A DNA stretch of 64,000 nt from Nitrospira sp. Lineage in GTDB: Bacteria; Nitrospirota; Nitrospiria; Nitrospirales; Nitrospiraceae. Both the position numbers and the translations under genes were made by a program. The stretch covers positions 3,212,737-3,276,736 of the forward strand of contig CP092081.1 of NCBI GenBank assembly GCA_022226935.1. The letters run 5' to 3'. Below are positions 1-64,000 of this stretch, piece by piece. Below the pieces are notes generated by a model. The model made no database searches, had not been told where the DNA came from, and saw nothing but the letters and a program-made list of their open reading frames with translations. The stretch's first letter is position 1. The number at the start of each line of letters is the position of its first letter.

Positions 1-239
1 TCCACGGCGCTCAGCAATTCACTCAACGGAGCCTTTTCGGCAAGGATGGCCGTGTACAGTGCCCGTTTGGTCGGAAAGTATTTGAACACCAACGCCTCGC
101 TCACGCCGGCAGCCTTGGCGATTTCTTTGGTGGTGGTGCCCTTGAACCCTTTGGCGGCAAACAGGTTCGCGGCAGAAGAAATCAGGCTGGCCTGGCGATC
201 GTGACTGGCATTGCGGGAGCTGGCGGTCGTCGCTTTCAC
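1..239 (-). CDS. TetR/AcrR family transcriptional regulator, partial (C-terminus beyond window edge)
   Basis: The reading frame starts at a GTG at 239 and runs off the left edge, so only about 79 N-terminal residues are visible. They form the helix-turn-helix domain: a segment reading NLFAAKGFKGTTTKEIAKAA followed by GVSEALVFKYFPTKRALY, the signature of TetR family repressors. An in-frame TAA lies 10 codons upstream and there is no other start between, which fixes the GTG. A GAGGA stretch lies very close upstream (about one base spacing), so ribosome binding looks poor. An inverted repeat just upstream suggests autoregulation. The ligand-binding domain is not visible, so the effector and targets cannot be inferred. 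Confidence 0.85.
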   Translation of the reverse strand, partial: MKATTASSRNASHDRQASLISSAANLFAAKGFKGTTTKEIAKAAGVSEALVFKYFPTKRALYTAILAEKAPLSELLSAV

Positions 240-253
240 GTCCTCGTTCGTCC

Positions 254-275
254 GGTGAGTGAGTGGTTACTCACC
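254..275. promoter_or_regulatory. Putative TetR operator (inverted repeat)
   Basis: GGTGAGT at 254-260 is mirrored by ACTCACC at 269-275. A tighter nested palindrome TGAGT-GGTT-ACTCA lies at 260-273. Position and symmetry, 15 bases upstream of the TetR start, fit an autoregulatory operator; this is inference. Confidence 0.55.
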
Positions 276-376
276 GATCAAGGTATCATGCAAGAATGAA
301 GTGTGACAAGGGTCGCGAATATTCCGTCCACTGCGGGAGCAGTCCCTGTAGAGGATTGGAAGCGATAGAGGATCGG

Positions 377-916
377 TTAGGGGACGGGAGGTAAATTCCC
401 TTCGTTGAGCTTCACGCGGAACGCTTCGCTCTCGAAAAAAATCACGCCTTGGCCCGTGCGAAGGTCGTAGCGGAGGATGATCGCGCTGTCGGGGCCCTGC
501 CAGTTGAAAAATTTCACCGCGCCGCCGGCCATCTGGCCGGGGGTGTGATCGATCGGGCCGAATTGTTGTTGCAGGAACGTCAGCAGCCGATCATGGGTCT
601 CCTTGCCGGTATACCGAACCATGACGCGGGCGAACTTGCCTTCGACCGTGCTGAACTTCATCGACTCGACCGTCGCCGGGCCTAGCTTCCTGGGCGTGGA
701 GGTCAGTTCATACGTCTGGATTCGGCCGGCCTCTTCCACTCTCACGAACTGGTCTGATTCGGTAAAGGTGGCTCCCCAAGGAATGCCTTCGAACCCATTC
801 GGATCGTTCTCCATGGGGACAGCCAGCGCCGGGGCGACTGGGGACAGCACCATCACTCCAAGGACGAGGATCAATAGGCAACGGCATGGATGAAGGAAAG
901 TCTGTCCGTGCAGCAT
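377..916 (-). CDS. Secreted hypothetical protein, paralogue of the adjacent upstream gene
   Basis: This is a 179-residue protein of unknown function. The N-terminus has a hydrophobic stretch ending in an Ala-rich site (about residues 12-32), typical of a Sec signal peptide. The mature part begins with NDPNGFEGIPWGATF and is rich in beta-prone segments. It is clearly related to the preceding gene on the same strand, which has NDPHGYHDLSWG at the same place, so the two arose by tandem duplication. The ATG at 916 follows the upstream TAA (922-920) with three bases between them, and an in-frame TTG sits directly before the ATG. The two genes are probably co-transcribed and translationally coupled. 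I do not recognise the family and assign no function. Confidence 0.7.
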   Translation of the reverse strand: MLHGQTFLHPCRCLLILVLGVMVLSPVAPALAVPMENDPNGFEGIPWGATFTESDQFVRVEEAGRIQTYELTSTPRKLGPATVESMKFSTVEGKFARVMVRYTGKETHDRLLTFLQQQFGPIDHTPGQMAGGAVKFFNWQGPDSAIILRYDLRTGQGVIFFESEAFRVKLNEGNLPPVP

Positions 917-919
917 CAA

Positions 920-1471
920 TTATTCCGCCGTATCCGACATGAGATCTTGAAAGCGTGGTGCCAGGTTTCGGCTTTCGATAAACACAAAACCGCGATCTCG
1001 GTTTGCCTCATAGGTCAGCGTGATCTCTGTTTCCGTTCCACGCCAGGTATATTGTTGGTTGAGCCCTCGCATCATCTGTCCGGGTAGCCGCTCGATCGCG
1101 CCATAGGTCCGTTCGAGATATTGCAGCACCTGCTTATGCGCCTGCGCGCCGTGATACCGAATGGTGACGCGCGCAAACTGCGCGTCGACCGTCGAGAGAT
1201 GCACGCTTTCGACCGGGATATCGGCGTAGACCGGCGGGCGGTCGCGAAATTCATAGTCGGTGGTATGTGTGTTCTCACGGGTGACCGTGAGGTCAGGAAT
1301 GTCCGTGAGGGGAATGCCCCAGGAAAGATCGTGGTAACCGTGCGGGTCGTTGGCCATCGTGATAGCGAACACCGGCCCGGCAGTGAGGAGCAGCAGTGCG
1401 CTGACGCACCCGATGCGCTGCATGAGGCGGAGAGGCGACCATATTGAAAACGCGTTGCGCATGGCTTTCAC
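920..1471 (-). CDS. Secreted hypothetical protein, first of a tandem paralogous pair
   Basis: This is a 183-residue protein starting at GTG 1471; an ATG at 1462 is an alternative start. A signal peptide spans roughly residues 16-36 (hydrophobic core SALLLLTAGPVFA). The mature N-terminus NDPHGYHDLSWGIPLTDI matches the paralogue downstream, and both share a middle stretch ending FARVxxRYxG and a C-terminal pattern of alternating strands. It lies divergent to the phosphonate-type operon beginning at 1607, with a strong promoter for that operon in the gap. Function is unknown; a periplasmic location is inferred. Confidence 0.7.
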   Translation of the reverse strand: MKAMRNAFSIWSPLRLMQRIGCVSALLLLTAGPVFAITMANDPHGYHDLSWGIPLTDIPDLTVTRENTHTTDYEFRDRPPVYADIPVESVHLSTVDAQFARVTIRYHGAQAHKQVLQYLERTYGAIERLPGQMMRGLNQQYTWRGTETEITLTYEANRDRGFVFIESRNLAPRFQDLMSDTAE

Positions 1472-1533
1472 AAGGTCCCACTCGGCACGCTACCATGGCC
1501 GTTCACACAGCGGCAACTCTCGATGCCGCGTTC

Positions 1534-1562
1534 TTGTGAATGGAGGACCCCTTGGCTATAAT
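1534..1562 (+). promoter_or_regulatory. Sigma70-type promoter of the 1607-7053 gene run
   Basis: TTGTGA at 1534-1539 (4 of 6 to TTGACA), 17 bases, then a perfect TATAAT at 1557-1562. Transcription would start near 1569, about 38 bases before the first ATG. Confidence 0.6.
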
Positions 1563-1606
1563 GCGCCTCTTGTGCCGGGGCCCGTCAGGCGACAGGAGCA
1601 TGGTTC

Positions 1607-2104
1607 ATGGTCGACAGTGATGTATTTGTGCAGGCCCTCGAAAATCTGGGCGTCAATTTCTTCACCGGCGTGCCCGATTCCCTGCTGGGCGGCATCATCG
1701 AGGAATTGCTCACGCGCAAGCTGTACACGTCGGCCGTGCGCGAGGATGAAGCGGTCGCGATGGCGGCTGGTGCCTTCATGGCCGGAAAGATCCCTGCCGT
1801 CCTCATGCAGAACTCCGGACTCGGCACGTCGCTCAACACGCTGCTTTCACTCAATATGATCTATCGGCAACCTTGCATCCTGCTGATCTCCTGGCGGGGT
1901 TTCGAGGGCAAAGATGCTCCGGAACATCTGGTCATGGGCGAGACGATGCCGCAGTTGCTCGATACCATGAAAATTCCTCACCGCACCTTGTCGGAACAGA
2001 CGCTGGCGGACGATCTCCGATGGGTGGGCCAGACTTTCATGAAACAGCGGATTCCCGTGGCCCTCCTGATCAAGAAGGGCATCATCAAGGGGTTGCATCC
2101 ATGA
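1607..2104 (+). CDS. Phosphonopyruvate decarboxylase-like, alpha (PYR-domain) subunit
   Basis: This 165-residue protein is the N-terminal half of a thiamine diphosphate decarboxylase of the phosphonopyruvate/sulfopyruvate decarboxylase family. The conserved REDEAVAMAAGA carries the Glu that activates the cofactor, and MQNSGLGTSLNTLLSL and SWRGFEGKDAPEH are family signatures. It needs the TPP-binding partner encoded directly downstream; the stop codon overlaps that ATG (ATGA). An AGGAG lies 8 bases before the ATG. The expected reaction is phosphonopyruvate to phosphonoacetaldehyde plus CO2. Sulfopyruvate decarboxylase (ComD type) is the main alternative. The aminotransferase and cytidylyltransferase downstream favour phosphonate chemistry. 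Most bacterial Ppd enzymes are single chains, so the split is notable. Confidence 0.82.
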   Translation: MVDSDVFVQALENLGVNFFTGVPDSLLGGIIEELLTRKLYTSAVREDEAVAMAAGAFMAGKIPAVLMQNSGLGTSLNTLLSLNMIYRQPCILLISWRGFEGKDAPEHLVMGETMPQLLDTMKIPHRTLSEQTLADDLRWVGQTFMKQRIPVALLIKKGIIKGLHP

Positions 2105-2679
2105 GGCCGGAACAGGGCACGATGCAGAGCCGGGCGCAGGCAATGGCCGCGCTGCTCGAACTATTGACGGATCAGCCGGTTATCATCTGCAATGGATTTC
2201 CGTCGAGGGAAGCCCAAAAGCTTGCCGATCGGCCGACGCATTTTTATATGATTGGCTCGATGGGCAATGCCGCCGCCATTGGCTTAGGCGTGGCGCTCTC
2301 CAAACCGTCCAAGAAGGTGATCGTGTTCGACGGAGACGGCAACGTGTTGATGGGCATGGGCACACTCGCCACGGTGGGCGCCTTGCGGCCGAAGAATTTT
2401 ATCCATGTCGTGTTCGACAATGAAGTGTATGGCTCGACGGGCAATCAACCGACCATTTCCAATGTTGTCCAGTTGGAAAAAGTGGCGAAGGCGGCCGGGT
2501 ATGTGACGGTCGAGCGGGTGTTGGACCGTGAAGATCTCGTCTACGAATTCAAAGATATGTTGAAAAACGACGGACCGAGCATGTTGCTCGTCAAGGTGAA
2601 CGAGTTTGTCGAGGATGCCGGCCGGATTGCATTGGAGCCGCCGGCGATCACCGCGCGGTTCATGAAAGCCATTGAGTAA
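2101..2679 (+). CDS. Phosphonopyruvate decarboxylase-like, beta (TPP-binding) subunit
   Basis: This 192-residue protein is the C-terminal half of the thiamine diphosphate decarboxylase. GDGNVLMGMG followed by a downstream Asn in FDNEVYGSTGNQPT forms the GDG-to-N motif that binds Mg and TPP. MIGSMGNAAAIGLGVAL is typical of the family. The ATG at 2101 overlaps the alpha-subunit stop, so expression is likely coupled and 1:1. A longer upstream open frame exists but overlaps alpha almost completely and is not real. The STGNQPT segment resembles the corresponding part of Ppd. Together with alpha it is predicted to yield phosphonoacetaldehyde, the substrate for the next enzyme. Confidence 0.83.
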   Translation: MRPEQGTMQSRAQAMAALLELLTDQPVIICNGFPSREAQKLADRPTHFYMIGSMGNAAAIGLGVALSKPSKKVIVFDGDGNVLMGMGTLATVGALRPKNFIHVVFDNEVYGSTGNQPTISNVVQLEKVAKAAGYVTVERVLDREDLVYEFKDMLKNDGPSMLLVKVNEFVEDAGRIALEPPAITARFMKAIE

Positions 2680-2748
2680 TTGCGGCGCACTGCACGTGCT
2701 GAGAGAGCCCGTTCTGCTCCGTTCCCATCAACAGCCTGAGGCATAACC

Positions 2749-3843
2749 ATGATACTTCTGAATCCAGGTCCCGTAAATGTGAGCGAGCGGGTGCGGCAGG
2801 CGTTGTTGCGTCCGGACATCTGCCATCGAGAATCCGAGTTTTCCGACATGCTGCTCCGCATCCAACAGAAGCTGCTCACCGCGTTCGTGCCCGGTGCCGA
2901 GTCCGACTACGTGGCCGTCGTTCTCACGGGGTCCGGCACGGCTGCCGTGGAATCTGCCGTCATGTCCTGCCTGCCGTTGGGCAAGCGTATGCTGGTGCTC
3001 AACAACGGGGTTTATGGCGAGCGTCTGTCCAATATGATCGGCCTGCATCGGCTCGGTGTCTCCGAACTCAAATCGGAATGGCACGTCAGGCCTGATCCTG
3101 AACGATTGCGGTTGGCCCTTCGCCAGCATCCCGAAGTACACGCGGTCTCGATGGTGCACCACGAGACGACGACCGGGTTGATCAATCCGGTGAAAGAAAT
3201 TGCGGAGGTGGTCGACAGTCTCAACCGGGTGTTTGTCCTTGACTCCGTCAGCGGTCTGGGAGGCGAACCGATCGACATTGCCGGGTCGCACATCTATATG
3301 GTGGCGGGCACGGCGGGCAAGTGCATTCAGGGCTTCCCCGGCGTGTCGTTTGTCTTGCTGCGTAAGGGATTCCTGGCCCAGATGCGCAAATATCCGAAGC
3401 GGTCCTGGTATCTGACTCTGACCCACTATGTCGATGAACAGGGTCGAGGGATTGTGCCCTTCACGCCGGCCGTGCAGGTCTACTACGCGTTTGAGGAGGC
3501 GCTGGACGAGTTGCTGGAAGAAGGGCTGGCCAACCGCTTTCAACGCTATCGGCGCGTGGCTTCGAGAATTCGCGAGCGGATGGCCGGCATGGGCGTGCAG
3601 CCGTTTCTGCCGGCCGACGTTCAATCGAATACGATTACGGCCTTTCATCTGCCGGCCGGCCTCAGCTACGCCACGTTGCATGATCAACTCAAGGCTCGCG
3701 GCTACGTCATTTATGCCGGTCAAGGGCAGCTGGAGTCGAAGATCTTCCGTATCGCGAACATGGGGGCACTCACACAGGCTCAGATCGACGGATTTCTGGG
3801 CGCGTTCGAAGAAGTGTTGGCCGGAGTGGCAGCGCGCACATGA
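2749..3843 (+). CDS. phnW: Class V aminotransferase, 2-aminoethylphosphonate--pyruvate transaminase-like
   Basis: This 364-residue PLP enzyme of fold type I begins with LNPGPVNVSERVRQALL, the usual N-terminus of the PhnW/serine-glyoxylate aminotransferase group. GSGTAAVESAV binds the cofactor phosphate, HHETTTGLINP lies in the active site, and the PLP lysine is in GTAGKCIQGFPGVSF, like the NKCIQGVPG of PhnW. In a biosynthetic setting it would aminate phosphonoacetaldehyde to 2-aminoethylphosphonate. It could equally form taurine from sulfoacetaldehyde if the decarboxylase acts on sulfopyruvate. It overlaps the next gene by four bases (ATGA). Family assignment is firm; the exact substrate is inferred. 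Confidence 0.82.
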   Translation: MILLNPGPVNVSERVRQALLRPDICHRESEFSDMLLRIQQKLLTAFVPGAESDYVAVVLTGSGTAAVESAVMSCLPLGKRMLVLNNGVYGERLSNMIGLHRLGVSELKSEWHVRPDPERLRLALRQHPEVHAVSMVHHETTTGLINPVKEIAEVVDSLNRVFVLDSVSGLGGEPIDIAGSHIYMVAGTAGKCIQGFPGVSFVLLRKGFLAQMRKYPKRSWYLTLTHYVDEQGRGIVPFTPAVQVYYAFEEALDELLEEGLANRFQRYRRVASRIRERMAGMGVQPFLPADVQSNTITAFHLPAGLSYATLHDQLKARGYVIYAGQGQLESKIFRIANMGALTQAQIDGFLGAFEEVLAGVAART

Positions 3844-4559
3844 AGGCGATTATCCTTGCGGCAGGCGTCGGCAAACGCCTCTGGCCGGTCACCCAGCATA
3901 AGCCGAAATGCTTGATCGAAATCGGCGGGCAGACCCTGTTGTCCCGCTATCTGGAATCCTTGGCGTCGGTTAAGATCAGGCAAGCCACTATCGTGGTCGG
4001 GTACAAGCAGGAGATGATCCGGGCTGCCGTGGGCTCACAGTGCCATGGGGTTGATATTTCCTATCTCGTCAACGAGGAGTTTCATCGCGGCAGTATTTCG
4101 TCGTTATGGATCGCCAGGCAGGCGTTGACCGACGATGTGGTCGTCATGGATGCAGACGTGTTGTTTCATCGGGAAATTCTTCGGCGTCTAGTGGCGTCGC
4201 CCTATGAAAACTGTCTGCTCATGGACGACACGGTAAAGCAAACGGGCGAAGAGTGTATGGTGGTCGTGCAGGGCGACCGCGTTATCGCCTTAAGCAAGAA
4301 GGTGCCCGATCGGTACGACCTCGCCGGCGAAGGTGTGGGGTTTCTGAGGGTGCGCCGGGCCGATACGGCGCATGTGATCGCCTCCCTCAAGGGGTACATC
4401 GATCAAGACCGTTGGGATATGGAATACGAAGACGGATTGTTGCAGTATTTCCGTGACGTTAAAGTGGGCCACGAGAAAATCGGAGGACTGCCCTGGACCG
4501 AAATCGACTTTCCTGAAGATGTCACGAAGGCGGAGCGGGAAGTGTTGCCACGACTATAG
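3840..4559 (+). CDS. Cytidylyltransferase of the phosphocholine/phosphonate (LicC/PntC) type
   Basis: This 239-residue nucleotidyltransferase has an intact N-terminal loop LAAGVGKRLWPVTQHKPKC with the substrate/NTP Lys and Arg, and a metal-binding VVMDADVLF. The C-terminal WTEIDFPEDVTKAE is characteristic of enzymes that form CDP-choline or CMP-aminoethylphosphonate. The start ATG overlaps the transaminase stop. After a transaminase that makes an aminoalkyl acid, the likely reaction is CTP plus 2-aminoethylphosphonate giving CMP-2-aminoethylphosphonate. CDP-choline or CDP-ethanolamine formation is the alternative. It can supply the nucleotidyl transfer that the neighbouring fusion protein seems unable to do. 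Confidence 0.82.
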   Translation: MKAIILAAGVGKRLWPVTQHKPKCLIEIGGQTLLSRYLESLASVKIRQATIVVGYKQEMIRAAVGSQCHGVDISYLVNEEFHRGSISSLWIARQALTDDVVVMDADVLFHREILRRLVASPYENCLLMDDTVKQTGEECMVVVQGDRVIALSKKVPDRYDLAGEGVGFLRVRRADTAHVIASLKGYIDQDRWDMEYEDGLLQYFRDVKVGHEKIGGLPWTEIDFPEDVTKAEREVLPRL

Positions 4560-4610
4560 CGTAGATGCACTCGCGAGCAGCTATCCACGATTAGGACCCC
4601 ATTCAGAATC

Positions 4611-6065
4611 ATGAGTGAAAGTACCCTACAACGAGGCGCGGAACTACAGGGATTGAGCACGGCCATCCTCTTGCCGGGATCCTGTCTCTTCGCTGATCGT
4701 CCCGGTCGCGGCCTCGCCGAGGTCGGCCCCTTGACCCACATCGGAGGGTTGAGCCTCTTCCAGCGGACCGTCCTCACCTTGCAACGAGGCGGCATCCGCC
4801 AATTGATCGTGCTGGCCGGTCCCGATGAGGAGTTGCTCAAGCAGGCATTGGCGCGTGGAGCCCGTGTGACGATTCCGGTCCGATGGATGCCGGTACGGGA
4901 ATTCCCGCTCGACGATCCGCGCACCTGGGAATCCCTGGCCGCGGAGGTTCGCGGCTTCTGTCTTGTGGCGGGCGTCCAGGCGGTATTCTCCAAGGGACTG
5001 ATCGAACATTTGCGGCAGACCGTGCGCGACGGCGAGGCGTTGGTGGTCACGCGTGAAGCGGGTCCGGTGGAATCTTCGGCTGGACGTCGGAACCCGGTGG
5101 TCGCCTTGCAGGAAGGGCGGCTGATTTCCTTCCACAATCAGCCCGGCCAGCAAGGACATCAGATTGCGGCCGACCTGGTGGTGTTGCCCGCCAGTATTTT
5201 GAACCCGCCCAACGGCGCGGCTGCGGATTCGGCGAGCGGCGTCGCGGAAGCCCCCGGAATGACGCCCATGCGTCGCTGGTTGGAACGGGCCGCTCTCGAA
5301 GGTCGGGTGCGGGTCGTAGCCGCCGCATCGCACGCCGGACTCTGGTATCGCGACGTGTGGGATCAGGCCAGTGCGAGCCACGCGGAGCGCACGTTGTTCC
5401 GTTCGCTGAAAGGCGACGCCGAAGGATTCGTCGATCGGTATTTCAACCGGACTTTTTCGCGGCTGTTGACGCGTTTCTTTCTCCAATTGAAGTGCTCCCC
5501 AAACACCATCACGATGGTGGCGACCGCTGTCGGGTTCCTCTCCGCCGTCGGATTCGGTCTAGGGACCTATACGGCAGGCATCGTGGCTGCGCTGTTGTTT
5601 CAGCTGGCCGCCATCATCGACTGCTGCGATGGCGAAGTCGCGCGTCTCACCTTTACGGAGTCCCCCTTCGGCGCGTGGCTGGATATTGCCATGGACAATG
5701 TGGTGCATATCGCCATCTTCGCCGGGATTGCCTGCGGGTCCTATGTTCGCCATGCCGAGACGGGCGAGGCCTGGATCCCGTTGGCCCTCGGCGGCGCGGC
5801 CGTGTTCGGCAATGCCATGGCGTTCTGGTTGGTCACGAAGGCCCAAAAAATCGGTGCGACGCGGGGATGGAATACGCCCAAGCAGGCAGCCTGGTCCGAC
5901 TTCATCCTCAAGAATGTGGCGAGCCGTGACTTCTCCGTGGTCGTCTTCCTGTTCGCCATTTTGGATAAACTGGATTGGTTTCTGTGGATGGCTGCCCTCG
6001 GTTCGACCGTCTTCTGGCTGATGATGGTGTGGGTGATTCGACCTTCGGCACGGGCCCGTGCTTAA
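4611..6065 (+). CDS. Fusion: degenerate nucleotidyltransferase domain plus CDP-alcohol phosphatidyltransferase
   Basis: This 484-residue protein has the domain order of archaeal inositol-1-phosphate cytidylyltransferase/DIPP synthase. Residues 1-235 are a nucleotidyltransferase-like fold that keeps PLTHIGGLSLFQRTV but lacks the GxGxR loop, and has VAGVQAVF where the metal-binding Asp normally sits. Residues about 260-480 are a membrane CDP-alcohol phosphotransferase with the full motif DG-x2-AR-x8-G-x3-D-x3-D (DGEVARLTF ... GAWLDIAMD) and several membrane helices. The C-terminal domain should transfer a head group from a CMP-activated donor to an alcohol acceptor, probably a lipid. The last bases overlap the next gene's GTG. 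Donor and acceptor are inferred from context. Confidence 0.8.
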   Translation: MSESTLQRGAELQGLSTAILLPGSCLFADRPGRGLAEVGPLTHIGGLSLFQRTVLTLQRGGIRQLIVLAGPDEELLKQALARGARVTIPVRWMPVREFPLDDPRTWESLAAEVRGFCLVAGVQAVFSKGLIEHLRQTVRDGEALVVTREAGPVESSAGRRNPVVALQEGRLISFHNQPGQQGHQIAADLVVLPASILNPPNGAAADSASGVAEAPGMTPMRRWLERAALEGRVRVVAAASHAGLWYRDVWDQASASHAERTLFRSLKGDAEGFVDRYFNRTFSRLLTRFFLQLKCSPNTITMVATAVGFLSAVGFGLGTYTAGIVAALLFQLAAIIDCCDGEVARLTFTESPFGAWLDIAMDNVVHIAIFAGIACGSYVRHAETGEAWIPLALGGAAVFGNAMAFWLVTKAQKIGATRGWNTPKQAAWSDFILKNVASRDFSVVVFLFAILDKLDWFLWMAALGSTVFWLMMVWVIRPSARARA

Positions 6066-7053
6066 AGCGGCCCTCCTTGTCCTCGGGGCGCTGACACTTT
6101 CGGCACTGGTCTGGCACATCGGCATCGGGCGTATTTACGAGGCGGTGACGCAGCTCGGTCCTGTTGCCATGGTGCTGGTCCTTCTTCCCTCCCTCCTCAT
6201 GTATGTGCTCGAAGCCTATGGCTGGCGCGTGACACTCGGCGCCTGGGCCAATGGTGTCCCGTTTTGGCGCATCTTAGCGATCCGCACCGCCGGCGAAGTC
6301 GTGAACATGACCACGCCCACCGCCTATGTGGGAGGCGAACCGCTCAAGGCCTACCTCCTCAGTCGACAGGGCGTGCCGCTCGTGGAGGGCCTCGCGTCGG
6401 TCGTGACGGCCAAAACCACCATGACCGTCGCGCAGATCCTGTTCATTCTTGCGGGGATCGGCCTGGGATTCTGGTTATTGGGTTCCGGCGGATCGGCTGG
6501 ACAGACGATCACCGCAGGGTTGGTCAGCGTCGGCCTTTTGCTGTTCGGGGTCGGCGCCTTCGTCATCGTCCAGCGGCACGGCATGTTTTCGTGGATTCTG
6601 AACCAGCTGCGGCGCATCGGTCTGCGCATCCAGTTTTTGGAAGCACGCGAACAACAGCTGATCGAACTGGATCGCACCATCGCCGGCTTCTATTCCCACC
6701 AGCGGCAGGCCTTCCTGCTGTCGACGGGACTGTTTCTGCTCGGGTGGCTGGCCGAGGCGCTAGAGGTCTATGTCATGGTGGTCTGCATGGGACAATCCAT
6801 CGCTGTCTTGCCGGCTGTCGCGATTGGAGCGCTATCCGTCTTTATCAAAGGAGGGACATTTTTCATTCCCGGCAGCTTGGGTGCGCAGGATGCCGGCAAT
6901 CTGCTTCTGCTTTCTGCGTTCGGGTATGGTGAGGTGACGGGTATCACCTTCGCGCTTTTGCGGCGGTTTCGAGAATTCGTCTGGATCGCCGTAGGGCTGG
7001 GATGTCTGGCGATGATGAGCAAAGGCGCCGATCCTTCCCTTCCGCAGAAATAA
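6058..7053 (+). CDS. Flippase-like integral membrane protein (LPG synthase TM / UPF0104 family)
   Basis: This 331-residue protein has about eight hydrophobic helices and family segments such as AIRTAGEVVNMTTPTAYVGG near residue 80 and GGTFFIPGSLGAQDAGNL near 265. It starts at GTG 6058, eight bases before the end of the preceding gene, so the two are translationally coupled. Members of this family are predicted lipid or lipid-linked transporters, or lack a proven role. Coupling to a CDP-alcohol phosphotransferase suggests it handles that enzyme's lipid product, for example by moving it across the membrane. The last point is inference. Confidence 0.8.
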   Translation: MLKAALLVLGALTLSALVWHIGIGRIYEAVTQLGPVAMVLVLLPSLLMYVLEAYGWRVTLGAWANGVPFWRILAIRTAGEVVNMTTPTAYVGGEPLKAYLLSRQGVPLVEGLASVVTAKTTMTVAQILFILAGIGLGFWLLGSGGSAGQTITAGLVSVGLLLFGVGAFVIVQRHGMFSWILNQLRRIGLRIQFLEAREQQLIELDRTIAGFYSHQRQAFLLSTGLFLLGWLAEALEVYVMVVCMGQSIAVLPAVAIGALSVFIKGGTFFIPGSLGAQDAGNLLLLSAFGYGEVTGITFALLRRFREFVWIAVGLGCLAMMSKGADPSLPQK

Positions 7054-7246
7054 TTCTCCCTCCCTCAGAAAATCCGCTGTGTATCAGTGCGCAACAGTAG
7101 GACGCTTCCGAAACTCTTACAATGCTATTTCGCGACAAGATATGGCTCAACTCCACCTTCTCCGCTACACTAGGGATCAACATTGAGATAGCCATTTTCA
7201 TAATAGACGCCGGACCTTTGATGATCGGCGTCCGGTCCATAGACAG

Positions 7247-8422
7247 ATGAGTGTCCCTATGCAGCCATCACCGCAGTCCGGTCCTCGGGATTGGTCTGAT
7301 CGTCAAGAAGTGTCTTCCGCGATAGGGCGGAAGGCGGGCACGGGGCGCCAGTTACCGCCGACACAGGACCCCCAGGAAGCGCTGGAGTTTTGCCGGGCCT
7401 TGGCCTCGGCCATGGAATTGACCGCTACTGCCGAAGACCATCGCCAGTCACCGGCATTGGTTGCCGCCATCCTTGGTCCACGCGCCGCGTCGGTGCCTCC
7501 GCCGATGTTGTCGATCGTCATTCCCGTCTTTAATGAAGAAGAGAACTTACAGACGCTCCATACCCGTCTCACCCGGACGCTTACCGAACAGGGGCTGGAT
7601 TATGAGATTGTCTTCGTTGATGACGGCAGTCACGACCAGAGTCCGGAGATTTTGCGGCGTCTCGAGGCGGAGGATCACCGAGTCGTGGTGGTGGAGTTCG
7701 CCAGAAACTTCGGTCACCAAGTCGCCATCAGCGCAGGGTTGGAGCATAGCCGCGGGCGTGTCGTCAGTATCATGGACGCCGATTTGCAGGATCCTCCCGA
7801 AGTCCTGCATACCTTTTTAGCCAAGTGGCAGGAAGGGTGGGAAGTGGTCTATGCCGTGCGAACCGAGCGGAAGGAATGGTGGGGAAAACGGTTGGCGTAC
7901 GCGGGGTTCTACCGGTTGCTGCAACGGGTGGCCAACATCGAGATTCCGCTGGATGCCGGAGATTTTTGCGTGATGGACCGGAAAGTGGTCGATCTGCTCG
8001 TCCGCATGCCTGAACGGAATCGATTTGTCCGGGGCATCCGCAGCTGGGTCGGATTTAAGCAAGTCGGTGTGCCTTATGAGCGTCAGGCGCGCCATGCCGG
8101 CACTCCCAAGTACACGCTTCGGAAACTGATCTATCTGGCGCTCGATGGTCTGGTCTCATTCAGCCACATGCCGCTGCGCATCATCACGCTGCTGGGCTTT
8201 ACCGTTTCGCTGCTGTCCTTCCTGGTGGCGCTGTTTTATGTCGTCAAGAAACTCACCATCGGCGTCGGGGTGGCCGGATTCACCACGCTGGTCGTGTCGA
8301 TTTTCTTCCTTGCAGGCATTCAGCTCATGACGATCGGCGTCATCGGGGAATACATCGGACGCATCTCCGATGAAGTCAAACACCGTCCGCTGTATGTCGC
8401 TCGCCGTGTGACCAGGAGATAA
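7247..8422 (+). CDS. Family 2 glycosyltransferase, polyprenyl-phosphate hexosyltransferase type (GtrB/DPM-like)
   Basis: This 391-residue protein has its GT2 core from residue 87 (MLSIVIPVFNEEEN), with FVDDGSHD and the MDADLQDPPE metal/nucleotide motif. It ends with two membrane helices near residues 310-375, as in GtrB and ArnC enzymes that load a sugar onto undecaprenyl phosphate at the inner membrane. Residues 1-86 form a poorly conserved N-terminal extension. An internal ATG at 7505 marks the core but has no ribosome site, while the ATG at 7247 has only a weak one. It is the first gene of a glycan block after a 193-base gap. The sugar cannot be told from sequence. Confidence 0.85.
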   Translation: MSVPMQPSPQSGPRDWSDRQEVSSAIGRKAGTGRQLPPTQDPQEALEFCRALASAMELTATAEDHRQSPALVAAILGPRAASVPPPMLSIVIPVFNEEENLQTLHTRLTRTLTEQGLDYEIVFVDDGSHDQSPEILRRLEAEDHRVVVVEFARNFGHQVAISAGLEHSRGRVVSIMDADLQDPPEVLHTFLAKWQEGWEVVYAVRTERKEWWGKRLAYAGFYRLLQRVANIEIPLDAGDFCVMDRKVVDLLVRMPERNRFVRGIRSWVGFKQVGVPYERQARHAGTPKYTLRKLIYLALDGLVSFSHMPLRIITLLGFTVSLLSFLVALFYVVKKLTIGVGVAGFTTLVVSIFFLAGIQLMTIGVIGEYIGRISDEVKHRPLYVARRVTRR

Positions 8423-8427
8423 TCGCC

Positions 8428-9651
8428 ATTCGCATTCTTATGTTCGATAACGAGTTCCCTCCCCTGGGGGGCGGCACCGGCGTCGTGAATCTGCACCTGC
8501 TGGAAGAGATGGCCTTGCGGCCTGATGTCACGGTGGATCTCGTCACGTCCTCGCGCACCAGGGCCCGCTACGAAACCGAAGCGTTTGCCGATCGCATCAC
8601 GATCTACAAAGTGCCGGTCGACAATCGTAATATCCACCATGCCACCAATCGTGAGTTGTTGCGGTATAGTTGGCGGGGACTATGTCTCGCCCGGCAGTTG
8701 GTGTCAAAACATCGGTATGATGTGAGCTTCGCCTTCGCCGGAGTGCCGGCCGGTGCCATCAGTTACCTGCTCCGCCTCACGCATGGACTGCCGTACGTCT
8801 TGTCGTTACAGGGGCCTGATGTGCCGGGTTTCGAGGCGCGGTACAACTATCTCTACCCGGTGCTGACGCCGTTCATCACCAGGATCTGGCGTCAAGCGGG
8901 GGTGGTGACAGCCATCAGCGCGGAACAGGTGGCATTGGCGCATCAAACCATGCCGGATTTGCCACTGGTCACGATTCCCAACGGGGTCGATACGCATTCG
9001 TTCGTGCCGGCCGCGAATACTCCGGGACGGCCGTTCACCCTGATCTGCGTCGCGCGCCTGATTGAGCGCAAAGGGCAACACCATCTGTTGCAGGCCTTCG
9101 CCAAATTGCGAGCAGCGAACCATGAACCGATGTCGCTGATCTTTGTCGGGACCGGTGATGCAGAACCGCACTTGCGAGAATTGGCGGCGGAGTTACAGGT
9201 GGCTGAGGCGGTGTCGTTCAAGGGCTTTGTGCCACGGGAACACATGCCGTGTGTCTATCACGAGGCCGATGTATTCGTGTTGCCGTCTCAGCATGAAGGT
9301 ATGTCGATCGCGCTCCTGGAAGCCATGGCCTCTGGATTGCCGGTGATCGTGACGGATACGGGAGGCACTACAGAATTGGTCGCGCAGGGCGCCAACGGTG
9401 AGATCGTGCCATGGGCGGATGTCCTGATGCTGACGGCCGCGTTGCAGCGCCTGCTGAAAGATGGTGAGCATCGGAGGCGCATGGGGGAAGAGAGTCGCCG
9501 TCGTGCGCTTGCATTCGGATGGCCGGCGCTCGCGGCCCGCTATCTGGAGTTGTGCGCGAAGGTCGCGGTCCCGTCGGTTGAAAGCCGAGCCGAGGAACCT
9601 CGCGGTTCGGGAAAAATCGCCCGCGATTTGACCCGGGAGCCGCGCGTATGA
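8428..9651 (+). CDS. Family 4 glycosyltransferase with probable ATT start codon
   Basis: This 407-residue GT-B enzyme starts IRILMFDNEFPPLGGGTG, with the C-terminal signature HEGMSIALLEAMASGLPVIV near residue 290, where the EX7E pair contacts the sugar nucleotide. I chose ATT 8428 because AGGAG (8414-8418) lies nine bases before it and because it restores the first beta strand of the Rossmann fold. The first ATG (8440) is 21 bases from that ribosome site and would remove it. A stop (8420-8422) lies just upstream, so no earlier start is possible. The end overlaps the next ATG (ATGA). It likely adds a sugar to a lipid-linked surface glycan in the cytoplasm. Confidence 0.85.
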   Translation: MRILMFDNEFPPLGGGTGVVNLHLLEEMALRPDVTVDLVTSSRTRARYETEAFADRITIYKVPVDNRNIHHATNRELLRYSWRGLCLARQLVSKHRYDVSFAFAGVPAGAISYLLRLTHGLPYVLSLQGPDVPGFEARYNYLYPVLTPFITRIWRQAGVVTAISAEQVALAHQTMPDLPLVTIPNGVDTHSFVPAANTPGRPFTLICVARLIERKGQHHLLQAFAKLRAANHEPMSLIFVGTGDAEPHLRELAAELQVAEAVSFKGFVPREHMPCVYHEADVFVLPSQHEGMSIALLEAMASGLPVIVTDTGGTTELVAQGANGEIVPWADVLMLTAALQRLLKDGEHRRRMGEESRRRALAFGWPALAARYLELCAKVAVPSVESRAEEPRGSGKIARDLTREPRV

Positions 9652-10757
9652 GGAAGTTGCCGCAGGTCTGTATTCTGACCAGCCAGTATTTTGATTGGGG
9701 GATTTATGGCGGCTTCGGCAGCATGTCGCGGAAGCTGGCCGAAAGCCTGGTGTGTGCCGGCCATCGGGTCAGCGTGATCGTGCCCGGGCGCCAGGGCCAA
9801 CAGCCCACCGAAACTATCGGCGGGGTGGAGATCCGCAGTTTCTCGCCGCGGAATGTCATGGATGCCTGCCGTCTCATTCGCGCATCGAGCGCGGATATTT
9901 TTCATTCGCAGGACCCGACGGTTCTCACCTACCTGGCGCAACGTATTCACCCGCGCCGTGCGCACCTGGTGACCAGCCGGGATCCGCGGGAACTGAGCGA
10001 CTGGTGGGTGGAATTTCTGTATGCCACTCCGATGCGCCGCCTGCTGACGCCGCTCAACTACTTTACAGAATCAGGGTTTCTCGTCAGGCAAGCGGTGCGG
10101 CGAGCTGATGCGGTGTATTGCCCGGCCCATTTTCTCAAAGAGAAGGTCAAACGCCTCTATGGGCTCAAGCAGTTGCCGACGCTGCTCCCCAATCTCATAG
10201 ACGTGCCTTCGGCGCTTCCTCAGAAAAGTGCCCGGCCGACGATCACCTTTGTCGCCCGTTGGGACAAACGCAAGCGTCCCTGGCTGTTTTTAGAATTGGC
10301 TGCACAGTTTCCTGACTATCGGTTCGTGGCCGTGGGCAAAGGGAGCGCCTCCGCCGAAACCGGCTTTGACGCCGAGTTGCGGCAGCGATTTCGCGACGTG
10401 TCCAACCTCGAAATGCCGGGGTTGATCAATCGGTTTCGCGAGCCGGAACGGATGCACCAGCTGCTGTCCGATACGTGGATCTTTGTGAGCACGGCGGTGC
10501 GCGAAGGTCTCCCATTAACCTTTCTAGAAGCGGCGGCGTATGGGTGTCCGATCATCAGCCGGGTTGATCCCGATCAATTCGCGACGCGGTTTGGCAAGCA
10601 AGTGCACGACGATGACTATGCCGCCGCGATTCGAAGTCTCCTCGCCGAGGCGCCGCTGGAAAAGGGGCGCGCCGCCTATCACTATGTGCGGGAGACCTAT
10701 GAAACTTCCAGAGCCCTGATCGCCCATCAAGACCAGTACAGGCGATTTGCGGCATAG
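9648..10757 (+). CDS. Family 4 glycosyltransferase
   Basis: This 369-residue GT-B glycosyltransferase has an N-terminal acceptor domain with a Gly-rich loop (YGGFGSMSRKLAESL). The donor domain begins near residue 200 (PTITFVARWDKRKRPWLF) and carries VREGLPLTFLEAAAYGCPII near residue 285, the EX7E region. The ATG overlaps the stop of the preceding glycosyltransferase, so both are made from one message. It probably adds the next sugar of the same glycan. Donor and linkage cannot be read from the sequence. Confidence 0.85.
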   Translation: MRKLPQVCILTSQYFDWGIYGGFGSMSRKLAESLVCAGHRVSVIVPGRQGQQPTETIGGVEIRSFSPRNVMDACRLIRASSADIFHSQDPTVLTYLAQRIHPRRAHLVTSRDPRELSDWWVEFLYATPMRRLLTPLNYFTESGFLVRQAVRRADAVYCPAHFLKEKVKRLYGLKQLPTLLPNLIDVPSALPQKSARPTITFVARWDKRKRPWLFLELAAQFPDYRFVAVGKGSASAETGFDAELRQRFRDVSNLEMPGLINRFREPERMHQLLSDTWIFVSTAVREGLPLTFLEAAAYGCPIISRVDPDQFATRFGKQVHDDDYAAAIRSLLAEAPLEKGRAAYHYVRETYETSRALIAHQDQYRRFAA

Positions 10758-10818
10758 GTTGATGTGAGGAATGCGCACACCGGCTGTGGAATAGTGGAGC
10801 GTTCGATGCTGAAGCGTC

Positions 10819-12363
10819 ATGTCGGCGAAAGCGGTTTCTAAAGGGATTCTCTCCGTCGGTGGATGGTCGATGGCCAAATTGGCGACGTCTGCTGTCGTCC
10901 TGCCCGTTCTCGCGCGATTCCTTGGCATAGAAGGCTATGGTCAATATGCCTATTACCTGGCGGTGCTTCTGCTCGCCTCGCAACTTGCGAACGTGGGGAT
11001 GATGCAAACGATGACCAGGCGCATCGCAGGGCGGCCCGAGGATGGACCATGGTGCCGGGCAGTGGCTCGGTCCGGCGCGCTCATCAATGGTGCCGGAGTG
11101 GTCGCGGTTGGAATTGCGGCGGGCCTGCTGATCTGGGGGACGGCTTCGCATGACACGGCTGCGGCGTCGATGGCATTGGTCGTGGTAGGCGTACTCGTGT
11201 TTGATCAGGTGTGGTTTTATGCTCGCGGCGTGTTGCACGGATTTCGACACGAGGAACGTGCAGCGGTGCCGGGCATCATCGGCGTGTTTATGGCGGGAAG
11301 CTTCGGGATTCTTGCGGCAATCACGGGCATGGGCGTGGTCGGGGTGTTTGGAGGGCTGCTGGTAGCGGACATCTTTGTGGCAGTGGCCTGTCTGCGAGCG
11401 GTGACATCGGCGCTCAATGGACTTGGCTATCCGACCTCCGAAGACTTCTCGACGTTGTCGACCGGCGCCATGTTGCGATTCGGATTGTCCGCCATGACCT
11501 TTTCCGTGCTCAACATGGCGCTTTGCTCGCTGGATATCATCCTGGTTCGCCATTTGGCGGGAGAAGCTCAGGCGGGCCTCTACGCTGCGGCGGTGCAGTG
11601 GTCTCAATTCGTCTGGTTCATTCCCATTGCCGTCGAAGGGGTGATGCTGCAAGCGACGGCCAGGCTGTGGGCTGAAGAACGGGTAGAGGCTGTCACCAAC
11701 CTGGTGAGTCGTCTCGTACGTTATGTCATGCTGGGCACGATCTTCTTGCTGATCGTGGTGTTTGTGTTGGGGGATCGGATCATCACCGTGTACTTTGGCC
11801 CTCAATTTTCAGAGGCTGTTGTAGGATTGCGCCTGCTGGTGCCCGGCGCCCTCTGTTATGCCTTGGCCCGTGTGCTGTGGCCGGTGATCCAAGCGGATGG
11901 TCAGGGTATGTCTTTGATTCGGGTTATGCTGGCGACGGTCATGGTGGACGCCGCACTGTGCGCGATGCTGATTCCCGTTGGTGGCGCAGCCGGCGCCGCT
12001 TGCGCGACGTCCCTCTCGTTTGCGCTGGTGGCAGGCGGCTATGCCTGGATCTTACGGCGCCGGCAGGTCGGCATCTTCGAAGGGCTGGCACTCTCGCGCG
12101 TGGTGGTGCTCGTGGGTATCACGGGTGTCGTCATGGCCGGTCTCTCCGCGCTCGTCTCCACACCGCTGCTTTCTGTTCTAGTAGGAGTGGCCGTCGGAGC
12201 GGTGCTCTATTGGGCGGGCGTGTTCAGCCTGGGAATTGTGCAGGTGCACGAATTGGAATCGCTCGTGCAGAGTCTGCCGGGCACCTTTCGCCAGGCGGGC
12301 GAAACGGTTTTTCGAGCGGTGGCGCCGCTGCTATTGCGGTTGAAAGCCGCGGCATCCAACTAG
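10819..12363 (+). CDS. Wzx-type oligosaccharide flippase (polysaccharide transporter family)
   Basis: This 514-residue membrane protein has about 12-14 hydrophobic helices and an N-terminus SKGILSVGGWSMAKLATSAV typical of the MATE-like polysaccharide transporter superfamily. FLGIEGYGQYAYYLAVLLLA follows. It would flip the undecaprenyl-linked oligosaccharide made by the surrounding glycosyltransferases to the periplasm. The stop at 12361-12363 contains the first bases of the ribosome site for the next gene. A Wzy polymerase is not obvious nearby, unless the GT39-like protein at 14653 acts at a late step. Confidence 0.85.
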   Translation: MSAKAVSKGILSVGGWSMAKLATSAVVLPVLARFLGIEGYGQYAYYLAVLLLASQLANVGMMQTMTRRIAGRPEDGPWCRAVARSGALINGAGVVAVGIAAGLLIWGTASHDTAAASMALVVVGVLVFDQVWFYARGVLHGFRHEERAAVPGIIGVFMAGSFGILAAITGMGVVGVFGGLLVADIFVAVACLRAVTSALNGLGYPTSEDFSTLSTGAMLRFGLSAMTFSVLNMALCSLDIILVRHLAGEAQAGLYAAAVQWSQFVWFIPIAVEGVMLQATARLWAEERVEAVTNLVSRLVRYVMLGTIFLLIVVFVLGDRIITVYFGPQFSEAVVGLRLLVPGALCYALARVLWPVIQADGQGMSLIRVMLATVMVDAALCAMLIPVGGAAGAACATSLSFALVAGGYAWILRRRQVGIFEGLALSRVVVLVGITGVVMAGLSALVSTPLLSVLVGVAVGAVLYWAGVFSLGIVQVHELESLVQSLPGTFRQAGETVFRAVAPLLLRLKAAASN

Positions 12364-12373
12364 GAGAGAAACG

Positions 12374-13240
12374 CTGAAGCTGTCGGCTGATCAGCACAAG
12401 ATCTCCGTGGTCATTCCCACTCTCGGGCGGGAGACCTTGGCGTTGTGCCAGGCGGCACTCGCGAAACAAACCAGACCACCGGATGAAGTCCTCGTCATCC
12501 TCGATCGAGACAGGCGTGGCGCGGCGTGGGCAAGAAATGAAGGCATTCGCCAAGCGACGGGGGACCTTATCGCGCTTGCAGACGATGACGGGATTCCGCC
12601 TCCTGATTGGTTGGAGCGATTGATGGGTGCGCTCGATCGCCATGATGCCGACGTCGCCGGTGGGACATTTCAAGAAACCGATCCGCTTTTGGATGCCATT
12701 CGTCGTCGCAACTCGGTTTCGACGGACGAACAACTCGACCGGGGAGGATTGGTCGGCAATACCGGAAATATTCTCTTTCGGCGGGAGTGCCTCATGCAAT
12801 GCGAGCGGGAAGACGGGTACGTCTTCAATCCGCTCTTCACCGGCGCAGGAGAGGACTGGGAGCTGATCTGGCGACTGCGCAAGCGAGGCGCGAAGATGGT
12901 GTACGTTCCCAATCCCGTGACCCACTTGCGCCGGGCGACAGGGCTGCAACATTTGCGACATGCTTTCCACCGAGGCGCGGCGATTGCGATGCTGTTCCGG
13001 GTCATGCGAGCGGATCCCGGCGGGGTTGTGCCTCAGGACAGCCTGTTGTGGGGCGAGGGTGGAAAGAAAACCAGGCCGCGCTGGCTGAAAGCTCTTTGCC
13101 TGAAAATCCTGGGGCCGTTCGAGTGGCATAAATTTCGTCGCAAACGGCATTTCTGGCTGTTTTGGCTCGGAGAAAAATGCCAAGCCGCCGGGTTTCTCTG
13201 GGAGATGTGTAAAAGGGGTGCCGACCGCTCAAGTTGGTAA
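12374..13240 (+). CDS. Family 2 glycosyltransferase with probable CTG start codon
   Basis: This 288-residue GT2 enzyme has the N-terminal strand HKISVVIPTLGRETLALCQ, ALADDDGIPPPDWLERL as the DxD region, and TGAGEDWELIWRLRKRG as the acceptor-site ED motif. The only in-frame start that includes the whole first strand is CTG 12374, preceded by AGGAG (12362-12366) at seven bases. GTG 12407 is in frame but would cut through the strand and has no ribosome site. I therefore call CTG, with GTG as fallback. It sits between the flippase and the LarA-like gene in the glycan block. Confidence 0.8.
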   Translation: MKLSADQHKISVVIPTLGRETLALCQAALAKQTRPPDEVLVILDRDRRGAAWARNEGIRQATGDLIALADDDGIPPPDWLERLMGALDRHDADVAGGTFQETDPLLDAIRRRNSVSTDEQLDRGGLVGNTGNILFRRECLMQCEREDGYVFNPLFTGAGEDWELIWRLRKRGAKMVYVPNPVTHLRRATGLQHLRHAFHRGAAIAMLFRVMRADPGGVVPQDSLLWGEGGKKTRPRWLKALCLKILGPFEWHKFRRKRHFWLFWLGEKCQAAGFLWEMCKRGADRSSW

Positions 13241-13291
13241 GAAGACGAAACCTACGGTGCGAGCAGTTTCTTCCCGGGTGGGTCGCAAAGT

Positions 13292-14626
13292 ATGAGTGAG
13301 CTGCAGTTGCGTACGAAAGCCTGGTTCGGCGATGAGCCCTTGTCGATCGATTTTCCGCCTGCGTGGAAAATTGTTAAAGTCGGACCTCAGGACGCTCCTG
13401 CATTAAGTGCCACCGCGATGCTGGACCGATTGCGCCACCCCATTGGTTCGCCACCACTCCGCGAGATCGCCAAGGGTAAAACCAAGTGCGTGATCATTGT
13501 CGATGATCTTACACGGCCGACTCCTGCGGCAGATCTGCTGCCCTCGATTCTTGCCGAAATCATGCAAGCGGGGATCGACGTACGCGCGGTCACCATTCTT
13601 CTGGCAGGCGGCACCCATCCGCCCGCTTCCACCCAAGACATGGCGAAGAAGGTGGGAGCCAACCTCTCTCCGGCCGTGCGAGTCATGGCACACGACAGCC
13701 GGGGAGACCTCGTGGATTTAGGCACGTCGCCCGCTGGGTTGCCGATTCGGATCAATCGCATGGTCATGGAGTGTGATCTGAAGATCGGGGTGGGGTGCAT
13801 CTATCCTCATCCGATAGCGGGGTTCTCGGGCGGCGCCAAAATTGTGCTCCCTGCCGTTTGCGGCGTGGAGACGACGAGGATGATGCACGACTACTTGCGC
13901 GGTTCGCGCACCCGCGGTGGGTCCATCCATACGGAGCTGCGGCAGGATATGATTGCGGTCGCCAGGAAAGCCGGTCTCGATTTTATTGCCAATGTCACGC
14001 TCAATCACCGTCGCGAAATCAGCGGCCTGTTTGCGGGCGATGTGGTCAAGGCCCATGAGGAAGGCGTTCGCGCAGCGCAGCGCATGTATGCCGCGCCGGT
14101 GGTGCCCGAGGCGGATATTGTCGTGGCGGATATGTATCCGTTCGATACGAGTTGGCAGTTCGCCCAAGATCGCGGCCTGTGGCCGATCGAATGCGCCGGG
14201 TCGAAAGCCTCCCGCGTGGTGATTGCCGCCTGTCCGCTGGGGCTGGGAACGCATGAATTGTTTCCGGTGGCGAGTCCGCTCTGGTCGCGCATTGCCCGGC
14301 GGCTCACGCACTTTCGGCCGGCCGATCTGGATCGGCCGTTCGAGAAGCTGCGAACGGCGGTACAGCTCATTCGTCAAAAGCAGCAGCAGATGATGGTCTT
14401 CTCACCCGGCTTACACCCGCGGGACTTGAAGGCGCTGTTCCCTCGCGCACAATGGTTCGGCGAGTGGCCGGCGTTGTGCGCAGCGTTACTCGCGCGTCAT
14501 GGGACGGGACCGGTGACGGTGGCCGTCTATCGTTGCGCGCCCTTTCTCATCCCGAGTGGAATGAAGCAGCCGGACGATCTCATGGTGAACAGCCCGTCTC
14601 CCGCGCGACTGCCCTCGGCTTCCTGA
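13292..14626 (+). CDS. larA: LarA-like (DUF2088) protein, nickel-pincer lactate racemase family
   Basis: This 444-residue protein has the LarA family motifs: DDLTRPTPAADLLPSI near residue 70, LLAGGTHPP near 108, and CIYPHPIAGFSGGAKIVLP near 170. The last contains the His and the Lys that holds the pyridinium nickel-pincer cofactor in LarA. LarA interconverts D- and L-lactate; many homologues in this family act on other alpha-hydroxy acids. No larB, larC or larE is in the window, so cofactor supply must come from elsewhere. Its position among glycosyltransferases hints at making a hydroxy-acid substituent, which is inference. Family assignment is strong; substrate is open. Confidence 0.78.
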   Translation: MSELQLRTKAWFGDEPLSIDFPPAWKIVKVGPQDAPALSATAMLDRLRHPIGSPPLREIAKGKTKCVIIVDDLTRPTPAADLLPSILAEIMQAGIDVRAVTILLAGGTHPPASTQDMAKKVGANLSPAVRVMAHDSRGDLVDLGTSPAGLPIRINRMVMECDLKIGVGCIYPHPIAGFSGGAKIVLPAVCGVETTRMMHDYLRGSRTRGGSIHTELRQDMIAVARKAGLDFIANVTLNHRREISGLFAGDVVKAHEEGVRAAQRMYAAPVVPEADIVVADMYPFDTSWQFAQDRGLWPIECAGSKASRVVIAACPLGLGTHELFPVASPLWSRIARRLTHFRPADLDRPFEKLRTAVQLIRQKQQQMMVFSPGLHPRDLKALFPRAQWFGEWPALCAALLARHGTGPVTVAVYRCAPFLIPSGMKQPDDLMVNSPSPARLPSAS

Positions 14627-14652
14627 GTCGAGAAATATCCCTTGGACATCTC

Positions 14653-16176
14653 ATGAGTTTTGGACGAATCGGCATTGGAATAGTCCTCATCGTATCGATG
14701 TTCGCGATGGGGCTCTTTGAATTGGAGACGACGCCCTCGCTGTGGTGGGATGAAGGGTGGACCCTCTGCGTGGCGCGGCAGTGGGTGGAAACCGGCCACT
14801 ACGGCTGTGTGCTGAGCGGGGAACCCGCTCCACCGATTCTTGCCGGGCATTTTCCCGTGGTGGCCTCGATTGCAGCGGGCTTCCGTCTGTTCGGTGTCGG
14901 CGTGTGGCAGGCGAGACTCGTGGAACTGCTCTATGCCTTCGGCGCGCTGGCCCTCGTCTATTACCTCACGTCGAAATTGTATACCCATGATGTCGCGCTT
15001 GGAACTCTGGCGCTGCTGCTCTTCTTTCCGGCTAATTGGCACATGCATCCGCTCATCATGGGACGACAGGTCTTGGGAGAGATGCCAATGGTATTTTTCT
15101 TCCTGGCCGGGGCAGTCTGCCTCTTGCAGGTCCAGCGACACCCGGTTTGGCTGGGTGGGGCCATCGCTTGTTGGGGAGTCGCCCTCATGACGAAGGCACA
15201 GATTCGTCCGTTCTTGACGCTCGCGTTGGTCGTCCCCGGCGCATTCGCTCTTTTGCGGGGAGAGCGGCGGATCGCGGCGCTGCTGGCGGGAAGTGTCGCC
15301 GGCGCCTGGACGGTCTACTACCTGTTGAACGAAGTGCGGCGCATGCTGCTGGAGGGCCACACGTTACCCAATCCACCGATGCCTGGCCTGCTCCAAGCGT
15401 CCGCACTTGTGTTGGCCCCGACCGTTCGGATCAATGCGCTTCTCTTCACGCTCCAGTTCTGCGTGCCGACGCTCTGCGGATTGGCGTATGCGGTATGGAC
15501 GGCGTTCTCTCAGTGGCGCAGCCGCATTCCGTATGCGCTGCCGGATGCCATCCGCGTTCTGCTGCTGACATTCTCTTTCAGCTGGTTCGGATGGTTTGTC
15601 CTGCTCTCGCTCGGCGGATCGCGGTACGCGTTTCCCATGTGGTTCGTTTCGACACCGTTTTTCTTGGCGCTGTTGCACGATTGGAGTCGGGAGTACCTTG
15701 TGAGAGCTGTGGGCACTGCGCGTTCGTCCGGTCTGCGTGCCAGGGACGGCGGCCTTGGCCAATTCAAACGGATCGCAGTAGTCTTCCTGGTCATACTGTC
15801 CATGGGAATGACCCTGCAAGCACGCTATGCGTTTAGAGGGCGGGAAGACGGTCGCGTGCTCCAGGATGTCATAGCGTTTCTGCATCACCGCGTACCCCGC
15901 AATGCCATGATTGAGACCTATGAAAGCGAGCTCCTATTCTTGCTCGATCGGCGGTACCACTATCCGCCGGCGCAACTGAATGTGGACTTCCTTCCACAAA
16001 TGTGGAAGGAAGAGCGGCATCTGGTCTATGACGGACTCGCTGCCGACCCGGACTATCTGGTGGTGGGAGAATTCGGGCGTTCGGCCGGGATCTACCGCAG
16101 TCTGATCGAGGCCGGGCAGATGAGACTCATCCTCCAAGTCGGTCGTTATCAGGTGTATGAACGAGTGCGTTCCTAG
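14653..16176 (+). CDS. GT39/ArnT-like membrane glycosyltransferase
   Basis: This 507-residue polytopic protein has an N-terminal helix followed by ETTPSLWWDEGWTLCVARQW. This is the first periplasmic loop with the catalytic Asp-Glu seen in the protein mannosyltransferase/ArnT superfamily. About ten further helices follow and a soluble C-terminal domain occupies roughly residues 400-507. Such enzymes use polyprenyl-phosphate sugars at the outer face of the inner membrane, matching the GtrB-type enzyme at 7247. I chose ATG 14653; the frame stays open into the end of larA, but the upstream extension is not hydrophobic or conserved-looking. Confidence 0.8.
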   Translation: MSFGRIGIGIVLIVSMFAMGLFELETTPSLWWDEGWTLCVARQWVETGHYGCVLSGEPAPPILAGHFPVVASIAAGFRLFGVGVWQARLVELLYAFGALALVYYLTSKLYTHDVALGTLALLLFFPANWHMHPLIMGRQVLGEMPMVFFFLAGAVCLLQVQRHPVWLGGAIACWGVALMTKAQIRPFLTLALVVPGAFALLRGERRIAALLAGSVAGAWTVYYLLNEVRRMLLEGHTLPNPPMPGLLQASALVLAPTVRINALLFTLQFCVPTLCGLAYAVWTAFSQWRSRIPYALPDAIRVLLLTFSFSWFGWFVLLSLGGSRYAFPMWFVSTPFFLALLHDWSREYLVRAVGTARSSGLRARDGGLGQFKRIAVVFLVILSMGMTLQARYAFRGREDGRVLQDVIAFLHHRVPRNAMIETYESELLFLLDRRYHYPPAQLNVDFLPQMWKEERHLVYDGLAADPDYLVVGEFGRSAGIYRSLIEAGQMRLILQVGRYQVYERVRS

Positions 16177-16202
16177 TCTTAGGCCGTCGGGAGTCTGACC
16201 CC

Positions 16203-17087
16203 ATGAATACCGGCATCTGGCTGTTTTTTGAGGTGATCTTCGATACCCTGATGTTTGCGCCCTACGTATTGCGGGGGCATTTTTCTGCGCGGGTCAAGAC
16301 ACAGGTTCTCCTGACCTACCTGCGTTTGACCGTCAAACTGCTGCTGGTCCATCCGTTCCGGCCAATCAGGAAGGAGCGGGTCTTGGGTTTTACGGTGCAT
16401 TGTTTCGATTACCGGACGATGCACTTGTTGTTCAGGGTAATCCTCCTGCGCAATGAATATTATTTCGAGACCGCCAAAGCCTATCCGGTGATCTTCGATT
16501 GCGGAGCCAACATCGGTCTCGCCACGCTCTTTTTTAAATGGTTGTATCCGGGCAGCGAGATCTACGCGTTCGAGCCTGATGGAGAGACGTTTGCCTTGTT
16601 GCGGCGAAATGTCGAAGCCAACAACTTGACCGGCGTCCATCTCTACAATGCTGCGCTCTCAGACAAGGCGGGAACGGCCTCTTTCTATGTCGATCATTCG
16701 AAGCCGGGCTCTCCGCGCATGAGTCTCAACTACCAACGCATGCCCAAGGACAGCATTGTCGTCGAAACCCTGATCTTGTCCGATATCATCCGCAGCCAGT
16801 TGGCTGGTAAGGAGCTCGACTTTCTCAAGATCGACGTGGAAGGAGCGGAGGAAGCCGTGCTGAAGGATCTTGTCGATACGGAGCAGTTAGGGCCGGTGAG
16901 AGAATTGCTGATCGAATTCCATCATAAGATTGCCGGCGCGCGCGGAAAACTTGGCCCATTCTTGAGCGAATTGGAGAAGCAGGGATTCGATTATCAACTG
17001 GACGCAGTGTGCATGCCGATTTATTCGCCGGGACGCTTCCAGAACGTTATTCTCTACGTGTATCGATCCCGGCCTGCCGAGGCCTGA
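16203..17087 (+). CDS. FkbM family SAM-dependent methyltransferase
   Basis: This 294-residue protein has a class I methyltransferase core: FDCGANIGLATLFFKW near residue 98 binds S-adenosylmethionine, IYAFEPDGETFALL holds the ribose-binding acidic residue, and FLKIDVEGAEEAVLKDL is the FkbM signature. The N-terminus carries a hydrophobic segment, so it may be membrane associated. FkbM enzymes O-methylate sugars or polyketides; at the end of a glycan block it probably methylates a surface sugar. It is convergent with the hydrolase gene at 17146. Confidence 0.85.
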   Translation: MNTGIWLFFEVIFDTLMFAPYVLRGHFSARVKTQVLLTYLRLTVKLLLVHPFRPIRKERVLGFTVHCFDYRTMHLLFRVILLRNEYYFETAKAYPVIFDCGANIGLATLFFKWLYPGSEIYAFEPDGETFALLRRNVEANNLTGVHLYNAALSDKAGTASFYVDHSKPGSPRMSLNYQRMPKDSIVVETLILSDIIRSQLAGKELDFLKIDVEGAEEAVLKDLVDTEQLGPVRELLIEFHHKIAGARGKLGPFLSELEKQGFDYQLDAVCMPIYSPGRFQNVILYVYRSRPAEA

Positions 17088-17145
17088 GCCGAGTTGCGGC
17101 TATCGTACCGGTGGTCGGCCCGCCTTCTTTTGCCTGCCTGGTTCC

Positions 17146-18153
17146 CTATCTGTTTTTCGACGTCTGTCTGGCGGCGTCGACCACGTGGCGAACGGCGTCG
17201 ATGACAATGGCAGGCTGATCGAATTGAATGAAGTGACCGCTCTGACCCGCCAATACTTGGCGGCTGTCGGCGGAGAGTTTCATGAGGTCTTGCTGTAGCT
17301 CCAACCACATTTTCCTGAACTTGGCCGAGGGTACCTGGCCCGGCATCTCCGGCCACCAGATCGGGCCCGTGGCGGTGACGACGACCAATGGAAGATCACC
17401 GAGCGAACCGCTGCGGCGCACTTGCTCCAGCGTTTCAATCAGGCCGCCGCTTTCATCGGCCAGCGTGGAATAGTAGCCGGTCCGCAACCAGCCGGCGCGC
17501 AGCAGCGGGCGAATCTCCGCAGAAACCTTCTCTTCCTGTTCGATCAAAAGCTGCGGCAGCTGACCCTGGGAGGCCAGCAGCCGTGTCATGCCCAGCATCG
17601 TCAGAGCGCGAATGACGGGCAGCCTGGATTTGTCGGCGTTGGCGAATGCTCGAAACTCTGCCTGGCGCATTTCCGATTCATGTCCCGCATCCACCAGGAC
17701 CATACCGGCGACTTCTTGGGGATAGTCGTGTTGGTAGAGCCGGACGATCAGACCGCCGAAAGAATGTCCGACCAGAACATAAGGGCCCGGGATGCCCGCT
17801 CGTTCGAGCAGGCGATGGAGTTCTCGCGTCATCCGGTGTCCCGTGCGCGGCAGGGGACCGCGCTCACTCCATCCGAGGCCGGCGCGATCATAGGCACAGA
17901 CGCGAGTCGTTCGGGCGAGCTGCGGGTGCACGTTGCTCCAATAGAGCGACCAACCCGGCGCAGCCGCTTCCAGGATCACCGTGGGAGTGCCCGTCCCCAG
18001 GCAATAGAGATGCAACCGATGCCCTCCGATATCGACCATCTGGCCGGGGGGCGGATAATGATGCCGATCGAGCACCATGCCGACGATTTGATAGACGGCA
18101 CCTACGGTCGCGAGTGCGACGATCGTACCGAGGAGCCAGGTGAGCACGCGCAT
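17146..18153 (-). CDS. Alpha/beta hydrolase, membrane anchored
   Basis: This 335-residue protein has one N-terminal membrane helix (about residues 3-25) followed by an alpha/beta hydrolase fold. YVLVGHSFGGLIVRLYQHDY near residue 125 contains the nucleophile Ser in GHSFGG. CAYDRAGLGWSERGP is the typical strand-turn before it, and a late SGHFIQFDQP provides the catalytic His. I chose ATG 18153 (MRVLTWLLG) because it begins the helix directly; 12 more codons are open upstream. Substrate unknown. Confidence 0.8.
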   Translation of the reverse strand: MRVLTWLLGTIVALATVGAVYQIVGMVLDRHHYPPPGQMVDIGGHRLHLYCLGTGTPTVILEAAAPGWSLYWSNVHPQLARTTRVCAYDRAGLGWSERGPLPRTGHRMTRELHRLLERAGIPGPYVLVGHSFGGLIVRLYQHDYPQEVAGMVLVDAGHESEMRQAEFRAFANADKSRLPVIRALTMLGMTRLLASQGQLPQLLIEQEEKVSAEIRPLLRAGWLRTGYYSTLADESGGLIETLEQVRRSGSLGDLPLVVVTATGPIWWPEMPGQVPSAKFRKMWLELQQDLMKLSADSRQVLAGQSGHFIQFDQPAIVIDAVRHVVDAARQTSKNR

Positions 18154-18260
18154 AGGTGCATCATCCCCTGTAACAGGCTGTGGAAGCAAACGGCGTAGCG
18201 CGCGCCTGTGAATGACGGCGGATGCGTGGGGGAGGCGCTATCGAAGGCGCATTCGAGCGG

Positions 18261-18650
18261 TCAGGCGGAATAGTGTTCTTGGAGATGGTCGCGCTGAAAA
18301 CGCAGGATGTATCTGACGAGGAGCTCACGGTCTTGTGTGGTCAGCCCCACGAAGCGAGCGTGGAGGCGATACATCCCGCCCAGGAGCGGGAGTGGATCCA
18401 GCCGCAATACTTCGATCGAAGCTTTGAAGGAAACGTGATCTGGGAGCAGGAGCGTAAGGGAGAGGATGTCACCGTCCTTGTAGCGTGCGGTGACCATCAC
18501 GCCGATGCCGCCGGCGCTGAGGTTGACGGATGTTTCGGTCAACTCGCCCTCCCTGTCGTCTCCCACGATCTGGATGCACATGGGGAGCAGAACGGTGATG
18601 CGATAAAATTCGCGGCGCTCTCGTCCGGATGAAGGCGTGTCGGGCGGCAT
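18261..18650 (-). CDS. PilZ domain protein
   Basis: This 129-residue single-domain protein has RERREFYRI near residue 10 and SVNLSAGGIGVMV near residue 45. These correspond to the RxxxR and D/NxSxxG cyclic-di-GMP binding motifs of PilZ, with Asn in place of Asp. The start ATG 18650 is placed just before this domain; longer frames upstream add unconserved residues. Such proteins act as c-di-GMP receptors in motility or biofilm control. No partner gene is adjacent, though pilus genes occur at 50049. Confidence 0.75.
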   Translation of the reverse strand: MPPDTPSSGRERREFYRITVLLPMCIQIVGDDREGELTETSVNLSAGGIGVMVTARYKDGDILSLTLLLPDHVSFKASIEVLRLDPLPLLGGMYRLHARFVGLTTQDRELLVRYILRFQRDHLQEHYSA

Positions 18651-18835
18651 GGCGTCAGAAAGTATAACAAAGTTGCAGACACGTTGGGCGTGAAGCATGA
18701 AGATGTGCGTGATTGCCGCCGTGCATAGGAGCAACGGCGCGTTTCGACGTTTCCGTCAGATATGCATGGTGGGACCCACCGTGCTGCATCGGTATGGAAT
18801 CAGTCACCGCAATGAGTGGGAAGAGACCAACGTGG

Positions 18836-19483
18836 TTAGGTGGACTGTCCCATCGCGCAGTGCCAACGGCGCAAGTGTGTCAGTTTGGGCAACTTCGTTT
18901 TGCCGTTGAAGAGATAGTTGCCGATCACGCCGTACAGGTTGTAATCGACGAACAGGGGCCGGTCGGAGAGCAAATAGGCAGACGAGGCCAGCATGTGGTC
19001 GATCGGCAGCAGGAGTTCGGCGAATTGAGCGGAGAGATCCTTTCGGTGACTGGTCCACTTCTGAACGCAGCCCTTTCCGAACTTCCGTTCCTTGTGACGG
19101 ACCAGCATGACGCGTTCGATCAGTGGTCGGGAGGGAATCACGTAGGTGTCGTTCACTTTGAATCCCACCATCTCCAGGTCGATCTCAATATAGCGGGATA
19201 GAATCAGCTGGAGGCCTTCGAACTCCTTCGGAAAGAGGCCGAGCTTGAAGCGTCGGTCGATGTAGCGTGCCACTTCCTGTCCAAAATCTGTGGCATCGCA
19301 GAGTGCCTGTTTCTCATCGACGAGACAGGGCACCGTATGGCCGCGCCCATTTGTGGCTTGGATAATGGAGGCCCGCTCGTGATAGGGGATATTGCGAAGG
19401 CGGAATAGGATGCCGTGCCGTTCAAGGATATGACGCACCGTGATACAGAACGGCGACCAGGGAAACTGGATCAGAGTGAGCAT
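18836..19483 (-). CDS. Glutathione S-transferase-like protein
   Basis: This 215-residue protein has an N-terminal thioredoxin fold with FPWSPFCITVRHILERHGI (active-site type SPFC) and GHTVPCLVDEKQALCDATDF, the cis-Pro and glutathione-contact region. An all-helical C-terminal domain follows. I chose ATG 19483 as it opens directly into the first strand (LTLIQF). The frame remains open far upstream, but that part belongs to a decayed toxin gene and a hairpin element, so reading through them would give a false fusion. Physiological substrate unknown. Confidence 0.75.
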   Translation of the reverse strand: MLTLIQFPWSPFCITVRHILERHGILFRLRNIPYHERASIIQATNGRGHTVPCLVDEKQALCDATDFGQEVARYIDRRFKLGLFPKEFEGLQLILSRYIEIDLEMVGFKVNDTYVIPSRPLIERVMLVRHKERKFGKGCVQKWTSHRKDLSAQFAELLLPIDHMLASSAYLLSDRPLFVDYNLYGVIGNYLFNGKTKLPKLTHLRRWHCAMGQST

Positions 19484-19532
19484 GCGGTCTCTATGAAGGA
19501 AGCGAGTGGAAAGATCAAGCGAGGAAGGGGAT

Positions 19533-19620
19533 GGCGGCCTGGTCGTCCTCCTGCTCGCGGAACGCGCGCCCTGAGAAGGGCCTCGTTCGACGCGCGCAGT
19601 TGAGGCGCAACCAGGCCGCC
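19533..19620. repeat. 88-nt hairpin element (REP/MITE-like)
   Basis: The ends are a perfect 11-bp inverted repeat (GGCGGCCTGGT 19533-19543, ACCAGGCCGCC 19610-19620). Inside, CCTC pairs with GAGG, GAACG (19560-19564) with CGTTC (19584-19588), and CCCT (19569-19572) with AGGG (19577-19580). The whole can fold on itself. It interrupts the 3' end of a toxin-like gene and lies 50 bases upstream of the GST-like start. Confidence 0.65.
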
Positions 19621-19839
19621 TCGTGACGATGAGGTCGCGTGAACTGAAAAATAAAATGGCAACGGATAAGTCTGGTCGTTGCCAGAACCGGTAGCCCGAT
19701 TCGGACCCTCTGAGGATTTCCGCCTTCTGATAGAGTGTTTCAATGGCGCGAGTTGCTGCGGCAGGATTGTCGTGCGGATGAAGTCGTGGACATCGCACAA
19801 CCATCGTTCGGATTCAGCGATCCAGGTTAGTTCCGCCAT
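19620..19839 (-). pseudogene. Decayed RelE/ParE-family toxin
   Basis: Starting at ATG 19839 the protein reads MAELTWIAESERWLCDVHDF, the usual N-terminus of this RelE/ParE toxin group. The match then jumps to another frame, DNPAAATRAIETLYQKAEIL followed by SGYRFWQRPDLSVAILFF. One base appears to be missing near 19777. After the ILFF strand the family's conserved C-terminus is lost where the 88-nt hairpin element begins. The start overlaps the antitoxin-like gene by 13 bases, the usual layout of such pairs. It is almost certainly non-functional. Confidence 0.65.
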
Positions 19840-20013
19840 GTCTTGATTCGGCGTCCCATTTCCTCGTGGCCGATCGCCCTTCCCGCATCGGAGTCAGCTA
19901 GCCCGCTGTCCACTATCTGTGCAAGAGCAAGTTCCCCCAAGGATCTCCTCGTAGAAACTGTCGTCCGGCTGGTCCTGTAGAATTTGGGCGATCTGCTCCT
20001 TGGCTGAAGGCAT
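19827..20013 (-). pseudogene. Frameshifted antitoxin gene, partner of the decayed toxin
   Basis: ATG 20013 has a strong GGGAGG five bases upstream. It reads MPSAKEQIAQILQDQPDD then SFYEEIL, and then meets a run of five G where four would keep the frame. In the shifted frame it continues ELALAQIVDSGLADSDAGRA and HEEMGRRIKTWRN and stops at 19827. With one G removed it makes a 61-residue protein of the size and pattern of antitoxins paired with this toxin group. The frameshift is in a homopolymer, so a sequencing error in this gene alone cannot be excluded. Confidence 0.65.
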
Positions 20014-20116
20014 ACGTACCTCCCTGCCATGAACGCTCAGGATTCAAAAACCTGCATACCGCCCGGACCGAATTCGATATGGCGTCTGAGAAGAGTTAGG
20101 AAGGCCTTTGATTTAC

Positions 20117-20135
20117 AACAAACCGATGGGTTGTT
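20117..20135 (+). promoter_or_regulatory. Inverted repeat just upstream of cstA
   Basis: AACAAACC (20117-20124) and GGGTTGTT (20128-20135) pair at 7 of 8 positions, only three bases before the cstA ATG. It could be an operator or an mRNA hairpin limiting ribosome access; no clear ribosome site is present elsewhere. Confidence 0.4.
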
Positions 20136-20138
20136 AGT

Positions 20139-22154
20139 ATGCCGCGCATGAAAATCGCTGTTCGTCTGCTCTGGGTGCTGCTCTCCGTTCTTGGTGCCAT
20201 GGCCTTGGCCCATGTCACCGGTATCGTCAATCCCGCCGAAAAGGTCAATGGACTCTGGCTGGTGGTGGCGGCAGCCTGTATCTATGTACTGGCCTATCGG
20301 TTCTATGGCCGCTGGTTGGCCAGCCAGGTGGTGCAGCTGGATAATAAACGCCTGACGCCCGCCGTGCGGTTGAACGATGGGGTGAATTTCCACCCTACCA
20401 ACAGAGTCGTTCTGTTCGGCCATCACTTCGCGGCGATTGCCGGAGCCGGACCGTTGCTGGGCCCGGTGCTGGCGGCGCAATTCGGATTTCTTCCTGGATT
20501 TCTCTGGCTGGTGATCGGCGCGGTGCTGGCGGGAGCGGTACAGGATTTTATTATCCTCGTCGCTTCGATGCGGCGCAACGGCCGTTCGTTACCGGAAATC
20601 GCGCATGATGAATTGGGATCCATTACGGGCACCGCGACGGCGGTGGCGGTGCTGTTTATTGTGGTGGTCGCGCTGGCGGGGCTAGGTTTCGCGGTGGTGA
20701 ATGCGCTGTACCATAACGCCTGGGGCACCTTCACGATCGCCATGACGATTCCCATCGGATTCATCATGGGGTTCTATCTCCAGAAGTTTCGGCCGGGCGC
20801 GGTCGCCGAAGTGTCGGCGATCGGCCTGGTGCTGTTGGTGGCGGCGGTGCTGTTCGGGCGCGTGGTTGGCCAGTCATCTTTTGCCGGGTTGTTCGAGTTC
20901 GAGAAACCGGCGCTCGTCTGGTTGCTGGCGGGGTATGGATTCGTGGCTTCGGTCTTGCCGGGGTGGATGTTATTGGTGCCGCGAGGGTATCTGTCCACGT
21001 TCATGAAACTGGGTGTGGTGTTTCTGCTCGGCTTCGGCGTGATCCTCATGGCACCGACGATTGAGATGCCACGCATCACCGCCTTCGCCGATGGCGGCGG
21101 GCCGATCATTCCCGGCACGCTCTTTCCGTTTCTCTTCATTACGATCGCTTGCGGCGCAGTCTCCGGCTTTCACTCGCTGGTGTCCTCCGGCACGACACCG
21201 AAAATGATCGAACAGGAATCGCAGGCCGTGGTGGGTTATGCCGCAATGCTGCTGGAGAGTTTCGTCGGGGTCATGGCGTTGATTGCCGCCTCGGTGTTGA
21301 TTCCTGGGGACTACCTGGCGATCAATACGATGTTGTCGGCTGAGAAGCTGACGGCGATGGGCTTCGCACCGTCACGCATAGCGGAATTGTCCCAGCTGGT
21401 CGAAGTGAATGTAGCGGGGCGGCCGGGCGGAGCGGTGTCGTTAGCGGTGGGTATGGCGTCCATCTTCGCGGCGCTACCCGGCATGGCCGGCTTGATGGCC
21501 TATTGGTATCAGTTCGCGCTGGTCTTCGAGGCGCTCTTCATCCTGACGACGATCGACACAGGAACCCGTGTCGCGCGGTATCTCATTCAGGAAATGGCCG
21601 GGCGTGTCTATGCGCCCTTTCGCCAGATGAATTGGTGGCCCGGGGTCATGCTGAGCAGCGCCTTTGTGGTGGGATCCTGGGCGTACTTGATCGGGACCGG
21701 AAGCATCTCGACGATTTGGCCGATGTTCGGCGCGGCCAATCAACTGCTGGGCACGCTGGCCCTCTGTATTGCCACGACCGTGTTGATCAAAATGTGGAAA
21801 TCGCCCTATCTCTGGGTCACGGCTGTCCCTATGCTGTTCGTAGGGGGCATTACCTTGGCCGGCTCCTATGAGATGTTCTGGATGTTTCTCGCGAAGGCGG
21901 CCACGCTTGCGGCGGGACAAGCGTTCGCGCTCTATCTCGACGCCGTGCTCGTCGCGGTGGTGGCGATCCTGGGGATCGTCGTCTTGAGCGACAGCATGAA
22001 GCAGTGGTATGGGTATGTGGTGTTGAAGCGCCCGTTCAGCAGCAGCGAAGTGATCGGGACTGCCGGCGGTGGATCGGCCGGTCGCGCCCAGACGGCGATT
22101 CATCGGCATGATGACCGCAAATTTACGCTGCCGCATGGCGGCGGCTGCTGTTAA
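20139..22154 (+). CDS. cstA: CstA family carbon starvation protein / pyruvate transporter
   Basis: This 671-residue polytopic protein has about 16 hydrophobic helices. [20 protein letters not shown] and [20 protein letters not shown] near residues 85-125 are the hallmark of Cst[21 protein letters not shown] near residue 345 is also conserved. Family members import pyruvate or peptides; CstA and BtsT of E. coli are the reference cases. The C-terminus ends in a Gly-rich, His-containing tail. No strong ribosome site precedes ATG 20139 or ATG 20148; a small inverted repeat sits at the start. It is followed by yajQ after 37 bases. Confidence 0.92.
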
Positions 22155-22191
22155 GCACGGGACGATTGACGGAAGCGTAAAGGAGGGACTC

Positions 22192-22689
22192 GTGGCTGAC
22201 CAATCATCATTCGATGTGGTGTCGGAAGTGAATATGCAGGAAATGAAAAATGTCGTCGATCAGGCGACGAAGGAGATCAAGCAGCGATTCGACTTCAAGG
22301 ATTCGAAGACCGAACTGACGTTAAAGGAGAAGGAGAAAGAACTCGTCGTGCTCTCCGACGACGAGTACAAGCTCAATGCCGTCATTGAAATCATCAAGAG
22401 TAAGTGCGTGAAACGCGGAGTCTCCTTAAAGGCATTCGACTACGGCAAGATCGAAGAGGCGCTCGGGGCGACGGTTCGCCAAGTGATCAAGATCCAGAGC
22501 GGCATCTCTTCGGAAAAGGCAAAGGAAATTACCAAGGCCGTCAAAGAATCCAAACTGAAGGTGCAGGCGCAAATTCAGGGCGAACAGGTGCGGGTGATCA
22601 GCAAGAGCAAGGACGATCTGCAGTCGGCCATTGCATTCCTCAAAGGCAAAGATTTTGGGATTGATCTGCAGTTCACCAACTACCGCTAG
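22192..22689 (+). CDS. yajQ: YajQ family nucleotide-binding protein
   Basis: This 165-residue protein begins at GTG 22192, six bases after an [40 protein letters not shown] and [20 protein letters not shown] are strong YajQ signatures and the length matches the family (about 163). The fold is two RNA-recognition-like domains; the Xanthomonas homologue binds cyclic-di-GMP, and E. coli YajQ binds nucleotides. The role here is unknown. Confidence 0.92.
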
Positions 22690-22839
22690 CCCCGGATGCT
22701 GAAACGGGCCCCCAACTTCGTTCTCGGTCGATCGGTTGTCTCAACGTGCCGATCAAGCACGCCTCGGCAACCGATCTTCCCTGCGGCCTTGCTGGATGGC
22801 CCGTTTGAGCATCCTGGACACCGTTCAACGACAGGTGGC

Positions 22840-23859
22840 ATGAAACGAGTCCTCGTTCTTGTCTTACTTGTTGCGCTGTTTCTCGGCGGCTGCGGCGGCA
22901 ATGATCCGATCGTCGTCATCCAGCTCCATCCCACCAACCCAGACATTCTGTACATCGCCACCAACGATTACATCTACAAATCGCGTGACGGCGGCAAGAC
23001 GTGGAGTAATCTCTCGAAAGGAATGAGTTACTCGCGTGTGATTGCGATGGCGATTGATCCCGTCTATCCCGCCACGATCTATGCGGGCACGAAGGGCGAT
23101 GCGGTCTACAAGAGTTACGATGGCGGCCAGCGCTGGACCTCGATCCGAACCGGCTTGGATGATGCGACGATCTCGTCCGTCGTCAACCAGTTCGTCTTCG
23201 ATCCGGCGGATGATACCCACATTTTCTTGGCGACCACGATGGGTGTGTTCGAATCGAAGAATGCCGGGGAGCGGTGGGTCAAGAAGATGGAGGGGATGAA
23301 GGAAGTGTTGATGGTCGTGACGCTAGGCATGGACTACGCGCACCCCTCGGTGATGTATGCAGGCACCAGCGGAGGCGTGTACAAGACGAATGACCAGGGG
23401 GCGCACTGGCTACAGGTGAATCACGGGTTGGTGCCGGAAGGGATGGTGAAGACGTCGCGCGCGCTCGGCGTGACGTCGGTGCAAGTAGACCCTTTCGCCC
23501 CGGACACGGTCTATGCGGCGACGCTGGCCGGTCTGTATAAGACCACGGATGGCGCGGTGTCCTGGGCGCGCATTGGTGAGTCATTGCAGGATCAAATGAT
23601 CGTGGCGATGGTGCTGGACCGCGCGCGGGCTGGCGTGATGTATCTCGCTGCGCGCAACGGCATTCATCGCAGCGAAAATGGCGGCAAAACCTGGACGGCG
23701 CTCAATGAAGGACTCACGACCACCAATATCCGTTCACTTGCGCAGAGTGCCATGGACCCACAAGTCCTGTTCGCGGGCACGAACGGCAGCGGGCTCTATA
23801 AGAGCGTGGATGGCGGCGCCCATTGGCAGGCGATGCCGTCGGTATTTCCAAAGGATTAG
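22840..23859 (+). CDS. Beta-propeller lipoprotein (Ycf48/BNR-sortilin type repeats)
   Basis: This 339-residue protein has a lipoprotein signal peptide ending LFLGGC at about residue 18. The mature part consists of repeats of the form (Y/F)-x-A-T-x-G-(V/L)-Y-K-S-x-D-G-G-x-x-W, for example YIYKSRDGGKTWSNL, GDAVYKSYDGGQRWTSI and NGSGLYKSVDGGAHW. They recur about every 45 residues and should form a six- or seven-bladed propeller anchored to a membrane. I chose ATG 22840 since it begins the signal peptide. Function unknown; Ycf48-like proteins act in complex assembly. Confidence 0.8.
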   Translation: MKRVLVLVLLVALFLGGCGGNDPIVVIQLHPTNPDILYIATNDYIYKSRDGGKTWSNLSKGMSYSRVIAMAIDPVYPATIYAGTKGDAVYKSYDGGQRWTSIRTGLDDATISSVVNQFVFDPADDTHIFLATTMGVFESKNAGERWVKKMEGMKEVLMVVTLGMDYAHPSVMYAGTSGGVYKTNDQGAHWLQVNHGLVPEGMVKTSRALGVTSVQVDPFAPDTVYAATLAGLYKTTDGAVSWARIGESLQDQMIVAMVLDRARAGVMYLAARNGIHRSENGGKTWTALNEGLTTTNIRSLAQSAMDPQVLFAGTNGSGLYKSVDGGAHWQAMPSVFPKD

Positions 23860-23898
23860 CCGGCAGTGCGGCCATGCTGGAGACGATTGGAACTGAGG

Positions 23899-24990
23899 TT
23901 ATCGACGAGATTGGCTGTTCAGGGAGGAGTCGCCGATGGAGGGACCGACTCCTCGAATCTGCGCGGAGGAAGAGTGCTCGGCATTCTCGGCCGCGTTGAT
24001 CTCGAATCCAGACGCATTCGGTAAGGTGGTGTCCTGTGTCTGAGCACCGACACGATCGGTCAAGACGCTGTCTCTGAGATCTTCTCCTCTTCGTGGGCGC
24101 AACGATTCATTGACGTTGCTGTAGGGCGAGACCGTGGTGCCGATGTCCGCGCCGAAGCTTGGGTTGAGTGAACGGTTCAAATGTGTGTTCTCGATATCGC
24201 CGCCGATCCTGGTCGGGATGGTGGTGTCCTGGATATCCATGCCGGTCGGAGCGGACGCCGCCGGTCGTTTTGGCCGGAGATCCTGCGCAATCGTCTCGCG
24301 CTCGTCTTCGATGCGCCGTTCTTCTCTCCCGCGCTGTTCGTAATCCAGTGAGTCGAGTTTCTCGTATCGCGTGATGAGGCCTTTCATGCGGGTCCTGATT
24401 TTTTTGAGGTCATCTCTCGCAATGGCGACCGTGCCGACAATTTCACTGAGGGTCCATTGCCTGGCAAAAGTGCCGAGCTTGGGGGATTGGCCCGGTCCGC
24501 CGCCCAAACCGGCCGCGCCACTTCCTACGCCGAATCCCGCGCTGTTGTAGATGCCTTTTTGTTGCACCGACATCAAAATGTGATTGGACTGTTCCAGCAG
24601 TTCGTCGATGCGATCGAGGGAATCCCATTCGCTCGCGCAGCAGTCCAAAAAAACACGATAGTCGCGGGTGAACTTCGAGGCTTCATTTTGAATGTCGAGG
24701 ATCTTGAGGGGTTCTTTCGCTGCGGCATCGTTGCGTTCGTCTGGGTTGAGTGAGGCAGGCTTTTTCTCATCCCGCTCCGCGTCGTACAGCGCCGTGCAAC
24801 CGGCATCAGGGGTAGCGGTAATGCGCTTGTCGGCAGTGCGATTCGGGCACCAATAGATTTTTCCGGGCTGGTTGAGCGGATTGTCTGATCTGAATTCTCC
24901 TGCCTGGGCAGCAGGCAGAACGCCCAGCAGAAAAAGCACGGTGAGTGCTAATGCAAGCGGAGAATGAGCGCGCAGAGTCGTCGTTGGCAT
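23899..24990 (-). CDS. Secreted hypothetical protein with degenerate C-terminal repeats
   Basis: This 363-residue protein has a clear signal peptide at residues 1-28 (hydrophobic core LALALTVLFLLGVLPAAQA). The N-terminal third has several Cys residues (YWCPNRT, AGCTALY, DCCASEW). The middle has a Gly-rich stretch and a charged helix. The C-terminal third has about six copies of a short motif G-x-D-I-x-D-T-x-L (such as GMDIQDTTI, GGDIENTHL, GEDLRDSVL, GAQTQDTTL) spaced 13-22 residues apart. I do not recognise the family. The start at 24990 was chosen because it opens directly into the signal peptide. It is divergent from asnS. Confidence 0.7.
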   Translation of the reverse strand: MPTTTLRAHSPLALALTVLFLLGVLPAAQAGEFRSDNPLNQPGKIYWCPNRTADKRITATPDAGCTALYDAERDEKKPASLNPDERNDAAAKEPLKILDIQNEASKFTRDYRVFLDCCASEWDSLDRIDELLEQSNHILMSVQQKGIYNSAGFGVGSGAAGLGGGPGQSPKLGTFARQWTLSEIVGTVAIARDDLKKIRTRMKGLITRYEKLDSLDYEQRGREERRIEDERETIAQDLRPKRPAASAPTGMDIQDTTIPTRIGGDIENTHLNRSLNPSFGADIGTTVSPYSNVNESLRPRRGEDLRDSVLTDRVGAQTQDTTLPNASGFEINAAENAEHSSSAQIRGVGPSIGDSSLNSQSRR

Positions 24991-25130
24991 CGTGATGTTG
25001 ATGATGCCTCTCGAAGGGCATTGTGTCAATCAATGGGAAGAATTGTGATGCGCTTGAAAAGTCCCCGGGCTGTTCGTTACGCTCCCGCCATGACCGAGTA
25101 GTCTCACCTTCGCAGCGAATAGGAATGCCC

Positions 25131-26423
25131 ATGCCTGTCATCTATATCGATGAAGTGGCGACCCATGCAGGACAGGAAGTCACGATTCGTGGGTGGCTCC
25201 GTAGCCGACGCGATAAAGGAAAACTTCACTTTCTGATTGTGCGGGACGGCACCGGAGATATCCAAGCGGTCGTGAGCAAGGGCGCGGTTGGCGACGAGCA
25301 GTTTGCTCATTCGGCGGAGCTCACGCAGGAATCAAGTGTGGTCCTTACCGGCACGTTACGGCAGGATGCGCGCGCGCCGGGTGGCTACGAGCTTGATGTG
25401 AAGCACCTCGCGGTCTTGCAGGTCGCAGAACCATTTCCGATTCAGCCCAAAGAGCATGGCACAGGATTCTTGATGGAGCATCGGCATCTCTGGCTGCGTT
25501 CCAGCCGCCAGCATGCCGTGCTGCGCATTCGCCACGAAATCATTCGCGCCTGCCGGAATTTTTTCGATGATCGTGGGTTCACGCTGGTCGATGCGCCGAT
25601 TTTCACGCCGAATGCGTGCGAGGGCACTACGACACTGTTTCAGACGCAATATTTTGATGAGACGGCGTACCTGACTCAGAGTGGTCAGTTGTATAGCGAA
25701 GCCACGGCCGCTGCCTTTGGAAAAGTCTATTGTTTTGGGCCGACATTTCGCGCGGAGAAGTCCAAGACACGCCGGCATCTGATGGAGTTCTGGATGGTGG
25801 AGCCGGAGGTGGCCTTTGCCGAACTGCCGGAGATGATGGATCTCGCCGAGCAGTTTCTATCGCATATTGTGGCGGCAGTATTGAAGACGCGCCGTGCGGA
25901 ATTGCAAGTGTTGGAGCGGGATATCGCGAAGCTCGAGCGTGTGACGGCGCCGTTCCCCCGCATTACGTATGAGGAAGCTGTGGACATTCTTCAGCGCAAA
26001 GGAAATCCCGCCAAGCGAGGAGACGATTTCGGCGCGGATGATGAAACCATTCTGTCGAAAGAATTCGACCGTCCCGTCATCGTGCATCGATATCCCGCTG
26101 CGTTGAAAGCCTTCTATATGGAGACCGATCCGGCTCGCCCCGATCTCGCGCTGTGCATGGATGTGTTGGCTCCGGAGGGATATGGAGAAATTATCGGTGG
26201 CGGGCAGCGCATCCATCAACACGAGAAACTGTTGGCGCGCATACACGAGCATCATCTCCCGGTTGAAGCGTTTCAATGGTATCTCGATTTGCGTCGGTAC
26301 GGTTCGGTTCCACATGCCGGATTTGGAATGGGAATAGAGCGGGCCGTGGCATGGATTTGCGGGCTCGAACACGTGCGAGAGACGATTCCTTTCCCCAGGA
26401 TGTTGTATCGGTTATACCCATAG
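25131..26423 (+). CDS. asnS: Asparaginyl-tRNA synthetase
   Basis: This 430-residue class IIb synthetase has an N-terminal OB-fold anticodon domain ([19 protein letters not shown]). The catalytic domain has motif 2 in [20 protein letters not shown] near residue 200 and motif 3 in [20 protein letters not shown] near 400. The Asn-type FMETDP-like segment [20 protein letters not shown] supports AsnRS over AspRS. AGGA lies six bases before ATG 25131; another ATG at 25125 is in frame. It attaches Asn to tRNA-Asn. It precedes the division cluster, separated by 311 bases of regulatory sequence. Confidence 0.93.
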
Positions 26424-26571
26424 CTTTCCCCAGCCATTCCATCCGGCTGCTCGGTTGATGCGATCACCGAAATGCGGCCATTCCATCTGTCTGATTTTTT
26501 GGACGGGTCTCGGTTTTCTCAACCATTTTCGTGCCGCCATTGACAGGGAAGTGGGATAGTTTCCCACAGGT

Positions 26572-26591
26572 TTGTCCACAAATGTGGATAA
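26572..26591. promoter_or_regulatory. Two facing DnaA-box-like sites
   Basis: TTGTCCACA (26572-26580, one mismatch to TTATCCACA) faces TGTGGATAA (26583-26591, the exact reverse complement of TTATCCACA), separated by two bases. They lie 77 bases upstream of the -35 of the division cluster promoter. DnaA binding is inferred from the motif only. Confidence 0.5.
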
Positions 26592-26667
26592 CTTCCCCGC
26601 CAAATCGGGCTGTCGAATCGATGAGTCAAAAGCGAACAATATTCTTGATAAATTGGAGCAAAATCTG

Positions 26668-26695
26668 TTGACAGCTGTTTTGGTGGGTGTATACT
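26668..26695 (+). promoter_or_regulatory. Sigma70-type promoter of the division and cell wall cluster
   Basis: A perfect TTGACA at 26668-26673, 16 bases, then TATACT at 26690-26695 (5 of 6 to TATAAT). Transcription would start near 26702, about 33 bases before rsmH. Confidence 0.7.
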
Positions 26696-26707
26696 CCAGC
26701 CAACGTG

Positions 26708-26732
26708 TGGTGAAAAGTGGGTGGAAGTGGGT
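26708..26732 (+). promoter_or_regulatory. MraZ-box-like direct repeats
   Basis: TGGTG-AAAAG-TGGGT-GGAAG-TGGGT gives three TGG-type pentamers (two of them exact TGGGT) with five-base spacers, a 10-bp period. This matches the TGGGN-N5 repeats recognised by MraZ. It sits between the promoter and the rsmH ATG and overlaps the ribosome-binding region. mraZ itself is not next to it. Confidence 0.55.
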
Positions 26733-26734
26733 GT

Positions 26735-27658
26735 ATGGATTCTGCTCGCGGTTCCCATGAGCCGGTTTTAGTCGACGAGATCGTATTCTGGCTGCAGTGC
26801 AAACCAGGTGGAGTTTACGTGGACTGCACTCTCGGATATGCCGGGCTCGCTACCCGGATCCTTCGTCACTCCGCTCCAGATGGCATTCTCATCGGGATCG
26901 ATCGCGATGCGGCTGCGCTCGAAGAGTCTCGCGCGCGCCTGCAGAGTGTCAGGTCCCGGGTACATCTCCGACATGGAAATTTTTCGAAGCTCAAAACACT
27001 TGTGGCCGAAGTCGGGGTCCGGCGTGTGGATGGTGTGATCTTCGATCTCGGTGTGTCGTCGCCGCAACTCGATCGGCCGGAACGCGGATTCAGTTTTCGC
27101 GACGATGGCCCATTGGACATGCGCATGGATCAGAGCGAGGGGCGCACGGCAGCCGACCTTATTCGAGAGATGCCCGAACGCGAATTGGCTGACGTGATCT
27201 ATCAGTTCGGCGAGGAGCGGTATTCGCGCAGAATCGCCCGCGCGATCGTGGAGGCGAGAATGCAACGAGTCATTGGGACGACGAGGGAATTGGCGGCGGT
27301 GGTGGAGCATGCCGTGCCGGCCAACTATCGGCATGGGCGAATCCATTGCGCCACGCGGACGTTTCAAGCGTTACGGATTGTGGTGAATCGGGAATTAGAC
27401 GTGCTCGAACCGGCGCTTCGCGATGCCGTCGATCTTGTGGCAGCCGGAGGGCGAGTCTGTGCCGTGTCGTTCCATTCTCTTGAGGACAGAATTGTGAAAC
27501 ATACGTTTCGGGCCTTGGCGAATGGCCCGGACGCTGCAGTGAGGGTGCTCACAAAAAAACCGGTCATCGCTTCGGAGAGCGAGCGTGACCATAACCCGCG
27601 GTCGCGCAGCGCCAAGTTGCGTGTCGTGGAGCGGATGTCCAAGGAGTCTATGCAATGA
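26735..27658 (+). CDS. rsmH: 16S rRNA (cytosine(1402)-N(4))-methyltransferase RsmH (MraW)
   Basis: This 307-residue protein starts GSHEPVLVDEIVFWL and continues VYVDCTLGYAGLATRIL (SAM-binding loop, with Y where many have G-G-H). GVIFDLGVSSPQLDRPERGF is the RsmH signature, and the C-terminal NHDPRS-like end is HNPRSRSAKLRVVER. It N4-methylates C1402 in the ribosomal P site. It is the first gene of the cluster. ATG 26735 lies directly behind MraZ-box-like repeats and has no clear ribosome site. The end overlaps ftsL by four bases. Confidence 0.93.
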   Translation: MDSARGSHEPVLVDEIVFWLQCKPGGVYVDCTLGYAGLATRILRHSAPDGILIGIDRDAAALEESRARLQSVRSRVHLRHGNFSKLKTLVAEVGVRRVDGVIFDLGVSSPQLDRPERGFSFRDDGPLDMRMDQSEGRTAADLIREMPERELADVIYQFGEERYSRRIARAIVEARMQRVIGTTRELAAVVEHAVPANYRHGRIHCATRTFQALRIVVNRELDVLEPALRDAVDLVAAGGRVCAVSFHSLEDRIVKHTFRALANGPDAAVRVLTKKPVIASESERDHNPRSRSAKLRVVERMSKESMQ

Positions 27659-27987
27659 AAGCCGTCGCGTTTGCCGCGGTCACGTCGTTGGTGTTGCTCT
27701 TCGTGTGGGAACGGGTGGACATCGTTCGCATCGGCTACCACATTGAGCGGCTGAAAGCGCAAAAAGTGCTGCTCGAACGCGAGCGGGATGAACTGCAGGT
27801 CAAGCTGTCGGGTCTCACGGCGCCTGAACGGATTGCGCGCTTGGCCAGCGATAAATTGGGTATGTTGCAGCCGGAGAAGGGGCAGGTGGTCGTGATTAAC
27901 TTTGAGCCCGAAACCCCTGCGAATCCCGTCGCCGCAGAAGGCGAAATTCGGATTGCGAAGAACATGGTCACCCGGAGAGCGCGATAG
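27655..27987 (+). CDS. ftsL: Cell division protein FtsL
   Basis: This 110-residue bitopic protein has one N-terminal helix (residues 4-18, AFAAVTSLVLLFVWERV) and a leucine-zipper-like coiled coil at about 28-55. APERIARLASDKLGMLQPEK is the usual FtsL C-terminal signature. The position between rsmH and ftsI confirms it. FtsL forms the FtsQLB subcomplex that activates septal peptidoglycan synthesis; an ftsB is not in the window. Both ends overlap neighbours. Confidence 0.85.
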   Translation: MKAVAFAAVTSLVLLFVWERVDIVRIGYHIERLKAQKVLLERERDELQVKLSGLTAPERIARLASDKLGMLQPEKGQVVVINFEPETPANPVAAEGEIRIAKNMVTRRAR

Positions 27988-29705
27988 TGGCTTCGCCCTC
28001 CTTTCGTGGTCGCCGGATCCTGGTGGCCTGCGGGTTGTCCGGTGCGTTTATCCTCGTGATTGTCCGCCTGGTGAACCTTCAGGTGATGCAATCGGCGGAG
28101 TTAACCGTCAAGGCTGACCGTCAACACCAGAAGAACGTGACGCTGGAGGGCGCGCGCGGCACCATTTACGATCGGAACAGTAAGGTGCTGGCGATGAACA
28201 TGGATGTACCGTCTGTGTTCGGGGTGCCTGCGTCGCTGGGTAACCCCGGAACGGCGGCGCGCAATCTCTCACCGATTCTGCATGTGAAAGCGACGGAGCT
28301 CGAAAAAAAGTTAAAGCAGGAAAAACATTTCGTCTGGTTGGCTCGAAAGCTCGAGCCGGAGCAGGGGCGGCGGCTTGAACGACTCGGCCTCGACGGCGTC
28401 GGTGTGGTGATGGAGGGGCGCCGGTTCTATCCGAAGGGCCCGCTGCTGTCGCATGTGCTGGGGTTTGCCGGGATGGATGATCGCGGCCTCGAAGGCGTGG
28501 AACTCCGGTACGAACAATATCTGCGTGGCGAGAAGCGAGCCGTCGTGTTGCAACGTGATGCCTTGGGCCGCGCGGTGTTTCCCAAAGGGTTGAACGAAGA
28601 AGGGGCCGCGGCCGGACATAGCCTCACGCTGACGGTCGACGAGGTGGTGCAATATATTGCCGAGAAGGAGCTGGACGAGGCGGTGACGCGATCCAGCGCC
28701 AAGTCCGGCACGATGATCGTGATGGATCCTAGGACCGGCGCCGTGCTGGCCATGGCCGTGAGTCCGCGATTCGATCCCAATACGGTCGGCGCGCTCGCTC
28801 CCGATCGATGGCGCAACCGGGCCTTGACCGATACCTATGAACCGGGCTCGACCATGAAGGCTGTCATTGCGGCGGCGGCGCTGGAAGAAAAAGTCATGAC
28901 CCCGGGCAGCATGATTTATGGCGAAAACGGGCAATTCGCGATTGCCAATACGATTATCCATGACCATGAGAAAGCCGGCTGGATGACCTTTGCGCAGATG
29001 ATTCAAAAGTCGAGCAATATCGGCGCGGCGAAGGTGGGGATGGCGCTGGGGGAATGGCGGGTGTTCGACTATTTGAAGGAGTTCGGCTTCGGAGATAAGA
29101 GCGGCATTGATCTCCCGGGTGAAACGGCTGGATTGCTACGAGGCCCTCGCCAATGGGGCAAACGTTCGTTGGCCTCCATTTCTATGGGGCAGGAGGTAGG
29201 CGTCACTCCATTACAGATGGTGACGGCGATCTCGGCCATCGCCAATGGCGGCGTCCTCATGAAGCCCTATGTCGTCTCGGAGATCCGTAATGGGAAGGGG
29301 CAATTGGTCGCGCAGAATATGCCGCAAGCCAAACGGCGTGTCATCTCCGCCGATACGGCCCGGACATTGACGACGCTTCTGGAGGGAGTGGTCACCAACG
29401 GGACCGGCGGCAAGGCGGCCATCCCGGGCTTTCGTGTGGCCGGCAAGACCGGCACCGCTCAAAAAGTTGATCCCCGCACCGGCAAGTACTCTTCCACTCT
29501 CTTGGTCGGATCGTTTCTCGGGTATGTGCCTGCGGAAGATCCTCGGCTGGCCATGATTGTGGTGATTGATGAACCGCGCGGCGAGGGTTGGGGTGGGGTG
29601 GTCGCAGCCCCGGTGTTCCGGCGAGTCGGAGAGCAGGTGCTCAACTATATGGGTGTCGCAGTGGATGAACCGGTCAAGCTGGCTATGGCGGGGCTGGAAT
29701 CCTGA
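27987..29705 (+). CDS. ftsI: Septal peptidoglycan transpeptidase FtsI (PBP3)
   Basis: This 572-residue class B penicillin-binding protein begins at GTG 27987, sharing a base with the ftsL stop. It has one N-terminal helix, a dimerisation domain (ARGTIYDRNSKVLAMN) and the transpeptidase domain with SxxK in EPGSTMKAV near residue 288, SxN as SSN near 342 and KTG in AGKTGTAQKV near 487. No PASTA domains are present. It crosslinks septal murein together with FtsW, encoded downstream. Confidence 0.92.
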   Translation: MASPSFRGRRILVACGLSGAFILVIVRLVNLQVMQSAELTVKADRQHQKNVTLEGARGTIYDRNSKVLAMNMDVPSVFGVPASLGNPGTAARNLSPILHVKATELEKKLKQEKHFVWLARKLEPEQGRRLERLGLDGVGVVMEGRRFYPKGPLLSHVLGFAGMDDRGLEGVELRYEQYLRGEKRAVVLQRDALGRAVFPKGLNEEGAAAGHSLTLTVDEVVQYIAEKELDEAVTRSSAKSGTMIVMDPRTGAVLAMAVSPRFDPNTVGALAPDRWRNRALTDTYEPGSTMKAVIAAAALEEKVMTPGSMIYGENGQFAIANTIIHDHEKAGWMTFAQMIQKSSNIGAAKVGMALGEWRVFDYLKEFGFGDKSGIDLPGETAGLLRGPRQWGKRSLASISMGQEVGVTPLQMVTAISAIANGGVLMKPYVVSEIRNGKGQLVAQNMPQAKRRVISADTARTLTTLLEGVVTNGTGGKAAIPGFRVAGKTGTAQKVDPRTGKYSSTLLVGSFLGYVPAEDPRLAMIVVIDEPRGEGWGGVVAAPVFRRVGEQVLNYMGVAVDEPVKLAMAGLES

Positions 29706-29706
29706 T

Positions 29707-31209
29707 ATGACGCTGGACGAACTGATCAGTCCCATTCAGGGACGTCTTGGAGTTCTGGAGCGGAGCGGGGACCAGCACGTGGCCATTGGGGCGTTGACCG
29801 ATGACTCCCGTCACATCCAGCCAGGCGCGCTCTTTGTGGCCGTACAGGGAGAGCGGGTCGACGGCCACGAGTTCTTGGATCGAGTCGTGAAGGCGGGGGC
29901 CGCAGCCGTTGTGGTGGGACGCCACGTTCAAGTCGGATCGACGCCGTGCATCCGCGTGCAGGATTCCCGGGCGGCGTTGGGGATTCTGGGGAGTCGATTT
30001 TATGGAGATCCCTCCGCCGCGCTGCGCATGATCGGAGTGACGGGTACCAATGGGAAGACCACGACGACCTATGTCGTGAAAACGATGCTGGAGGCCGCGA
30101 ATCGGCAGGTCGGTCTCATCGGCACGGTCGCTTACCTGGTCGGGAAAGAATCGATCCCAGCTTCCCATACGACCCCCGGCGCGTTGGAGTTACAGAAATT
30201 ATTTGCACGAATGGTCGAGAAGAGGTTGGATACGGTCGTCATGGAAGTGTCGTCTCACGCATTGGCGCTGGATCGAACCGCCGGCTCGGAATTCGATGTC
30301 GCCGTGTTTACCAACCTCACGCAGGACCACCTGGACTTCCATCTGGATATGGAGCGGTATTTCCAGGCGAAGCGCAAGTTGTTCGCCGAGCTCGGCCAAC
30401 CTGGAGCGCGTAAGACGAAGAAACGCGCCATCATCAATGCGGATGATCCCTGGGGCCAACGGATCCGCGAAGCCTGCACAGTGCCGGTGTGGACCTATGG
30501 GCTGCATCAACAGGCTGACATTCATGCGGGTGAGGTGAAATTGTCACCTGCCGGTACCAGTTTTACGTTGCGCACCCCGGCCGGCACGTGCGCGATCCAG
30601 AGTCGGCTGGTGGGAGAACACAATGTCTCGAACCTGCTGGCCGCCATCGGCGTCGTCCTCCATGAAGGGTTAACGCTGGAGCAGGTTCGTGCCGCGGTGG
30701 GAGCCGTCTCCAATGTGCCGGGTCGGTTTGAGCGTGTGGAAGCGGGGCAGGACTTCACGGTGGTGGTGGACTACGCGCATACCGAAGACGCCTTGGTTCG
30801 ACTGCTGACGGCCGCTCAGGCCCTGCGTACGGGGCGTATCATTACCGTCTTTGGATGCGGCGGGGACCGGGATCGCACGAAGCGACCCAAGATGGGGCGC
30901 GCCGCCGTTCAGTATAGTGACGTGGTCATCCTCACATCGGACAATCCGCGTACGGAAGATCCGGCGTTCATTCTGAGCGAAGTTGAGGTCGGGGTGAAGG
31001 AGGCGCTGGCCGCTCGCAGCCATGTTCGATATCGAATGATTGCGGACCGCCGCGCAGCGATCGAAGCGGCCGTCGGCGAGGCGCAAGCCGGCGATATGGT
31101 GTTGATTGCGGGGAAGGGACACGAAGATTACCAGATCGTGGGCACGACGAAACATCACTTCGACGATCGGGAAGTCGCGCGTGAAATGATCCAGGCGCGC
31201 CGAACCTAA
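29707..31209 (+). CDS. murE: UDP-MurNAc-L-Ala-D-Glu--2,6-diaminopimelate ligase MurE
   Basis: This 500-residue Mur ligase starts at ATG 29707, one base after the ftsI stop. The ATP loop GVTGTNGKTTTTYVV lies near residue 110, and HTTPGALELQKLF and SSHALALDRTAG follow. DNPRTEDP near residue 412 is the DNPR motif that selects meso-diaminopimelate rather than lysine, as expected for a diderm. It adds the third residue of the stem peptide in the cytoplasm. Confidence 0.93.
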   Translation: MTLDELISPIQGRLGVLERSGDQHVAIGALTDDSRHIQPGALFVAVQGERVDGHEFLDRVVKAGAAAVVVGRHVQVGSTPCIRVQDSRAALGILGSRFYGDPSAALRMIGVTGTNGKTTTTYVVKTMLEAANRQVGLIGTVAYLVGKESIPASHTTPGALELQKLFARMVEKRLDTVVMEVSSHALALDRTAGSEFDVAVFTNLTQDHLDFHLDMERYFQAKRKLFAELGQPGARKTKKRAIINADDPWGQRIREACTVPVWTYGLHQQADIHAGEVKLSPAGTSFTLRTPAGTCAIQSRLVGEHNVSNLLAAIGVVLHEGLTLEQVRAAVGAVSNVPGRFERVEAGQDFTVVVDYAHTEDALVRLLTAAQALRTGRIITVFGCGGDRDRTKRPKMGRAAVQYSDVVILTSDNPRTEDPAFILSEVEVGVKEALAARSHVRYRMIADRRAAIEAAVGEAQAGDMVLIAGKGHEDYQIVGTTKHHFDDREVAREMIQARRT

Positions 31210-31227
31210 CGCGCAGCGAGGCATGAC

Positions 31228-32691
31228 ATGCGGGAGCATGGACAGCGTGGTGTAATGGCGTTGTTTACAGTCGAAGAAATTTGCGAAGTGTTGAGCGCCA
31301 AGTCGCCGACCGGCTTGAGTCCGCAAGATTTGAAGCAGCGGATTCGGCGTGTGGTGACCGATTCCCGTTTGGTGCGCAAAGGCGATCTGTTCATCGCGTT
31401 TCAGGGAGAGCGATTCGACGCGCATACGTTCGTGCCGAAAGTCTTTGCGCAAGGCGCCGTCTGTGCCATCGTGCAGGAAGATTACCGTCTCCCTCCGATG
31501 AAACAGCGGACCGGCACACCGATTGTGCTTGGCGTGAGGGATACGCTGGAAGCCTTTCAGCGGTTGGCCACACACTACCGGAACCGGTTCGCCATCCCGG
31601 TCATCGCCATCACGGGGAGCAACGGCAAGACGACGACGAAAGAAATGGTCGCCCATGTGGTCGCGCAACGCTGGAAAACGCTCAAGACCGAGGGGAACCT
31701 CAATAACCGGATCGGCGTGCCGCAGACCTTGTTCCAACTGGCCCCGCGCCATCAGGCCGCGGTGATTGAAATGGGTGTGGATCAGCAAGGGCAGACGACC
31801 CGGCTGTGCGAAATCGCGAGGCCGACCATCGGCGTGATTACCAATATCGGACCGGACCATTTGGAATTCTTCGGCAGCATGGAAGGGTCTGCGCAAGCCA
31901 AGGCCGAGTTGCTCGACCATCTGCCGCAAGACGGGGCCGTGGTGCTGAACGCCGACGATGAGTATTTTGATTATCTCGCGTCTCGAGCGCAATGCCGGGT
32001 GGTGGCGTTCGGCGCGTCACTCAAGGCAGCCGTTCGTGCCGCAAATATTCGAACCGACGACAAAGGCGGCACGCTCTTTGGGCTGGTGCTTCCCGGAAAG
32101 ACGCGCCAGACGGAGGTTCGTATCCGGACGCAGGGTCTACATAATGTGAGCAACGCCCTCGCCGCGGCTGCCGTAGGGCATGCTTTGGGGCTATCCGGCT
32201 CCGCTATTGCCGAAGGGTTGGCGAAGTTCCGTCCGGCCGCGATGCGCTCGCAGATCAGCTATTCGCATGGGGTGCAGGTCATCAACGATTGTTACAACGC
32301 TAATCCGGCGTCGATGAAGGCCGCTATTCAACTTCTGGCACAGCTGGGGCGGGACAAACGATCCATCGCGGCTCTGGGCGACATGCTGGAGTTAGGCGCA
32401 GACACCAAGCGCATGCACCGGGAAGTCGGGGCGTTTTTGGCGGCAGAAGGGATCGGACACCTGTTGGCCTGCGGGGCCTTAGGGCGGGAGTTGGCAGCGG
32501 GCGCGCGCCAAGCGGGCATGCCGGCCGATCGGATTACGGAACATCCGGATGCGCAGGCAGCAGCCACGGCCTTGGCGCGGATGGTCCGACAAGGCGACGT
32601 GGTATTGGTCAAGGCGTCGCGAGGGATGCGGATGGAACAGGTTGTCGACGCTCTGACCGGCATGCGACGAGTGGCGAAAAAAGCCTGTTAG
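31228..32691 (+). CDS. murF: UDP-MurNAc-tripeptide--D-Ala-D-Ala ligase MurF
   Basis: This 487-residue Mur ligase has the ATP loop ITGSNGKTTTKEMVAH near residue 130, EMGVDQQGQTTRLCEI, TNIGPDHLEFFGSMEG and YNANPASMKAAIQLL, all typical of MurF. ATG 31228 has GAGG six bases upstream; ATG 31255 is a possible alternative. It adds the D-Ala-D-Ala dipeptide made by Ddl (40039) to the tripeptide. Confidence 0.93.
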   Translation: MREHGQRGVMALFTVEEICEVLSAKSPTGLSPQDLKQRIRRVVTDSRLVRKGDLFIAFQGERFDAHTFVPKVFAQGAVCAIVQEDYRLPPMKQRTGTPIVLGVRDTLEAFQRLATHYRNRFAIPVIAITGSNGKTTTKEMVAHVVAQRWKTLKTEGNLNNRIGVPQTLFQLAPRHQAAVIEMGVDQQGQTTRLCEIARPTIGVITNIGPDHLEFFGSMEGSAQAKAELLDHLPQDGAVVLNADDEYFDYLASRAQCRVVAFGASLKAAVRAANIRTDDKGGTLFGLVLPGKTRQTEVRIRTQGLHNVSNALAAAAVGHALGLSGSAIAEGLAKFRPAAMRSQISYSHGVQVINDCYNANPASMKAAIQLLAQLGRDKRSIAALGDMLELGADTKRMHREVGAFLAAEGIGHLLACGALGRELAAGARQAGMPADRITEHPDAQAAATALARMVRQGDVVLVKASRGMRMEQVVDALTGMRRVAKKAC

Positions 32692-32748
32692 GCACACTCA
32701 AAGAAATTTTAGAATCCGCCGATGTTGGGCGGGCAAAGAAGCCGCAGG

Positions 32749-33825
32749 ATGTTATACAACTGGCTCTACCCACTGCATACACAGTTTTCGTTCCTGAACG
32801 TCTTTCGCTACCAGAGTTTCCGGATCATTTACGCAGCGGTCACCGCGTTTCTCATCGCCTTCGTGATGGCGCCCTGGGTCATTCGGAAGTTGCAGGAGAT
32901 CAAGCTCGGCCAGCAAATTCGCGACGACGGGCCGAAGCGGCACTTGGCTAAGAGTGGAACGCCGACGATGGGCGGCATTCTCATCATCTTTGCGGTCGTG
33001 CTGTCCACGCTCTTGTGGGCCGACATGACCAATCGCTACGTCTGGTTGGTGGTGGTCGCGACCGTCGGATTCGGCGCCGTAGGATTTGCCGACGACTACC
33101 TGAAATTCATCAAGCGTCAGTCGAAAGGCCTGTCGGCCGCGCAGAAATTTTCCGGCCAGTTCCTGGTGGCGTTGGCCATCGGTGTCTTTCTCTACACCCT
33201 GCCCAGTTACACGACGAAACTCAGCGTCCCGTTCTTCAAGTTTTTTACGCCCGATCTGGGCTGGTTCTACATCGTGTTCGTCATTCTGGTCATCGTCGGC
33301 AGTTCCAATGCCGTCAATTTGACGGACGGGCTCGATGGACTGGCGATCGGGCCGGTGATGATCGCGGCGCTGGCCTATACGATCGTGGCCTATGTGACCG
33401 GGAATCGCGTGATGGCCGAATATTTGCTTATCCCGTACATCGAAGGCGCGGGAGAAATTGCCATTTTTACCGGCGCCATTTTAGGGTCGAGTCTGGGCTT
33501 CCTCTGGTTCAACACGTACCCGGCCTCCGTCTTCATGGGCGATGTGGGGTCGCTTCCGTTAGGCGCGGCGTTGGGAACAGTGGCAGTGATCAGCAAGCAC
33601 GAACTGTTGCTCCTCCTGGTGGGCGGAGTGTTCGTCATCGAAGCCTTGTCGGTCATCTTGCAGGTGGGATCGTATAAATTGCGGGGGAAGCGCATTTTCA
33701 ATATGGCGCCGATCCACCATCATTTTGAGATGAAGGGGTGGGACGAGCCGAAGGTCGTGGTGCGATTGTGGATCATTGCGATTTTGCTGGCGCTGCTCAG
33801 CTTGAGCACGCTCAAACTGCGGTAG
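32749..33825 (+). CDS. mraY: Phospho-MurNAc-pentapeptide transferase MraY
   Basis: This 358-residue membrane enzyme has about ten helices, with [15 protein letters not shown] near residue 65, [18 protein letters not shown] near 113 (catalytic Asp pair), [13 protein letters not shown] near 190 and MAPIHHHFE near 320. ATG 32749 ([10 protein letters not shown]) fits the family N-terminus and usual length of about 360; ATG 32722 would add nine residues. It makes lipid I on undecaprenyl phosphate, which MurG then extends. Confidence 0.93.
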
Positions 33826-33835
33826 TCGTGTACCC

Positions 33836-35224
33836 ATGAACGTAAAAGATCTGCAAGTCACAGTCGTCGGTCTCGCCAGGAGTGGTGTCGGAGCTGCCCG
33901 GCTGTTGAACTATCTTGGGGCACGGGTGACCGTGGCCGACCGGAAAGAGCCACAGGAGCTCACGACCATTCTCTCGCAGTTGGACCAATCGAGTATCGCT
34001 GTCCGGGTGGGCGCCCAGTATGAATCGGCACTTGAAGGCGCAGACCTTGTAGTGATTAGTCCGGGAGTGCCGACTCAGTTGGAGGCGCTCAATCGTGTGC
34101 GGGCTCGCGGCGTGCGAGTGATCGGGGAACTGGAATTGGCTACACGGTACGTGACGGCGCCGATCGTGGCGGTAACCGGAACCAACGGTAAGAGCACGAC
34201 GGTGACACTGATCGGCAAGTTTTTACAGGAGAGCGGAAAACGAGCCTTCGTCGGCGGCAATCTGGGCATCGCCGCCAGTGAAGCGGCGCTCACCTGTGTT
34301 CAGGCCAAGCCAGGAAGCCCTGCCCCCTACGAGTATGTGGTTCTGGAGACGTCCAGTTTCCAACTTGAAACGATCGAACAGTTCCATCCGTATATCGCCT
34401 CGATCCTGAACGTGACGCTCGACCATATGGACCGGTACAACTCAGTGGAAGCGTATGTGGCGGCCAAGGCGCGTATCTTCACCAATCAAACCGCCGGTGA
34501 CTATTCCCTCTTCAATCTGGACGATACGCGAGTCGCAGCGCTGCGCGGAAATACCAAGGCCGCCGTCTTGGGCTTTAGCCGGAGCGGATCCACGGTTTCC
34601 GGCGTGGCTGGCGCCACGGTTCTGGATGGCGATCTGATCGTGACGACCGTGCGGGGACAGCGCGAGGAGATCTGTCGCCGGAGCGACATGCGGCTGATCG
34701 GGCTGCACAATGTGGAGAATGTGATGGCGGCCGTGACCTATGGTCTGCTCTGCGGCTGCTCCATCGATGCGATCCGTGCCGTGCTGCGATCCTTTCCCGG
34801 ATTGGAGCATGCCTTGGAAGTGGTGCGTGAGCGCCGAGGTGTTCGATATGTGAATGATTCCAAAGGCACGAATGTCGATGCGGTCTTGAAAGCCCTGGAA
34901 GGTATCGAACAGCCGATCTGGTTGATCGCCGGCGGCCGTGACAAAGGCGGCGATTTTTCCCGTCTGGAGGGGGCGATTCGCGAACGGGTGAAGGGGCTGA
35001 TTCTGATTGGCGAAGCCGCCGGCCGCATCCAGGCGGCGATGGGTGATTTTGACCGGTGTCGTCCTGCAGCGACTCTCCGCGATGCCGTGGAGCTTGCTGC
35101 TCGCGAGGCGCAGCCCGGCGAGGTGGTCCTACTCTCGCCGGCCTGCGCCAGTTTTGACATGTTTGCGGATTACCAAGACCGGGGCCGGCAATTCAAGGCG
35201 CTGGTCCAGGCGCTTCCGGCGTGA
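33836..35224 (+). CDS. murD: UDP-MurNAc-L-Ala--D-glutamate ligase MurD
   Basis: This 462-residue Mur ligase has an N-terminal Rossmann domain ([17 protein letters not shown]), the ATP loop [15 protein letters not shown] near residue 115, [33 protein letters not shown] and a C-terminal [17 protein letters not shown]. It adds D-Glu, the second stem-peptide residue. It sits 10 bases after mraY and 35 before ftsW. Its order relative to MurE and MurF in the cluster is the common bacterial one. Confidence 0.93.
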
Positions 35225-35259
35225 GGCCGGGAGTCGCGCGGAGGAACGACAACTGAACG

Positions 35260-36477
35260 ATGGCACAGCATGCGCTCGGGACTCTGATGTTGCCCTGGTC
35301 GACCTCGACCCAGCGGGCGTCCAAGCGCGTGCCGGTGGATCCGGCACTCTTGGCGGTCACTCTGATTCTGGCCCTGATCGGTGTGGTGATGGTGTTCAGC
35401 GCCAGTGCCGTCGTGGCGGGCAATCGCTTTCACGATCCCTGGTATTTCCTCAAACGGCAGGTCGCCTGGTTGGGCGTCGGTCTGCTGGTCATGCATCTCA
35501 TTTCGCGGATCGACTACACCATCTGGAAGAAGCTGGCGATCCCGCTGCTCTGCGGGGCGACGCTGTTGCTCGTGTTGGTGCTCATTCCATCGCTGGGGAA
35601 TGTGGCCAAGGGGGCACGCCGGTGGCTGCATTTGGGGCCGATCAATATTCAGCCGGCCGAGGTCGCGAAATTCGTTGCCGTTATTTATGCGGCTGCCTAT
35701 CTGACCAAGAAGCAGGATCAGATCACGCAGTTTGCGCGGGGCCTCTTGCCGCCGCTGATCGTCATTGGATTGCTGAGCGGTTTGGTGCTGCTGGAACCGG
35801 ATCTTGGCACCGTGGTGGTGATGGGACTCGTGGTGGTGACCCTGCTGTTTCTGGCAGGGGCGCGGATCAAACATCTGGCGATTCTGTCTTTATGTGCCTT
35901 GACCGGGGTCGCCGCACTCATCCTGACGTCACCGTATCGCTGGAAGCGGTTTTTGATGTTCCTAGACCCGACCAAGGACCCTTCTGGAGCGGGCTTTCAG
36001 ATCACGCAGTCGTTCTTGGCTTTTGGAAGCGGCGGGCCGTTCGGGGTCGGGTTGGGAGAAGGCAAACAGAAGCTATTCTTCCTGCCCGAGGCGCATACAG
36101 ATTTTGTGCTCGCGTTGGTCGGCGAGGAATTGGGCTTGCTGGGCACCGTGACGATTGTGCTGCTCTTCGGTTTGTTTGTGATCAAAGGCTTTCAAATAGC
36201 CGGCCGGGCGCGGCATTCGTTCGGAAAGCATCTGGCGATGGGCATTACGATGTTGATTGGCATGCAGGCGCTGGTCAATGCGGGTGTGGTCACGGGCTTG
36301 TTACCCACCAAGGGGTTGACCCTGCCGTTCGTCAGTTACGGAGGCTCTTCGCTGGTAGCCAATCTGTTCGGCGTAGGGATTCTGTTGAATATTTCACGCG
36401 ATCGGCAAGGCGGTCATGCCGGGCAAGAGGGCGGCGGATCACGGGGCGGGCGAAAACGTGGGGTGATCACGGAATGA
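35260..36477 (+). CDS. ftsW: Septal peptidoglycan polymerase FtsW (SEDS family)
   Basis: This 405-residue protein has about ten helices. GVVMVFSASAVVAG opens the first helix, ARRWLHLGPINIQPAEVAKF near residue 120 and LPEAHTDFVLALVGEELGLL near 275 are SEDS signatures, and LPFVSYGGSSLVANLFGVGI near 350 follows. It polymerises lipid II at the septum together with FtsI. The C-terminus ends in a Gly/Arg-rich tail. The stop overlaps the murG ATG (ATGA). Confidence 0.93.
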   Translation: MAQHALGTLMLPWSTSTQRASKRVPVDPALLAVTLILALIGVVMVFSASAVVAGNRFHDPWYFLKRQVAWLGVGLLVMHLISRIDYTIWKKLAIPLLCGATLLLVLVLIPSLGNVAKGARRWLHLGPINIQPAEVAKFVAVIYAAAYLTKKQDQITQFARGLLPPLIVIGLLSGLVLLEPDLGTVVVMGLVVVTLLFLAGARIKHLAILSLCALTGVAALILTSPYRWKRFLMFLDPTKDPSGAGFQITQSFLAFGSGGPFGVGLGEGKQKLFFLPEAHTDFVLALVGEELGLLGTVTIVLLFGLFVIKGFQIAGRARHSFGKHLAMGITMLIGMQALVNAGVVTGLLPTKGLTLPFVSYGGSSLVANLFGVGILLNISRDRQGGHAGQEGGGSRGGRKRGVITE

Positions 36478-37595
36478 ACATTGTGATCGCAGCCGGCGGT
36501 ACCGGCGGTCACCTGTATCCGGCCATTGCCGTGGCGCGGGAGTTTTTGCGGCGCGATCCTTCGACGCGCATTCTGTTTGTCGGGACGACGCGCGGCATTG
36601 AACGGAAGGTCTTGGCTCATGAAGGGTTCCCCTTGCAGTGCATCGCGGCGAATCCGTTGATGGGCAAGAGTCCGGTTGAGATGGTGAAAGCCCTCATCAC
36701 CCTGCCGGTTAGTCTTTGGCAATCGCTTGGCGTGCTGAAGCAGCAGAGTGCTGATTTGGTGTTCGGCGTGGGAGGCTATACCAGCCCAGCCATGCTGGTG
36801 GCGGCGTTTTTGCGGCGCGTTCCCGGCGTGATTCTCGAGCCCAATGCCTACCCGGGGTTGGCGAATAAAGCCGTCGCGCCGCTCGTGCAGCGCATTTTTC
36901 TGGCGTTCGAGTCTACGAAGCAATTTTTCGATCGGCGCAAGACAAGTATGGTTGGGACGCCGGTGAGACAAGCCTTCCTGGAATCTTCCTCCCCTGAGGC
37001 GGCACGGAGCGAGACAGGACCGCAACGGCGCCTCTTGATTTTTGGTGGCAGTCAGGGGGCAAAGGCCATCAACTCGGCGATGATCGATGCGTTGCCTCTG
37101 CTCGTACCTATGAGCACCCGCCTGACCATCACGCATCAAACAGGTGAGGCGGATCATGCTCGCGTGACGGCAGCGTATAAACAGGCAGGAATCGCTGCGC
37201 AGGTTGTCCCGTTTCTGTACGACATGCCTACGGCGCTTCGTGCCGCGGATCTCGTGGTGGCGCGGGCTGGTGCCATGACCATTGCCGAATTGACCGTATG
37301 CGGGAAGCCGGCGATTCTGATCCCGCTTCCTACCGCGATCTACAATCATCAGTTGCGGAACGCAGAGGTGATGGCGAAGGCAGGCGGAGCGGTCCTTCTG
37401 CCTCAGGCGGAATTGACCGGTGCCGCTCTGGCCCATACCATGACGGAAATTTTCGGCGACCAGCAACGGTTGGAGACGATGAGCCGGCACAGTTGGAATA
37501 TGCGACGCAGTGATGCGGCGGAAACCATCGTGCGTGAATGTTATGACGTCATAAGGAGGCGCCATGAGGCCAGCGACAGCGCTCGCGCCCTATGA
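36474..37595 (+). CDS. murG: Lipid II synthase MurG (UDP-GlcNAc transferase)
   Basis: This 373-residue GT28 enzyme starts at ATG 36474, overlapping the ftsW stop. GGTGGHLYPAIAVAREF at residues 9-25, GVGGYTSPAMLVAAF, EPNAYPGLANKAVAP, the donor-domain start RLLIFGGSQGAKAIN near 185 and AGAMTIAELTVCGKPAILIP near 265 are diagnostic. It adds GlcNAc to lipid I. The in-frame open region upstream of this ATG runs through ftsW and is not real. Its end overlaps a possible longer murC. Confidence 0.93.
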   Translation: MNIVIAAGGTGGHLYPAIAVAREFLRRDPSTRILFVGTTRGIERKVLAHEGFPLQCIAANPLMGKSPVEMVKALITLPVSLWQSLGVLKQQSADLVFGVGGYTSPAMLVAAFLRRVPGVILEPNAYPGLANKAVAPLVQRIFLAFESTKQFFDRRKTSMVGTPVRQAFLESSSPEAARSETGPQRRLLIFGGSQGAKAINSAMIDALPLLVPMSTRLTITHQTGEADHARVTAAYKQAGIAAQVVPFLYDMPTALRAADLVVARAGAMTIAELTVCGKPAILIPLPTAIYNHQLRNAEVMAKAGGAVLLPQAELTGAALAHTMTEIFGDQQRLETMSRHSWNMRRSDAAETIVRECYDVIRRRHEASDSARAL

Positions 37596-37677
37596 ACAAC
37601 GAGAGCGGCAGAGACAGCAACAGGATCGAAACAGCGGACAGCGATCATTTCGTGGACAGGAGCTAAGGCGGACGGCG

Positions 37678-39060
37678 ATGTTCAGAAAGACACAACATAT
37701 TCATCTGGTGGGCATCGGTGGATCCGGGATGAGCGGCATCGCTGAGGTGTTGTTGACGCTCGGATACAAAGTCAGCGGATCGGACCTCAGTCAGTCGGAA
37801 ACGACGCGCCGCCTTGAGGAATTAGGCGGGCGCATCGCGATCGGTCACCATGAGTCCAATATCGGCGAGGCGCAAGTGGTGGTGATTTCCTCTGCGGTGG
37901 CGGCGACCAATCCCGAAGTGGTGGCGGCCAAAGGGCGGCAGATTCCAGTCATTCCGCGCGCTGAAATGTTGGCCGAGCTCATGCGGTTGAAATTCGGGGT
38001 GGCGATCGCCGGCGCCCATGGCAAGACGACGACGACCTCAATGGTGGCCAATGTGCTGGCACAAGGCGGCCTGGACCCGACCATGGTGATCGGCGGCAAG
38101 GTCAATGCGTTGGGAAGCCATGCGCGTCTGGGACGTGGCGATCTCCTCATCGCGGAAGCCGACGAAAGCGACGGCTCGTTTCTCCGCCTGGCGCCGACCA
38201 TCGCGGCGGTCACGAATATCGATCGCGAACATCTGGATCATTACGGCAGTATGGAGCGGCTCAACGACAGTTTCCTCGAATTTGTCAACAAGGTCCCCTT
38301 CTACGGACTGGCCGTGCTTTGCTCCGATGACGAACGGCTGCGCGCTCTGCTGCCGCGGGTGGTGAAACGGTACCAGACCTACGGGCTGAACGAATATCCC
38401 GATCATGTGCCGGATTTTCGGGCGACCGATATCACCTTGCGGCAATGGGGTTCCGAGTTTCGCGTGTTCTTCCGCGGACGCAACCTGGGTCCGTTCCGGT
38501 TGGCCATTCCCGGTATCCACAATGTGTCGAATTCTCTGGTCGCCATTGCGATCGGCATGGAACTGGATATTCCGGTCGATCTGATCCGGAAGGGCCTGGC
38601 AGCGTTCAGCGGCGTCGAACGCCGGTTTCACCTGCGCGGGGAAAAGGCCGGCATCATGGTGGTGGACGATTACGGCCATCATCCGACCGAAGTGCGGGCC
38701 ACGATTGCGGCTGCGAAGCAGGGCTGGGACCGGCGAGTGGTCGTGCTTTTTCAACCGCATCGCTATAGCCGCTCGCGCGATTTGATGCAGGAGTTTTCCC
38801 ATGCCTTCGATCAAGCCGATGCGCTCTTTATGACGGAGATCTATGCCGCCGGCGAGCAGCCGATTCCCGGCGTGTCCGGTGCCAAGTTGGTCGAAGCGGT
38901 AAAGGCTGCCGGGCACCCTTCGGCCACCTTCGTCGAGCGGAAGGAAACCTTGGCCGAGCAGGTGCTGCCGACGTTGAAATCAGGGGATCTCGTGATCACG
39001 CTGGGTGCGGGGGATATTTGGAAGGCGGGGTTGGGCATTCTCGATCGATTGCCGGCCTGA
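37678..39060 (+). CDS. murC: UDP-MurNAc--L-alanine ligase MurC
   Basis: This protein of 460 residues from ATG 37678 has HIHLVGIGGSGMSGIAEVLL at the N-terminus, the ATP loop GAHGKTTTTSMVANVL near residue 113, AEADESDGSFLRL, and DDYGHHPTEVRATIAA near 330. ATG 37678 is preceded by TAAGGCGG (one mismatch to the ideal site). An earlier in-frame ATG at 37564 has AAGGAGG four bases upstream and would add 38 charged residues overlapping murG. The longer form cannot be excluded. It adds L-Ala, the first stem-peptide residue. Confidence 0.92.
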   Translation: MFRKTQHIHLVGIGGSGMSGIAEVLLTLGYKVSGSDLSQSETTRRLEELGGRIAIGHHESNIGEAQVVVISSAVAATNPEVVAAKGRQIPVIPRAEMLAELMRLKFGVAIAGAHGKTTTTSMVANVLAQGGLDPTMVIGGKVNALGSHARLGRGDLLIAEADESDGSFLRLAPTIAAVTNIDREHLDHYGSMERLNDSFLEFVNKVPFYGLAVLCSDDERLRALLPRVVKRYQTYGLNEYPDHVPDFRATDITLRQWGSEFRVFFRGRNLGPFRLAIPGIHNVSNSLVAIAIGMELDIPVDLIRKGLAAFSGVERRFHLRGEKAGIMVVDDYGHHPTEVRATIAAAKQGWDRRVVVLFQPHRYSRSRDLMQEFSHAFDQADALFMTEIYAAGEQPIPGVSGAKLVEAVKAAGHPSATFVERKETLAEQVLPTLKSGDLVITLGAGDIWKAGLGILDRLPA

Positions 39061-39081
39061 GAGTGATGAGAGGCAGGAACG

Positions 39082-40014
39082 GTGTCACGTGTGGCGCGGA
39101 AAGAGCAATCGGCGAGAACGAGAAAAGACTGGGCGCGCATCCTTGAGGGAATTCGTGGAACGATCACGTACGAGGCGTCGTTGCAATCCTATACGTCGTT
39201 CCGCATCGGGGGACCGGCCGAAGTCCTGGTGGAGCCGGCCGATGTGGAGGATGTGTGCCGGGTGGTGGCGCAGGCTCACGCCGAACGCCTCCCGATTTTC
39301 GTGGTGGGTGGGACGAATCTGCTCGTTCGTGACGGGGGAATCCGTGGCCTCGTGCTCAGCCTCCGGCAGCTCAAAGCCATCCGTCAGGAGCCGGGATCTG
39401 TCCTCTACGCTGAGGGGGGCGTGGGCATGCCGACGTTGATCGGGTACGCCATCCGCCGCTCACTGGCAGGATTGGAATGGGGCGCCGGCATTCCCGGCAC
39501 GGTCGCCGGTTGTGTGGTGATGAACGCGGGAACGCGCTTGGGTGAAATGAAGGATTCGGTCAAGGCCGTGCGCATGGTGGATCCGAAGGGACGGGTGGTG
39601 GACATTCCAGCCGCCGACATTCCCTTCAATTATCGGAAAGCGCATCTGCCGCGCGGGATCGTGGCGGCAGTCTGGTTGCAATTGAAGCCCGGTGCGCACG
39701 ACGAGATCGAAAAGACCGTGAAAGAGTATTTGCAGTATCGCAAGAACACTCAGCCCTTGACGCTGCCGAGCGCCGGTTGCGTGTTCAAGAATCCTCCACA
39801 GGATTCTGCCGGCCGCCTGGTGGACGTTGCGGGGCTCAAGGGTGCGCGTGTCGGGGATGCGCAGGTGTCCGAGAAGCACGCGAACTTTATGGTCAACGTC
39901 GGCCATGCGCGTGCGGCGGATGTCCTGGCTTTGATCAGGAAAGTGCGTGCGGGAGTGAAAAAGGCCTCGGGCGTCACGCTGGAGCTGGAGTTGAAGGTGG
40001 TCGGTCAGGCCTGA
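39082..40014 (+). CDS. murB: UDP-N-acetylenolpyruvoylglucosamine reductase MurB
   Basis: This 310-residue FAD enzyme starts at GTG 39082. SYTSFRIGGPAEVLVEPADV near residue 36 and VVGGTNLLVRDGGIRGLVL begin the FAD domain, and GIPGTVAGCVVMNAGTRLGE near 140 binds flavin. SAGCVFKNPPQDSAGRLVD near 230 holds the proton donor, here Cys where E. coli MurB has Ser229. It reduces the enolpyruvyl group to give UDP-MurNAc, the MurC substrate. Confidence 0.92.
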   Translation: MSRVARKEQSARTRKDWARILEGIRGTITYEASLQSYTSFRIGGPAEVLVEPADVEDVCRVVAQAHAERLPIFVVGGTNLLVRDGGIRGLVLSLRQLKAIRQEPGSVLYAEGGVGMPTLIGYAIRRSLAGLEWGAGIPGTVAGCVVMNAGTRLGEMKDSVKAVRMVDPKGRVVDIPAADIPFNYRKAHLPRGIVAAVWLQLKPGAHDEIEKTVKEYLQYRKNTQPLTLPSAGCVFKNPPQDSAGRLVDVAGLKGARVGDAQVSEKHANFMVNVGHARAADVLALIRKVRAGVKKASGVTLELELKVVGQA

Positions 40015-40038
40015 CGCCGATCGATGAAGGGAGTGGAT

Positions 40039-41022
40039 GTGACGGAACGGAAGCCGCTGACTCATTCGAAAATTGGGGTGTTGATGGGAGGCCAGTCTTC
40101 GGAACGGGAAGTCTCCCTCAAGACAGGCGAAGCCGTGTATCGGTCGCTTGTGCGCAGCGGCTACGATGCGGTGGCCATCGATGTGGGCCCGGTGTTATCC
40201 CAAACCTTGCAAGAACAGGCGATCGAAGTGGCCTTTTTGGCCTTACATGGACCAGGCGGGGAAGATGGCGCCATTCAGGGGTTTCTGGAGACCCTCGGCA
40301 TTCCCTACACAGGATCCGGCGTGCGCGCCAGTGCCATCGGCATGCACAAGGTGGTGACTAAGACGGAGTTGGCCGCCCAAGGGATTCCGGTGCCGCGCGG
40401 CACGGTGGTGTGGCGAGGAACGGCGCCCACGTTGAACCGTATCCTGACGAGCTGCAAATTGAAGCTGCCGATCGTCGTAAAGCCAGCCAGCCAGGGCTCC
40501 ACCATCGGCGTCACCATCGTCCGCCAACCTTCGCAATGGAAAGAAGCGCTCAAAGTGGCCCATCGATACGATCCGGAAGCGATGGTCGAAGCCTTTATCC
40601 CGGGACACGAAGTCACGTTGTCGTTGTTAGGGACTGCCGATGGAGACGTTGTTGGGTTGCCTGCCGTGGAGATTGTGGCGCCGGACGGATTTTATGATTT
40701 CTCGGCGAAGTACGAGAAGGGCCGCACGCAGTATCTCTGCCCGGCCCCACTGTCTGCCGCTGTGAGCCGCGAGATCAAGCAGCTGGCCATCCGCACGTAT
40801 CAGGCATTGGGCTGCAACGGAGCGGCGCGGGTAGATTTTCGCATTACCGCCAAAGGCAAACCCTATGTGCTGGAGATCAACACGGTCCCAGGAATGACGG
40901 AGACGAGTCTGTTGCCGATGGCGGCGGGCAAAGCAGGCCTGTCATACGATGCGTTGACGGAGCAGATCCTCCAATCCGCCCTCCGGCGGGCCGGTACGGG
41001 ATCATTTCGAGCCGTGAGGTAA
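40039..41022 (+). CDS. ddl: D-alanine--D-alanine ligase
   Basis: This ATP-grasp enzyme has 327 residues from GTG 40039, which has AAGGGAG five bases upstream. ATG 40024 is in frame but lacks a ribosome site. GVLMGGQSSEREVSLKTGEA is the N-terminal motif, LHGPGGEDGAIQGFLETLGI the second, KPASQGSTIGV the ATP clamp, and VLEINTVPGMTETSLLP the metal site. FYDFSAKYEKGRTQYLCPA keeps the Tyr typical of D-Ala-D-Ala rather than D-Ala-D-Lac ligases. It supplies the dipeptide for MurF. Confidence 0.92.
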   Translation: MTERKPLTHSKIGVLMGGQSSEREVSLKTGEAVYRSLVRSGYDAVAIDVGPVLSQTLQEQAIEVAFLALHGPGGEDGAIQGFLETLGIPYTGSGVRASAIGMHKVVTKTELAAQGIPVPRGTVVWRGTAPTLNRILTSCKLKLPIVVKPASQGSTIGVTIVRQPSQWKEALKVAHRYDPEAMVEAFIPGHEVTLSLLGTADGDVVGLPAVEIVAPDGFYDFSAKYEKGRTQYLCPAPLSAAVSREIKQLAIRTYQALGCNGAARVDFRITAKGKPYVLEINTVPGMTETSLLPMAAGKAGLSYDALTEQILQSALRRAGTGSFRAVR

Positions 41023-41024
41023 CG

Positions 41025-41894
41025 ATGCCGCTCAGGTGGCGGAACACGCGACCGGCCAAACTCAATCCGCGGGCGAATGCTCGGTCGGATTCGAGTCTGG
41101 AACGTCGTCGTGGCGGAGCGACAAGCGGCTATTGGTCGCGGCTAGGACGCGGTCTGCTGATTACCCTGCGAGTGATGGCCACGGTGACGGTCCTGGTCGG
41201 CGGCTGTTCAGGGCTTTTTGTGCTGGCGCGCGAAATCGGGCCGCTGACACGCGAATGGTTTCTGGTGCGCTCGGTCTCGGTGAATGGGCTGCATCACGTG
41301 ACGAGAAAGGAAGTGATCGGCCGGCTGGCGCTCAAACCGGATACCGCGCTCTATTCCATCAATCCGACGTGGTTGGCGGAACGGATCAAGACCCATCCCT
41401 GGATCAAGGATGCGACCGTGGTGTTGAAGCCGTTGCACGAAATCCATATCGACATCGTCGAGCGGGAGCCGGCGGTGGTCGTGCGCACGCTGGCTGAAAA
41501 TCTGCTGACCGATGCGGAGGGGGTGTTGCTGGCGCGCCTGGGGTCCAGCGATGACCCGACGCTTCCCATTTTGTCGGGTGTCGACGGCAAGCGGCTGGCG
41601 CAGGGCAAGGCCGAGGATCGTCGCCCCGTGCAGGTGGGTGCCGCATTGGCCCGTATGGTGGGTCAGACTACCGGCGGACGGCCGGACATCAATGTGGGGA
41701 ATTTGAATAACCTGATCGTTGAGGTACAGGGCGTCACGTTTCAGTTCAGTGAGTCGTCGATGAATCAGCAATGGTCTCGGTTTCTCAAAATGCGGCCCGC
41801 ACTGCGTGATGTGGCCTTTGACGGCGAGGGCGCCAGAGCGAATGAAATCGACCTTCGCTTTGCCGACCGCGTCATTGTTCGGGGAAGGGGGTGA
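41025..41894 (+). CDS. ftsQ: Cell division protein FtsQ
   Basis: This 289-residue bitopic protein has a basic cytoplasmic N-terminus of about 45 residues, one helix near 48-70 (MATVTVLVGGCSGLFVLA) and a POTRA domain (VRSVSVNGLHHVTRKEVIGR). The FtsQ/DivIB core follows, with HPWIKDATVVLKPLHEIHI and VEREPAVVVR. It begins three bases after the ddl stop and overlaps the ftsA GTG. It links early and late divisome proteins. Confidence 0.9.
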   Translation: MPLRWRNTRPAKLNPRANARSDSSLERRRGGATSGYWSRLGRGLLITLRVMATVTVLVGGCSGLFVLAREIGPLTREWFLVRSVSVNGLHHVTRKEVIGRLALKPDTALYSINPTWLAERIKTHPWIKDATVVLKPLHEIHIDIVEREPAVVVRTLAENLLTDAEGVLLARLGSSDDPTLPILSGVDGKRLAQGKAEDRRPVQVGAALARMVGQTTGGRPDINVGNLNNLIVEVQGVTFQFSESSMNQQWSRFLKMRPALRDVAFDGEGARANEIDLRFADRVIVRGRG

Positions 41895-43135
41895 GCCGAG
41901 TGTCTAAGCGGGATCATATCCTGGTCGGGCTCGATATCGGAACGACCAAGATTTGCGCCATTGTGGCCGAAGTGCCGGAGGAGGGCCCGCTGAACATCAT
42001 CGGCGTCGGCTCCTGTCCTTCGCGTGGGCTTCGTAAGGGTGTCGTGGTCAATATCGAGAGTACCGTGGAATCGATCAAAAAAGCGGTCGAGGAAGCGGAA
42101 CTCATGGCGGCCGTGCAGATCAATTCGGTGTATACCGGAATTGCGGGCAGCCACATTTCTGGAGAGAACCTCAAGGGCGTCGTGGCGCTCAAGAAACAGG
42201 AAGTCACACGCGACGACATCAGCCGGGCGGTGGAGAGTGCGCGCACGCTGGCCGTCATTCCCCATGAGCGGCGCATTCTGCATGTGCTGCCGCGCGAGTT
42301 CATGGTCGACGATCAAGAAGGGGTGCGCGAGCCGCTGGGCATGTCGGGCAACCGGCTTGAGGTCAATGTGCATGTCATCACGGGTGCGGTGACCTCGGCC
42401 CAGAACATCATCAAGAGTGTCAACCGGGCAGGCCTCGACGTGGTCGACATCATCTTGCAGCCGCTGGCCTCGAGCGAAGCGGTGTTGAGCGCGGAGGAAC
42501 GCGAGTTGGGCGTGGCCATGGTGGACTTGGGGGGCGGAACCACCGACCTCGCCATTTTCCTCGACGGCAGCATCCGGCATACGGCGGTCCTTCCGATCGG
42601 CGGGCAGAATCTCACCAAGGATCTGGCCATCGGCTTGCTGACCTCGCAGACCGACGCCGAAAAAATCAAAGTGCAACATGGCATCGCCCGCACGGAGCTG
42701 GTCCACGGGCATCAGATGGTGGAAGTGCCCTCCGTCGGCGATCGTCCGCCCCGGCAATTCACGCGTCGAGACATCGCGGAAATTTTAGAACCGCGCGTCG
42801 AGGAAATGTTCGACCTGGTCAAACGCGAAATCGTACGCGCCGGGTATGAGGGCATGCTGGGCGCCGGGGTTGTGATTACGGGCGGAACGTCGCTCTTGGA
42901 AGGCATGCCGGACGCGGCGGAACGCGGGCTGAATTTGCCAGCTCGCCGAGGCGCGCCGACAGGTATCGGCGGGTTACGGGATATCGTCAGCAACCCGATG
43001 CATGCGACCGGCGTCGGGCTGTTACTCCACGCGCGTCAACATGCCGACAACTTGGAGGCTGCCGGCATTCGTCACGGCAAAGGGTTGGGGAAAGTGTTCG
43101 ATCGCATGCGATCGTGGATGTTCGAATTTTTCTAA
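41891..43135 (+). CDS. ftsA: Cell division protein FtsA
   Basis: This 414-residue actin-like ATPase has HILVGLDIGTTKICAIVAEV at the N-terminus (phosphate 1 loop), GVVVNIESTVESIKKAVEEA in the 1C domain, MVDLGGGTTDLAIF near residue 210 (phosphate 2) and VVITGGTSLLEGM near 330 (adenosine loop). The C-terminal VFDRMRSWMFEFF is the amphipathic membrane anchor. It tethers FtsZ to the membrane. GTG 41891 overlaps the ftsQ stop; GTG 41900 is a possible alternative. Confidence 0.93.
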   Translation: MSRVSKRDHILVGLDIGTTKICAIVAEVPEEGPLNIIGVGSCPSRGLRKGVVVNIESTVESIKKAVEEAELMAAVQINSVYTGIAGSHISGENLKGVVALKKQEVTRDDISRAVESARTLAVIPHERRILHVLPREFMVDDQEGVREPLGMSGNRLEVNVHVITGAVTSAQNIIKSVNRAGLDVVDIILQPLASSEAVLSAEERELGVAMVDLGGGTTDLAIFLDGSIRHTAVLPIGGQNLTKDLAIGLLTSQTDAEKIKVQHGIARTELVHGHQMVEVPSVGDRPPRQFTRRDIAEILEPRVEEMFDLVKREIVRAGYEGMLGAGVVITGGTSLLEGMPDAAERGLNLPARRGAPTGIGGLRDIVSNPMHATGVGLLLHARQHADNLEAAGIRHGKGLGKVFDRMRSWMFEFF

Positions 43136-43140
43136 CTGTT

Positions 43141-43165
43141 GCGGACGGCTCTAGAGTACGTCCGC
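43141..43165 (+). promoter_or_regulatory. Hairpin between ftsA and ftsZ
   Basis: GCGGACG (43141-43147) pairs perfectly with CGTCCGC (43159-43165), and the loop contains the palindrome CTCTAGAG. There is no T-run, so it is more likely an mRNA processing or stability element than a terminator. Confidence 0.5.
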
Positions 43166-43193
43166 GCCATCGCTAAGGAAGGGAGGTGCCACA

Positions 43194-44396
43194 ATGTTTT
43201 CATTTCAAGAGGAGCCGCAATCGCCCGTTCGCATCAAAGTGATCGGGGTCGGAGGTGCAGGGTGTAACGCCGTCAATACGATGATCACCGGCGGACTGTG
43301 CCGGGTCGATTTTGTGGCGGCGAATACCGACGTGCAGGCGCTCGAACGGTCACAAGCTTCCTATAAAATTCAAATCGGTCCGGAGCGCACGCGAGGTCTG
43401 GGCGCTGGTGCGAAGCCTGAGGTCGGTCGCGATGCGGCCCTTGAGAGCAAGGATGAAATCCGGGAGAGCCTGGTCGGGGCCGACATGGTCTTCGTCACTG
43501 CCGGTATGGGCGGTGGCACCGGGACCGGCGCGGCTCCCATCGTGGCGAGCATCGCGCGTGAGCTGGGAATTCTCACGGTCGCCGTCGTGACGAAACCCTT
43601 CCAATATGAAGGGCATCGCCGAATGAGCCACGCCGAAGAGGGCATTCGCGATCTCGGCCGGCATGTCGATACGCTGCTGATCATCCCGAATCAACGGTTG
43701 CTGGGCATCGTGGATAAGGCGACGCCGCTGCTGGATGCGTTCAAGGTCGCGGACGATGTGTTGCGCCAAGCCATTCAGGGCATCGCCGACGTCATCACGA
43801 CCACGGGCCTCGTGAATGTGGATTTCGCCGATGTGCGGACCATCATGGCCCACACGGGACGCGCGGTGATGGGCATGGGCATCGGACGCGGCGCCAACCG
43901 GGCGCAAGAGGCCGCGCAGAAAGCCATTTGCAGCCCGTTGTTGGAAGAAGGTAGCGTGGAAGGCGCTCGCGGCGTCTTACTGAATATCACGGGTGGGCCG
44001 AACATGTCGCTGCATGAAGTAGAAGAAGCGGCGTCGATCGTGCAACATGCCGCGGATGCCGAAGCGAACATCATCGTCGGCCAGGTGATCAATCCTGAAA
44101 TCGGCGACGATTTGATCGTGACGGTCATCGCGACGGGATTTGAACGGGAAGAGCAGCCGGCTGCTCGACCGGCTGCCGCCGTTGATCGCCCTGCCGCAAG
44201 GACTCCCAACGGACGCCCTGCGCAGCAGGTCTTGACCGGCGTCCATGCGTCAGGATCAGATCGGCCCATCAAGGACATCGATCGGCCGACCTTCCTCCGG
44301 CGGATGGGTGAGACGCGGGAAGCGGTGGAACGGATTGCGGTCGTCGGCGACGATGAGTGGGATGTGCCCACCTTCCTGCGCAAGCAGGCCGATTGA
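43194..44396 (+). CDS. ftsZ: Cell division protein FtsZ
   Basis: This 400-residue tubulin-like GTPase has [14 protein letters not shown] at the N-terminus, the GTP loop [17 protein letters not shown] near residue 105 and the T7 region [11 protein letters not shown]. An Ala/Pro-rich linker follows from about 320. The C-terminal peptide [11 protein letters not shown] binds FtsA and other partners. A second similar peptide, [10 protein letters not shown], lies 27 residues earlier. A strong GGGAGG precedes the ATG. It forms the Z ring. Confidence 0.95.
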
Positions 44397-44435
44397 GATG
44401 AGTCAGGTCCGGAACGCGTAAGGTCGAAAGACACG

Positions 44436-45173
44436 ATGGCGCCTGAGGTCATTACCCTTCCCTCGTTCGCAAACCAGGCCGACGGGGCAGAACATTTTTT
44501 CGGCACCCGGCTTTCCGAAGTACCGGTCACGCCGGGACGTGCCTCTGCGCATGGAGCGGAACGGCAGGGTCACAGAGCTGCTGTGATCCTGTCCGTCAAG
44601 CAGGTGCACGGGACCGATGCCTTAGTGGTGGATCGACCGATCGAGCAGGGGCAAATGTTCGAAGGAGGCTGGGATGCGCTGGTGACCGATCAGCCGGGAC
44701 TGATGGTCACTGTGCGGACGGCAGACTGCGTGCCGGTGCTCTTGCATGATCCGGTACGGCGGGTGGTTGCGGCCATCCATGCAGGGTGGCGTGGCGCCGT
44801 GGCAGGCATTGTGCCAAAGACGGTCGCCTTGCTCGTCAGCCGATTTGGGACAACGGTCAAAGATGTGCGCATGGCCATTGGGCCTTCCGCCGGTGCCTGT
44901 TGTTATGAGGTCGACGAACCGGTTCTGACGCGGCTCCGGGACGTGTTTCCTGAGTGGCACTCTGTCGTGTCGCCGGTAAATCCTCAGAAAGCGCATTTGG
45001 ATTTGCGCGCCTTCGTGCGGCGACAGGCGATGGCTGAAGGGTTGGATGCAGAGCGCATTGCGACGGTCGATGCCTGCACCATTTGCCAGCCGGATGTATT
45101 TTTCAGTTACCGTCGGGAAGGCGTCGTCAAAGCCACGATGATCAGCGGGATTGCACTCGTGACCGGCCGGTAA
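44436..45173 (+). CDS. pgeF: Peptidoglycan editing factor PgeF (YfiH, laccase-domain family)
   Basis: This 245-residue protein has the metal-site motifs VKQVHGTDALVV, VRTADCVPVLLHDP and AAIHAGWRGAVAGI, which supply the His-Cys-His zinc ligands of the family. RREGVVKATMISGIAL at the C-terminus is also typical. E. coli PgeF (YfiH) prevents incorporation of L-Ser in place of L-Ala at the first stem-peptide position. The family has also been described as polyphenol oxidase. Its place after ftsZ fits the cell-wall role. Confidence 0.9.
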   Translation: MAPEVITLPSFANQADGAEHFFGTRLSEVPVTPGRASAHGAERQGHRAAVILSVKQVHGTDALVVDRPIEQGQMFEGGWDALVTDQPGLMVTVRTADCVPVLLHDPVRRVVAAIHAGWRGAVAGIVPKTVALLVSRFGTTVKDVRMAIGPSAGACCYEVDEPVLTRLRDVFPEWHSVVSPVNPQKAHLDLRAFVRRQAMAEGLDAERIATVDACTICQPDVFFSYRREGVVKATMISGIALVTGR

Positions 45174-45278
45174 CTTCGGACTCGGTTGGTAGTCGGGTTG
45201 ATTCCCTCGCCTAACCCGTGCCTGGAACCCATCGGCGTTGAGCCGGGGGTAACAGGCGGTAATCCGGAAGACAGCAGG

Positions 45279-46004
45279 ATGGACGCAGAGCTGGGGACAA
45301 TCGCCGGCCGGGTCCGAGCGGTGTTCGATGAGATTCAACGCGCAGCGGTCCGTGCGGGACGTGCTCCGGACAGGGTGCGGCTGGTCGCGGCATCCAAAAC
45401 CGTCACCGTCGATCGCGTGCGGGAAGCGGTGGATGCCGGCATTCGGCATCTGGGCGAGAACCGCCTTCAGGAAGCGCTCCCTAAGATCGAGACATTGGAT
45501 CGGGAAGGCGTCGTCTGGCATTTCATCGGCACCCTGCAACGGCGGAAAGTGAAGTCGGTTGTGGGGCGGTTCGAGACGATTCATTCGGTCGACAGTCTGG
45601 CGCTGGCGGAAGAGATCGATCGTCAGGCCAAGGCCGCGGGGCTGAAGCAACGGGTTCTGCTGGAGGTGAATCTCGGAGGAGAATCCAGCAAAGGCGGTTT
45701 TGCCCCGGCAGCATTGGCTGCGGCCCTACCCGCTCTAAGTCAATTCGACCAGTTGGATATTCGCGGTCTCATGGCCATTCCTCCCCCTATGCCGACCGCG
45801 GAGGATGCGCGTCCATACTTCCGGCAGCTTCGGGAACTCGCTCAGGCATTGACAGCGCAAGGCTGCAGGAACATTAATATGCAGGAACTGTCGATGGGCA
45901 TGTCCCATGACTACGCTGTCGCCATCGAAGAAGGCGCGACGTACGTGAGGGTCGGGACCGCAATTTTCGGGGCACGGAGTGAGCCGCATCATGATCACAC
46001 GTAA
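45279..46004 (+). CDS. yggS: PLP homeostasis protein YggS (PROSC family)
   Basis: This 241-residue single-domain PLP-binding protein has the cofactor Lys in RLVAASKTVTVDRVREAV near residue 35. HLGENRLQEALPKIETL, WHFIGTLQRRKVKSVVGRF and ELSMGMSHDYAVAIEEGATY are further family signatures. I chose ATG 45279, as the 31 residues upstream are unlike the family. It binds PLP without known catalysis and maintains vitamin B6 and amino-acid balance. It overlaps proC by 14 bases. Confidence 0.92.
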   Translation: MDAELGTIAGRVRAVFDEIQRAAVRAGRAPDRVRLVAASKTVTVDRVREAVDAGIRHLGENRLQEALPKIETLDREGVVWHFIGTLQRRKVKSVVGRFETIHSVDSLALAEEIDRQAKAAGLKQRVLLEVNLGGESSKGGFAPAALAAALPALSQFDQLDIRGLMAIPPPMPTAEDARPYFRQLRELAQALTAQGCRNINMQELSMGMSHDYAVAIEEGATYVRVGTAIFGARSEPHHDHT

Positions 46005-46797
46005 CATCGCGGTGCTCGGCGGCGGCCAGATGGCTGAGGCGTTGATCGGTGGTCTGCTGGCCTCGAAGGTCAGCGAACCAAGTCGTATCTGCGCCACAGA
46101 CCCAGTCTCGGCCCGGCGGGATCTCTTGAAGTCGCGCTTCGGCATTCAAGTCGGTGACAACAATGCCCAGGCTGCCGCGGGGGCAGATCTCGTGCTCCTG
46201 GCCGTGAAACCTCAGGTCTTGCCCGCTGTGCTCAAGGACGTTGGTTCGGCGCTGACCGGGAAACTCGTAGTCTCGATTGCCGCCGGCGTGACGACGGCGT
46301 GGATTCAGGAGCGGGTATCTGCTGCGAGAGGCATTGTGCGGGCCATGCCGAATACTCCGGCGCTGGTGCGTGAAGGGGTGACGGCATTGGCCTATCCGGC
46401 TGACCTTGCCGCCGATGATCTTGCGTCGGTGCGGGCCCTCTTCGACGCAGTGGGGTCTGTGGTGTCGGTCGAAGAACGGCTGATGGACGCCGTCACCGGA
46501 TTGAGCGGGAGCGGGCCGGCCTATGTGTTCGTGGCGATCGAGGCGCTGGCCGACGGCGGAGTCAAAATGGGATTGCCGCGCGCGACGGCACAATTGTTGG
46601 CGGCCCAAACGGTGCTCGGTGCGGCACGGATGGTCCTGGAACGAGGGCAGCATCCGGCCCAGCTCAAGGATCAGGTGGCGTCTCCGGGTGGCACGACCAT
46701 CGCGGGGTTGCACCAATTGGAAGTCGGCGGCATGCGGGGATGTTTGATGGCGGCCGTCGAGGCGGCGACGAAACGTTCACAGGAGTTGGGACGCTGA
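45991..46797 (+). CDS. proC: Pyrroline-5-carboxylate reductase
   Basis: This 268-residue protein has an N-terminal NAD(P) loop AVLGGGQMAEALIGGLL. VKPQVLPAVLKDV, RAMPNTPALVREGVTAL near residue 117 and TGLSGSGPAYVFVAIEALAD near 168 are ProC signatures, with LKDQVASPGGTTIAGLHQLE near the end. It catalyses the last step of proline synthesis. ATG 45991 is favoured over GTG 45979 by the N-terminal fit. Co-location with yggS and yggT is common in bacteria. Confidence 0.92.
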   Translation: MITRNIAVLGGGQMAEALIGGLLASKVSEPSRICATDPVSARRDLLKSRFGIQVGDNNAQAAAGADLVLLAVKPQVLPAVLKDVGSALTGKLVVSIAAGVTTAWIQERVSAARGIVRAMPNTPALVREGVTALAYPADLAADDLASVRALFDAVGSVVSVEERLMDAVTGLSGSGPAYVFVAIEALADGGVKMGLPRATAQLLAAQTVLGAARMVLERGQHPAQLKDQVASPGGTTIAGLHQLEVGGMRGCLMAAVEAATKRSQELGR

Positions 46798-47093
46798 TGT
46801 TTGTGGTGAGCAATGTGCTGCAAGGGACGGCAACGGTGTTGGATACGGTGTTGTGGCTCTATATGTGGGTGATCATCGCTCGCGCGTTGATCTCGTGGGT
46901 CAATCCAGATCCATGGAATCCGATCGTGCAGTTTTTGGAGCGCGCGACGGAGCCGGTGCTCACACCGATTCGGCGGCTGATCGGATGGCGGATGGGCATG
47001 GACCTTTCACCGATGATTGCGATCCTGATCCTTGTCTTTTTGCAATATGCCGTGGTTCAATCCTTGCGGGATATTGCCGTGCGGATGCATTAA
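46797..47093 (+). CDS. yggT: YggT family membrane protein
   Basis: This 98-residue protein has two hydrophobic segments (about residues 15-33 and 70-90). Between them lies WVNPDPWNPIVQFLERATEP plus VLTPIRRLIG, the conserved YggT motif. The ATG overlaps the proC stop as TGATG. The function of the family is not firmly known; it is often found beside division genes as here. Confidence 0.9.
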   Translation: MFVVSNVLQGTATVLDTVLWLYMWVIIARALISWVNPDPWNPIVQFLERATEPVLTPIRRLIGWRMGMDLSPMIAILILVFLQYAVVQSLRDIAVRMH

Positions 47094-47114
47094 CTGTCGG
47101 GCAAGAGGTGTGGC

Positions 47115-47627
47115 ATGAAAATCACTCCCATCGATATTCAGCAGATGGTGTTTCAGGTCAAGTTTCGAGGGTTTGACCGGGATGAAGTGAACCGCTTCCT
47201 TGAGGAGTTGGCGCTGACCGTCGAAAATTTGAATCGAGAGAACAGCCTGCTCCGCGAAAAACTCACCACCACCGAGCAGCAGGTGGCCGACTTGCGCCGC
47301 ACGGAAGCGACGCTCTCCAACACGCTGGTGTCGGCGCAAACGCTGGCCGAGGATGTGAAACGCTCGGCCCAACGCGAGGCCGACTTGATCGTGAAGGAGG
47401 CCGAACTGAAGGCCAGTGAGATTATCCGGCAGGCGCGTGTCAGCCTCACCGAGATGCAACGTGGCGTGGCCGATCTGCAAAAACAGCGGCTCATGATGGT
47501 AGAGCGGTTTCGTTCCACTCTACGTTCATTTGAGCGGATGCTGGAAGTCGAAGAGAGCGACGCCTATCAATCGGAGGGGGCTTCGGTCGAAGGGAAGTTA
47601 GCCGGCGAATCCAGCCCTGCGCGTTGA
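47115..47627 (+). CDS. divIVA: DivIVA domain protein
   Basis: This 170-residue protein has an N-terminal DivIVA lipid-binding domain (ITPIDIQQMVFQVKFRGFDR then DEVNRFLEEL) followed by a long coiled coil from about residue 35 to 150. It binds curved membranes and marks poles or division sites in Gram-positives; a related role at the septum or in growth is likely here. It is the last gene of the division cluster, 21 bases after yggT, followed by a hairpin. Confidence 0.85.
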   Translation: MKITPIDIQQMVFQVKFRGFDRDEVNRFLEELALTVENLNRENSLLREKLTTTEQQVADLRRTEATLSNTLVSAQTLAEDVKRSAQREADLIVKEAELKASEIIRQARVSLTEMQRGVADLQKQRLMMVERFRSTLRSFERMLEVEESDAYQSEGASVEGKLAGESSPAR

Positions 47628-47674
47628 GTCCCCTGCGTTCATCGGGAATCCACCTGCCTGCAAACTCAACCGGC

Positions 47675-47693
47675 GGAGCGGACTGTCCGCTCC
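47675..47693 (+). terminator. Hairpin after divIVA, possible end of the division cluster
   Basis: GGAGCGGA (47675-47682) and TCCGCTCC (47686-47693) form a perfect 8-bp stem with a three-base loop. No T-run follows, so rho-independent termination is uncertain. Confidence 0.4.
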
Positions 47694-47728
47694 CGACCTC
47701 CCCCCTGCATCACAGGTAGATCGCAGTG

Positions 47729-48859
47729 ATGGTCATGAGTGATCCAATACAGTCGGCGCTGCAAGCCGCCGTCGATGACGGGACATTTCCGGGCGCGGTC
47801 CTGGCGGTGCGCCTGCGGGGCGCCCTGGTGTTCGAAGGTGCCGTCGGCCTGCTGTCACGGCAAGGGGCGGAGGAAGCCGTCACGATTCACACCTGTTATG
47901 ACTTGGCGTCCCTGACCAAAGTGCTTGCGACGACCACGGCGCTCGCCTTGTTGATGCAGCGTGGATTCGTGAAGCTGGACGACCGCATTGACGAGATCCT
48001 GCATGAATTGCGAGACAGCGCGACCGGCGCAGCGACGGTGCGACAGTTGCTCACCCACAGTTCAGGTCTGCCCGGCTGGCGTCCATTTTACGAACGTGTT
48101 GCCGCTATCGAGGCGATGCAACCGGGATTCATGGGCAGTCCTGCGGCGCGCGAGGCCATATTGGGGTACCTTGCGAAGGAAGAGTTGGTCTATGAGCGCG
48201 GTTCCCGCAGCCTGTATAGCGATCTTGGATTTATGCTATTGGGGTTTGCTGTGGAGCGCGTATCGGGCGAAGCGCTCGATCAATTCTGCAGCGGGCAGCT
48301 TTATGGGCCGCTCGGCGCTCGTCCGCTGGCCTATGCGCGGTGCGGACCGATATCGGCCTTGTCCATCCATCACGATGCGGGATGTCTCATCGCCCCGACA
48401 GAGGACGATCCCTGGCGCAAGCGAATCCTGTGCGGCGAAGTCCATGATGAAAATGCCTATGCGCTTGGCGGAGTCGCCGGCCATGCAGGGCTGTTCGGCA
48501 CGGCTCGCGCGATACTGGCGGTTTCGCAAGCCTGGATGGACGGTCGGCGCAAAAAACGAGGTCTATTGGACCCCGAGATTGTGAGGACCTTTACGTCGAA
48601 CCGGCAGGGTGTTCCGAATTCCAGTTGGGCGCTGGGGTGGGATACGCCGTCGGTGCGGTCGTCCGCAGGCACGCGGTTTTCTCCCGAGTCGTTCGGCCAT
48701 CTCGGGTACACGGGGACGTCATTGTGGATCGACCCGGTCAAGGAGCTGGAAGTGGTGCTCCTCTCGAATCGGGTTCATCCTACGAGGCGGAATGAGCAGA
48801 TCCGGATTTTCCGCCCCCACATCCACGATGTCATTTGCCGGGAATTCCTGAGAAGTTAA
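47729..48859 (+). CDS. Serine hydrolase, class C beta-lactamase/esterase family
   Basis: This 376-residue protein of the beta-lactamase superfamily has the nucleophile in DLASLTKVLATTTALALL (SxxK = SLTK) near residue 66, the second motif YSDLGFMLLGFAVERVSG near 165, and VRQLLTHSSGLPGW near 110. No signal peptide is visible, so it is probably cytoplasmic. Such proteins are usually esterases or D-aminopeptidases rather than resistance enzymes. ATG 47729 and 47735 are both possible. The stop overlaps that of the opposing gene. Confidence 0.85.
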   Translation: MVMSDPIQSALQAAVDDGTFPGAVLAVRLRGALVFEGAVGLLSRQGAEEAVTIHTCYDLASLTKVLATTTALALLMQRGFVKLDDRIDEILHELRDSATGAATVRQLLTHSSGLPGWRPFYERVAAIEAMQPGFMGSPAAREAILGYLAKEELVYERGSRSLYSDLGFMLLGFAVERVSGEALDQFCSGQLYGPLGARPLAYARCGPISALSIHHDAGCLIAPTEDDPWRKRILCGEVHDENAYALGGVAGHAGLFGTARAILAVSQAWMDGRRKKRGLLDPEIVRTFTSNRQGVPNSSWALGWDTPSVRSSAGTRFSPESFGHLGYTGTSLWIDPVKELEVVLLSNRVHPTRRNEQIRIFRPHIHDVICREFLRS

Positions 48860-49176
48860 GCGGGCAGGTCGGGGTAGTCGGTCCAGGTTTCTTTTTCGGC
48901 GAGATAGCGGTTGCCTTTGAAGTTCAGGCGTGTGCGCATCCGAGTAAAACCCACACTCTGCAACTTGTCGACGACGGCTTTGACGGCGGCACTGGTGGTT
49001 GAATGGGGCGCGCCCTCCACGGCGTACGCTTCGTAGGTCATTTTGCCTGTGTATCCAGCCGCGACCCGGTTTACCAGGACCGCCCGGTTAAAGTAGCGAT
49101 CGCTTGGATCAATCCCCTCGACCTGATGCCGTTCAATTAATCCCTCTTTCTTAAAGAGGAGGGGGAGTCCACTCAT
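48856..49176 (-). CDS. Conserved-looking hypothetical protein
   Basis: This 106-residue protein of unknown function starts at ATG 49176, with a strong GGAGG six bases upstream; open frame further upstream is therefore ignored. It has no signal peptide or membrane helix. The central part (TGKMTYEAYAVEGAPHSTTS) and the end (RLNFKGNRYLAEKETWTDYP) are beta-rich. It converges on the serine hydrolase with stop codons sharing TTAA at 48856-48859. Confidence 0.65.
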   Translation of the reverse strand: MSGLPLLFKKEGLIERHQVEGIDPSDRYFNRAVLVNRVAAGYTGKMTYEAYAVEGAPHSTTSAAVKAVVDKLQSVGFTRMRTRLNFKGNRYLAEKETWTDYPDLPA

Positions 49177-49345
49177 ACCAAACCTCCGTCGATCATCTGT
49201 AGCCTGCGACTTACGGGTCCCGATTATAGGGACCTCCCTTGTCGAGTGCAACCGTCGTTGACAAGGTTCTGCGGGGTTTCTATGATGCGCGATTCCGTCG
49301 GCGCGATCCGACAGTCCAAACGGCGGTTCCGGACTTCTTCCCGAA

Positions 49346-49888
49346 ATGAATATGAACGTTCCCAACAGCCTGACGATGTTGCGCATCCTCTTGATCCCCG
49401 TCTATGTCGGGCTGCTCAACTATGAGCAATTCGACTATGCGTTGGCGGTCCTGTTCATCGCCGGGCTGACCGATGCGCTCGACGGAATCATTGCCCGTGT
49501 GGCCGATCAGCGAACCAGGCTCGGAGAAGTGCTGGATCCTTTGGCGGACAAACTGATGCTGACCACGGGATTCATCACCCTGTCCGTCATGCACCTCGTG
49601 CCGCTCTGGCTGACGATTCTCGTCGCCAGTCGCGACCTCATGCTGATGTTGGGGGCGGCGGTCGCCCACTTCACCCATACGCAGGTCGATATCTCGCCGA
49701 CCGTACTGGGAAAGGGCACGACATTGATACAGCTGGCGACGCTGGTGGCAGTCGTCTTTTTTGCCTCGCGGCGGCTTGATCTCTCCACGCTCGACCCGCT
49801 TTTGTACCTGATGGGTGCCGTGACGCTCATGTCCGGCCTGCATTACCTCTCCCGCGGCTACGTACGCATTACCTCCAGTCAGACATAG
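49346..49888 (+). CDS. pgsA: CDP-diacylglycerol--glycerol-3-phosphate 3-phosphatidyltransferase (PgsA-like)
   Basis: This 180-residue membrane enzyme has the N-terminus NVPNSLTMLRILLIPVYV typical of PgsA. The complete CDP-alcohol phosphotransferase motif follows (DGIIAR, eight residues, GEVLDPLAD) near residues 45-70, then about four helices. It makes phosphatidylglycerol phosphate. Unlike the fusion at 4611 it has no extra domain. ATG 49346 and 49352 are both possible starts. Confidence 0.85.
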   Translation: MNMNVPNSLTMLRILLIPVYVGLLNYEQFDYALAVLFIAGLTDALDGIIARVADQRTRLGEVLDPLADKLMLTTGFITLSVMHLVPLWLTILVASRDLMLMLGAAVAHFTHTQVDISPTVLGKGTTLIQLATLVAVVFFASRRLDLSTLDPLLYLMGAVTLMSGLHYLSRGYVRITSSQT

Positions 49889-49952
49889 CGCGTCCTCACA
49901 GGCTCGCCGCTCCTATGGCCTTTTTATAAGGCTTCGTCTTTCGTGCATTTGT

Positions 49953-49979
49953 TTGACAGTTTGTAGGTCGTCTTATAGA
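49953..49979 (+). promoter_or_regulatory. Candidate sigma70-type promoter for pilC
   Basis: A perfect TTGACA at 49953-49958 and TATAGA at 49974-49979 (4 of 6), spaced 15 bases, which is short. It lies 70 bases upstream of the pilC ATG. Confidence 0.4.
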
Positions 49980-50048
49980 CTTCGATCATAGTTTTCCGCT
50001 GCATACCTACGTGTCCTGCCTGGCGTTCAAAGGAGTGAAAACCGCATT

Positions 50049-51263
50049 ATGAGCACATTCACCTACGTCGGACGCAACCGCCAGGGCGCTGTGAAGAAGG
50101 GGGAACTCACCGCCAAAACCAGAGACGAGGCGGTGGACCAGCTTCGCAAGCAGCAGGTCGTGGTCACCAGTTTGGAGGAAAAGTCAGGCGGCGGAAAACT
50201 CAAGCTGAGCCTCGGCGGAGGCCTCACCGACAAGGACCTCGTGGTGTTCACTCGCCAATTCGGCACAATGATCAATGCCGGACTACCCCTGATTCAATGC
50301 CTCGATATTCTGTCCACCCAATCTGAAAATAAAGTGTTGCGCGAAACGGTCGGCGACGTGAAAAACAGCGTCGAGGCCGGCTCCACGTTCTCCGACGCCT
50401 TGAAGCGCCATCCCAAAGTGTTTGACGATCTCTACGTGAACATGATCCATGCCGGTGAGGTGGGCGGTCTGCTCGATACCATTCTGACCCGATTGGCCAA
50501 GCACATTGAAAAGGCCATGAAACTGAAGGGCCAGATCAAATCGGCCATGGTCTATCCCACGGCGATCGTGGGTGTGGCGGTCATCATCATCAGCGTGTTG
50601 ATGGTTTGGGTCATTCCAGTGTTCGCGCAGATGTTCACGGAAATGTCCGGCGGTAAGGTTGGGCTTCCTGGCCCGACGCAGATCGTCATCAACGTCAGTA
50701 ATTTCTTCCAGAGCTATTGGTACGCCATGTTCGGCGCCGTCGCGGGCACCATCTTCGCGATCAAACGCTACTATGCGACGGTGAACGGACGCGTCGTGAT
50801 CGACCGTTTGTTGCTCAAAATGCCGGTCGTCGGAGATTTGATTAGAAAAGCGTCCGTGGCGAAATTTACCCGGACCCTCGGAACCTTGATCACCAGCGGT
50901 GTGCCGTTGTTGGAAGGACTGAGTATCTGCGCCAAGACGTCGGGCAACAAAGTGATCGAAGAAGCACTCATGAACGCGCGGGTGAGTATCAGCGGAGGAA
51001 AGACGATTTCCGAGCCGCTGGCCAAGTGCAACGTGTTCCCGAAAATGGTCACACACATGATCGCCGTTGGTGAGTCTACCGGTGCCCTCGATGCCATGCT
51101 GGGCAAGATCGCCGATTTCTATGAAGACGAAGTCGACCAGGCCGTCGAGACACTGACCTCGCTCCTGGAACCGATCATGATGGTGGTGTTGGGTACCATC
51201 ATCGGCTTTATCGTCGTCGCCATGTACCTGCCGATCTTCACGATGGCGCAGGCCATCCAATAA
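50049..51263 (+). CDS. pilC: Type IV pilus inner-membrane platform protein PilC
   Basis: This 404-residue protein of the GspF/PilC family has an N-terminal segment TYVGRNRQGAVKKGELTAKT and two copies of the GspF domain. The first is at about residues 65-190 (FTRQFGTMINAGLPLIQCLD, VYPTAIVGVAVIIISVLMV). The second is at about 270-395 (FTRTLGTLITSGVPLLEGLS, EPIMMVVLGTIIGFIVVAMY). Three membrane helices fit the family. It is the platform of the pilus assembly motor; PilB and PilT are not in the window. A second SD-like GGAGTG precedes ATG 50049. Confidence 0.9.
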   Translation: MSTFTYVGRNRQGAVKKGELTAKTRDEAVDQLRKQQVVVTSLEEKSGGGKLKLSLGGGLTDKDLVVFTRQFGTMINAGLPLIQCLDILSTQSENKVLRETVGDVKNSVEAGSTFSDALKRHPKVFDDLYVNMIHAGEVGGLLDTILTRLAKHIEKAMKLKGQIKSAMVYPTAIVGVAVIIISVLMVWVIPVFAQMFTEMSGGKVGLPGPTQIVINVSNFFQSYWYAMFGAVAGTIFAIKRYYATVNGRVVIDRLLLKMPVVGDLIRKASVAKFTRTLGTLITSGVPLLEGLSICAKTSGNKVIEEALMNARVSISGGKTISEPLAKCNVFPKMVTHMIAVGESTGALDAMLGKIADFYEDEVDQAVETLTSLLEPIMMVVLGTIIGFIVVAMYLPIFTMAQAIQ

Positions 51264-51264
51264 C

Positions 51265-51283
51265 GACGCGACTCAATCGCGTC
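51265..51283 (+). terminator. Hairpin directly after pilC
   Basis: GACGCGA (51265-51271) and TCGCGTC (51277-51283) form a perfect 7-bp stem with a five-base loop, one base after the pilC stop. No T-run follows, so it may attenuate or protect the message rather than end it. Confidence 0.45.
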
Positions 51284-51297
51284 TCGTATCTGGCGTG

Positions 51298-51322
51298 CGG
51301 CCCTGACCATCCGGAAGGGCCG
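51298..51322 (+). promoter_or_regulatory. Second hairpin between pilC and pilS
   Basis: CGGCCCT (51298-51304) and AGGGCCG (51316-51322) form a perfect 7-bp stem with an 11-base loop, 34 bases before the pilS ATG. Confidence 0.4.
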
Positions 51323-51356
51323 TACACCGCACATCCATCAGGGCAACGCGCCCGTC

Positions 51357-53162
51357 ATGCTGTCCTCAACCCTTCCAGCCGCAACTGACGCCTCTGAGCA
51401 ATTCCGCAGCCCGCAAGGTTCGATGTCACCGGCGCTCGATGAGCGTCCTCTGCCGTCGGGCGAGCGAGCGATGCCGGAGTTGAAGACCAGGCTTCATTGG
51501 CTCATGGGCCTCCGCGTCGTGATCGTGACGCTGCTGCTCGGCCTGTCCCTGGCGTTTCATTCGACGCGCGGCGAATCGGCGCCGACCTTCACCGCGCTCA
51601 TCGTCTTCACTTACACCATCACCATCGTCTACGCGCTGGTGCTGAGACGACTCACGTCCCCCGCGGCGCATACCGCCTTCACCTGGGTGCAGGTGGGAGT
51701 CGACATCGTGCTGGAGACCGTCCTGATTGTGCGGACCGGCGGGGTTGAGAGTCCGTTTGCGGTGCTCTATGTGATGACCGTGACGGTGGCCAGTCTGGTT
51801 CCGCACCGGCGGGTCGGCATTGTCACGGGAGCCGGCTGCACCATCCTGTTCGGTGCCATCACCGTGATTCAATATTTCGGACTGCTCCACGCCGCCGGTT
51901 GGTTGCCTCCCAGCAAGTTGGAAGGGCCTGAAGTGCTGCAGACCTTTGAGGTGTACGGCCTGGCGTTTTTGGTCGTCGGATTTTTGAGCGGGGCATTGAC
52001 GGACCAACTTCACTATGCCGACCAATCGTTACGTGAGAAAGAGCAAGGCCTCACGCGGTTGCAGGTGTTTCATGAGAGTATCGTGCGCAGCATCAGCAGC
52101 GGTGTGTTCACCACCGACGAAGAGGGGCGCATCACTTCCTTCAACCCTGCCGCACATGAGGTGACCGGCTATGCCTTCTCGGACGTGCAGGGTCGTTTGT
52201 GGCAGGAAGTGTTCAATTGGCATCCGGATGGGCGGTCGCAGGATGCCGACGTGATCTCGCCGCCGCTGCGTTTCGAAGTAGACTGCTTTCATGCCAACGG
52301 TAGCTGTCTGGTCTTGGGTATGACCGTCTCGCCGCTTCAGGAGCAGGGCACGCAGCGCGGTCTGGTCGGGGTGTTCAAGGATCTCACGCAAATTCGTTAC
52401 CTGGAAGAGGAAATGCGCCGCCGGGAATGGCTGGCCAATCTGGGGGAGATGTCGGCCGGCATGGCCCATGAAATACGTAATCCGCTCGGCGCGCTTGCCG
52501 GCGCGATGCAGATGCTGCGGCAGGATGTCGGATCCGATGAGACCAGCCAGCGGCTGATGGACATTGCCATCCGGGAAGCCCGGCGGCTCGACAATATCAT
52601 CACGGAGTTTTTGCAGTATGCGCGTCCCCCGGCATTGAATCTGGCCGAGCAGGATTTGAATAAAGTCCTTGCCGATACACTGGATCTGATCCAACATGAA
52701 GCGCGATCACGAGCTGGCATCACGCTCGTGCCCCGTCTAGGCGCGACGGCCCTCGTGGCGAAGGTTGACCAGGATCAACTGAAGCAGGTGTTCTGGAATT
52801 TGTCCGCCAACGCCTTTGACGCCATGCCCGGAGGAGGAACCTTGACGATTGCCACCGGACTGCGGCGCGTAGAAGTGGGCGGTCGCCGCGAGGATGTGAT
52901 TGAAATCAGCTTTCAGGATAACGGCGAAGGCATTCCAAAGCAGAACTTCGACAAGATCTTTCTCCCGTTTTTCACGACGAAGAAAGAGGGGTCCGGGTTG
53001 GGCCTGGCCCAGGTCCATCGCATCGTGGAGTTGCACGACGGATGGATCAAGGTGGAGAGCGAAGTGGGGATCGGGGCGCGCTTTGTGGTCTGCCTCCCGC
53101 AGTCCTCGGAGGTCGGTGTTCGTTTGCGGCATGAGGGAAGGGAACCGTGGAAAAGATTCTAG
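51357..53162 (+). CDS. pilS: PilS-type sensor histidine kinase
   Basis: This 601-residue protein has about six membrane helices (roughly residues 50-215) as in PilS, and a PAS domain (VRSISSGVFTTDEEGRITSF) near 240-350. The kinase core has an H-box MAHEIRNPLGALAGAMQML near 375, an N-box NLSANAFDAMPGGG near 480, DNGEGIP and GSGLGLAQVHRIVELHDG. It should phosphorylate PilR, whose gene overlaps its end. In Pseudomonas PilS senses pilin in the membrane. ATG 51357 has no obvious ribosome site. Confidence 0.87.
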   Translation: MLSSTLPAATDASEQFRSPQGSMSPALDERPLPSGERAMPELKTRLHWLMGLRVVIVTLLLGLSLAFHSTRGESAPTFTALIVFTYTITIVYALVLRRLTSPAAHTAFTWVQVGVDIVLETVLIVRTGGVESPFAVLYVMTVTVASLVPHRRVGIVTGAGCTILFGAITVIQYFGLLHAAGWLPPSKLEGPEVLQTFEVYGLAFLVVGFLSGALTDQLHYADQSLREKEQGLTRLQVFHESIVRSISSGVFTTDEEGRITSFNPAAHEVTGYAFSDVQGRLWQEVFNWHPDGRSQDADVISPPLRFEVDCFHANGSCLVLGMTVSPLQEQGTQRGLVGVFKDLTQIRYLEEEMRRREWLANLGEMSAGMAHEIRNPLGALAGAMQMLRQDVGSDETSQRLMDIAIREARRLDNIITEFLQYARPPALNLAEQDLNKVLADTLDLIQHEARSRAGITLVPRLGATALVAKVDQDQLKQVFWNLSANAFDAMPGGGTLTIATGLRRVEVGGRREDVIEISFQDNGEGIPKQNFDKIFLPFFTTKKEGSGLGLAQVHRIVELHDGWIKVESEVGIGARFVVCLPQSSEVGVRLRHEGREPWKRF

Positions 53163-54526
53163 TCGTCGACGATGAGCAGGGCCTGCGCGATGTGTTGAGC
53201 ATCATGCTGAAGCGGGCGGGGTATGCCGTGACTGTGGCGTCGGACGGGGAAGAGGCGATCGCGCAGATTCAGAAGGAAATTTTCGATCTGGTCATCACCG
53301 ACCTCAAGATGCCGAAAATTGGTGGACTGGACGTGCTCAAGGCCGTCAAGGCCTCATCGCCTGACACCGTCGTGTTGATGATCACGGCCTTTGCCTCCGC
53401 CGATTCGGCAGTCGAAGCGATGAAGCACGGCGCGTATGACTATCTCACCAAGCCCTTTCAGGTCGACGAGGTGCAGCTGATCATTCGCAACGCCATCGAG
53501 CGGCGCCGGCTGTCGACGGAGAACATGCTCCTCAAGCGGGAATTGGCCAGCCAGTCGTCGTTTTCGCAGATCGTCGGCCAGAGCGAGGCCATGCAGAAAG
53601 TCTACGAGGTCATCAAGAAAGTTGCGGATTCCAGGAGCAATGTCTTGATCGGCGGGGAAAGCGGCACCGGCAAGGAGTTGGTGGCGCGGGCCATTCATTT
53701 CAACAGCGCGCGAGCCGCTATGCCCTTCGTCACCGTCAACTGCAGCGCGGTGCCTGAAACGCTGCTGGAAAGTGAACTGTTCGGCCACATGAAGGGCTCC
53801 TTCACCGGCGCGATTTCCAACAAGGCCGGTCTTTTTGAGGTGGCGAACGGCGGCACGATTTTCCTCGACGAGATCGGCGATACTACGCCGGCGATTCAGG
53901 TCAAGCTGTTGCGCGTCATCCAAGAGCGGGAGTTCCGGCGGGTCGGCGGCACGCAGGATGTCAAAGTGGATGTCCGTATCGTGGCGGCCACGAATCGTGA
54001 TTTGGAAAAGGCGGTCGCGGAAGGCGCGTTTCGCGAAGATCTCTATTATCGGCTCGATGTGATTCCGATCAGGCTTCCGCCCTTGCGCATGCGGACAGGC
54101 GACATTCCGCTGTTGAGCCAACATTTCTTGGAGAAATTTGCCAAGGAAAGTGGTAAACCAGTGCCGACGATGAGCCAGGAGGCCATGCGCGTGCTGTTGG
54201 CGCATGAGTGGCGGGGCAACGTTCGCGAATTGGAGAACGTCGTCGAACGCGTCGTGGCCTTCACCACGGGATCGTCGGTAACGGATGCGGATATTCGCGG
54301 ATGGCTCCATAAACCAGTGAACAACCAGCAGGCTGTGCCGTCGGAGTTGCCGGAGGATGGCCTGGATCTGGAGGGGTTGATCAACACGATCGAGAAGGAT
54401 CTGCTGTTGAAAGCACTGGAGCGGAGTCAGTGGGTCAAAAAGCGAGCCGCGCGATTGCTGCGGTTGAATACCCGGTCGTTCCGGTACCGTCTCGAAAAGT
54501 ATGAAATCAAAGGAGGCCGGGATTAG
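53147..54526 (+). CDS. pilR: PilR-type sigma54-dependent response regulator
   Basis: This 459-residue protein has a receiver domain with ILVVDDEQGLRD, the phospho-acceptor in LVITDLKMPKIGG near residue 50 and the Lys in YLTKPF. The AAA+ domain has GGESGTGKELVARA (Walker A) near 170, the sigma54-contact loop as GSFTGA near 225, and GGTIFLDEIGD (Walker B). The C-terminal Fis-type helix-turn-helix is near 430 (RAARLLRLNTRSFRYRLEKY). The GSFTGA form also occurs in PilR. It starts at GTG 53147 within the end of pilS and should activate sigma54 pilin promoters. Confidence 0.88.
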   Translation: MEKILVVDDEQGLRDVLSIMLKRAGYAVTVASDGEEAIAQIQKEIFDLVITDLKMPKIGGLDVLKAVKASSPDTVVLMITAFASADSAVEAMKHGAYDYLTKPFQVDEVQLIIRNAIERRRLSTENMLLKRELASQSSFSQIVGQSEAMQKVYEVIKKVADSRSNVLIGGESGTGKELVARAIHFNSARAAMPFVTVNCSAVPETLLESELFGHMKGSFTGAISNKAGLFEVANGGTIFLDEIGDTTPAIQVKLLRVIQEREFRRVGGTQDVKVDVRIVAATNRDLEKAVAEGAFREDLYYRLDVIPIRLPPLRMRTGDIPLLSQHFLEKFAKESGKPVPTMSQEAMRVLLAHEWRGNVRELENVVERVVAFTTGSSVTDADIRGWLHKPVNNQQAVPSELPEDGLDLEGLINTIEKDLLLKALERSQWVKKRAARLLRLNTRSFRYRLEKYEIKGGRD

Positions 54527-54546
54527 CGCCGCCCCGTTAGCTGCGA

Positions 54547-55446
54547 GTGAACTTTACGAGTCTGCTGGTTCTGACTCCTGCCAAGGTCAATCTCATTCTC
54601 CGGGTGCTCGAACGGCGGCCTGACGGTTTCCATGCCATCTGGTCATTGATGCATACGGTCGGGCTCAATGATGAATTGACGCTCACCGTGCAGCCGGCTG
54701 CCGCCTCCCGAATCAGCTTGCACTGTAACCAGGCCGATCTGGCGGTGGATCAGAGCAATCTTGTCTATCGGGCCGCGGAGCTGGTGTTGGCGCAAGTCGA
54801 TCGGACGATTGATCTCTCCATCAGCCTGACGAAGCGCATTCCCATGGGGGCCGGACTCGGCGGAGGAAGCAGCGATGCCGCCGCAACCATTCTCGGGTTG
54901 AATCGGTTATTGGAATTGAAATGGTCGGTCGAGCAGATGGCGGAGGTGGGGCAGCAGTTGGGGAGTGATGTGCCGTTCTTTTTTGTGGCGCCCGCCGCCT
55001 GTGTGACGGGACGGGGTGAGCACGTGCGTCCAGTCCAGGTCACGGGCAATAGATGGATCGTGCTGGTGAGTCCGGGATTTCCTGTGCCGACTAAATGGGC
55101 CTATCAGCAGTTGGCCGCCACCCGCGCCGGTGTGCGTCCCCTCTCGGCGGCGGTGCAGTCCTTGGATCAACGTTCCGAGCTGGATTGGTCGGAGGTTGTT
55201 CCGTTGGTGGAAAACGACTTCGAGGCGCCTGTGTTTGCTCACCATCCGGTGCTGGCGCAGATCAAGAGCCAATTGCTGAGCTTGGGCGCCGAGGTTGCCC
55301 TGTTATCCGGGAGCGGAGCGACCATGTTCGGCATATTCCGAGACCAGTCTGCTGCGCAGCAGACTGCGGATGTGTTCGGGCGCAATTCCGGAATGAAGGC
55401 CTATGCCGTGCCGGCAGCCGGCGCCCCATCGACGACTATCGTGTGA
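54547..55446 (+). CDS. ispE: 4-diphosphocytidyl-2-C-methyl-D-erythritol kinase IspE
   Basis: This 299-residue GHMP kinase has TPAKVNLILRVLERRPDGFH at the N-terminus and the ATP loop IPMGAGLGGGSSDAAATILG near residue 100. LGSDVPFFF and a C-terminal LLSGSGATMFGIF complete the family pattern. It phosphorylates CDP-methylerythritol in the non-mevalonate isoprenoid pathway, which supplies undecaprenyl phosphate for wall and glycan synthesis. It begins at GTG 54547 with a weak ribosome site, 20 bases after pilR. Confidence 0.92.
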   Translation: MNFTSLLVLTPAKVNLILRVLERRPDGFHAIWSLMHTVGLNDELTLTVQPAAASRISLHCNQADLAVDQSNLVYRAAELVLAQVDRTIDLSISLTKRIPMGAGLGGGSSDAAATILGLNRLLELKWSVEQMAEVGQQLGSDVPFFFVAPAACVTGRGEHVRPVQVTGNRWIVLVSPGFPVPTKWAYQQLAATRAGVRPLSAAVQSLDQRSELDWSEVVPLVENDFEAPVFAHHPVLAQIKSQLLSLGAEVALLSGSGATMFGIFRDQSAAQQTADVFGRNSGMKAYAVPAAGAPSTTIV

Positions 55447-55740
55447 AGAGAGTCCCAAAGAGTTGGAATCGGGGTATTCCGTCTGTCGAAAGCGATTCCG
55501 CCCGCAGTAGCATCGTCAGGAAAGATTGGCACTCGTCTTCCCGGGCCATAGCCCCGCGCAGATTGTTGACAACTTCCCAGGCTTTTCGTTAATGTGCTGT
55601 GCTTCGGTAGGCGTCCTCTTGTCCTGACAGTGCCAGGTCGGCGGGATTAATAGCGGTCTGTTCCGTGCCCACCGTTTTAAACGACTCGATACGCACCGTT
55701 ACAGCATCGGCATCGCCACGTACCGCATCGAAGGGGTGGA
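55447..55740. other. Non-coding gap between ispE and prs
   Basis: This stretch of 294 bases has no convincing gene. A tRNA-Gln often lies at this place in other bacteria, but I see no T-loop sequence or acceptor stem here. A TTGACA near 55565 has only a poor -10 partner. Confidence 0.6.
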
Positions 55741-56682
55741 ATGAACAGGGAACTCAAGCTCTTTTCGGGCAACGCCAATCCTGCGCTTGCGCGGGCGATC
55801 GGCACGTATCTCGATTTGCCCATCGGCGCGGCCACGGTCTCCTCATTCAGTGATGGGGAAATTCGAGTCCGCGTCGAAGAGAATGTGCGCGGAGCGGACG
55901 TGTTTCTCATCCAGTCCTGCTGCGCGCCGGTGAATGATTCGATCATGGAGATGCTCATCATGATCGATGCCCTCAAGCGTTCGTCGGCCAATCGCATCAC
56001 CGCGGTCATCCCGTATTTTGGATATGCCCGGCAGGACCGTAAGGATCAGCCGCGCGTGCCGATTTCCGCCAAACTGGTGGCAGACCTGATTACCACCGCC
56101 GGCGCGGACCGGGTGCTGACGATGGATCTCCATGCCAGTCAGATTCAGGGCTTTTTCAATATTCCCGTGGATAATCTTTACGCCTTGCCGGTGCTGTTGG
56201 ATTACATCACCAAACGGAGAATAGAGGATTTGGTCGTGGTGTCGCCTGATGCAGGCGGCGTGGAACGTGCCCGAGCCTTTGCGAAACGACTTCAGGCCAA
56301 TCTCGCCATTATCGATAAACGGCGGGAAGGACCGAATCAGGCCCAGGTGATGAATATTATTGGTGATGTGCAGGGGAAGAGCGCTCTGCTTCTCGACGAT
56401 ATGATCGATACCGCCGGCACCATTGTGCAGGGTGCCCAGGCGTGTTTGGATAAAGGCGCGCGAGAGGTGTGGGCCGGTTGTTCGCACGGAGTCTTGTCGG
56501 GGCCGGCGTTGGAGCGTCTCCAACAATCGGGACTCAAAGACGTGCTGGTGACCGATTCGATTCCCTTGCGTGGCAAGGAGCAGAAGTGTTCGAAGTTGAA
56601 AGTGTTGTCTGTGGCGCCGCTGTTTGGTGAAGCCATCAGGCGTATCCATGAGGATGAATCAGTGAGTTCGTTATTCGTGTAG
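55741..56682 (+). CDS. prs: Ribose-phosphate pyrophosphokinase
   Basis: This 313-residue enzyme has [20 protein letters not shown] at the N-terminus. It also has [20 protein letters not shown] near residue 97 (ATP loop), [13 protein letters not shown] near 127 (divalent cation and substrate) and [18 protein letters not shown] near 216 (PRPP-binding loop). It makes PRPP from ribose 5-phosphate and ATP for nucleotide, His and Trp synthesis. The order ispE-prs-rplY-pth is common in bacteria. Confidence 0.94.
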
Positions 56683-56719
56683 GCCGTCCGCGTGGAGCGA
56701 CAGGTCGAGGAGGAGCATC

Positions 56720-57487
56720 ATGAAATTCGAATTAACCGTTGAGAGCAGAGAAGGTGGAGGCAAAGGCCCAGCGCGTCAACTTCGTCGGGCCGGTCGTGTT
56801 CCGGCGGTTTTGTATGGGCAGGGGGAATGTCTCCTGCTTTCCGTCAAGCCGGATGAGTTGGTAAAAGTTTTGCGGTCACAAGCCGGATCCACGGCGCTCA
56901 TCTCTCTCACGATCAACGGGGCGAAAAGCAAACCCAACCGTACGGCGCTGTTGCGAGAGTTTCAAGTCGATCCGATCACAAGCAGCGTGCTGCATGCGGA
57001 TTTCTTCGAAGTCGCCATGGATAAGCCGATCCGCGTAAAGGTGCCGATTCATTTGACCGGCGGTCAGCCGATCGGCCTGAAAGAGGGCGGGGTGCTGCAT
57101 CAGGCGTTGCGCGAATTGCATGTCGAATGTCTCCCGTCTGTGTTGCCGGACTTCATCGCCGTCGACGCGTCGCAATTGCAGATCAATGAAGGTATCCATC
57201 TCAAGGATATTCCGAAGACCGAAGGCTTGCGCTTCCTGGATGATCCCGACCACATGGTCGTGAGCGTGGCGGCGCCGATGACCGATGCGAAGCTGGAATC
57301 CTTGCTTGCCACCGGTGCAGCCGGGGCTGAGGGCGCCAAGGAACCGGAAGTGGCGGCCAAGGGCAAAGCGGCGACGGAGGGTGCGGCTGGCGCGGAAGCA
57401 GGCAAAGCTGGTGATGCCAAGGCCGGGGCGGCAGCGCCCAAGGCTGGGGCGGCTCCCGCCAAGAAGGAACCAGAGAAGAAGAAGTAG
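56720..57487 (+). CDS. rplY: Ribosomal protein bL25 (Ctc/TL5 form)
   Basis: This 255-residue protein starts at ATG 56720, after AGGAGGAG at six bases. Residues 1-95 are the 5S rRNA-binding L25 domain (ARQLRRAGRVPAVLYGQGE), and 96-185 form the TL5 beta domain (MDKPIRVKVPIHLTGGQPIG). About 60 C-terminal residues form an Ala/Gly/Lys-rich tail of low complexity. The two-domain CTC form is common outside Enterobacteria. Its last base is shared with the pth GTG. Confidence 0.92.
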   Translation: MKFELTVESREGGGKGPARQLRRAGRVPAVLYGQGECLLLSVKPDELVKVLRSQAGSTALISLTINGAKSKPNRTALLREFQVDPITSSVLHADFFEVAMDKPIRVKVPIHLTGGQPIGLKEGGVLHQALRELHVECLPSVLPDFIAVDASQLQINEGIHLKDIPKTEGLRFLDDPDHMVVSVAAPMTDAKLESLLATGAAGAEGAKEPEVAAKGKAATEGAAGAEAGKAGDAKAGAAAPKAGAAPAKKEPEKKK

Positions 57488-58071
57488 TGGCGTTGCGCCT
57501 TCTCGTTGGATTGGGAAATCCCGGAGTCGAGTACGCCGAGACACGGCACAATATCGGCTGTTGGGTGATCGAACGGGCGGCGGCGCGATGGTCGATACGT
57601 CTCACCAGGAAAGGCGCGGCCCAGCGAGGCTCGGGTCGCGCCGGTTCCAAACTCGTCGAGCTGGCTCAAACGCTCGACTGGATGAATCTGAGTGGTCCTC
57701 CCCTCAAAGGTCTTCTTCGCGAACTTGGTCTGACGCCCGAGTCCTTGGTCGTCGTGCATGACGATCTGGATCTGGAACCGGGTCGATTGCGGATTAGGCA
57801 AGACGGCGGCAGCGGCGGTCATAATGGTCTCAAGTCCATCATCGAAGCCTTGGGCACGCCCAAGTTCGTCCGCTTGAAGGTCGGAGTGGGGCGCCCGGCG
57901 CCCCGGCAAGACTCTGCCGACTATGTGCTGGAACCTGTCTCACCTGAGGAACGAGCCCTGTATGCCCCCTGCCTTGACCGGGCCGTCGATGCGCTGGAGT
58001 TACTGTTGAATCGCGATGTCGCCACGGCGATGAACCAGTTCAACGTGCGGGAAAAACTCGACGACAAGTAA
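57487..58071 (+). CDS. pth: Peptidyl-tRNA hydrolase
   Basis: This 194-residue enzyme has LLVGLGNPGVEYAETRHNIG with the conserved Asn and catalytic His at about residues 10-21. MNLSGPPLKGLL, VVHDDLDLEPGRLRIRQDGG and SGGHNGLKSIIEALG follow. It frees tRNA from stalled peptidyl-tRNA. GTG 57487 overlaps the rplY stop, so the genes are translationally coupled. Confidence 0.94.
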   Translation: MALRLLVGLGNPGVEYAETRHNIGCWVIERAAARWSIRLTRKGAAQRGSGRAGSKLVELAQTLDWMNLSGPPLKGLLRELGLTPESLVVVHDDLDLEPGRLRIRQDGGSGGHNGLKSIIEALGTPKFVRLKVGVGRPAPRQDSADYVLEPVSPEERALYAPCLDRAVDALELLLNRDVATAMNQFNVREKLDDK

Positions 58072-58261
58072 GTATTGTGCAGTTCTTCTCACCTGTCCCG
58101 ACCCTTTCGTCGTCTCCCGAAAATGAGCGAGTGCATTTCGTGACGCGTTCATTCGAAGGACCTGGTCCACGAGGATGCGTTCACGGCAGGGTCCCAAGTC
58201 GGCGGCAGTCAACGATCTCCCTGTGGTAGAGTGAATGAATCGCGTCACCTTGGGAGAAATC

Positions 58262-59467
58262 ATGACGATGCCAGTTCACTCGCCGCTCTCACTCGCCGCG
58301 TTTGACCTCTCTCCTGAGCGCGGCTTTCTTCCTGCGACAGACCCCTTGGACCAGCTTCCTGAAGAGCCCATCGTCAATCAGATCGGGACGGAGCTGCCGA
58401 AGTTGCTCACCGCCCGACAATTCCGCCAGTTTATTCAGGATCGGTCGGAGATCATGGGCCCGGTGGCGGACGATTGGGGGCTGGATGTATTCCGTTCGGC
58501 CATGCGGACCCTGTCGTTTGCCGGCCATGCCTATGTCTGGGAGGATCCGGATCATCCGGCGGACAGGTTGCCGGCTAGCATCGCGGGCCCTTGGTACCGC
58601 ATTGCGCAGCAACTCGGTCGTCCGCCCGTCCTTTCCTACGCTTCCTATGCCTTGCACAACTGGCGCCGGCTCGATGTGCATAAGCCGATTGAGCTGGGCA
58701 ACATTGTGCTCCTGCAGAATTTCCTCGGCGGGCTCGATGAAGAATGGTTTGTGTTGATCCACATCGATATTGAAGCGAAGGCCGGCTCGGGACTACAGGG
58801 ATTGGTTCATGCGCAGAATGCCGCACAGACCGATGATGCGGATGCCGTGTTGGCTGGGTTACACGCGCTCGCAGCCGCGCAAGAGGCGATGCGGGAGACG
58901 CTCCTTCGTATGCCGGAACGATGCGACCCCTACATTTATTACAGTCGCGTGCGGCCCTATATCCATGGATGGAAAAATAGTCCGGCATTGCCGCAGGGGC
59001 TGATGTACGAAGGGGTCACGGACTATGCCGAGCGCCCGCAACAATTCCGCGGAGAAACCGGTTCGCAAAGTTCAATCGTGCCGGCGTTGGATGCCGGCCT
59101 TGGCGTTGCCCATGCCGATGATCCCCTCACGCAATATCTGGTCGAGATGCGTGACTATATGCCGCCACGCCATCGCGCGTTGGTGTCCGCGCTGGAAGCC
59201 CGCGTGGACGGACAACAGCGCCCATTGCTCTATGGATATGCCCGTGATCGAAAGGCCACGAATCCACAATTATGGAAGGCCTTTTGCACCTGCGTGGACT
59301 TGTTGGCGCAGTTTCGCGACATTCATGTCGGCTATGCCGAGCGCTACATCTTCCGTCAACACCAGTCGCATGCCAGTAATCCGACTTCCGTGGGCACAGG
59401 GGGGACGCCGTTCATGCCCTATCTGAACAAGCATCTTGAGGAGACCAAGCAGCTCATCCAGGATTAA
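58262..59467 (+). CDS. Indoleamine 2,3-dioxygenase family heme protein
   Basis: This 401-residue protein begins at ATG 58262, with GGGAG five bases upstream; ATG 58235 adds nine residues. The C-terminal half matches the IDO pattern: HGWKNSPALPQGLMYEGV, FRGETGSQSSIVPALDAGLG, MRDYMPPRHRALVSALEA, FRDIHVGYAERYI with the probable axial heme His, and TGGTPFMPYLNKH. IDO enzymes open the indole ring of tryptophan to N-formylkynurenine; several bacterial relatives have other or unknown substrates. No kynureninase or formamidase gene is adjacent. Function as a Trp dioxygenase is likely but unproven. Confidence 0.82.
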   Translation: MTMPVHSPLSLAAFDLSPERGFLPATDPLDQLPEEPIVNQIGTELPKLLTARQFRQFIQDRSEIMGPVADDWGLDVFRSAMRTLSFAGHAYVWEDPDHPADRLPASIAGPWYRIAQQLGRPPVLSYASYALHNWRRLDVHKPIELGNIVLLQNFLGGLDEEWFVLIHIDIEAKAGSGLQGLVHAQNAAQTDDADAVLAGLHALAAAQEAMRETLLRMPERCDPYIYYSRVRPYIHGWKNSPALPQGLMYEGVTDYAERPQQFRGETGSQSSIVPALDAGLGVAHADDPLTQYLVEMRDYMPPRHRALVSALEARVDGQQRPLLYGYARDRKATNPQLWKAFCTCVDLLAQFRDIHVGYAERYIFRQHQSHASNPTSVGTGGTPFMPYLNKHLEETKQLIQD

Positions 59468-59560
59468 CCGCGCAGGCACGATTGGCGCCGGGCCCCGTTT
59501 CGGACTGGAATACTGCCGCCAGAGTTCGTACACTGCCACCGTGCCGATGCGAGTTGACCT

Positions 59561-59773
59561 ATGCGCAAACCCGGCGAACCCATTTACCTTCGAGTCCACC
59601 TGATTGCTCTGGCGTTGGTTTTGCTCGCCACGGTGGCATTGCCTCGCGTAGCGGAACTTTTTCTTGGTCCACTGAGCTTCGGCACCCGCGCGTTGGCGGG
59701 GATCGCCATTGCCGTCGCGGGTGGTCTTGCGCTGTACCTGCTTTATAATGCTTCTGCCAGGAACGAGCCCTAG
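59561..59773 (+). CDS. Small membrane protein of unknown function
   Basis: This 70-residue protein has two hydrophobic helices (about residues 12-32 and 44-62) and a short charged C-terminus. It is followed after 37 bases by a strong rho-independent terminator, which supports it being the last gene of a transcript. There is no good ribosome site before ATG 59561 and no recognised family. Confidence 0.5.
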   Translation: MRKPGEPIYLRVHLIALALVLLATVALPRVAELFLGPLSFGTRALAGIAIAVAGGLALYLLYNASARNEP

Positions 59774-59810
59774 CAAGGAATCTTTTCCCTGCTTGTGCTG
59801 AGGTGTGACT

Positions 59811-59831
59811 GAGCCGGTCTCCGGCTCTTTT
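59811..59831 (+). terminator. Rho-independent terminator
   Basis: GAGCCGG (59811-59817), loop TCT, CCGGCTC (59821-59827), then TTTT. This is a perfect 7-bp GC-rich stem with a T-run, ending the ido/small membrane protein transcript. Confidence 0.8.
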
Positions 59832-59884
59832 GCATTCACCCTGCCTCGCATCTACCTCTCATCGTCTCCTGTTGTAATTCGACA

Positions 59885-59896
59885 TCACGCGCGTGA
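59885..59896. promoter_or_regulatory. Perfect 12-bp palindrome, possible operator
   Basis: TCACGCGCGTGA lies 64 bases upstream of the outer-membrane barrel gene, in the expected promoter region. A protein-binding role is inference. Confidence 0.3.
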
Positions 59897-59959
59897 GCAC
59901 CGCAAAGTTGTCCAGTATGCTGCGCCGGTCGCCTGTTATGATCATGGTAGGCCTCGCCC

Positions 59960-60613
59960 ATGGAGCACGTCACCATGGTATGGACGATGTTCATGCGCAG
60001 TTGGTTCCCAGTAGGTGTGTCATTGTCGCTTCTCCTCCTTTCTCCTGTCGCGATCAGGGATGAATGGTATGCGGCGGCTCAGCTAGGCGTGAATTTCGCC
60101 GATCCTATCCGGAATGTCCGAGGGAGTGGTTCCCTCGCCGGGTTGGAGGCGCCCAATTTCAATCTCAAAACCAGTCCTGCGTTCGGCGGGAAAGTGGGCC
60201 TCTTTCCCAATCATGGAATCCTGGGAATCGAATTGGATGTCTCTCACAGTACTCCGCATATCAAGAATCTCGACGACGTGCCGGGCATTCATCTCTCTGT
60301 GACCAACATCGGCCCGAGTGTCGTTCTGCGTTATCCGGGTTTGACCTGGCAACCGTATCTCGGAGGCGGACCAGCCGTGCTGGTGGCGCATCTCGGCCGA
60401 TCTTCGACCACGGAGAGTGATACCCAGGTATCGCTCGGCGCCAATGTGCTGGTCGGTCTCCGGGCATTCGTCACGCCCAAGGTGGCGCTGTTTACCGAGT
60501 ATAAGTATACCGATTCGACGTTTCGTTTCGGCGGCGCGTTCGGGCCGGTGGGTGGGTTCGATGGGACCTATCGAGCCCATCAGCTCTTCATGGGCCTGTC
60601 CTATCATTTTTAG
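59960..60613 (+). CDS. Outer-membrane beta-barrel protein (OmpW/OmpA-like small barrel)
   Basis: This 217-residue protein has an N-terminal hydrophobic segment (SWFPVGVSLSLLLLSPVA) acting as a signal peptide. Eight alternating amphipathic strands follow, including FGGKVGLFPNHGILGIELDV, NIGPSVVLRYPGLTWQPYLG and FVTPKVALFTEYKYTDSTF. The protein ends in LFMGLSYHF with a terminal Phe, the outer-membrane assembly signal. The barrel class is clear, the function is not. The exact start is uncertain, as several in-frame ATGs lie at the N-terminus. Confidence 0.75.
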   Translation: MEHVTMVWTMFMRSWFPVGVSLSLLLLSPVAIRDEWYAAAQLGVNFADPIRNVRGSGSLAGLEAPNFNLKTSPAFGGKVGLFPNHGILGIELDVSHSTPHIKNLDDVPGIHLSVTNIGPSVVLRYPGLTWQPYLGGGPAVLVAHLGRSSTTESDTQVSLGANVLVGLRAFVTPKVALFTEYKYTDSTFRFGGAFGPVGGFDGTYRAHQLFMGLSYHF

Positions 60614-60624
60614 AAGGGGCTGTC

Positions 60625-60924
60625 ATGACGCGATCCATCGTCTGGTTCTTTCTGGCGGACATCGTGCTGTTCACGGCGGGATGCGCGGAATCGTTGCATC
60701 AAGGGGCGCGGCGGGAGGCTTGGAGTAGCCGGTCGAATGCCGGGTATGCAGACGGACCGGCCTATGGAGGCGCAGGCTATTGGTGGAATCCCTTCGGATA
60801 CTATGGCCCCGGCTATGGGTGGTATGGAGGCGGCTATGGCGGTACGCATCAATCATCGAATACCCCGGCACCTCGTCCGACTCCGCCGGACAATGCGCCT
60901 CCACAGTTTCAGAAGAAGTATTGA
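60625..60924 (+). CDS. Gly/Tyr-rich lipoprotein, first of a pair
   Basis: This 99-residue protein has a lipoprotein signal peptide with lipobox FTAGC at about residue 20. The mature part is rich in Gly, Tyr, Trp and Pro (GYYGPGYGWYGGGYGG) and ends PRPTPPDNAPPQFQKKY. The same ending occurs in the next gene. It starts 11 bases after the barrel gene, so the three genes probably form an operon. Unknown function; such sequences suggest an exposed, disordered surface or matrix component. Confidence 0.65.
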   Translation: MTRSIVWFFLADIVLFTAGCAESLHQGARREAWSSRSNAGYADGPAYGGAGYWWNPFGYYGPGYGWYGGGYGGTHQSSNTPAPRPTPPDNAPPQFQKKY

Positions 60925-60944
60925 CCGAAAGAGGTGGCAACGCG

Positions 60945-61349
60945 ATGCGCAGACGAATGGTAATTCTGCATGAAGCAGCACGTATGCGCCTTTTCGCATG
61001 CGCCATGGCGTTCTGTGCCGTGGTGCTGATGTCGGCCTGTGCTCAGTCAGTGCATCAAACGCAACGGCTTGCCCAGCAAGACTTCATGCTCGACCCCGGC
61101 TATGCGGGCGCGCAAACTTATTCCTATTGGCCTGGTCCCGGATACGGTGCCGGGTATGGCATTGGGTATGGGGCGGGGTATTGGGGCGGGCCGCTGGGAT
61201 ACTATGGATATGGCGGACCGTACGGTCCGCTTGGGTTTGGTTGGTACGGTGGATATGGCGGCTTCGGCGCGCGTTCGCCAGGCGGTACTCCCGGGCCGCG
61301 TCCGACACCCCCGTCTCATGCGCCTCCGCAGTTCAGGAAAAAATACTGA
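60945..61349 (+). CDS. Gly/Tyr-rich lipoprotein, second of a pair
   Basis: This 134-residue protein begins at ATG 60945, with GAGGTGG seven bases upstream. The signal peptide has lipobox LMSAC near residue 31. The mature protein has a stretch of GY and GYG repeats (PGYGAGYGIGYGAGYWGG) and ends PRPTPPSHAPPQFRKKY, almost identical to its neighbour. The pair arose by duplication. Function unknown. Confidence 0.65.
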   Translation: MRRRMVILHEAARMRLFACAMAFCAVVLMSACAQSVHQTQRLAQQDFMLDPGYAGAQTYSYWPGPGYGAGYGIGYGAGYWGGPLGYYGYGGPYGPLGFGWYGGYGGFGARSPGGTPGPRPTPPSHAPPQFRKKY

Positions 61350-62009
61350 AGAACATCCTCTTGTTTATGCACGACGCAGATGAGGTGTTTTGTTCCAGTC
61401 TTGATACACTGCGCTGCCTCGGTGAATCGCAATGGGTGTTCGGCAGGAGTTCGATAGATGCATTCAACGGTCACTCTGTGTATCCGATCCAATACTGCTG
61501 TATCTGCTTTGATAAGGTTGTAATTCTACGGCTCCCTACTCCGTGACTCAACGCCGGCAACATCGCCCCGCTCTTCTCTTCTTGGAATAGCCCCCAACAA
61601 ATTATCGCAGGCCTGATCAGTGAGTGGCCGGCGCGGGCATATGCGGAGTGCCTACCATCAAATGATATAGGCATACGTAGTCTTTGCGTCTCGGGTGGCG
61701 TGGGGACGTATCTGTTTGGCAAGCGTCCTGCATTAAGTCTTTCCGTCTTTGGTCCTTGGTCTATCTGACGCGGTGCCGGCTGTTTCCGGTTTTCGCGATG
61801 CTTGCTGAATGGCCCGATGAATCCATGCGAGTGCGTCAATGTCGATCATTGATCGCGAAGAGGATTCTGCAGAACCTGTGACGTAGGCGTCTCTGCCAAC
61901 CATATGGCTCATGGGGCTCCACGGGAGAGCCACTTGTGAAGAGATGCGTTTCGCCGTCCGCGCGTTTTCCTGTCGAGTTGACGGGGCGGATGGACGTAGG
62001 GAGGATTCG
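61350..62009. other. Non-coding stretch of 660 bases before the multicopper oxidase
   Basis: I see no convincing gene; short open frames here lack ribosome sites and family features. A small hairpin (GGCTC with GAGCC) lies near 61915. The region probably holds the promoter of the multicopper oxidase, but no strong -10/-35 pair is evident. Confidence 0.5.
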
Positions 62010-64000
62010 ATGAGATCGAGCGGACGCTATTGGAGCCTGCTGCTTCTCGGGGGATGCGTACTTCTGGGGTCGGCCTGTGTGGGAATACACCCTGTTCCGA
62101 CGGTTCCCAATGTGTGCAAAGAACGCACGATTAAGGCCGAGGTCGTCGCGTTGGAGCAAGCAATCGTCCTGAATCGTTATGGGGCGTTCAACCCCTCGGG
62201 CATGTTGTTCGCGCTGAAACACGATGTGGTGTTTCACGATGGCACTCCCCTAAACGATGCCAACATGAAAGAAGCGCCCGGCAATGTGAGGCTGCGCGAG
62301 GATAAGCGGCCCAGACCCCTCGTTTTGCGCGTGAACGAGGGCGATTGTCTGGAAGTACGGTTTCATAATCTCCTGATGCCGGCGGTGCCGGATGAGCGTG
62401 TGCAAGGTCCCGAGCAGTATGGGGGAAAAGTGCCGGCTCACATGGAGGACCCGAGCGGTGTGCAATACGGCTCTACAGGCCCAACCGGCAGGAACCTTGT
62501 GAAGGCCTCCGCCATCAGTAATGATTGGCCGCACACGCGTGTGGCGTCGTTTCACGTCAATGGTTTGGAATACGTTCCCATGACCGTGGCCGACTGTCCT
62601 GTCTCCACACTGGACCGTCAGTGGGTCTGTGGAATGGATGGGGATAACGTCGGATTGAATCGAGGCCTCGTCAATACCGGAGGGAATCCAGCCATAGAGT
62701 CGATACGTTTGCAGCTTGAGCAGCAGGGCACGCTTGTGAAGCCCGGGCAGAGCGCCATGTACCGCTATAAGGCTTTTCGAGAAGGGACATATTTCGCCTA
62801 TTCGACCGGTGCGACAGTCGGTGGAGAAGGGGACGGCGGGCAACTCGGGATGGGCTTGTTCGGAGCGGTGAATGTTCAGCCGAAGGGGGCAAAATGGTAC
62901 CGGTCGCAGGTCAGCTACCGTGATCTCCAAGAAGCGACCGTCCCGCAACCTGGGTCGGAACGTCATCCCTACCGCGTTCTCGATTATGAGAAGCGCTACG
63001 GATCAGGGGCGCATATGAACCGCCCCGTTCTCGCCATATTGGATGGCAACGAAATTGTCCATTCTGATTTAAATGCGGTGGTGGTGCTCGATAACCGGGC
63101 GGGGGACGGGTCCGCGACTGACGGCCACGACACAACCTCACCGGCGAAACACTGCCGCGACTACGTGGATGGTACTTCCTGCGGGAAATCTTACCGCGAG
63201 TTCACCGTGATCATGCACGACGAAGTGAAAGCGATGCAAGCCTTTCCGGAACTCGAAGACGAAGGCAATCCGTTGCACTACGTGAAAGACGGCATGGGCA
63301 TCAATTATGGGGTCGCTGGCCTGGGTGCCATGGTCATGGCGAGAAATCGCCGAGTCGGGCCCGTAAAAGATTGTCCGGAATGTCGAGCCGAAGAGTTCTT
63401 TTTGAGTTCCTGGGCGAACGGAGATCCAGCGTTGATTTTGAAATGGGATAAGGACAATCCTACACGCCCCGTCGGGGCGTTATATCCGGACGATCCTTCG
63501 AACGTCCATCATTCTTATCTCAACGATCCTGTCCGGTTCCGGAACATCCATGCAGGGCCGAAAGAAACACACGTTTTTCATCTGCATGCCCATCAATGGG
63601 TCATGGATCCCAGCGACCCCGGTTCCACGTATCTCGACTCACAGACCATTTCTCCGGGTGCCACTTTCAGTTATGAGGTCGAGTTCGGCGGTTCCGGGAA
63701 TAAAAATCGTTCTCCCGGCGACTCAATTTTTCACTGTCATTTGTATCCACATTTTGCCCAAGGCATGTGGGAACTGTGGCGAGTGCATGACGTCTTCGAA
63801 GATGGAACGCCCGGCCTTTCTCGTGCAACCGATGGGCGTCTGGGGCGCAACTATCCGGATGCCGAGGTAAAAGACGGGGTTGAGAGTCCTGCGCTGGTTC
63901 CTTTGCCTGGCACCGCGCTTCCGCCCATGCCGAGCAAGGTGTTTGAGGGGTATCCATTTTATGTCGCGGGGGAACCGGGCCATCGTCCGCCGCAGCCTCC
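62010..64000 (+). CDS. Large multicopper oxidase lipoprotein, partial (3' end beyond window)
   Basis: The frame is open from ATG 62010 (AGGGAGG five bases upstream) to the window edge, 663 codons without a stop. The N-terminus is a lipoprotein signal with lipobox GSAC near residue 23. Copper-ligand motifs are HVFHLHAHQWV near residue 525 and IFHCHLYPHFAQGMWELWRV near 580, the latter joining the trinuclear and type 1 sites. A cupredoxin-like segment with RVNEGDCLEVRFHNLL lies near residue 105. The protein is therefore an exported, membrane-anchored oxidase whose substrate (metal ion or organic) is unknown. It is larger than laccases of about 500 residues. Confidence 0.85.
   Translation, partial: MRSSGRYWSLLLLGGCVLLGSACVGIHPVPTVPNVCKERTIKAEVVALEQAIVLNRYGAFNPSGMLFALKHDVVFHDGTPLNDANMKEAPGNVRLREDKRPRPLVLRVNEGDCLEVRFHNLLMPAVPDERVQGPEQYGGKVPAHMEDPSGVQYGSTGPTGRNLVKASAISNDWPHTRVASFHVNGLEYVPMTVADCPVSTLDRQWVCGMDGDNVGLNRGLVNTGGNPAIESIRLQLEQQGTLVKPGQSAMYRYKAFREGTYFAYSTGATVGGEGDGGQLGMGLFGAVNVQPKGAKWYRSQVSYRDLQEATVPQPGSERHPYRVLDYEKRYGSGAHMNRPVLAILDGNEIVHSDLNAVVVLDNRAGDGSATDGHDTTSPAKHCRDYVDGTSCGKSYREFTVIMHDEVKAMQAFPELEDEGNPLHYVKDGMGINYGVAGLGAMVMARNRRVGPVKDCPECRAEEFFLSSWANGDPALILKWDKDNPTRPVGALYPDDPSNVHHSYLNDPVRFRNIHAGPKETHVFHLHAHQWVMDPSDPGSTYLDSQTISPGATFSYEVEFGGSGNKNRSPGDSIFHCHLYPHFAQGMWELWRVHDVFEDGTPGLSRATDGRLGRNYPDAEVKDGVESPALVPLPGTALPPMPSKVFEGYPFYVAGEPGHRPPQP

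Follow-up and report, generated by a model that had tools for sequence, protein, structure and literature searches.

Among the closest described counterparts of the gene studied here is the IPCT-DIPPS of Archaeoglobus fulgidus (4mnd), in which an intact nucleotidyltransferase (NTase) domain is followed by a CDP-alcohol phosphotransferase (CDP-AP) domain. In AF2299 (4o6m/4o6n/4q7c), the N-terminal domain is not known to be active. As described in PMC4634129, AF2299 also combines a CDP-AP with a cytosolic cytidylyltransferase-like domain, and the donor in its crystal is CDP-glycerol; according to PMC8633023, the substrate pocket of AF2299 and DIPPS is partly covered by the cytosolic domain. The pairing of a dead NTase-fold protein with an active partner has a precedent in GMPPA, a paralogue of GMPPB without catalysis, for which binding of GDP-mannose and interaction with GMPPB are described (PMC11228364), but it is a separate protein with no membrane transferase fused to it. 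The activation of 2-aminoethylphosphonate (AEP) as CMP-AEP is described for Treponema denticola PntC-AEPT (6pd1/6pd2; Rice et al. 2019, PMC6697681), which carries no fused CDP-AP, and in the same paper the tailoring after C-P bond formation is called enigmatic. A gene cluster of Nostoc and Burkholderia is given as phosphonolipid synthesis in PMC5987646 (after Yu et al. 2013); there, as in Roseomonas and Mycetohabitans, genes for CDP-AP, NTase, PEP mutase (PepM), phosphonopyruvate decarboxylase (Ppd), AEPT and an HpnL-like protein are found together. AEP-phosphonolipid gene clusters are already published, and in the two examined, Roseomonas and Mycetohabitans, the transferase is short (200-230 amino acids, without an N-terminal domain) and Ppd is one protein. 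The presence of pepM in Nitrospirota from a lake has also been reported (PMC10734540). No paper on the Nitrospira operon described below was found in the literature searched.

The window, a stretch of 64,000 nucleotides from a Nitrospira genome (4.23 Mb, one contig), contains a set of closely packed genes, all on the + strand. The genes ppdA (1607..2104) and ppdB (2101..2679) are predicted to encode the TPP N-terminal half (alpha subunit) and the TPP C-terminal half (beta subunit) of phosphonopyruvate decarboxylase, the former from TIGR03297, PF02776 and the gene order in relatives, the latter from TIGR03846, TIGR03297 and PF02775. The TIGR03297 score of ppdA, 128 bits, is under the cut-off of 312.5, which is set for the undivided enzyme, and ppdB scores higher with the sulfopyruvate decarboxylase beta model TIGR03846 (189 bits, cut-off 221.5) than with TIGR03297 (176 bits, cut-off 312.5). 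The assignment of both to phosphonopyruvate rather than sulfopyruvate was made because of the neighbouring genes. Next is aepT (2749..3843; putative AEP aminotransferase), with 349.9 bits for TIGR03301 PhnW-AepZ, slightly below the cut-off of 360.8. It overlaps pntC (3840..4559), the two genes whose counterparts are fused in T. denticola, and the fusion gene FUS (4611-6065; an open reading frame of 484 amino acids) overlaps in turn the gene for an LPG_synthase_TM/HpnL-like membrane protein (6058..7053), a putative flippase (PF03706, 111 bits; TIGR03476, 152 bits against a cut-off of 195.65). The operon differs from the Roseomonas and Mycetohabitans clusters in its split Ppd, in the dead NTase domain carried by the CDP-AP, and in that pepM may be located away from it. 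Divergently upstream of ppdA, two paralogous, probably secreted proteins without a Pfam match are encoded (377-919 and 920-1471, - strand), and one or two homologues are present at the same place in most related loci.

An earlier note on this DNA had described an intact stand-alone cytidylyltransferase directly upstream of the fusion gene, and the pntC product indeed has both the loop AAGVGKR...KPK, within AAGVGKRLWPVTQHKPK, and DAD. By its family matches it is an NTP transferase, and its best PDB match was 6pd1 (PntC-AEPT; E 1.5e-13), followed by LicC 1jyk (2.2e-12). The fourth residue of the loop is K, where the consensus GXG(T/S)RX4-8PK given in PMC6697681 has T/S. Judged by these sequence features, the product is probably a CTP:AEP cytidylyltransferase.

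FUS itself had been described in that note as a phosphotransferase fused to an NTase domain in the order of archaeal IPCT/DIPPS, with a complete C-terminal CDP-alcohol motif, and both statements hold. The C-terminal CDP-AP domain (5409..6062, residues 267-484) matches PF01066 CDP-OH_P_transf with 38 bits (cut-off 22), the sole Pfam match on FUS, and the motif D..DG..AR(8)G...D...D is complete in all 102 homologues. This domain would transfer from a CMP-linked donor to an alcohol. The N-terminal NTase-fold domain (4611..5408, about residues 13-266) is supported by an AlphaFold2 model, Foldseek and VIA-align, profile comparison and residue columns; the Pfam search detected no NTase domain in it, while the same library detected NTase models in two intact relatives (L056 and L106). 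In the AlphaFold2 model of FUS (pLDDT 77.5, pTM 0.68), an NTase fold stands ahead of a helical membrane domain with about six transmembrane helices. The alignment with the Archaeoglobus bifunctional enzyme, proposed in the earlier note together with structure prediction, showed a shared two-domain fold: 4mnd was the best Foldseek match (E 1.5e-17, TM 0.67/0.78), and VIA-align placed 396 residues on it (Z 25.4, rmsd 3.7). Both domains also align with AF2299 (4o6m; Z 26.4, rmsd 4.1, 322 aligned), the N-terminal domain of which is shorter, and residues 14..270 align with PntC (6pd1; Z 20.2, rmsd 3.2, 225 aligned). By profile comparison, the N-terminal domain matches intact IPCT-type domains with a probability of 97.5% (E 5.4e-12) and PntC with 83.8% (E 7.9e-6). 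Since the profile is closer to IPCT-type domains than to PntC, the domain was most likely passed down as one half of an ancestral bifunctional enzyme rather than acquired by capture of a PntC.

In domain order, whole fold and CDP-AP motif, FUS is thus alike to the Archaeoglobus IPCT-DIPPS, but its NTase half lacks GxGxR, the PK lysine and the metal Asp. The loss was followed in 102 sequences: that of the window, 25 from further genomes, and those of 76 named loci out of 80, the partial loci L138, L162, L174 and L175 having been left out. Along the alignment columns, in which one row was gapped at the loop, neither Gly nor the Arg of GxGxR is kept in any of the 102 FUS homologues, the PK lysine is likewise kept in none, and the first metal Asp (MGDH) is kept in a single one (L194). 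All of these residues are kept in the seven intact comparison enzymes from other Nitrospirota. A shift of the catalytic residues to other positions was considered and rejected, as GxGxR is absent from the first 60 residues of all 102 homologues. At the second, C-terminal Asp column (WxD), 55 of the 102 have D and 15 have E, so that some ancestral acidic residues remain. The earlier statements that GxGxR and the metal Asp are missing, and that the domain appears catalytically dead, are supported by these counts.

Loss of these residues has not released the domain from selection. Identity and dN/dS were determined for the window and 42 of the 80 named loci, 43 rows in all, giving 176 usable of 903 pairs. 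The median dN/dS was 0.136 for the N-terminal and 0.089 for the C-terminal domain, the former exceeding the latter in 93% of the usable pairs. The dead domain is under purifying selection, and the median of 0.136 leads us to reject a decaying pseudo-domain: it looks dead yet is maintained (median about 0.14). The domain has a new conserved block, residues 85-122 (4863..4976; RVTIPVRWMPVREFPLDDPRTWESLAAEVRGFCLVAGV), with a mean identity of 0.89 in the 43 sequences as against 0.73 for the whole N-terminal domain and 0.82 for the C-terminal domain. This block, which differs from the conserved block of the Archaeoglobus enzyme, aligns where live enzymes have the NPxW..GNAxS stretch, and its signature RWxPxxExP is found in 100 of 102 FUS homologues and in none of the seven intact enzymes.

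The window's genome has relatives in Nitrospira, including Ca. N. defluvii and N. moscoviensis, and the best 80 of 174 relatives are labelled Nitrospira, Nitrospiraceae, Nitrospirae or Nitrospirota, except one labelled Nitrosospira. A tblastn search of plasmids with FUS gave three records, none covering 80% of the query. The order ppdA-ppdB-aepT-pntC-FUS is found in 72 of 75 Nitrospira-group loci with at least 3.3 kb upstream (exceptions L140, L149 and L197), FUS adjoins the flippase gene in all 72 with at least 1.2 kb downstream, and the order is the same in other families of the taxonomic order. An intact PntC is encoded next to, or fused with, the transferase in nearly all loci. One genome (G200) has, besides its intact copy, a second, fragmented FUS copy (C1:1226241-1227543). 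Three Nitrospirota genomes encode a second CDP-AP family with another degenerate NTase-like N-terminal domain, on a separate branch of the tree (L091:8954-10159, L092:2626-3816, L093:8032-9171). On a Sphingomonas taxi plasmid, in surroundings resembling an exopolysaccharide cluster, a CDP-AP has yet another N-terminal domain without NTase motifs (L207:5596-6804).

Co-occurrence was examined in 295 Nitrospirota genomes. The 106 with a match were divided by kinship and match coverage into 95 with FUS orthologues and 11 others, the latter comprising seven with an intact NTase, one (G174) with a different degenerate N-terminal domain, and G122, G289 and G293; the 95 include three genomes with a PntC fusion as well as G282, and the residue-level reading covers part of them. 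A PEP-mutase-like NTase fusion was detected in 92 of the 95 FUS-positive genomes and in one of the 200 others. That one is G174, where a PF01066 protein, PepM-NTase, ppdA and ppdB lie side by side. The FUS-positive genomes without it are G212, G232 and G282. In G282, an incomplete draft, FUS ends ahead of the catalytic motif, and neither PntC nor PepM-NTase was found; these losses are coherent, with the reservation that the draft state imposes. In G133 the dead half is retained and pntC adjoins PepM-NTase instead.

The PepM of the window's own genome is canonical, with EDKLFPKTNS in agreement with the EDKxxxxxNS signature (L006), and its gene is unlinked, about 1.87 Mb from the operon. Another PEP-mutase-like NTase fusion was also observed, in which EDNxxPKxCS takes the place of the EDKxxxxxNS signature (L047:2705-4366, - strand; L044-L048, L186 and others), and in many relatives this EDN-type PepM-NTase lies divergently upstream of the operon. 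Reading of the motif covered 26 loci of the EDK and 32 of the EDN kind, a number of them being overlapping stretches of one genome. By the best match per genome, the EDK kind occurs in 69 and the EDN kind in 24 of the 295 genomes, both together in none, which suggests that they replace each other. The EDN-type domain is closer to two annotated phosphonopyruvate hydrolases (46-47% identical over 284-290 residues) than to the fusions of the EDK type in Roseomonas and Mycetohabitans (35-38% over the whole protein). A phosphonopyruvate hydrolase was nevertheless rejected as an identity for the EDN type, since the two annotated hydrolases have EDKTFPKxTS, not EDN..CS. The EDN kind would escape a filter for EDKxxxxxNS such as that described in PMC6697681. 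In the NTase domains fused to PepM, the Arg of GxGxR is lacking but the PK lysine is kept (AASRGEEL...PK in L006:643-2280 and AAGFEKHL...PK in L047:2705-4366, both - strand); thus, among the three NTase-fold domains of the pathway, the full loop is confined to the stand-alone PntC.

In three genomes (G173, G199 and G276), the PntC reading frame continues directly into the CDP-AP domain, and of the dead domain a short linker remnant is all that is left. The fused PntC is 56-61% identical to that of the window and keeps GRGRR...PK and DADVLF, and no second PntC was found in these genomes. An assembly artefact is unlikely, as the fusion is present in three genomes and the identity among the fused proteins is no higher than 87-89%. 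In the tree of the C-terminal domain, the three lie inside the FUS group, next to a congener with separate pntC and FUS (L049), so that the fusion arose most simply by deletion of the dead half. The natural fusion links PntC and the transferase functionally. The dead domain is dispensable once PntC is tethered; that tethering is the domain's own job does not follow. When PntC and FUS were modelled as one read-through chain, the model was poor (pLDDT 59.7, pTM 0.41).

Architecture, fold, residue loss, operon order, PepM co-occurrence, purifying selection and the natural fusion were all obtained by computation, and they allow a pathway to be proposed. PEP mutase, encoded elsewhere in the genome, would make phosphonopyruvate, PpdA/PpdB and AepT would convert it to AEP, and PntC would activate AEP to CMP-AEP. 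The CDP-AP domain of FUS would then pass the AEP group of CMP-AEP to a membrane alcohol, and handling or flipping of the product may fall to the HpnL-like protein. A transferase role of FUS in the AEP pathway is likely; the substrate, the acceptor, the direction of flipping and any binding of PntC are what we infer. The N-terminal half would descend from an IPCT-like cytidylyltransferase that lost catalysis, and would persist as a cytosolic platform above the transferase, where it most likely holds PntC or its product close to the active site. Such a platform is the reading that agrees best with the new conserved block and the natural swap. Taken together, FUS is probably a membrane transferase that ends a phosphonolipid-type AEP pathway, its dead, IPCT-derived half being kept as a platform. 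The earlier note had suggested that the domain became a scaffold or sensor while activity moved to a separate protein. Its scaffold idea gains from the three PntC-transferase fusions without the dead domain; that an inositol cytidylyltransferase activity "moved" is not supported, since the upstream enzyme is PntC-like, not IPCT, and inositol-1-phosphate synthase (PF01658) has no match in the genome (the control was positive in 6 of 14). The fused enzyme was therefore probably recruited to another pathway.

Concerning the acceptor, it is quite conceivable, if short of probable, that AEP is transferred to a membrane alcohol other than diacylglycerol, for instance a hopanoid or a glycan carrier. 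The putative flippase is HpnL-like, the window's genome has a squalene-hopene cyclase gene, and hopanoid genes lie beside the cluster of Roseomonas. As described in PMC4634129, three or four additional transmembrane helices are present in eukaryotic CDP-APs that act on bulky lipid acceptors, and set against these the six or so in the FUS model render a bulky lipid acceptor uncertain. Glycosyltransferase and wzx-like genes follow downstream in the window and its closest relatives, but they are not conserved beyond those relatives, and the related cluster in PMC5987646 has been read in print as a phosphonolipid one.

The dead domain might instead be a structural lid or folding aid left from an IPCT-DIPPS-like ancestor and unconnected with PntC, which we consider rather doubtful. 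The cytosolic domain of AF2299 described in PMC4634129, which the NTase profile barely matches, offers a parallel, and the degenerate NTase-like N-terminal domains elsewhere come without a PntC match in the stretch analysed (L091-L093) or among the annotated neighbours (Sphingomonas). However, conservation of the new block equals that of the catalytic half, seemingly beyond the needs of a lid, and what replaces the dead domain in three genomes is PntC itself, not nothing. Less probable still is that the domain binds a ligand and so regulates PntC or the transferase, in the manner of GMPPA towards GMPPB: the GMPPA/GMPPB complex is among the fold matches (Z 19.9, rmsd 3.1, 224 aligned), tied with many NTases, and the nucleotide-phosphate-holding residues are lost from the FUS domain.

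That the domain is still an active nucleotidyltransferase with non-canonical residues is hardly credible, for the D or E in the second Asp column of 70 of the 102 homologues and the first Asp of L194 are outweighed by the general loss of GxGxR and the PK lysine and by the intact PntC beside or within nearly every transferase locus. An inositol enzyme, DIPP synthase or kin, was rejected with equal firmness on the absence of a PF01658 match and the AEP genes all around FUS, even though 4mnd is the best Foldseek match and the Thermococcales IPCT/DIPPS model NF041135 gives the best NCBIfam score, 92.8 bits against a cut-off of 580.

For the platform reading, a wider history may be sketched, which we offer tentatively and expect to be wrong in part or in whole sooner than right. 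A bifunctional activating and transferring enzyme would have split: its own activating domain lost function and was remodelled into a platform on which a different, newly recruited activator, PntC, docks, with CMP-AEP handed directly to the transferase, and one sub-lineage deleted the platform and welded PntC on. On the same tentative footing, AEP lipids would be made by nearly all nitrite oxidisers of the Nitrospira type, in some cases through the PEP mutase variant EDNxxPKxCS, which breaks the accepted signature. The operon proposes a transferase and a candidate coupling of activator and transferase, for which the natural domain swap provides an experiment already set up. Should the product exist, carbon-phosphorus membrane molecules would be present in much of the Nitrospiraceae, central nitrite oxidisers included, with consequences for phosphorus cycling.
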